From Prevotellaceae bacterium (GTDB taxonomy: Bacteria; Bacteroidota; Bacteroidia; Bacteroidales; Bacteroidaceae), in NCBI GenBank assembly GCA_003150315.1, contig QAML01000025.1, positions 1-21,387 of the forward strand: 21,387 bases of DNA, read 5' to 3'. The position numbers and the translations under genes are program-made. Shown here piece by piece: positions 1-21,387 of the stretch (its first letter is position 1; every line of letters begins with the position of its first letter). Under the pieces are notes generated by a model. The model saw only the letters and a program-made list of their open reading frames with translations. It was not told the DNA's origin and ran no database searches.

Positions 1-1
1 A

Positions 2-2692
2 GGCGTTAATACCGCAATGTCAGGGCTTAGAGGAGAAGCTAAAAACTTACGAGACGCTCTAAAACTTGACCCAACAAATACCGATAAAATGGCGCAACTG
101 CAGAAGAACTTACAAACGCAGTTGGGCTTATCACGTGACAAAGCAACAAAATTAAAAGAAGAACTTTCTACGGTTGACAAAGGTACGTCAGCAGGTCAAA
201 AGAAATGGCTACAACTTACTAGAGATTTAGGTACAGCAGAAACACAAGCTAACAGGCTAGAGGGCGAAATTAAGCAAGTCGAGAGCGCTATTAGTTCAGG
301 CTCTTGGAACATTGAAGCTAAAATGGATACCAAGGGCGTTAATAGCGGAATTAATGGCATGAAGTCACGCTTTAGCGGTCTTAGAGAGATTGCTGTAGGT
401 GTATTCAGGCAAATTGGTGCAAGTGCTGTTAGTGCAGTTGGTAATGGCTTAAAAGGCTGGATATCCGACGCAATGGACACCCAGACAGCCATGATTGCCT
501 TGAAAAACACAATGAAGTTCAAGGGTAATGGAAAAGAATTCGACTATGTAAGCAAATCTATGCAGAAGCTCGCAAGAGATACAAATGCAAATAGTGAAGA
601 TACTTTAAAACTTTCGACGACGTTCATTGGTTTAGGGGATAGTGCCAAGTCAGCTGTTGGTAAAACAGAAGCATTAGTAAAAGCTAACCAAGCGTTTGGT
701 GGTACTGGAGAAAATTTAAAAGGTGTCGCACAGGCTTATGGTCAGATGGCGGCTTCTGGAAAAGTTACTGCTGAAAATATCAATCAGTTAACAGACAACA
801 ACACGGCTCTTAGCGCTTCTTTAAAAGACACTGTTATGCAAATGAACCCACAATTAAAGCAGTATGGTTCATTCAATGAAGCTGTTTCAAACGGTGCTGT
901 CTCAATGGATATGCTCGATAAGGCTATGCAAAAAGCAGCAGACGGTTCAAGCGGTGCTACAAAAACTATAAGGGACACTTGGTCTGGTTTTAATGAAGAC
1001 TTATCGCAAGCTTTACTTCCTACTCTTGAGGCTTTAACGCCTGTTATCAATGCCATAATTGATAAAATGGACGATTGGGGCAAAGGTGCTGGTAAAGCTA
1101 TAGATAGCATAGTCAAGTATGTCAAAGAACTATGGGAAGCGTTAGAAAAAAATGGTGCTTTAAGTTCTTTCTCTAAGATTTGGGACGGTTTAAAATCAAC
1201 TTTTGGTTCAGTTCTAAGTATAATCGGACAACTAATAGAATCATTTACTGGTGTAGATTCAAAAACTGCTGAAAGTTCAGGTTCTGTTGAGAATGTAAGT
1301 AAAACTATCGCTAATTTGGCAAAATGGTTGGCTGATGTCATAAAGAAAATCGCTGATTTTGCAAAGAAATTTAGTGAGAGTAAGGGTGCAATAGATGAGA
1401 TAAAAGTGGCTTTAGTTGAACTAATAGCAGGGTTTGTGGCTTTTAAAATCGGAACTGGAATAGTAACTGCTATCGGTGCTTTCCAAAAGTTACAAAAGTC
1501 AATTAAATCAGGAATGGGCATAATGAAAGCTTTCAATAAGGTTGCTGGACTTAACCCTTATGTATTAATTGCAGCTGCAATCATCGCTGTTGTTGCCGGT
1601 CTAGTTTATTTCTTCACTCAAACCAAAACAGGCAAAAAGATATGGGCTGACTTTGTAGACTTCTTGAAGAGTGCATGGGACGGAATAGTTTCATTCTTTA
1701 GCGGTATCGGTCAATGGTTCGCTGATATATGGAACGGAGCAGTTGACGGAGCAAAAGGTATTTGGCAAGGCTTAGTTGATTGGTTCAGCGGAATTGTACA
1801 AGGTATTCAAAATATCTGGAACGGAATAACAACATTCTTTAGCAATTTATGGACAACTGTTATTGGTGGCGTTCAATCTGTATGGGGCGGAGTAACTGGC
1901 TTTTTTAGTGGAATATTTAATGCTGTTAGTTCCGTAGTTTCAACCGTGTTCAGCGCTATCGGTAGCTTTGCTGGCTCAGCTTGGAATGTACTGGTTGGTG
2001 TATGGAATGCAGTAGCCGGCTTCTTTGGTGGAATATTTAACGCTGTAAGTGGAGTTGTATCTAGCGTTTTCAGCGCAATCGGTAGTTTTGCTTCTAGTGC
2101 TTGGGGAGTAGTTCAGTCAATATGGAGCGCAGTATCAGGTTTCTTTAGCGGTATATTTAATTCCGTTAGTAGTGTCGTTAGTGGCGTATTTAGTGCCATT
2201 GGTGGCTTTGCTTCAAGTGCTTGGTCAAGAATTTCAGGTGTATTTAGCGGAGTTGGTGGCTTCTTTAGTGGAGTTTTCAACGGTGTTAGAAATGCAGTAA
2301 GTGGAGTTTTCAGCGCTTTTGGTGGCTTTGCTTCTAATGCTTATAACGCAATAACAGGAGTATTTAAAGGGCTCGGAGACTTCTTTAGTGGGATATTCGG
2401 AGGAATCAAAGACACGATAGACAGAGTTCTAGGCGGTGTTACAGGAACGATTGAAAAAGTATCAGGAGCTATTAATGGTATTGCAGGTAAACTTGGCGGA
2501 ATGTTTAAAGGTTCTATGGTGGTAGGTTTACCAGAATTTAACTTATCTTCTAGCGGTTACGGTTTAAGTACGAACAGCGTATCAAGCGACAATAGAACGT
2601 ATAACACATTTAACGTACAAGGTGGTGCTGGTCAAGATGTTTCTAATTTAGCACGAGCAATCAGACGAGAATTTGACCTAGGGAGGGCTTAA
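2..2692 (+). CDS. Tail tape measure protein (5' end outside window)
   Basis: Sets tail length and helps DNA passage through the siphophage tail tube. The reading frame is open to the left edge (residues GVNTA precede the first in-window Met at 17), so the gene begins upstream and at least 896 residues are present here. The first ~100 residues are charged and coiled-coil-like. The middle, around residues 480-510 from Met17, holds a strongly hydrophobic stretch (VLIAAAIIAVVAGLVYFF). The C-terminal third is built of W/F/G/S-rich tandem units of 40 residues beginning FFSGIF or FFGGIF. It ends TAATG, sharing one base with the Dit gene. Size, position before Dit and repeats fit the 936-group tape measure. 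Confidence in the call is high; the true start cannot be seen. Confidence 0.93.
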   Translation, partial: GVNTAMSGLRGEAKNLRDALKLDPTNTDKMAQLQKNLQTQLGLSRDKATKLKEELSTVDKGTSAGQKKWLQLTRDLGTAETQANRLEGEIKQVESAISSGSWNIEAKMDTKGVNSGINGMKSRFSGLREIAVGVFRQIGASAVSAVGNGLKGWISDAMDTQTAMIALKNTMKFKGNGKEFDYVSKSMQKLARDTNANSEDTLKLSTTFIGLGDSAKSAVGKTEALVKANQAFGGTGENLKGVAQAYGQMAASGKVTAENINQLTDNNTALSASLKDTVMQMNPQLKQYGSFNEAVSNGAVSMDMLDKAMQKAADGSSGATKTIRDTWSGFNEDLSQALLPTLEALTPVINAIIDKMDDWGKGAGKAIDSIVKYVKELWEALEKNGALSSFSKIWDGLKSTFGSVLSIIGQLIESFTGVDSKTAESSGSVENVSKTIANLAKWLADVIKKIADFAKKFSESKGAIDEIKVALVELIAGFVAFKIGTGIVTAIGAFQKLQKSIKSGMGIMKAFNKVAGLNPYVLIAAAIIAVVAGLVYFFTQTKTGKKIWADFVDFLKSAWDGIVSFFSGIGQWFADIWNGAVDGAKGIWQGLVDWFSGIVQGIQNIWNGITTFFSNLWTTVIGGVQSVWGGVTGFFSGIFNAVSSVVSTVFSAIGSFAGSAWNVLVGVWNAVAGFFGGIFNAVSGVVSSVFSAIGSFASSAWGVVQSIWSAVSGFFSGIFNSVSSVVSGVFSAIGGFASSAWSRISGVFSGVGGFFSGVFNGVRNAVSGVFSAFGGFASNAYNAITGVFKGLGDFFSGIFGGIKDTIDRVLGGVTGTIEKVSGAINGIAGKLGGMFKGSMVVGLPEFNLSSSGYGLSTNSVSSDNRTYNTFNVQGGAGQDVSNLARAIRREFDLGRA
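1898..2420 (+). repeat. Tandem 120-bp repeats in the tape measure gene
   Basis: Four to five successive 120-bp units are visible, each encoding about 40 residues starting FFSGIF/FFGGIF and containing VFSAIG or VFSAFG, then FAS-SAW or FASNAY. Copies have diverged at the DNA level but keep exact length. An earlier, less regular W-rich set precedes them from about 1660. Tape measure proteins often contain such periodic aromatic-rich repeats, which scale with tail length. Confidence 0.8.
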
Positions 2693-3588
2693 TGGTAAGA
2701 CAGTACAAAATACATACCAACTTAGACGGAACAGACGACAAAGTTTGGGATGTTACAAATGGAAAAGTTAGATTTTACCAGCCCTCTAATTTAGGGTTAC
2801 AATCAACTAATAATATTTGGCAAAGTAACGGTATCGGAGTAATGGGGACACGCTCAATCACTAAACCTCAAATAGAGTTTAAATTAGAAACGTTTGGCGA
2901 AAGTTTAGAAGAAAACTATCAATTAATGAAAGACTTCGTAAACGATATCCTTAGCAAAAAATTCGTTACACTTGAATATCAAACAGAGATTTTTCAGGTG
3001 TACGCTGATTTAGCTTTAGCAGATGTCACAAAGACAGAGGGTTATGGGAAGAACGGAACTTTCAGCGAAAAGATAACGTTCGATATAATCACAAAGTGGT
3101 ATACTTACGAAAACTTAACTTTCGATATGGTTCAAAATGGTAAAGTTATTTCTGGTAAGTCTAAAATTTATGGAGGAACAGCACCAGGAGACTATAAGTA
3201 TATCAAAGGAATTTCTTACACTTATTATGGAGAAACAAATATAGAACGTTTAAGTCACTGGGATATAAAAGACGAAATATTTAGTTTTATGGGGATATTA
3301 TATCCGAAACTACCTAAAACACCTGCTGGAGTTAGATTTTTAGACGATATTGGAAATGAATATACTGCAATTGTATTCAAGACGGAAGAATTACAAGACT
3401 ACATTTTAATAAATACAGATGTAAATGACGAAACCTATCAAGGTTGGAAGGGGACAACTGCTCTAAATTTATTCCCTGTAATGGACTTTGAGCGATACAG
3501 AACTCGTATAATTGAAAAAGGTCAAATGGAGCTAATCAATTTAAGTAAGGCAGAGTTTAAAGTTAAGAGAAAGGCGGACTTCGTTTAA
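2692..3588 (+). CDS. dit: Distal tail protein (Dit), baseplate hub
   Basis: A 298-residue protein placed directly after the tape measure gene, exactly the length and position of ORF15 of phages sk1 and p2. In p2 this protein forms the hexameric Dit ring that joins the tail tube to the RBPs. The sequence begins MVRQYKIHTNLDGTD and is rich in beta-strand-type residues, with no membrane segment. The start overlaps the upstream stop (TAATG) and is preceded by AGGGAGG. The stop overlaps the next start in the same way, giving translational coupling of baseplate components. Function is from family and position knowledge. Confidence 0.9.
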   Translation: MVRQYKIHTNLDGTDDKVWDVTNGKVRFYQPSNLGLQSTNNIWQSNGIGVMGTRSITKPQIEFKLETFGESLEENYQLMKDFVNDILSKKFVTLEYQTEIFQVYADLALADVTKTEGYGKNGTFSEKITFDIITKWYTYENLTFDMVQNGKVISGKSKIYGGTAPGDYKYIKGISYTYYGETNIERLSHWDIKDEIFSFMGILYPKLPKTPAGVRFLDDIGNEYTAIVFKTEELQDYILINTDVNDETYQGWKGTTALNLFPVMDFERYRTRIIEKGQMELINLSKAEFKVKRKADFV

Positions 3589-4715
3589 TGTTAGAAGCTA
3601 ACGTTTATGATAACTTTAATCCGAACTACTATAATATATCTGATTTTAATCTTCCTAATGGCAAAAAAGAAAAAAGAGGGTTGCCGATACCAAAAGCAAG
3701 ATGTCAAGTTATTAACTATGAACTGTGGGAAACAGGCTATCTTTATACTTCATCAGCTACTTTGACCGTTTCAGTAGAGGTTGGCGATATTGTTCAAATT
3801 CTTTTTCCTGAAGTTGTTCCAATTGAGGAGGCTCTAGGTCAAAAGAAAAAGCTGAACTTAGATATGGTTTACCTTGTCACAGATGTAGATGAAAGCAATA
3901 AAGCCACATTAAAGAACTATTTTTGGGCAATGATTGAAAACCTTGATGTTCCGAACGCAATAACTAAAACGACAAACTTTGCTATCATTGACTATTTGAT
4001 TGACCCTAATAAGAATGATTTAATGAGTTATGGCTACTTTTTCAATTCAAGTATCTTTGCTGGAAAGGCTACGATTAACCGTAAAGCGGAAACTTCATCA
4101 GCTCACGACGTAGCAAAAAGAATATTCTCTAAGGTTCAATTTCAACCAACTACAACAATTCAACATGCTTCGTCTGAAGCAGACCCCAGGAACTTGTTAT
4201 TCATTAACTTCGCTTCTAGGAACTGGAATAGAAATAGAATCACAACAAGGGTAGATATTAAGCAAAACGTGACAAAGGACACGGAAACAATAGTAGAACG
4301 CTCGGCTTATAATTTCGCTGTTGTATTCGTTAAGAATAAGGAAACAGACGACTATACAGACCCTCCTAAAATGTACACAGCAAAAAATAATGGAGATGTC
4401 ATTGACTATAGTACTTATGGCGGAGACGGAACAGACTTGCCAGATGTAAGGACAGCAAAAACATTATTTTATGATAGAGATGAACACGGAAACCCTCCAG
4501 ATATCTCAACCATTAAAGCAGAAGTTTCGCCCTCTACAATCGTCACAAGATTAATTTTCAACCAAAATGAGCTTTTGCCTTTATATGTTAATGACTTGGT
4601 AGATATATGGTATGACGGTAAACTGTATTCAGGTTACATAGCAGACAGGGTTAAAACAGAGTTCAATGATAGACTTATTTTTGTAGAAAGTGGAGACAAA
4701 CCAAATGTTATATGA
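3588..4715 (+). CDS. Baseplate Tal-like protein (p2 ORF16 type)
   Basis: A 375-residue protein that matches ORF16 of 936 phages in length and position. In p2 a trimer of this protein forms the dome that closes the bottom of the baseplate and opens on Ca2+ activation. No enzymatic motif is visible, consistent with the short Tal of this group, which lacks a peptidoglycan hydrolase extension. It is coupled to Dit by TAATG at its start and overlaps the next gene by 11 bases at its end. The assignment rests on synteny and size; no independent catalytic or metal motif was recognised. Confidence 0.88.
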   Translation: MLEANVYDNFNPNYYNISDFNLPNGKKEKRGLPIPKARCQVINYELWETGYLYTSSATLTVSVEVGDIVQILFPEVVPIEEALGQKKKLNLDMVYLVTDVDESNKATLKNYFWAMIENLDVPNAITKTTNFAIIDYLIDPNKNDLMSYGYFFNSSIFAGKATINRKAETSSAHDVAKRIFSKVQFQPTTTIQHASSEADPRNLLFINFASRNWNRNRITTRVDIKQNVTKDTETIVERSAYNFAVVFVKNKETDDYTDPPKMYTAKNNGDVIDYSTYGGDGTDLPDVRTAKTLFYDRDEHGNPPDISTIKAEVSPSTIVTRLIFNQNELLPLYVNDLVDIWYDGKLYSGYIADRVKTEFNDRLIFVESGDKPNVI

Positions 4716-4998
4716 GTATGTAGCTACTTACGGAGACAAATATAGAATAGATAGCTTCACAGGGTACAGAGAGCTACGTAAAGATCACTTAGAACTTTTA
4801 TCAGGTAAAGTATATTACAATAGTGAAAACTCGCTTAGAATCGAAACTACGCTCTTGTACGAGGTCGGTCAATTTGTATCAATTGGTGGTTATCCGTATG
4901 GCGGTAGAAAATTTAGATTACTAGAATTATCAATTACTGATAACCCAGTTTTAGATAAAGCAAAGATAATTTCAAGAAAGGTTAAAAATGACAATTAA
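4705..4998 (+). CDS. Small conserved tail-region protein (ORF17-like)
   Basis: A 97-residue protein starting MLYEYVATYGDKYRI, lying between the Tal-like and RBP genes, the position of ORF17 in 936 phages. Its exact role is not known to me. An in-frame GTG at 4690 would add five residues (METNQ), but the ATG at 4705 has GGAG at a suitable distance (in GTGGAGACAAACCAAATG) and is preferred. It is soluble, mixed alpha/beta-type, with no membrane segment. Its 3' end overlaps the RBP start by 11 bases. Confidence 0.8.
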   Translation: MLYEYVATYGDKYRIDSFTGYRELRKDHLELLSGKVYYNSENSLRIETTLLYEVGQFVSIGGYPYGGRKFRLLELSITDNPVLDKAKIISRKVKNDN

Positions 4999-5794
4999 AA
5001 ACTTCACGTTTTTCAGTCCAAGTGGTACAGAGTTTCCAGTAGGTTCAAACAATGACGGAAAATTATACATGATGTTGACTGGAATGGACTACGGAACTAT
5101 TAGGCGCAAAGACTGGACAAGTCCGTTAAATACAGCTCTTAATGTACAATATACTAATACTTCAATTATTGCTGGAGGTAGATATTTTGAACTATTAAAC
5201 GAAACGGTAGCGTTAAAGGGCAATTCTGTAAACTATATTCATGCAAATATCGACTTAACGCAAACAGCACACCCTGTAAGTTTATCGGCTGAAACTTCAA
5301 ATAATAGCAATAATGTCGATTTAAATAATAGTTCTGGAGTTCTAAAAGTTTTGATTGACATCAGGACAACTGACGGAACAGGTGTAGTTTCAAGCGAAAA
5401 ACCTCGAAACGTTACGACATTAGACCAAGTTAATGCAGAAAATATCAATGTTAAATTACTTAGTGTAGATGGAGACGTTAGTGATTGGACAGCTTTGAAC
5501 ATGTCTGACGTCACTACAGCTAAACTACAATACAAAAAGAAAAATGGCATAGTTACGGTTACTGGTGGCGGTAATTTTGGAAACTTTAGGGCTAATCAGA
5601 CCAAACAAGTTGCGTTTCTACCTGAAAACGTTCGTCCTGTAGGCGATATATCAGTAACCCTATCTTCTCTAAGTGGAAACAACAATAACAAACCAATGGA
5701 ATTACAAATTACGGCTAATGGAGAAATTCGAGTATGGAGTCATTACGCTGGGAATAATCAATATGCTGGTGGAACAGTAACTTATTTACAATAG
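4988..5794 (+). CDS. Receptor-binding protein (RBP)
   Basis: A 268-residue protein whose first ~120 residues (MTIKNFTFFSPSGTEFPVG onward, including DGKLYMMLTGMDY and NTSIIAGGRYFELLNETVALKG) closely match the shoulder domain of the p2 RBP as I remember it. This domain anchors RBP trimers to the Dit ring. Residues from about 140 form the neck and the saccharide-binding head, and they do not resemble the p2 head. The head therefore probably recognises a different lactococcal cell wall polysaccharide. The start has AGAAAGG upstream and overlaps the previous gene. RBP heads define host range in this group. Confidence 0.93.
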   Translation: MTIKNFTFFSPSGTEFPVGSNNDGKLYMMLTGMDYGTIRRKDWTSPLNTALNVQYTNTSIIAGGRYFELLNETVALKGNSVNYIHANIDLTQTAHPVSLSAETSNNSNNVDLNNSSGVLKVLIDIRTTDGTGVVSSEKPRNVTTLDQVNAENINVKLLSVDGDVSDWTALNMSDVTTAKLQYKKKNGIVTVTGGGNFGNFRANQTKQVAFLPENVRPVGDISVTLSSLSGNNNNKPMELQITANGEIRVWSHYAGNNQYAGGTVTYLQ

Positions 5795-5808
5795 AAAGCA
5801 AAAACATA

Positions 5809-6162
5809 ATGGTAACTAGAATGATTTTAATAACTATCTTAATTTTGGCGATTTTATTCGCTACATGGGTTAAAGATAGAGAAGCAATGAACCCACCTTT
5901 CAAACGTAGACTTGTAATTGACTTGACAGTGATATTTTCCCTATGGGTTTTATATGCAGTCTTTTACTTTACACAAACACCCTCTACTTCAGATGTTGCT
6001 CAAACTGTGATTAACGTAGGTTTGTTGTACTTTGTCGGACAATTTGTTTATTTAATTGCAAGTATCAGCCCTATGTTTGCCGGTTTACTCAAACTTATCA
6101 AAAAGAATGGTGTAAATATTCCAGAAGTGGAAGAAGAACAAACGGAGGATAAAAAAGAATGA
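5809..6162 (+). CDS. Holin
   Basis: A 117-residue membrane protein directly upstream of the endolysin gene. Hydrophobic segments lie at about residues 5-20 (MILITILILAILFATW), 36-55 (LVIDLTVIFSLWVLYAVFYF) and 66-92, followed by a charged tail rich in E, K and D (EVEEEQTEDKKE). That architecture is typical of a three-segment holin. It would form the membrane lesion that releases the amidase at the end of infection. A second in-frame Met at residue 5 (5821) could give a shorter antiholin-like form, though the ribosome binding site upstream is weak for either start. Its stop overlaps the lysin start by ATGA. Confidence 0.88.
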   Translation: MVTRMILITILILAILFATWVKDREAMNPPFKRRLVIDLTVIFSLWVLYAVFYFTQTPSTSDVAQTVINVGLLYFVGQFVYLIASISPMFAGLLKLIKKNGVNIPEVEEEQTEDKKE

Positions 6163-6863
6163 ATATAACTAATGCTGGCGTTCGTGGGCATAATCCTACT
6201 GGGGTTGTGATTCACAATGACGCAGGCTCAAATGGTGCTAATGCTAGTTTCTACAATAATTGGCTACCTACGCACAACCCTGAAAATGGTTTTGCTCATG
6301 TTTACATTGGAGACGATGGCCGCTTACAGGCTTCTGACTTCTCTAATATGGCATGGCATTGCGCTAACTCATATGGTAATGCAAATTATGCCAGTTGGGA
6401 AGTGTGCCAATCAGAGGGAGATTTAAACCAATTCTTGAGAAATGAACAAGCAGTACTGGACGATGTAGCTAAGTACATGAAACAATGGGGACTAATTCCT
6501 AATCGTGATACTGTAAAGCTACATCAAGAACTTTCAAGTACAAGTTGCCCTAGACGGTCAGTAGAAGTCCATGGTGGCACTTTAGAGAGTTGTCGCTCAT
6601 ACTTTATCGCAGAACTAAATAAACGCCTTACAGGACAAACTGGAGGCTCTAACAATAACACAACAGAAAGTGGAGAAATCGAAATGTTCCTAATTAATTG
6701 CAAAGACACTAAAAATTGGTATGTATGTAACGGAGTTTCAGCACGACATATTAAAACAACACGTATGCTTGGAGGTTTCCAAGGTAAATTTGGAGTAATC
6801 AAGTTACCAGAAACTGTTATGTTCCAAGCCGAATTTGAAGCAGAGTACGGAAAAGTAAACTAA
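6159..6863 (+). CDS. Endolysin, N-acetylmuramoyl-L-alanine amidase (Amidase_2)
   Basis: A 234-residue 936-type lysin cleaving the amide bond between MurNAc and the stem peptide. The Amidase_2/PGRP fold spans about residues 10-140. Visible likely zinc ligands are His19 (in VVIHND), His122 (in KLHQE) and Cys130 (in STSCPR), with WHC at 66-68 and W80-E81 typical of the active-site region. After a Gly/Asn/Ser linker (about 155-168) a ~65-residue C-terminal domain, probably for wall binding, follows. GGAGG lies just upstream and the start overlaps the holin stop. An internal 69-residue frame at 6217 is a shadow. The bidirectional terminator lies 7 bases after the stop. Confidence 0.95.
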   Translation: MNITNAGVRGHNPTGVVIHNDAGSNGANASFYNNWLPTHNPENGFAHVYIGDDGRLQASDFSNMAWHCANSYGNANYASWEVCQSEGDLNQFLRNEQAVLDDVAKYMKQWGLIPNRDTVKLHQELSSTSCPRRSVEVHGGTLESCRSYFIAELNKRLTGQTGGSNNNTTESGEIEMFLINCKDTKNWYVCNGVSARHIKTTRMLGGFQGKFGVIKLPETVMFQAEFEAEYGKVN

Positions 6864-6869
6864 AAAAAG

Positions 6870-6900
6870 AACCTCACTTAATTGTGAGGTTTTCTTTTGT
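6870..6900. terminator. Bidirectional terminator between late and early gene clusters
   Basis: Perfect 8-bp stem AACCTCAC / GTGAGGTT (6870-6877 and 6884-6891) with loop TTAATT. It is followed on the plus strand by TTCTTTTGT and on the minus strand by CTTTTTTT. It ends convergent transcription of the lysis cassette and the early leftward cluster. Confidence 0.9.
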
Positions 6901-6976
6901 AATTGAGCATATTTTAAAGAGGATATACCTACTTTCTATTATTTAATTTATTATATATTTACTAGCTGTTTTATAT

Positions 6977-7528
6977 TTACCACGTTTCCCATGCTGTGCC
7001 GCCTGAACCTTGGTATATACTTACTGCTTTGTCTAAATAATCCTGTGGACTTAAATTAGATACCTGCCCATGCACGCTTTGCATTATCTGTAATAGTCCC
7101 CAGCATGATAACTCATTTTCAACATAAGGGTTTCCGCTCGACTCCTTATAAATCACATCAAGCCATTTACTAGCACTTACTCCTGTCTTACTTGACATGT
7201 AATTCGCAGCTATTTCTGGGCTAACTTGTGACCAATCGCTTCCAATAACCGAGCTTGTAGTCTGTTGCGCAGGCTCTTCAATTTGAAGTCCAGCTTTTGA
7301 ATTATCCGTATCTTGTGAGTCAGTATCATTTTGAATAATTGATTTTTCCCTGTCCCTCTCCCTAGCGTGATTAATAGCTTCTCTTCGTTGTTCTTCAAGT
7401 GCTTTCTCCTTAGCTTGCTTTATATGCTCATATTTTGCTTTCTCTTGTGTTTTAAACTCTTGTTGATATAATTGTGCTACAATATCATTAAAGCCCTTGT
7501 CTGCCTTTTTATGAGCTTTCTGAATCAA
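6977..7528 (-). CDS. Lytic-transglycosylase-like protein, end of early cluster
   Basis: The last gene of the leftward cluster. The N-terminal ~100 residues are charged and coiled-coil-like (EKAKYEHIKQAKEKALEEQ). The C-terminal ~75 residues read ASKWLDVIYKESSGNPYVEN, then CWGLLQI and HGQ, and end GGTAWETW. That is the pattern of SLT-like transglycosylase domains, with the Glu of KESSGNP as candidate catalytic residue. The given start is a TTG at 7528 with no ribosome binding site. The frame is open upstream, and an ATA codon at 7567 sits 7 bases after AAAGGAG, so the real or ancestral N-terminus is probably at 7567. Location in an early unit suggests a role other than final lysis. Confidence 0.65.
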   Translation of the reverse strand: MIQKAHKKADKGFNDIVAQLYQQEFKTQEKAKYEHIKQAKEKALEEQRREAINHARERDREKSIIQNDTDSQDTDNSKAGLQIEEPAQQTTSSVIGSDWSQVSPEIAANYMSSKTGVSASKWLDVIYKESSGNPYVENELSCWGLLQIMQSVHGQVSNLSPQDYLDKAVSIYQGSGGTAWETW

Positions 7529-7569
7529 TGCTATACTTTTAAGCGTGTCGTCTGTTAAAATAAATATAG

Positions 7570-7752
7570 TTATTCTCCTTTATAAATTTCGTACTTAGTC
7601 ACTAGCCACATTTTTGCATTATGGCTATACTCGCATTGGTATTGGTTCAGTGGGTCTTGCTCGTTCAATATTTTAGCTATCATTTTACCGCAGTGTTCTG
7701 GATTGACCGCTGAATTTGCTTTGTTTGTGTAGTGTTTTAAAATTTCAACCAT
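7570..7752 (-). CDS. Hypothetical protein, 60 aa
   Basis: Starts MVEILKHYTNKANSAVN with AAAGGAT about 9 bases upstream. It is a soluble, mildly charged protein with two Cys (His-Cys at 20-21 and a later C in YQCEYSH). No family is recognised. The sequence at its own stop (AAAGGAGAATAA) doubles as the ribosome binding site of the next gene, so the two are likely co-translated. Confidence 0.7.
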   Translation of the reverse strand: MVEILKHYTNKANSAVNPEHCGKMIAKILNEQDPLNQYQCEYSHNAKMWLVTKYEIYKGE

Positions 7753-7782
7753 TTATAAAAATATCCTTTTCTATGAGCAATT

Positions 7783-7917
7783 TCATGCCATACTCTTTTC
7801 TATTCCGTCTTTTACAGCTTTAGAACTTGGATAAAATATCCAGCCTAATAATTGGTTATATGAATTTACTGCTATTTCATTGTTTACTTGTTTCTTTTGC
7901 ATAAATACATCATTCAA
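7783..7917 (-). CDS. Hypothetical protein, 44 aa, TTG start
   Basis: Begins at a TTG placed 7 bases after GGAGG (GGAGGTAAGAATTTG). The nearest in-frame ATG (7902) lies too far from that site, and two closer ATGs are out of frame and stop at once. The product begins MNDVFMQKKQVNNEIAV and includes LLGWIFYPSSKAVKDG. No family is recognised. It lies between two other small early genes in the same direction. Confidence 0.55.
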   Translation of the reverse strand: MNDVFMQKKQVNNEIAVNSYNQLLGWIFYPSSKAVKDGIEKSMA

Positions 7918-7940
7918 ATTCTTACCTCCTGTTCCATGGT

Positions 7941-8210
7941 TCAATTGCTTACCTGCTTAATGGCTTCAAAAATGTTTTTTCCAGTTTGTTCTAGAAATTC
8001 ATCACTTACAGTTACACTCTTTCTTGAAAATAGTTCATTCTCAATCTTTATAAAGTGCAACGCTTTAGCCAAAAACTGCGCTGATGATTCATAGTATAAT
8101 GTTTCTAGTTCATCATCTGAAAACTGTGTTAAATCATCATTATCAAAAGTTGTAAGTTTACGTTTAATTTCTTTGCCTTCGTCGTTCTCTTCTACGTAGT
8201 AACGTTTCAT
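7941..8210 (-). CDS. Hypothetical acidic protein, 89 aa
   Basis: Starts MKRYYVEENDEGKEIK, has an acidic stretch DNDDLTQFSDDELETLYYES near residues 23-42, and looks mostly helical after residue 30. The start codon abuts the upstream stop (TAAATG at 8208-8213), indicating coupling. No family is recognised. Confidence 0.75.
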   Translation of the reverse strand: MKRYYVEENDEGKEIKRKLTTFDNDDLTQFSDDELETLYYESSAQFLAKALHFIKIENELFSRKSVTVSDEFLEQTGKNIFEAIKQVSN

Positions 8211-8378
8211 TTATTCGTCGTCCTCATCTTCATCTAATTCAAGCTTTTCTATTTCCCAATAACTTAAGTAGTCATTTATAGTTTCTTCACATATTGTACA
8301 AACTGCACTTAAATTACCACAACAACCGCAACCATCAGCGCACCAACCTACTGTTACCCATTTGTGTTTGCATTCCAT
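8211..8378 (-). CDS. Cys-rich small protein, 55 aa, probable zinc binder
   Basis: Too short for many gene callers but well supported: its start follows the upstream stop after a few bases (AAATAAATG) and its stop touches the next start. The sequence holds Cys3, Cys13, Cys17, Cys19, Cys20, Cys28 and Cys31 (WCADGCGCCG and VCTIC), a likely zinc-binding knuckle. It ends in a strongly acidic tail (DEDEDDE). No function can be assigned. Confidence 0.65.
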   Translation of the reverse strand: MECKHKWVTVGWCADGCGCCGNLSAVCTICEETINDYLSYWEIEKLELDEDEDDE

Positions 8379-8555
8379 TTATTTCATTCCTTTAATTTCA
8401 AATTTTTCAATAATATACCTTTTAGAACCAAGCTCGAAACTTATTAGATAATTATTGAAGCAGTCTTTTTTGTTCAAGCCATTAGCAATTTTTCGAGCTG
8501 TTGACCGTGGATATTTTGAACTATTAATCTTACGCGTGTACTTATGTAAAATCAT
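8379..8555 (-). CDS. Small basic hypothetical protein, 58 aa
   Basis: Starts MILHKYTRKINSSKYPR with GAGAGG upstream. The ATG overlaps the stop of the preceding gene as ATGA. It is basic in both halves (ARKIANGLNKK, GSKRYIIEK), which would suit nucleic acid binding, but no family is recognised. The frame is continuous from 8555 to the TAA at 8379-8381. Confidence 0.65.
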   Translation of the reverse strand: MILHKYTRKINSSKYPRSTARKIANGLNKKDCFNNYLISFELGSKRYIIEKFEIKGMK

Positions 8556-8899
8556 TTTATTACCTCTCTTTGCATTCTACGCTTTAATCGTTGCTTATAT
8601 AGATACTCCTTGCTTGGCTCTAAGTTCGATAATATCTCATCTAATAAGTCAAACGCTTCTCCGTTGTTTCCTACGCTATCAATCTTTTTAAGTGTAATTT
8701 CGTGCATTTCATCATCATTGAAAAACATAGTAAGATAAGGGAATGCTACGGTATTCGGTAAACTCAAACGTGATTTAGTCATTTTTAAGTTAGGGTATTT
8801 ACCTGTTTCAGCTTTAACTTTTGATTCAAATTGACTTATTCCGATACCTTGCTCTTTTAGTGAGTTACTTATTCTTTCGTATAATTCTTCATTTGTCAT
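8552..8899 (-). CDS. Hypothetical protein, 115 aa
   Basis: Starts MTNEELYERISNSLKEQG. The first half could be a small helical DNA-binding region (ISNSLKEQGIGISQFESKVKAETG resembles a helix-turn-helix in spacing, a weak visual impression). The C-terminus is very basic (YKQRLKRRMQREVIK). Its stop and start are coupled to the neighbours by overlap. No family is recognised with confidence. Confidence 0.75.
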   Translation of the reverse strand: MTNEELYERISNSLKEQGIGISQFESKVKAETGKYPNLKMTKSRLSLPNTVAFPYLTMFFNDDEMHEITLKKIDSVGNNGEAFDLLDEILSNLEPSKEYLYKQRLKRRMQREVIK

Positions 8900-9072
8900 T
8901 ATGCTATAACCTCAGTGATTTCAGTATATTTTTTAAGTTCAATTCTTTGTTTTTCAGGTAACAATTCAAACCATTCCAGAGCTTCTCTTTTATTATAAAA
9001 CTTACGGCTTTCAAATTCTCCAAAATCATCTGAAAAGTATCGAGCTATGTAGTATGTAAATTCATCTTTCAT
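8899..9072 (-). CDS. Hypothetical protein, 57 aa
   Basis: Starts MKDEFTYYIARYFSDDFGEFE; the middle reads FYNKREALEWFELLPEKQRIEL. It resembles short early-phage proteins with one beta hairpin and one helix, but no family is recognised. The ATG shares a base with the upstream TAA (TAATG) and its stop shares bases with the next start, so it lies in an uninterrupted coupled series. Confidence 0.65.
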   Translation of the reverse strand: MKDEFTYYIARYFSDDFGEFESRKFYNKREALEWFELLPEKQRIELKKYTEITEVIA

Positions 9073-9260
9073 TATCCAATTACTCCTGTCTTAATGTTTA
9101 ATCTTTGCTGACTTGATAAGTGATAACAAGTGCACCATTTGCAATAATAAGCTCTAACTGGTATCTTATCATCTTTATTCTTCTTGCTCTTTTTAGTATG
9201 CTGGGCATTCGCTATTGAATATAAAGCGCCCATTTTTGTGTATTTGCGTTTCTTACACAT
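9072..9260 (-). CDS. Basic Cys-containing protein, 62 aa
   Basis: Starts MCKKRKYTKMGALYS. It has a basic stretch (TKKSKKNKDDK) followed by AYYCKWCTCYHLSS, where Cys-X2-Cys-X-Cys-X-His may bind zinc. The start overlaps the end of the upstream gene by 8 bases. It could be a small nucleic-acid-binding protein. The pattern somewhat resembles short zinc-finger proteins encoded in other phages, but no function can be assigned. Confidence 0.7.
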   Translation of the reverse strand: MCKKRKYTKMGALYSIANAQHTKKSKKNKDDKIPVRAYYCKWCTCYHLSSQQRLNIKTGVIG

Positions 9261-9507
9261 AATCTAACCACTCCTTTATAGTAAATAATTCAAAGCCTTT
9301 TAGCTTGTCTTGCTTTTCAATCGCTACCTGCTTATTATCTTGCTCTCTTAGTAGTTCAATTATAGGTCTACCAATATCGAACCACTTGACGACTGTATTA
9401 GTTTTAAGTCCGAAATACTTAGCACATTGAGCTTTACAACTAAAGTGTAGCTCTTCTTCTGTAATAGGGTTATAAGCTACTATTTCCCTATCCTTTCGCA
9501 TTGCCAT
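9253..9507 (-). CDS. NUMOD1-like small protein, 84 aa
   Basis: Residues 9-50 (VAYNPITEEELHF, CAKYFGLKTNTVVKWF, GRPI) resemble the NUMOD1 DNA-recognition module found at the end of GIY-YIG and HNH homing endonucleases: a V-A-Y start, then a residue run like a helix-turn-helix. There is no nuclease domain. It may be a stand-alone DNA-binding protein or a remnant of a homing endonuclease. It is the first gene after the promoter at 9533-9561 and has AAGGTGG about 8 bases upstream. A second ATG two codons in is possible. Confidence 0.7.
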   Translation of the reverse strand: MAMRKDREIVAYNPITEEELHFSCKAQCAKYFGLKTNTVVKWFDIGRPIIELLREQDNKQVAIEKQDKLKGFELFTIKEWLDYV

Positions 9508-9532
9508 TATTTAACCACCTTTCTATAAGACA

Positions 9533-9561
9533 ATAGTATCAAATTATTTTATGTTTGTCAA
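9533..9561 (-). promoter_or_regulatory. Early promoter upstream of the 9507 gene
   Basis: Minus strand: -35 TTGACA (9556-9561), 17-bp spacer ending TTTGA, -10 TACTAT (9533-9538); TGA before the -10 gives an extended -10. It probably drives the coupled series down to 6977. Confidence 0.85.
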
Positions 9562-9570
9562 TAATAAACT

Positions 9571-9759
9571 CTAAACCTCTTCAATAAAATACAAATATCT
9601 TTCATCAATCGCTTTAATTTCTTCTTTCGTAAACTCTGACTTGAAGTTATTTCTTTCTTCTTTAAACCCTAGGAATAGGAACTTTTCCCCTAGCTCATTT
9701 TTAAAAGAGTTTAAATATCCTTTTTTATTGTTCATCAATTTAACGTTGTATTTTTTCAT
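9571..9759 (-). CDS. Hypothetical protein, 62 aa
   Basis: Starts MKKYNVKLMNNKKGYLNSFK with AAAGGAG upstream. Aromatic and charged (FLFLGFKEERNNF, EEIKAIDERYLYFIEEV). It is a single gene between two promoters: it has its own at 9786-9814, and the next unit's promoter begins right after its stop. No family is recognised. Confidence 0.75.
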   Translation of the reverse strand: MKKYNVKLMNNKKGYLNSFKNELGEKFLFLGFKEERNNFKSEFTKEEIKAIDERYLYFIEEV

Positions 9760-9785
9760 TTGTTCTCCTTTGTTTCTATAAGACT

Positions 9786-9814
9786 ATGATATCAAAAAAA
9801 GTTTATACCGTCAA
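9786..9814 (-). promoter_or_regulatory. Early promoter upstream of the 9759 gene
   Basis: Minus strand: -35 TTGACG (9809-9814), 17-bp spacer ending TTTTTTTGA, -10 TATCAT (9786-9791), with TGA before the -10. The sequence around the -10 resembles the promoters at 9533 and 16871. Confidence 0.85.
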
Positions 9815-9833
9815 GCATAAACTCTTTTAACTT

Positions 9834-10276
9834 TCATTCTTCTACTTTCTTTTTGAAGTATTCTAGATGTTTAGCTACTTCATGTTTATCAATTTCTTCT
9901 TGTGTCCATTTATAATCTTTATCGTCAGGCAACCTATCAAAATACTGTATTCCATTAACTTTCGATAAAGATGTATAGTTAAACACGGATGACTTAGGCT
10001 CTGGAATACAGATATAAAATAACTCATCTTCTTCTACTTCCCATTTGTCACGGTTCAACAATAACCATAAGTGAACTACTTTAGTATACCCACTTAAGCC
10101 AAATACTTCTAAAATATTATCATACTTCTTTGTATCGCCAACTTCTACTTCTTCATACAATTTGTCGAAAATTTTTCTGCCAAAACGTTTGCTATATATT
10201 GTATCATCAGTATCTAATGTTTGATGTTTTTCTAGCCATTCGTTCAACTCTTTAGAGATAATAATTTTTTTGTCAT
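9834..10276 (-). pseudogene. DUF1642-like protein with a one-base frameshift near its start
   Basis: The long frame (137 residues) opens with TTG at 10247, reading NEWLEKHQTLDTDD, with no properly spaced ribosome binding site. Upstream, an ATG at 10276 lies just after the previous stop and downstream of GGAAAGG, but reads out of frame: ATG ACA, then an A7 run (10265-10271), and stops after ten codons. Adding one A restores a continuous start MTKKIIISKELNEWLEKHQ. The body, with WLLLNRDKWEVEEDELFYI, resembles DUF1642 proteins of lactococcal and streptococcal phages, whose function is unknown. Possible explanations are a true frameshift, polymerase slippage on the A7 run, a sequencing error or use of the TTG. 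Confidence 0.6.
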
Positions 10277-10277
10277 T

Positions 10278-10583
10278 TTATTCGCCTTTCCATTGTTTGA
10301 AATCATCAGCTATATCTTGTGCAAAGCCCATAATATCGTCAGTAGTGTAGTATGTGAGCTTATTCTCGTTACTTAATTTAGCCAGTTCGCTTGCATAGTC
10401 TAGAGCCTTGTTACGGTCTTTGTCGTAGCTTTCACCCTCTTTCTTGCCAGCTCTTACTAGATACTTTAATACCTGCATTGTATACCAACCTGCAAGCTCT
10501 TCATAGTTAAAATTATGTTTAAAGTATTCGTTAAGTTCTACACCGTATTCATTGGCATAGTGCCGATTCTTTTTAAAATTCAA
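10278..10583 (-). CDS. DUF3310-like protein, 101 aa, TTG start
   Basis: Residues ~30-72 carry LAGWYTMQVLKYLVRAGKK followed by DKDRNKALDYASELAKL. This is the N-x-I-K-Y-l-x-RAGKK...D..KA..Y pattern of DUF3310, a short phage family often annotated as nucleotide-kinase-like but without proven activity. The start is TTG at 10583, 6 bases after AAAGGAG, next to the upstream stop TAA. No ATG is available before residue 36 or so. The stop is followed two bases later by the ATG of the frameshifted gene. Confidence 0.75.
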   Translation of the reverse strand: MNFKKNRHYANEYGVELNEYFKHNFNYEELAGWYTMQVLKYLVRAGKKEGESYDKDRNKALDYASELAKLSNENKLTYYTTDDIMGFAQDIADDFKQWKGE

Positions 10584-11081
10584 TTAGTACTCCTTTACAT
10601 ACTCATAGGCATATCCATATTTGTCTTCATTAAGCCCAAACCGCTTAGCTTCATCAATATTATCAGTCAAATGATGTTCATTTACATAGTAAAGTTTTTT
10701 ATTTTCTTCTCCAATGGTAACAAGTTTGACGAATACTTTATACTTTTTAGGTTCTTTTTTAAACTTAATATATCCTTGTTTTTCTAACGATTCTAAAACA
10801 CTTCTAATATCTGGTTGTGAAACAAAAACTTTATTATTAATTTCTAGAAGTACTTCTTCTATTGTTCCTTTTTTCAATTCTTCTTCTCCTGTGATTGATT
10901 GAATATGTTTATCAAAATAAGCTAACTCTTTGCCATTTTTATCTTTTAACCAAGTGGCGATAATGTGCTTCCGTGTTATGTCACGCTTAAGCATATCTAT
11001 CATTTCTTCTTGACTTCTTTTATAGTATTCAAGCTCTCTGAAATCTCCGTTTGACCATTTAACGCATTGTATATATTTCAT
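10584..11081 (-). CDS. Hypothetical protein, 165 aa
   Basis: The frame could extend to 11135, but the ATG at 11081 (MKYIQCVKWSNGDFRELEYY) has GGAGGA ahead of it and shares a base with the upstream stop (TAATG), so it is chosen. Residues ~95-125 (VSQPDIRSVLESLEKQGYIKFKK) resemble the recognition half of a winged helix with a following beta wing; this is only a pattern impression. The C-terminus is Tyr-rich (NEDKYGYAYEYVKEY). No family is recognised. Confidence 0.75.
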   Translation of the reverse strand: MKYIQCVKWSNGDFRELEYYKRSQEEMIDMLKRDITRKHIIATWLKDKNGKELAYFDKHIQSITGEEELKKGTIEEVLLEINNKVFVSQPDIRSVLESLEKQGYIKFKKEPKKYKVFVKLVTIGEENKKLYYVNEHHLTDNIDEAKRFGLNEDKYGYAYEYVKEY

Positions 11082-11200
11082 TAGATAATTCCTCCAAGCC
11101 ATGTAATAAGCAACGTTGCGATTATACCTATCCAAGTGATAGCGATAAGTGTAAAGCCGACACCTGCAGCTATCATTAAAGTTTTTACTGTATCTTTCAT
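11081..11200 (-). CDS. Small single-span membrane protein, 39 aa
   Basis: Starts MKDTVKTLMIAAGVGFTLIA. After a short polar N-terminus almost the whole protein is hydrophobic (IAITWIGIIATLLITWLGGII). GAGGAGG lies upstream. It is the first gene downstream of the promoter at 11226-11254, and its stop overlaps the next start. Its role is unknown; tiny membrane proteins of phages often alter the host envelope. Confidence 0.7.
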   Translation of the reverse strand: MKDTVKTLMIAAGVGFTLIAITWIGIIATLLITWLGGII

Positions 11201-11225
11201 TTTGTCCTCCTCTATTTATAACTCT

Positions 11226-11254
11226 ATTCTATCAAATTACTTTTGCTTTGTCAA
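11226..11254 (-). promoter_or_regulatory. Early promoter upstream of the 11200 gene
   Basis: Minus strand: -35 TTGACA (11249-11254), 17-bp spacer ending AATTTGA, -10 TAGAAT (11226-11231), with TGA before the -10. It lies between the stop at 11258 and the ribosome binding site of the 39-residue membrane protein. Confidence 0.85.
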
Positions 11255-11257
11255 ACA

Positions 11258-11500
11258 TTAACCGTTCTTTGTCTTTCTAATTTGGTAAAATTTATTCCAG
11301 TTTTCTATAAGTTCCAGCAACTTAGGTTCATCATATTCAGTAAATAGTTCAATCTGTGATGTACACCAGCAATGTAAACAGCGATCGCAACTATAACAGA
11401 CGTTCACGTATCCTCTACAAACTTTGCAAACTCCCAAGCCATTACTCGTTGGTATATCGAAGCAGTGGCAATATCTTTTGTCATTAAAGTATTTACTCAT
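11258..11500 (-). CDS. Cys-rich zinc-binding-type protein, 80 aa
   Basis: Contains ten Cys or His residues in CHC, VCKVC, CYSCDRC and CLHCWC patterns over residues 11-47, a layout that would hold two zinc ions. The C-terminal 30 residues are a charged helix (DEPKLLELIENWNKFYQ). AAAGGAAG is upstream and the start overlaps the end of the upstream 36-residue gene by one base spacing (TAGATG). No named family is recognised. Confidence 0.75.
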   Translation of the reverse strand: MSKYFNDKRYCHCFDIPTSNGLGVCKVCRGYVNVCYSCDRCLHCWCTSQIELFTEYDEPKLLELIENWNKFYQIRKTKNG

Positions 11501-11611
11501 CTATTTGCTTCCTTTCGTTTTAATCAGGTCAACTAATGCAAAAAAAGTATATAGTCCAATTCCGACTAGTGCTATTATAATAACTTTACCAATTATTGAT
11601 TCAACATTCAT
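11501..11611 (-). CDS. Small membrane protein, 36 aa
   Basis: Starts MNVESIIGKVIIIALVGIGL. One membrane span (VIIIALVGIGLYTFFALV) is followed by a basic tail (LIKTKGSK). AAAGGAG is located 7 bases upstream. It is the first gene after the promoter at 11639-11667 and is directly followed by the Cys-rich 80-residue gene. Confidence 0.65.
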   Translation of the reverse strand: MNVESIIGKVIIIALVGIGLYTFFALVDLIKTKGSK

Positions 11612-11638
11612 TTATTTAGCTCCTTTATTATATGCCTT

Positions 11639-11667
11639 ATTATAATCTATTTCTTTTTAATTGTCAA
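11639..11667 (-). promoter_or_regulatory. Early promoter overlapping the end of the 11961 gene
   Basis: Minus strand: -35 TTGACA (11662-11667), 17-bp spacer, -10 TATAAT (11639-11644). The -35 and most of the spacer lie inside the last codons of the upstream coding region (LTIKKK then TAG at 11647-11649). Coding and promoter information are superposed. Confidence 0.85.
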
Positions 11668-11961
11668 GCGAAAACTCACATAAACCACTAATAAAATAAT
11701 TGTTATTATAAATAGCGGTGGGATAAATACAGTTACTGCAAACCAAACAATAGAAACTAAAGTATAGATCATGATTTTAAGTATTAGTTTACCTGTTTTA
11801 GTATCTTTAAAAGTTGTTTCCTCATCTAATGGTGAATCATCTTCTGTTGAATTACCGTAAAATATTTTATCTTCATTTACTTCGTATTGATTTCTACAAT
11901 AATCACATTTACCATTAGTAAAGCTTGAAGCCCCACAGGTTTGGCATTCAATTAGTTCCAT
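11647..11961 (-). CDS. Zinc-ribbon membrane protein, 104 aa
   Basis: An N-terminal zinc ribbon (Cys7-x2-Cys10 in CQTCGASS, Cys19-x2-Cys22 in CDYCRN) is followed by an acidic linker, then two membrane spans at about residues 60-98 (ILKIMIYTLVSIVWFAVTVF and PPLFIITIILLVVYVSF) and a basic end. This zinc-ribbon-plus-transmembrane layout recurs in many bacterial and phage proteins of unknown role. AAAGAGG precedes the start. It is a single-gene unit after the promoter at 11995-12023. Confidence 0.8.
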   Translation of the reverse strand: MELIECQTCGASSFTNGKCDYCRNQYEVNEDKIFYGNSTEDDSPLDEETTFKDTKTGKLILKIMIYTLVSIVWFAVTVFIPPLFIITIILLVVYVSFRLTIKKK

Positions 11962-11994
11962 TGTTTTTACCTCTTTCCTTAACTCGATGTACTA

Positions 11995-12023
11995 AGTATA
12001 TCAAAAAAACTCTAAGCTGTAAA
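11995..12023 (-). promoter_or_regulatory. Early promoter upstream of the 11961 gene
   Basis: Minus strand: -35 TTTACA (12018-12023), 17-bp spacer ending TTTTTTTGA, -10 TATACT (11995-12000), with TGA before the -10. Confidence 0.8.
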
Positions 12024-12044
12024 GCCTAAAGTCTTTATCATTAA

Positions 12045-12554
12045 TTATTTTTCTTTCAATTTATTCTTGAACCAGATGATTCGTTCTTTGAACCAAGCGT
12101 CAACCCCTTCAGGACGTAGCCATTTACCTTGTTTAACTCCGTTTTTTTCCATGAACTCAATCACTTTACTTGGAGTTTCAAGTTCGCCAAATAAGCTAGG
12201 TTTAACAGAGTTGAATTTACTAAACATTTCAAGCGTTTCGATATAACTATCTTTCAGAAGTTCCGTGTCAAGCAATTTTTGAGCTTTCTCAGCACGTTTA
12301 GCAAGTCGTTCGTTAGCTTGTTCCAGTTGCTCCTTTTGTCGCTCTAGGCTCAAGTTATGGTTAATATAAGCAATTTGTTGTGCATGTCGTCCAAGCTTAC
12401 CTTGCGTGTTAAGCTCGATTAGTTTAGCCATTCCCTCGCCAAGAATTTCATCTGGCAAAAGATTATACTTGTATTTTTTATTTGTGTTGCGTACGTAGTT
12501 GTCAAGCGTTTGTTTAATTTTAAGTTTTTTATGCAATTCTCTTAGTGTTGTCAT
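12045..12554 (-). CDS. Hypothetical coiled-coil protein, 169 aa
   Basis: Starts MTTLRELHKKLKIKQTLDN with AAAGGGG upstream. Residues ~65-105 form a long charged helix (LERQKEQLEQANERLAKRA) likely to be a coiled coil. The C-terminal part (WLRPEGVDAWFKERIIWFKN) is compact and aromatic. It ends the unit that includes SSB and Sak3, so a role in replication or recombination is an inference from context only. Confidence 0.8.
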   Translation of the reverse strand: MTTLRELHKKLKIKQTLDNYVRNTNKKYKYNLLPDEILGEGMAKLIELNTQGKLGRHAQQIAYINHNLSLERQKEQLEQANERLAKRAEKAQKLLDTELLKDSYIETLEMFSKFNSVKPSLFGELETPSKVIEFMEKNGVKQGKWLRPEGVDAWFKERIIWFKNKLKEK

Positions 12555-12567
12555 TTATTCCCCTTTA

Positions 12568-12789
12568 CTATTTAAGTGATATTGATAATAGTCCATTTTC
12601 GTACGAAAAAGAATTAACTTCCTCATTATCTTCAATAAACATGAGTAAATCTTCTTCTAAATCAGAAATATTATCCATGTCTTTTATATCAAGAATAGCA
12701 TTTCCTGAAAATATCCCGAAGTAAATTTTTATTTGTTCCACTATATTTTCATTTAAAGCCATGCTTCTAGTTAGCGTTTTAACTTTCAA
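12568..12789 (-). CDS. Hypothetical acidic protein, 73 aa, TTG start
   Basis: Starts with TTG at 12789 placed 7 bases after GGAG and overlapping the upstream stop (TTGA). The later in-frame ATG at 12762 (MALNENIVEQI) lacks a good site. It contains an acidic middle (DMDNISDLEEDLLMFIEDNEE). No family is recognised. It lies in the SSB-containing run. Confidence 0.7.
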   Translation of the reverse strand: MKVKTLTRSMALNENIVEQIKIYFGIFSGNAILDIKDMDNISDLEEDLLMFIEDNEEVNSFSYENGLLSISLK

Positions 12790-13001
12790 TTTAATACTCC
12801 ATCATATATTTTACCAAACTTCAAAGCGTTAATTTTAACTAACTGTTTCAAGTCCGATATGAATTGCTGTTCTCCGTCGAAGTCAAATGGCATTGATACG
12901 TTTTCCTTGATCCAAGTGAAAGCTCCGTCAAAGTCTTGTTTCAGTAAGCTCATTTTATCAACGATGTCGATAATTTGCTCTTTTTCTTCTGCTGTGTACA
13001 T
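12786..13001 (-). CDS. Hypothetical protein, 71 aa, next to SSB
   Basis: Starts MYTAEEKEQIIDIVDKMSLL, mostly helical and acidic, with MPFDFDGEQQFISDL in the middle. The gene follows the SSB gene by 12 bases and has only a weak ribosome binding site (GAAAG), so it may rely on translation from the SSB gene. No family is recognised. An overlapping frame at 12950-13138 on the same strand is rejected because it lies mostly inside SSB. Confidence 0.72.
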   Translation of the reverse strand: MYTAEEKEQIIDIVDKMSLLKQDFDGAFTWIKENVSMPFDFDGEQQFISDLKQLVKINALKFGKIYDGVLN

Positions 13002-13013
13002 GTAACCGACTTT

Positions 13014-13373
13014 CTAGAAAGGTAGGTCTGATTCATCAACTTCAATCGGTTCAGAGTTTCCAAACAAGTCTTGTTTAGCTTGTGATTGACTGCTATTATC
13101 ATTAGAAATAAATACTTTTTCAACCGTAGGGAAAACAAAGTTATAATTTACATACTCGCCTGATTCCTTTGCTTGTACACGACCGCTGACCGTTACGGTG
13201 TCGCCTAATTGAATGAAGTCAGGCAAGAATGCTGAACCATACGCAACTTTTATGTTAGATCCCTTTTCTTTTTCAAATAATGGTACTGAAATGATTTTCT
13301 TATCGCCTTTTGCTGTGTTTACTGTACGTGTATTTTTTTCGTTCGCTTGTGCTGTTACTGTGATAATTGCCAT
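13014..13373 (-). CDS. ssb: Single-stranded DNA-binding protein (p2 ORF34 type)
   Basis: A 119-residue protein of OB-fold type: a beta-rich core (MAIITVTAQANEKNT, VSGRVQAKESGEYVNYNF) and a flexible linker (SNDNSSQSQAKQD) ending in the acidic-aromatic tail DESDLPF. That tail is the hallmark of bacterial SSBs and recruits partner proteins. Size and neighbour Sak3 match ORF34 of phage p2, whose structure is an SSB. It protects single strands in replication and cooperates with the annealing protein encoded just upstream. AGGGAAAA precedes the start. Confidence 0.9.
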   Translation of the reverse strand: MAIITVTAQANEKNTRTVNTAKGDKKIISVPLFEKEKGSNIKVAYGSAFLPDFIQLGDTVTVSGRVQAKESGEYVNYNFVFPTVEKVFISNDNSSQSQAKQDLFGNSEPIEVDESDLPF

Positions 13374-13376
13374 TTT

Positions 13377-14000
13377 TTATTTTCCCTCTGTTGCTTTCCA
13401 AATTGTCATAATATCAAAGATTTCTTTTTTTGTCTTTGTTTTAAGTAGTTCCATATTAGGATATCCAAGTTCTTCAGCTCGTTTTAGTGCTGGTTGGATC
13501 TCACGAAGTCGTTGCTTTTCAGCTTCCAACAGTTTCTGTTCTTCTGTCAAGTCAGGGAGGTCTTCGCCTGAATATATGTATAGGCCAAGTCCGAACATAG
13601 CTAGATTTTTAACTAAACAACGCATAATGGTTTTATTTACATCAAACATTGAAGCTGGTTCAACTGTTTTTTCTCCGAACTTAGTCTTATAAGTATAAGA
13701 ATCAAACTTCATTGCCTTGTTAGCTCCGTCCATTACAGGAAGCCACATTTCATGTGTAATACCATCAACTGTAACAGAAGTAAATACCATAATGCCTAAA
13801 GAATTATCATATAGATATGGAACTAGTTTCCCTTTACCGTCATCAAATTTTTTAATCTCGTAAGTAGCAGTAGGACAAACTTTTTTAAATTCAGCCCAAG
13901 CCCAAGACCAAGATAGATAACTTAGAGAAGTTTTTCCTGTCTTTTTTTGTTCAATTTTACTATTTACATTAATTGCATTAAGCTGTTCAAATACGCTCAT
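13377..14000 (-). CDS. sak3: Sak3-type single-strand annealing recombinase (DUF1071)
   Basis: A 207-residue protein with the DUF1071 signature: SYLSWSWAWAEFKKVCPTATYEI near residues 26-48, VTVDGITHEMWLPVMDG, then NKTIMRCLVKNLAMFGLGLYIYSGEDLP. This matches Sak3 (ORF35) of phage p2, a Rad52-like annealing protein. The frame extends to 14012, but the ATG at 14000 (MSVFEQLNAI) has GGAGGAGAAA directly upstream and is chosen. It overlaps the stop of the 38-residue NUMOD4 remnant as ATGA and is followed by SSB, forming a recombination pair. Confidence 0.92.
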   Translation of the reverse strand: MSVFEQLNAINVNSKIEQKKTGKTSLSYLSWSWAWAEFKKVCPTATYEIKKFDDGKGKLVPYLYDNSLGIMVFTSVTVDGITHEMWLPVMDGANKAMKFDSYTYKTKFGEKTVEPASMFDVNKTIMRCLVKNLAMFGLGLYIYSGEDLPDLTEEQKLLEAEKQRLREIQPALKRAEELGYPNMELLKTKTKKEIFDIMTIWKATEGK

Positions 14001-14113
14001 TTTCTCCTCCATTTGAAGCCTCGTGAACTTTTTATATTTCTAACTTTACCTAGATTAGATATTTCATATTTCTCAAAACCATCAATTTTAACAAAAGTTT
14101 CAACTTCGCTCAT
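13997..14113 (-). pseudogene. NUMOD4 remnant of an HNH homing endonuclease, 38 aa
   Basis: An open frame ATG AGC GAA ... TGA encodes MSEVETFVKIDGFEKYEISN then LGKVRNIKSSRGFKWRRK. The string I-x-G-F-E-x-Y-E-I-S-N-L-G-x-V-R-N is the NUMOD4 motif normally found at the N-terminus of HNH homing endonucleases, where the HNH domain follows. Here the frame stops after 38 residues and Sak3 begins at once. The ATG overlaps the upstream stop (ATGA) and the TGA overlaps the Sak3 start. It is either a decayed endonuclease or a retained micro-gene that couples translation to Sak3. Confidence 0.7.
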
Positions 14114-14217
14114 TCGACAATCTCTTCTTTCCAACCTTGGCTTTTAAGTTCTTCAGTAACTTTTTTCACAACTTCTTCAAGCTGTTCTTCATCAAATTTA
14201 ATATTAATTGTTTCCAT
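14110..14217 (-). CDS. Small acidic hypothetical protein, 35 aa
   Basis: Starts METINIKFDEEQLEEVVKK and ends SQGWKEEIVE; one beta strand and one amphipathic helix are likely. GAAAATGG context has AGAGTAG upstream, a modest ribosome binding site, and the start lies within the end of the previous gene. Its stop overlaps the NUMOD4 fragment start. No family is recognised. Confidence 0.6.
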   Translation of the reverse strand: METINIKFDEEQLEEVVKKVTEELKSQGWKEEIVE

Positions 14218-14470
14218 TTTCTACTCTTTCTATGATGAATACATCGCCTTGTCTTGTAATTTCGATATTATATTTAAGCATTGGTAAGATGTGACCTTTT
14301 TCCCGATAGTTCCACAAGTCATTTATCAAGCCATATAAGCACTCGTTAGGCTCCACTCTATACTTTGTTTCGTTCATTTCTTCGAGCTCTTTAGACAACT
14401 TCCTGACGTTTCTGGCATAATGTTTACTTGCTTTTTCTCTGGCTTTTAAACTTTTGTAGTTGCTTTCCAT
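14204..14470 (-). CDS. Hypothetical protein, 88 aa
   Basis: The frame is open to 14617, but that would overlap most of the neighbour. The ATG at 14470 (MESNYKSLKAREKASKHYAR) has AGGA about 10 bases upstream and limits the overlap to 47 bases. The N-terminal half is a basic helix and the C-terminal half is beta-like (MLKYNIEITRQGDVFIIERV). No family is recognised. Confidence 0.65.
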   Translation of the reverse strand: MESNYKSLKAREKASKHYARNVRKLSKELEEMNETKYRVEPNECLYGLINDLWNYREKGHILPMLKYNIEITRQGDVFIIERVENGNN

Positions 14471-14714
14471 ATATGAAATTCCTAATATCTTCTTTTTGCT
14501 GTTTTTCCTCTTTATCAGACCAGCCAACCTTTTGACCTTTTCGTTTGCCACTTTGATAAACTCGTCTGTTATCTTCTGGAAAGCCATTTTTTTCAAAGTA
14601 CATTCTAGCATATTCAAAGTAATTTAAGCTATTGATGTACTGCTGACTATCTTTTTTGTGATAATTAAGAGTTATCAATCGCCTTTTAGCTAGTGATTCA
14701 AAAGATGTTATCAT
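14424..14714 (-). CDS. Hypothetical basic protein, 96 aa
   Basis: Starts MITSFESLAKRRLITLNYHK, overlapping the upstream stop as ATGA. It is very basic, especially at VYQSGKRKGQKVGWSDKEEK and the C-terminus FKSQRKSK, which suggests nucleic acid binding. No family is recognised. It is part of the unit starting at 15094. Confidence 0.72.
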   Translation of the reverse strand: MITSFESLAKRRLITLNYHKKDSQQYINSLNYFEYARMYFEKNGFPEDNRRVYQSGKRKGQKVGWSDKEEKQQKEDIRNFIYGKQLQKFKSQRKSK

Positions 14715-15094
14715 ACTTCTGCTTTAAGGAAACCTAAAATTTTCAAAGCCACATATTCTTCGCTATCTTCTTCAACCTCTTTTGCAAATTCTTTATCACT
14801 AGTTAGTTCTTCTTCTCCAGCATAATATAAAGGTGCAAACCTAGTCTTATCAGAGAAGTTATAAAACTTAAATTTAGGTTCAATAACTTCATAACCGTTA
14901 ATGACAGCTTCAACCATTTTCAGCTTTTCAAATATCTCAAACGGTTTTTTTTCTTTATTTTCATAAACTTTACCTAAGCCGTCTTCAAGTTTATAATTAA
15001 AACCCCAGCGAGAAATATAATAAATCGCTTCTTTTGTTCTACCTCCAAAAGTTTCAAGATAATCAGCTTGTTTTTTCGTTAATTTAACTACCAT
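14711..15094 (-). CDS. Hypothetical protein, 127 aa
   Basis: Starts MVVKLTKKQADYLETFGGRT with AAAGGAG 8 bases upstream, directly behind the promoter at 15125-15153. VEAVINGYEVIEPKFKFY in the middle and an acidic stretch near residue 105 (FAKEVEEDSEEY) recall DUF1642-type phage proteins, but the similarity is loose. Function unknown. It is the first gene of the unit that continues to Sak3 and SSB. Confidence 0.75.
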   Translation of the reverse strand: MVVKLTKKQADYLETFGGRTKEAIYYISRWGFNYKLEDGLGKVYENKEKKPFEIFEKLKMVEAVINGYEVIEPKFKFYNFSDKTRFAPLYYAGEEELTSDKEFAKEVEEDSEEYVALKILGFLKAEV

Positions 15095-15124
15095 TTATAG
15101 TTCTCCTTTATTTCTATATATATT

Positions 15125-15153
15125 ATTATACCAAATTGCTTTCACTTTGTCAA
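15125..15153 (-). promoter_or_regulatory. Early promoter upstream of the 15094 gene
   Basis: Minus strand: -35 TTGACA (15148-15153), 17-bp spacer ending AATTTGG, -10 TATAAT (15125-15130), with TGG before the -10. The TGA stop of the upstream gene (15150-15152) is embedded in the -35 hexamer. It is probably the main promoter for the Sak3/SSB unit. Confidence 0.87.
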
Positions 15154-15407
15154 GCATTAGATGTTATTTTTTTATTTATTTCTGCTTTTAATTGTAATGC
15201 CCTAACTAATGCACGCTTAGAGTAATCATTTTCGCAAGCGTTATGCAACTTTTTAGACTGTCTGACTAGAAATTCAGCACGATTTATCCATACTTTGAAA
15301 AGTTCGTCATTATGCCATTCTGCTTTTATCATCTCTTCTAATGCACGATACATCCAGCCATACACTTCAGCATGTAAATTAATCGCTTTGTTTTCATAAT
15401 TAATCAT
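15150..15407 (-). CDS. Hypothetical helical protein, 85 aa
   Basis: Starts MINYENKAINLHAEVYGWMY, overlapping the end of the ATPase gene by 8 bases. It is all-helical in appearance and rich in Ala, Glu and Lys (RALEEMIKAEWHNDELFKVW). No family is recognised. Tight coupling to the ATPase suggests a shared process. Its stop lies within the -35 of the next promoter. Confidence 0.72.
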   Translation of the reverse strand: MINYENKAINLHAEVYGWMYRALEEMIKAEWHNDELFKVWINRAEFLVRQSKKLHNACENDYSKRALVRALQLKAEINKKITSNA

Positions 15408-16296
15408 TTTCTGTTACCTTACCTTGTCCTTTTGCTAAGTCTAAGAAAGCCTGTGCTGATTCTTTCGTTACTTCTTCAGGAGTTTCAACCTTTACTTTTT
15501 CCACTAGTTCGCTATCTGGTTCTTTTTTAGATTTATTGACACAAGTAAATACTGAATCAACATAAGAAAAATTCAAATCATCATCAAACTGATATCCACG
15601 CGCTTTTACTGATAACTTAGAGAAGTCGTTATGTCTACCACGTTTAGGGCTTAACATCAGCATAAATTCTGCCCAAGCTGTAAGAGTAGAACCACCTAAG
15701 GCATCACTAGGCTTTACCATATAGGCTTTATCGTCCATTGAGTTTGCATAAGCTGATTTGTTTGCATGAGCTACCAGTAAGAAAGTTACATCTTGAAAGA
15801 GCAACTTCAAGCGTGTAATTCTTCTAAGCATTGGCTCGAAGTCTTTACCGTAGATAATATCGCCATTTCTTAGCATTGTCATAAGGTTGTCTAAAATAAC
15901 GAACTTGATATCATTTTCTTTGATGTACTCATACAATAAATTCATGTGGTGCGAATCATCAAGCATAAACTCGCCACCTGTTAAGAAATGCAAGTCTTCT
16001 GGTGCATTATCTTTATTTCTAAGCCTTTTGTTTAACTCTCTGTCCGTGTCCTCATTGTCGATGTATAGTGTCTTACTACGCTTTGTGTCATAACCAAAAA
16101 AAGGTAGTCCTTGCGATACCATTAAAGCCATGTGCATTGCTAGAGAGCTTTTAAACGACTTAAACGGTGCTACTAATATTCCAGCTTGCGAACTTGGCAT
16201 TAAAGTATCAATAAGCCAGTCATCTTTTAAATTTATTAAGTCTTCTCGCTCTTTTAAATGCTTGGCTGTCTGTACTTTATCAAATATGTTAGTCAT
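15400..16296 (-). CDS. RecA/AAA-type ATPase (RepA-like, AAA_25)
   Basis: A 298-residue protein of RecA-like ATPase fold. The Walker A region is at residues 40-51 (ILVAPFKSFKSS), Walker B at 132-137 (FVILDN), a sensor-like strand at 173-181 (LLVAHANKS), and a late LGGSTLTAWAEFMLML. The P-loop is non-canonical: Ala replaces the first Gly and Phe48 replaces the Gly before Lys49-Ser50. RepA-like AAA_25 proteins act in phage and plasmid DNA replication or recombination, so helicase or loader activity is likely but inferred. GGGGAGG is upstream. The start overlaps the HNH gene stop as ATGA. Confidence 0.8.
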   Translation of the reverse strand: MTNIFDKVQTAKHLKEREDLINLKDDWLIDTLMPSSQAGILVAPFKSFKSSLAMHMALMVSQGLPFFGYDTKRSKTLYIDNEDTDRELNKRLRNKDNAPEDLHFLTGGEFMLDDSHHMNLLYEYIKENDIKFVILDNLMTMLRNGDIIYGKDFEPMLRRITRLKLLFQDVTFLLVAHANKSAYANSMDDKAYMVKPSDALGGSTLTAWAEFMLMLSPKRGRHNDFSKLSVKARGYQFDDDLNFSYVDSVFTCVNKSKKEPDSELVEKVKVETPEEVTKESAQAFLDLAKGQGKVTEND

Positions 16297-16643
16297 TTTT
16301 TAATCCTCCCCTTTTGGTTTATGGTTTTCAATACATATATTCCGTGCAATGTATTTTCTTGGCTAGTACACCATTCTAGGTTATTTAAATCGTTATTTTG
16401 CTTGTTTCCGTCAATATGGTTTACTATTTTTTTATTTTCTGGGTTAGGAATAAAAGCGAATGCTAATAATCTATGTTTTTTCACTTTCAAAGTTCTATTA
16501 TCAAAACTTACTGAAAATTGATAATAACCGTCTTTGTCTTTGTGCTCTTTTTTTTGTTTACCGTTTTTAGAAAATAGTTTTCCGTCTTTTGTTAATGTGT
16601 ATCTTTCTAACGTTTTTTTATATAATTCATCATTAAACTTCAT
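16293..16643 (-). CDS. HNH homing endonuclease, 116 aa
   Basis: A complete small HNH_3 endonuclease: KKHRLLAFAFIPNPENKK (His57), VNHIDGNKQNNDLNNLEWCT (Asn75-His76, Asn87-Asn88) and SQEN. His57, His76 and a downstream Asn would form the beta-beta-alpha metal site. It likely makes a nick or break in related phages lacking the gene, promoting its own spread. It is free-standing, directly upstream of and overlapping the ATPase gene, with its own promoter at 16662-16690 and AGGAG site. Confidence 0.88.
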   Translation of the reverse strand: MKFNDELYKKTLERYTLTKDGKLFSKNGKQKKEHKDKDGYYQFSVSFDNRTLKVKKHRLLAFAFIPNPENKKIVNHIDGNKQNNDLNNLEWCTSQENTLHGIYVLKTINQKGRIKK

Positions 16644-16661
16644 TTATTTCTCCTTTAGTAT

Positions 16662-16690
16662 ATAATAACAAAAAAGACTTGAAAAGTCAA
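16662..16690 (-). promoter_or_regulatory. Early promoter upstream of HNH gene, with inverted repeat
   Basis: Minus strand: -35 TTGACT (16685-16690), 17-bp spacer ending TTTTTTGT, -10 TATTAT (16662-16667). The -35 overlaps the inverted repeat GACTT-TTC-AAGTC, which could act as an operator or weak hairpin. Confidence 0.75.
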
Positions 16691-16693
16691 GCC

Positions 16694-16849
16694 TTAAATA
16701 TTATTAAGCAATAAAATGTGAATTAATAACCAAATACACCATAAAAAAGCAACAAATAAATAAATACTTTCGCCTGTAAAGCCTAAATATCCATTTAGAA
16801 CTATTAGAATAATATCAAAAACAATCTGTAATATAAATCCAATTTTCAT
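16694..16849 (-). CDS. Small membrane protein, 51 aa
   Basis: Starts MKIGFILQIVFDIILIVLNG; two hydrophobic segments (residues 3-19 and 29-48, YLFVAFLWCIWLLIHILLL) are separated by GYLGFTGES. AAGGAGAAG lies 5 bases upstream. It stands alone between the promoter at 16871-16899 and the next promoter. Function unknown; both termini may lie on the same side of the membrane. Confidence 0.7.
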   Translation of the reverse strand: MKIGFILQIVFDIILIVLNGYLGFTGESIYLFVAFLWCIWLLIHILLLNNI

Positions 16850-16870
16850 CTCTTCTCCTTTTCTTATACC

Positions 16871-16899
16871 ATAGTATCAAATTATTTTACATTTGTCAA
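16871..16899 (-). promoter_or_regulatory. Early promoter upstream of the 16849 gene
   Basis: Minus strand: -35 TTGACA (16894-16899), 17-bp spacer ending AATTTGA, -10 TACTAT (16871-16876), with TGA before the -10. Nearly identical to the promoter at 9533-9561 in sequence. Confidence 0.87.
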
Positions 16900-16994
16900 G
16901 GCTTAATTCCATTTCGTTCTTTTATGAATTTGTTTATACTATCTTGATTTAATCGTTTAGATATTTTTCTTAGTTCATCATTAGTTTTAGCCAT
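16896..16994 (-). CDS. Possible 32-aa protein
   Basis: An ATG at 16994 opens MAKTNDELRKISKRLNQDSI and ends with a TGA that forms part of the next -35 hexamer. Basic and helical. The ribosome binding site is weak and it overlaps the preceding gene by 25 bases, so the call is tentative. Confidence 0.4.
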   Translation of the reverse strand: MAKTNDELRKISKRLNQDSINKFIKERNGIKP

Positions 16995-17125
16995 TTCGCT
17001 TTTATAAACAATTTTTTTAGTTTTTTTCTTTCATCTCTAGCTTCTTGTTTGCACTTAGGACACTTTAAATAACTTAAACCACTAGCTTTTCTCATTTCCT
17101 GACACTTAGTACATTTAGATTTCAT
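16970..17125 (-). CDS. Small zinc-ribbon-type basic protein, 51 aa
   Basis: Starts MKSKCTKCQEMRKASGLSYL. Cys5-x2-Cys8 and Cys22-x2-Cys25 (CPKCKQEA) are spaced as in a zinc ribbon. They are followed by a strongly basic helix (RDERKKLKKLFIKAKWLKL). AAGGAGAAAC is located upstream, at the end of the 17122 gene, whose stop it overlaps. The layout suggests a nucleic-acid-binding protein; no family is recognised. Confidence 0.6.
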   Translation of the reverse strand: MKSKCTKCQEMRKASGLSYLKCPKCKQEARDERKKLKKLFIKAKWLKLMMN

Positions 17126-17331
17126 TTTTTGTTTCTCCTTTTTTCTAATTCAATGCAATGCTTACATTTAGGGTTATCTACATGGATATATTCTTTTACA
17201 ACTTCTTTTTTTAAACTTTTTATTCTAAGTTGTTCTTTTTTTAAGTCCATGCAGTGTGATATTGACCAGCCACAACCACTACATTTAATGCTTTTCAGTT
17301 TGTAAGGTTTGTGTTTTGTTGTATAACTCAT
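17122..17331 (-). CDS. Zinc-binding-type protein, 69 aa
   Basis: Starts MSYTTKHKPYKLKSIKCSGC. Cys17-x2-Cys20 with a nearby His-Cys (SHCMD), and Cys56-x2-Cys59 (KCKHCIEL) near the C-terminus, could bind zinc. The ends are basic. CGGAGAAAA lies upstream. It is related in style, though not clearly in sequence, to the following 51-residue protein. The two may have arisen by duplication, but that is a guess. Confidence 0.7.
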   Translation of the reverse strand: MSYTTKHKPYKLKSIKCSGCGWSISHCMDLKKEQLRIKSLKKEVVKEYIHVDNPKCKHCIELEKRRNKK

Positions 17332-17352
17332 CTATTTTCTCCGTTTATTTTA

Positions 17353-17381
17353 TATTTATCAAATCTTAGATATTATTTGAA
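17353..17381 (-). promoter_or_regulatory. Weak possible promoter upstream of the 17331 gene
   Basis: Minus strand: -35 TTCAAA (17376-17381), 17-bp spacer ending ATTTGA, -10 TAAATA (17353-17358). It keeps the spacing and TGA of the other early promoters but both hexamers are poor, and the -35 lies inside the upstream coding end. Confidence 0.4.
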
Positions 17382-18113
17382 CCAAGATAAATCAATTTCA
17401 TTAGCTAAGTCAGCAATTTCTTTCAAGGCTTCTTCGTCTGTCATGCTTTTTGAATCACATTCTTTAAGTTTGCGTTCGATTTCATCAGCTGTTTCGATCG
17501 CCTCTTCTAATGATTGAGTTCTAATAATATCTTTAGAAACTTGTTCTTGTTTAAGACGAAGTTTTTCTATTTCATCCGTTGTTTTTGGTTGTTCGTTATT
17601 TAATTTTTCTCTTATAGCGTCATCTTTTTTTCCATAAGTTTTTCTATAAATAAATTTTTCATATTCATCAGATGTCATTTTATCTGTTTTTGTGTTAAAG
17701 TTTTTCATATTTTCTCCATATTTTCTTCTAGCCCAACTTGCCAGTGATTTTTGATTAATGTTGTTTAAATATCTTTCAAAAGAATAAACTGTATAAAACT
17801 TTTGTTCATACTCAACTTTATTTGTTTCTTTGTTTATTGAGTATTTAAATGCTCTATCATACATAAAATTCAAGTAATCTGTTTGAAAGTCTCCCAGAAG
17901 TGAATCATAATTGTCTCTTTTTTCTATTGTTTCTTTTGAAATTGCCTTGCCTTTAGCTTTGCCTTTAGCTTTGCCTATTGCCTTTCCTTTTGCTTTACCT
18001 TTAGCTTTACCTTTAGCTTTACCGATACGACATTTACGACCAGTATCTTTATATTTACATTTTTGGTTTTCTCCGTTACAATTAGAACAAAATTCTTGTC
18101 TAGGTCTAGCCAT
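17373..18113 (-). CDS. Large early protein with KGKA repeats and Cys cluster, 246 aa
   Basis: The N-terminus carries a probable zinc motif (Cys9, Cys12 in FCSNCNGEN, then Cys19 and Cys28). Residues 30-57 are a run of GKAK/GKAI units encoded by near-perfect 12-bp repeats. The remaining ~190 residues are charged and helical (YDSLLGDFQTDYLNFMYDRA, SWARRKYGENMKNF), ending with a Glu-rich region (QSLEEAIETADEIERKLKE). The overall shape, a zinc module plus a basic H1-like tail plus a helical domain, suggests DNA binding, and the helical part loosely resembles phage small-terminase-like proteins. No family is recognised. GAAAGGAG is upstream, with its own promoter. Confidence 0.78.
   Translation of the reverse strand: MARPRQEFCSNCNGENQKCKYKDTGRKCRIGKAKGKAKGKAKGKAIGKAKGKAKGKAISKETIEKRDNYDSLLGDFQTDYLNFMYDRAFKYSINKETNKVEYEQKFYTVYSFERYLNNINQKSLASWARRKYGENMKNFNTKTDKMTSDEYEKFIYRKTYGKKDDAIREKLNNEQPKTTDEIEKLRLKQEQVSKDIIRTQSLEEAIETADEIERKLKECDSKSMTDEEALKEIADLANEIDLSWFK
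17938..18028 (-). repeat. 12-bp repeats encoding KGKA units
   Basis: About seven copies of a 12-bp unit close to GGTAAAGCTAAA (minus strand), encoding Gly-Lys-Ala-Lys, with one GKAI variant in the middle and one at the end. Near-identity at the DNA level suggests recent slippage expansion. The reverse complement gives an apparent Ala/Leu/Pro frame that is not a gene. Confidence 0.85.
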
Positions 18114-18143
18114 GTTTTTATCTCCTTTCTTGATGATAAATTA

Positions 18144-18172
18144 ATTATATACTTTTATTTTAGACTTGTCAA
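18144..18172 (-). promoter_or_regulatory. Early promoter upstream of the 18113 gene
   Basis: Minus strand: -35 TTGACA (18167-18172), 17-bp spacer, -10 TATAAT (18144-18149). Both hexamers match consensus; there is no TGn here. It is the first promoter of the main leftward cluster. Confidence 0.88.
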
Positions 18173-18510
18173 GAATAATAATATTGTTCGGAAATAACTA
18201 TTGTTTTTATGCTTGTACATATTTATTTACATTTATTGTTCGGTTTTAGCTATTAATGTGCAAAAAAAAAAAACGTAGTAGAATATATTAACCTTTAATT
18301 TTGGACACTAATAATTATTTTTCCGTACATTTTATTTTTCTTGTTTTCTTAAACCTTTCATAATTCCAGTACATCAAACACTTCGGAATTCCTTTAGAAA
18401 TCTTACAAACAATAAGCTAATTGTGCTTACTGATACCATACTTTACAAACAGGACACACAATGCACTTACATTCTGCCACTTCTAGTCAAATTGCGGTCA
18501 AGCGTAAAAC
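18173..18510. other. Non-coding gap with twin repeats, candidate replication or control region
   Basis: No credible gene on either strand in ~340 bases. It contains two direct repeats, ATTGTTCGGAAATAACTATT (18183-18202) and ATTGTTCGGTTTTAGCTATT (18235-18254), 52 bases apart, then an A12 run (18262-18273), then AT-rich sequence. Repeated sites next to an AT-rich stretch fit an origin or a regulator-binding region. This is inference from layout. Confidence 0.45.
18183..18254. repeat. Two copies of a 20-bp repeat (ATTGTTCGGnnnTAnCTATT)
   Basis: Sixteen of 20 positions agree between the copies at 18183-18202 and 18235-18254. The 52-bp spacing is about five helical turns, so both sites face the same side of the DNA. 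They lie just upstream of the first leftward promoter. Confidence 0.6.
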
Positions 18511-18540
18511 AAAAGCCCTAAGGGGCTAATTTCTTTTTTT
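18503..18540. terminator. Hairpin terminator of the 18909-18539 unit
   Basis: Stem AGCCC / GGGCT (18514-18518 and 18523-18527) with a 4-base loop. On the minus strand it comes 11 bases after the stop of the 61-residue gene and is followed by TTTTGTTTTA. On the plus strand it is followed by AATTTCTTTTTTT, so it may work both ways. The stem is only 5 bp. Confidence 0.65.
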
Positions 18541-18724
18541 ATTTTCTCATATAATCTTTAACAATAAATAATATTAAGCAGTACAGCAAGCTAGTAAAAA
18601 ACAAACTAAATGCAATTATACTAAAAAGTGGATAGAATGAACCTAAAATGCATAGACCTGCTATAAAAGCTACAATTGCAAAAATTCCTAATAAAATTAA
18701 TAAAGCGTAAATATATGTTTTCAT
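18539..18724 (-). CDS. Two-span membrane protein, 61 aa
   Basis: Starts MKTYIYALLILLGIFAIVAF; hydrophobic segments cover about residues 4-27 and 32-55 (FYPLFSIIAFSLFFTSLLYC) with a basic end (VKDYMRK). The start overlaps the upstream stop as ATGA and AGGAG lies upstream. It is the second gene of a two-gene early unit with its own terminator. Function unknown. Confidence 0.75.
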   Translation of the reverse strand: MKTYIYALLILLGIFAIVAFIAGLCILGSFYPLFSIIAFSLFFTSLLYCLILFIVKDYMRK

Positions 18725-18909
18725 TTATTTTCTCCTAAGTCAAAATGTATCGCTGGTTGACTATTCCATAGTTCTAATGTTTCCTTATCTACTTCTGGCT
18801 GATTCATGTACTCTCTGTTCATTCTAATCCTTGTGTTATCTACTTTAATTTTAATACGCTTCTTGTATTCTTGCTGTCGTAAGTACATTAGATATTTATC
18901 TCTAGCCAT
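18721..18909 (-). CDS. Basic hypothetical protein, 62 aa
   Basis: Starts MARDKYLMYLRQQEYKKRIK. The first half is strongly basic (KKRIKIKVDNTRIRMNREY), the second half acidic (QPEVDKETLELWNSQ, FDLGENK). AGGAGG lies 6 bases upstream. It is the first gene after the promoter at 18927-18955, divergent from the resolvase unit, which is a position where regulators are often encoded. No DNA-binding fold is recognised. Confidence 0.75.
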   Translation of the reverse strand: MARDKYLMYLRQQEYKKRIKIKVDNTRIRMNREYMNQPEVDKETLELWNSQPAIHFDLGENK

Positions 18910-18926
18910 TGTTACCTCCTATAAAG

Positions 18927-18955
18927 AGTATAACATAAAATGCCTACAAAGTCAA
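18927..18955 (-). promoter_or_regulatory. Early promoter of the leftward two-gene unit
   Basis: Minus strand: -35 TTGACT (18950-18955), 17-bp spacer ending TTATGT, -10 TATACT (18927-18932), with TGT before the -10. Divergent from the rightward promoter at about 19000. Confidence 0.85.
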
Positions 18956-18981
18956 TCATAGTTTACATAACAGAGGGTAAC

Positions 18982-19010
18982 ACTACTCCAAAAAGTGGAT
19001 ATGCTATAAT
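18982..19010 (+). promoter_or_regulatory. Rightward promoter for the resolvase unit (extended -10)
   Basis: TATGCTATAAT gives a perfect -10 (19005-19010) with TGC in front. No good -35 is found at the expected place (CTACTC at 18982-18987), so it would depend on the extended -10 or on an activator. Confidence 0.65.
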
Positions 19011-19038
19011 AAATACAGAAGTTAAGAGAGGAAAGCAA

Positions 19039-19167
19039 ATGACAGAAGAACAGCTATTATTTAAGCAAGAAACAATGTCAGAAGTTGACTTTAACGAGTT
19101 CTTACTTAACGCTGTGGAATGTGGTTTGATTAATCTTGATACAGCTTTAATTTTTAAGGGAGAATAA
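19039..19167 (+). CDS. Small acidic protein, 42 aa
   Basis: The ATG at 19039 (MTEEQLLFKQETMSEVDFNE) is preferred over an upstream in-frame ATG at 18940, because AGAGAGGAAA lies just upstream and the promoter -10 at 19005-19010 falls inside the longer frame. It is acidic and helical (FLLNAVECGLINLDTAL). The next protein repeats its layout (a short helix, then GELSKELYVEL), so the pair may be paralogous. Function unknown. Confidence 0.65.
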   Translation: MTEEQLLFKQETMSEVDFNEFLLNAVECGLINLDTALIFKGE

Positions 19168-19171
19168 AGAA

Positions 19172-19303
19172 ATGAACAAAGAACATATTTTAGCACAAAA
19201 AGAAGTATTAACTCCAATTGAGTATGAACACTATATTAAGCACTTATTTGATATCGGAGAACTAAGCAAAGAACTTTATGTTGAATTGAGTTCTGATTTA
19301 TGA
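19172..19303 (+). CDS. Small acidic protein, 43 aa
   Basis: Starts MNKEHILAQKEVLTPIEYEH and ends LFDIGELSKELYVELSSDL. AAGGGAG lies upstream at the end of the previous gene, four bases before this start. Its TGA overlaps the resolvase ATG. Its layout parallels the 42-residue neighbour: residues L-x-x-x-x-x-x-x-x-E-x-x-x-y-I/L, then G-L/E-I/L-x-L/K. Function unknown. Confidence 0.65.
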   Translation: MNKEHILAQKEVLTPIEYEHYIKHLFDIGELSKELYVELSSDL

Positions 19304-19782
19304 GCAAAGCTTTAGCGATTGACTTTAGTACTTCTAATACTGGTTATGCGTTTCGTAATCCTTTAACAAATGAGTATGTAGTTGGTTCAATAGCAGGTGG
19401 TAAAAGCAAAGACCCTTTGGAACGTGCAAAACAAATTGCTGACGGCATAACAGAAGTCATTGAGCATTATAACTTATTTGATTATTTTATTTATATTGAA
19501 GAACCTATCATCACGTTCAAGTCTAAGGGTAATATCTCGTTGATTAGAGCTAACGGTTCATTCTTAGGAGTTATGCGTAACCGTCATAACATTGGCTATG
19601 TTGATGTACCTAATTCTAAATGGTGCGGTTATCATCTAATCAAAGGTAAGAGTGCATTACGGAAAGTACAAAGCATTGAGATACTCAAGAGCTATAACAT
19701 AGTACCTGATAATGATATCAATGATGACCAAGCAGACGCGTTCTGTATCTTGCTCTATGTAGAAAGTCAGGAGAATATATAA
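19300..19782 (+). CDS. RuvC-like Holliday junction resolvase
   Basis: A 160-residue RNase H-fold nuclease. Acidic residues match the RuvC catalytic set: Asp8 in LAIDFSTSNTGYA, Glu67 or Glu68 in YIEEPI, and Asp143 with Asp146 in DDQADAFCI. It would resolve branched DNA made during replication and recombination before packaging, and fits with Sak3 and SSB on the other strand. RuvC-like resolvases are known in 936- and c2-type lactococcal phages. The start overlaps the upstream stop as ATGA, and its stop shares a base with the next start. Confidence 0.9.
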   Translation: MSKALAIDFSTSNTGYAFRNPLTNEYVVGSIAGGKSKDPLERAKQIADGITEVIEHYNLFDYFIYIEEPIITFKSKGNISLIRANGSFLGVMRNRHNIGYVDVPNSKWCGYHLIKGKSALRKVQSIEILKSYNIVPDNDINDDQADAFCILLYVESQENI

Positions 19783-19949
19783 TGATTGTAATTAATATTG
19801 CCTTGATTATTCTTGGCATTTTATATGGTGTAGGTTCAGTTACCAACTTTAAGGAGTGGTACTATCGCCATGACTATCTAGCTATTGCATTGAGTGTATT
19901 TACATCTATCTTATTGTTAGTGGCTGGAGTATTAAACGTTTTGAATTAG
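19782..19949 (+). CDS. Small membrane protein, 55 aa
   Basis: Starts MIVINIALIILGILYGVGSV, with a second hydrophobic segment ALSVFTSILLLVAGVLNVL after a polar loop FKEWYYRHDYL. GTCAGGAG lies upstream and the ATG overlaps the resolvase TAA (TAATG). It ends the protein-coding part of the rightward unit before the long non-coding stretch. Function unknown. Confidence 0.72.
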   Translation: MIVINIALIILGILYGVGSVTNFKEWYYRHDYLAIALSVFTSILLLVAGVLNVLN

Positions 19950-20235
19950 GTTAGTGGCTATCTAGCATAGCGAGGGGTTACTCTTGACCAGTAATAAGAA
20001 AATAAAAAAGCTTTATAATGGAGTCTTTACAACAAACAAGGACTTAATAGCACTAGAGGTCACGTCCATTGTAAATGGGTTGTTAGTGTATACCGCAAAA
20101 GAAAACTATCCGTTACTCTTGACGATATAAGAAGCTTAAAGAAATTGTTTGGTCTTTGCATATTTTTTCCTAAAGACTAAGGTGTACTGATTGACGGTGC
20201 TTAAATGTTATAGAGTTAACAGCCAAGCAATAGGG

Positions 20236-20293
20236 TGCAAGGTGACGGGAATGCCTTAGTTAAATGAGTGTCGCCAACTAACAGCCCTTTGCA
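20236..20293 (+). ncRNA. Possible H-type pseudoknot element
   Basis: Three interlocking helices can be drawn: GGTGAC/GTCGCC (20241-20246 with 20270-20275, one G-U), TTAGTT/AACTAA (20256-20261 with 20276-20281) and an outer TGCAA/TTGCA (20236-20240 with 20289-20293). The 3' strands of the first two are directly adjacent, which would allow coaxial stacking. Confidence 0.35.
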
Positions 20294-20297
20294 ATTA

Positions 20298-20361
20298 GAG
20301 ATATAAGTAAGCTGTTATAATAGCCTTGGATACTTCAAATGGTTCGAGTCCATTGTATCTC
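20298..20361 (+). ncRNA. tRNA-like element 1, 64 nt
   Basis: Acceptor-like stem GAGATAT (20298-20304) pairs fully with GTATCTC (20355-20361, one G-U). The T arm is AATGG-TTCGAGT-CCATT (20338-20354), a perfect 5-bp stem with a canonical TTCGAGT loop. Between them are only 33 bases, which can pair as AAGTA/TACTT around an inner GCT/AGC hairpin. No clear D arm or anticodon arm. Discriminator base A; no CCA. Confidence 0.5.
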
Positions 20362-20418
20362 ATTCTCCTTTATTTTATTATATGTTAGTGAACCTTTAAC
20401 GTAGCTGGCATATAATAA

Positions 20419-20485
20419 CACAGCATAGTATAATAGTATTACAGCTCTGCAAAGAGAAGATGAGGGTGCGACTCCCTTTGTTGTG
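20419..20485 (+). ncRNA. tRNA-like element 2, 67 nt
   Basis: Acceptor CACAGCA (20419-20425) pairs fully with TGTTGTG (20479-20485, one G-U). TA at positions 8-9 is followed by a D arm GTAT-AATAGTA-TTAC. The T arm is GAGGG-TGCGACT-CCCTT. Between D arm and T arm, after one base, only 18 bases remain; they fold as CTCT-GCAA-AGAG, a 4-bp stem with a GNRA-type tetraloop in place of a 7-base anticodon loop. Not decodable as a normal tRNA. Confidence 0.55.
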
Positions 20486-20492
20486 TTAGTGG

Positions 20493-20550
20493 TGTATAGT
20501 CCATATATGAAGTGCTAAGCTATTGCGCAGTACCTTGGCACAACTATACA
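20493..20550 (+). ncRNA. Long two-helix hairpin between tRNA-like units
   Basis: Outer stem TGTATAGT/ACTATACA (20493-20500 and 20543-20550), 8 perfect pairs. Inner stem GTGCTAAG/CTTGGCAC (20512-20519 and 20534-20541), 8 pairs with one G-U. It is preceded by TTAGTGG. It has no T-loop and is distinct from the tRNA-like units. Confidence 0.5.
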
Positions 20551-20556
20551 AGCATA

Positions 20557-20607
20557 AGAGTAATAAGGTGTACTGACGTGGTGTAGGGTTCGATTCCCTG
20601 CTGCTCT
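20557..20607 (+). ncRNA. Minimal T-arm element 3, 51 nt
   Basis: T arm TAGGG-TTCGATT-CCCTG (20584-20600) followed by CTGCTCT, which pairs at six of seven positions with AGAGTAA (20557-20563). The 20 bases between hold one copy of TAAGGTGTACTGA and no D or anticodon arm. Acceptor pairing is imperfect, so the 5' boundary is uncertain. Confidence 0.35.
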
Positions 20608-20687
20608 ATTTCAATTGAATAGCTAAGTGACTACATAAGGTCGGGAGTAGTTAATGAGTATCCTGCGGCATACTAACAGCTTAGTGG

Positions 20688-20754
20688 CATATATAAACTA
20701 ACGTAACGTTTTCTGTTATAGGAGTTCATAAGTGGTTCGAGTCCATTATATATG
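20688..20754 (+). ncRNA. tRNA-like element 4, 67 nt
   Basis: Perfect acceptor stem CATATAT (20688-20694) with ATATATG (20748-20754). T arm AGTGG-TTCGAGT-CCATT (20731-20747). The inner part has AACG-TAA-CGTT and a short TTCT-GTTAT-AGGA hairpin instead of standard D and anticodon arms. It has the same total length as elements 2 and 5 and is preceded by TTAGTGG. Confidence 0.5.
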
Positions 20755-20826
20755 TTTACCAATATAGTGTCTGATGAGATACCAGCTACTAATAGTTAGG
20801 AATAACAAGATGAGGTAGTCATAGTT

Positions 20827-20893
20827 AGCAGTATAGTCTAATGGTAAGACAGCATGATAAGTGTGATACGTGGGTTCGATTCCCAATACTGCT
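20827..20893 (+). ncRNA. tRNA-like element 5, 67 nt
   Basis: The most tRNA-like of the set. Perfect acceptor AGCAGTA/TACTGCT (20827-20833 and 20887-20893), TA at 8-9, D arm GTCT-AATGGTA-AGAC with canonical GG, and T arm with TTCGATT loop (4 of 5 pairs). Only 18 bases separate the D arm plus one base from the T stem; they can form just a 3-bp stem with loop TGATAAG, and no standard anticodon stem with U33 is possible. Discriminator A, no CCA. It sits 19 bases before the first micro-gene of the right end. Confidence 0.6.
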
Positions 20894-20912
20894 ATATATA
20901 AAGGAGAAGCAA

Positions 20913-20999
20913 ATGATATTTATAGAATGGTGTATTGGTTGGCTAATAGGTACGTTGATTGGCTTAGGCATTGTTGCTTTGATTGAGAGGAACAAATGA
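20913..20999 (+). CDS. Hydrophobic micro-protein, 28 aa
   Basis: AAAGGAGAAGCAAATG gives a strong start. The product MIFIEWCIGWLIGTLIGLGI... is one membrane span with GxxxG-like spacing (G9, G13, G17, G19) and a basic end (ERNK). Its stop overlaps the next start as ATGA. The strong ribosome binding site and coupling argue that this very short frame is real. Confidence 0.6.
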   Translation: MIFIEWCIGWLIGTLIGLGIVALIERNK

Positions 21000-21127
21000 T
21001 TATATTATTATTATTTATTATTGCATTGTTCATTAGTCCGAGCATAGCATTGTTATTGTTGCTGTTAGTTATTAATCCAGTGTTCGCATTGCTATGGCTA
21101 TTAGTGTGGCTTGCTATTAAACTATGA
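20996..21127 (+). CDS. Hydrophobic micro-protein, 43 aa
   Basis: Starts MIILLLFIIALFISPSIALL; nearly every residue is hydrophobic over two segments split by SPS and NP (LLLLLLVINPVFALLWLLVW). GAGAGG lies upstream and the start overlaps the previous stop. Its TGA overlaps the next ATG. Function unknown. Confidence 0.6.
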   Translation: MIILLLFIIALFISPSIALLLLLLVINPVFALLWLLVWLAIKL

Positions 21128-21180
21128 TAGGTATCGCATGGTTTGGTTCGTGGTTGGTTATGCTGGATAGAATGGAATGA
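21124..21180 (+). CDS. Possible 18-aa micro-protein
   Basis: ATGATAG overlap with the previous stop opens MIGIAWFGSWLVMLDRME, ending TGA that overlaps the next ATG. It lacks its own clear ribosome binding site and could exist mainly to carry ribosomes across. Tentative. Confidence 0.4.
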   Translation: MIGIAWFGSWLVMLDRME

Positions 21181-21332
21181 TTATGGGTAAAGGTAAGCAC
21201 AATGAATGGCACAAGCTACAGTATAAAGGTGTGTACTGTGACGACTATGAGCCAAGCAATAAAGTAATCAGGAAAAGAATTAAAAATAAAATAAATAAAG
21301 AGATAAAGATGATGTTGTCAGAAAGAAAATAA
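21177..21332 (+). CDS. Basic small protein, 51 aa
   Basis: Starts MIMGKGKHNEWHKLQYKGVY (ATG at 21177 overlaps the previous TGA; a second ATG at 21183 is equally possible). It is strongly basic (NKVIRKRIKNKINKEIKMM) and contains two His and one Cys near residues 8-19. The position next to the genome end suggests DNA binding, perhaps linked to packaging, but no family is recognised. Confidence 0.6.
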   Translation: MIMGKGKHNEWHKLQYKGVYCDDYEPSNKVIRKRIKNKINKEIKMMLSERK

Positions 21333-21387
21333 AAATATTTTTTTATATATCCCCCCCATTAAATGATATTTTAAGGGAAATTTTCAG
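21333..21387. other. AT-rich tail with C7 tract, probable approach to cos
   Basis: After the last stop the sequence is AT-only except for a CCCCCCC run (21352-21358 or so) and AAGGGAAA near the edge. In 936 phages the right end of early genes leads to the cohesive-end site. No cos overhang is identified within the window. Confidence 0.35.

Follow-up and report, generated by a model that had tools for sequence, protein, structure and literature searches.

Reduced tRNA-like units as candidate processing marks in a noncoding array of lactococcal phages

The usual explanations for tRNA genes in phages are codon supply and protection from anticodon nucleases. What, then, could be the use of an array of tRNA-like units that present an acceptor end and a T arm and have no anticodon arm to decode with? 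The locus that raises this question lies in the window, the whole analysed stretch of 21,387 nucleotides, which represents the right part of a genome of the genus Skunavirus, the 936-type phages of Lactococcus. Among named records Lactococcus phage 30804 comes closest, with identity throughout positions 20250-20950. The array follows the middle genes in the same direction, in a noncoding region that runs on to the right end; the matched phage record stops there as well. A sequence search matched the array to 378 phage records, and a search of plasmids returned no match to it.

Architecture of the array

Five T arms are found in 20298-20893, with loops TTCGAGT, TGCGACT, TTCGATT, TTCGAGT and TTCGATT, each at most one mismatch from TTCRANT; the T stem has 5/5 pairs in four units and 4/5 in unit 5, where the first pair is G-A. 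Four of the five units have 7/7 acceptor pairs, G-U counted, at lengths of 64, 67, 67 and 67 nt (20298-20361, 20419-20485, 20688-20754 and 20827-20893). The preliminary description, made from the sequence alone, had placed five T loops here and four complete acceptors, three of them at 67 nt, and on both points it was right. A single descriptor applied to 20250-20950 recovers the 5 T arms, 4 with an acceptor, against means of 0.53 and 0.23 (maximum 4 each) in 500 dinucleotide shuffles. Chance is thereby rejected for the array as a whole, in agreement with the antisense control described below, although unit 4 taken alone could still be a chance match. Unit 4 is the weakest of the five and was seen in no locus other than the window and its twin L001.

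The units are not canonical tRNAs. None of the five folds a 5-bp, 7-nt anticodon arm and ARAGORN calls no tRNA in the window array, which bears out the earlier claim of a lost or shrunken anticodon arm. Two of the five score at or above the gathering threshold of the Rfam tRNA model (RF00005), both aligned with bases missing in the anticodon arm. All five have a U next to the discriminator and no encoded CCA. What replaces the anticodon side differs from unit to unit: in unit 1 one paired arm takes the place of both D and anticodon arms, unit 2 is predicted to fold a 4-bp hairpin with a GCAA loop, and unit 5 retains its D arm and carries a 4-bp arm with a 5-nt loop at the anticodon position. 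Unit 3 (20557-20607), whose acceptor the preliminary description had left unclosed, pairs at six acceptor positions and has an A-C mismatch at the seventh; its T stem is lengthened to six pairs, which again gives an acceptor/T stack of 12 bp. Folding energies of units 1 to 5 are only moderately unusual (z of -2.95, -1.55, -1.01, -0.89 and -1.77), and among the five non-unit stretches of the window that were folded hairpin B alone clearly beats its shuffles.

Table. Features of the window array and skipping-rope RNAs of 949-type loci (L numbers denote loci)
Feature	Locus	Position	Strand	Description	Score
Resolvase	window	19300-19782		middle gene 5' of array	
Small membrane protein	window	19782-19949		middle gene 5' of array	
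tRNA-like unit 1	window	20298-20362	+	64 nt + discriminator A; 7-bp acceptor, T arm	
Hairpin B	window	20375-20418	+	15-bp stem, last base adjoins unit 2	fold z -3.77
tRNA-like unit 2	window	20419-20486	+	67 nt + discriminator T	Rfam tRNA 38.5 bits
Hairpin C	window	20493-20550	+	between units 2 and 3; closing strands TGTATAGT/ACTATACA	
tRNA-like unit 3	window	20557-20608	+	51 nt + discriminator A; no anticodon arm	
tRNA-like unit 4	window	20688-20755	+	67 nt + discriminator T	
tRNA-like unit 5	window	20827-20894	+	67 nt + discriminator A	Rfam tRNA 43.9 bits
Skipping-rope RNA (RF02924)	L005	2207-2285			
Skipping-rope RNA (RF02924)	L142	2015-2093			
Skipping-rope RNA (RF02924)	L143	1830-1908			
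Skipping-rope RNA (RF02924)	L144	4682-4760			
Skipping-rope RNA (RF02924)	L146	1933-2011			
Skipping-rope RNA (RF02924)	L147	2367-2445			

A match to the streptococcal sRNA SpF41 (RF02435) at 20415-20510 was rejected at 30.2 bits against a gathering threshold of 52. A T-loop-like match near 21049, inside a small membrane-protein ORF, was set aside. A scan for promoters and terminators gave no excess over shuffles.

Relatives in two lactococcal phage groups

The comparison set comprised 63 IMG/VR loci found through the resolvase and 10 phage records, from which the twin L001, the incomplete loci L011, L039, L043, L052 and L061, two 949-type loci and two duplicates were set aside. The 66 arrays counted as distinct are really 64, as L006 and L036, and likewise L009 and L046, have common tails. 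Throughout the 64, the same noncoding stretch combines true tRNAs, mostly Trp and Pro, and non-canonical units that measure roughly 36-72 nt; at least one such unit is present in 60 arrays (none in L006, L057, L066 and L073). ARAGORN finds 0, 1, 2 or 3 canonical tRNAs in 16, 26, 20 and 2 arrays, respectively, and all 16 arrays lacking one have 2-6 units. Slot 1 is filled by a 70-nt tRNA-Trp, by a unit of 64, 61 or 48 nt, or by a type of 71, 68 or 58 nt. In slot 2 stands a tRNA-Pro (71 nt), the window's own 67-nt unit or another type, and later slots hold units of 36-58 nt (slot 3), 54 nt, and 46-48 or 67 nt. The suggestion of a set of tRNA mimics thus holds insofar as tRNA-like elements recur in many related phages, but the locus is not purely one of mimics, because intact tRNAs occupy the same slots in most relatives.

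Acceptors are unlike between families and paired within each. T-loop-like matches TTCGYRT, TTCACGT, TTCAAAT and TTCGTGT having been removed before counting, the 66 loci contain 76 T arms inside canonical tRNAs and 144 others, non-canonical, for which an acceptor partner exists; since a 7/7 upstream partner is found for 144 of 219 T arms versus 39.4 expected from shuffled upstream sequence, some of these tabulated partners are chance pairings. If the units have the role proposed below, tRNA counts for such phages overlook much of the locus.

Length follows family. The unit 1 family has 64 nt in 9 loci and 61 nt in one, unit 2 is found at 67 nt in 18 loci, and relatives of unit 5 mostly have 46-48 nt and wholly lack the anticodon arm. 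The common 67 nt, earlier read as a signal, is thus rejected as a ruler and is partly a coincidence, as the three 67-mers have unrelated acceptors and the relatives of unit 5 are mostly shorter. Covariation together with a conserved length of 64-67 nt had been proposed as a check: the covariation appears in some families, while lengths range over about 36-72 nt. The two families whose T loop begins with TGC in place of TTC (TGCGACT or TGCAAGT; for example window 20419-20486 and L010 1676-1747) have ATAGTA rather than ATGGTA in the D loop, perhaps a linked elbow change and possibly one event.

The array is not confined to skunaviruses. The eight 949-type loci examined (AM3, AM4, 949, L47, PMBT69, P1048, LW81 and WRP3) carry a homologous array of real tRNAs and non-decoding units. 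The latter comprise the slot-3 family (54, 56 and 57 nt) together with a 57-mer, a 53-mer and 66/67-mers, in listings that retain alternative registers of one unit. The segments between units are shared as well. Hairpins B and C are common to skunaviruses and 949-type phages: hairpin B recurs in the 949-type loci L004 and L005, in a listing that likewise keeps alternative registers, and hairpin C is present in 47 loci as 28 variants, some with a far shorter interior, the fold z of this spacer being only -0.97. Six of the eight 949-type loci have a skipping-rope RNA, which begins 2 nt 3' of a tRNA or tRNA-like unit in all six and ends 4 nt 5' of an intact non-decoding unit in four; in LW81 a fused unit lies behind it. 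A skipping-rope pattern run on viral contigs proved too loose, phage 949 alone among the matches listed passing a stricter check, and the remaining contigs were reused as background viral loci.

Maintenance, erosion and competing explanations

It is tempting to propose that the units are cutting marks for RNase P and RNase Z, freed from decoding, which punctuate a noncoding transcript; we give this specific reading slightly less than an even chance. On the broader point, they probably mark where phage noncoding RNA is cut and are not aids to protein synthesis: a usable anticodon is lost while the half read by the enzymes is kept, and cutting marks are therefore likelier than help in making protein. 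The array would be a noncoding RNA built of tRNA-like units with other conserved RNA segments set between them, and the reduced units would descend from tRNA genes released from decoding. Selection would retain the features recognised by RNase P, RNase Z and the CCA-adding enzyme: an acceptor/T stack of 12 bp, the T loop, in many cases the elbow GG, and the U after the discriminator. The anticodon and D sides, under no such demand, could shrink or rearrange. The host's RNase P and RNase Z would cut at the units, separating the array from the middle mRNA and giving defined ends to the RNAs in between. As far as sequence can indicate, the array is predicted to be transcribed and cleaved, and the released RNAs may be of importance to the phage.

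Several features agree with selection acting on an RNA. Non-canonical units keep acceptor and T arms and do not encode CCA. The base that follows their discriminator is U in 129 of 137 copies and 87 of 95 distinct sequences, against a background T of 0.33; a wider count of 211/223 takes in canonical tRNAs and two duplicated phages, both excluded from 129/137, and retains alternative registers of one unit. The elbow GG is invariant in 17 slot-5 rows and present in most slot-3 rows, and is missing from the D loop of unit 2. Stem cells of the non-decoding families comprise 724 Watson-Crick, 93 G-U, 2 A-C and 20 other combinations when the seventh position of slot 3, A-C in most members, is excluded; counting it brings A-C to 24 and other to 23. 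A strict descriptor finds 40 units in the 66 arrays, none on their antisense strand, and a single match in the 2.1 million strand-bases of 119 other viral loci. That sole background match (L187 5150-5207, a 57-nt unit with GGGCAGA/TCTGCCC and T loop TTCAAAT) may be a reduced tRNA on a contig unrelated to these phages.

The family of unit 3 covaries in relatives. An alignment of 16 slot-3 sequences (15 of the 29 distinct ones and AM4, leaving out 7 intact ones and the fused ones of L014, L020, L041, L051, L058, L060 and L063) has 176 of 176 cells paired, with both sides changed in 10 cells. None of 500 shuffles matches its paired cells, two-sided cells or covariation score, and slid controls pair in 38-60%; the other two of the five measures do not stand above the shuffles, 82 and 108 of the 500 reaching them. 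The slot-3 mini-hairpin keeps a 7-nt loop on a covarying stem (first pair broken in one variant), with varying letters at the anticodon positions. In the 949 group, the third acceptor pair of the 57-mer occurs as CG, TG or TA, and two-sided changes are seen in both stems, acceptor and T, of the 66/67-mer. Unit diversity, computed from fixed-length members only, is clearly lower than that of the flanks in four of six reduced families (67, 51, 58 and 54 nt), as in the Trp and Pro tRNAs; the flanks show no excess for the 64-nt family and a slight one for the 47-nt family.

That phage tRNA genes have instead lost their function, deletions and recombination at T arms eroding them into functionless remnants of different ages, is rather unlikely as a full account, although part of the record speaks for it. 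Clear shortened genes exist: L038 and L059 have a tRNA-Trp of 47 nt that lacks its anticodon side, and the tRNA-Pro of L045 is down to 54 nt. Units recombine at T arms, and fused units, joining a slot-3 5' half to a slot-5 3' half, have no acceptor/T stack of about 12 bp; acceptor pairing is lost in 7 of the 29 distinct slot-3 sequences, and fusions occur in further loci. Under relaxed membership, pairing survives 23 of the 43 pair-type changes counted in reduced families, against 13 of 13 in intact tRNAs; this exceeds the 14.5 expected at a transition weight of 2 (P 0.004) but not significantly the 21.8 expected under a strong transition bias (weight 6, P 0.40). A more favourable 22 of 28 was discarded as biased, since its members had been picked by acceptor strand, the 23/43 count being fairer and weaker. 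Decay alone is harder to reconcile with two-sided compensating changes, reduced families common to two phage groups, the retained U, 93 G-U against 2 A-C cells (the constant slot-3 A-C excluded) and an antisense strand devoid of strict units. The earlier interpretation is partly supported, by covariation in some families, sense-strand wobble and an RNase Z-type 3' context, but the tolerance of fused units without acceptor pairing leaves room for decay; the array may be partly maintained and partly eroding.

Of the roles suggested earlier, that of an RNase P/RNase Z substrate is the best supported, whereas decoys found no positive support. Matured, CCA-tailed small RNAs could occupy host acceptor-end enzymes, whether for maturation or tRNA-acting defence proteins, among which AbiE-type nucleotidyltransferases are, we presume, conceivable targets. 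Several units per genome, each with an acceptor end and no anticodon, replacing true tRNAs in the same slots, would suit such sponges; we nevertheless consider them doubtful, as the analysis turned up neither a target nor a link to defence, and the tight placement against skipping-rope RNA and hairpin B suits punctuation better. Distinctly doubtful is the version in which anticodon-free, top-half tRNA mimics, matured and CCA-tailed, act in trans to titrate or mislead these enzymes, which may be maturation enzymes or tRNA-acting abortive-infection proteins, other strains keeping true tRNAs in the same slots. It is highly improbable that the T-arm repeats serve at the DNA level, as targets for recombination or an endonuclease near the end of the genome, and resemble tRNA only incidentally. 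Fusions do join unlike units at T arms, and some relatives have HNH genes inside the array or next to it, but stem wobbles suit a sense-strand RNA, strict units are confined to that strand, and acceptors that differ among families pair inside each.

Known systems and annotation

The T4 tRNA cluster also yields further structured stable RNAs, of unknown role, and resembles the present locus in setting such RNAs beside phage tRNAs; to our knowledge, it has no set of anticodon-less tRNA-like units. In plant mitochondrial t-elements and gammaherpesvirus tRNA-like/miRNA transcripts, tRNA-like parts serve as processing signals for adjoining RNA, in other hosts than here. The reading of the units as processing marks adds a further use of phage tRNA genes, if true, in that tRNA-processing signals would punctuate a viral noncoding transcript. 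The closest parallel is with mascRNA and menRNA of the MALAT1 and MEN-beta transcripts, which keep an acceptor stem, a T arm and two D-loop guanines in an otherwise reduced structure; RNase P and RNase Z cleave them, and they do not become aminoacylated (PMC11693755). The phage units likewise keep acceptor and T arms with the rest reduced, but the human elements are single units, whereas the phages have an array of several families together with true tRNAs. By analogy, the phage units may work like mascRNA-type processing signals, with cutting as the prediction and common descent not claimed; the principle is known, and the phage setting and the number of units appear to be what is unexpected.

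Searches of open-licence PMC literature, in which few subscription papers are included, yielded no description of these reduced units. Skunavirus tRNA-Pro and tRNA-Trp are described as decoding tRNAs at the same locus in relatives, and the accessible part of that article does not mention reduced units (PMC8050962). The conserved locus with non-decoding tRNA halves is shared by two groups of lactococcal phages, and these dairy phages are easy to grow and sequence.

Some annotations of these loci merit a remark. ARAGORN calls no gene in 50,000 of the 60,074 bases of phage P087, for which tRNAs have been reported. In phage RH10 (L003 1548-1620) the record gives tRNA-Pro(CCA), a name that looks wrong, since ARAGORN reads tRNA-Trp with anticodon CCA. 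Phage 949 has at L142 3763-3833 a gene related to the skunavirus tRNA-Trp and bearing the anticodon CTA; the record lists it as a suppressor tRNA, and ARAGORN calls it Pyl. A tmRNA gene is found in seven of the eight 949-type loci (L005 1541-1886 in AM3, L004, L143, L144, L145, L146 and L147); these genes lie inside the tRNA array, encode a tag ending in ANTQLAVA, and are absent from the displayed annotation of these stretches in AM3, AM4, L47, PMBT69, P1048, LW81 and WRP3.
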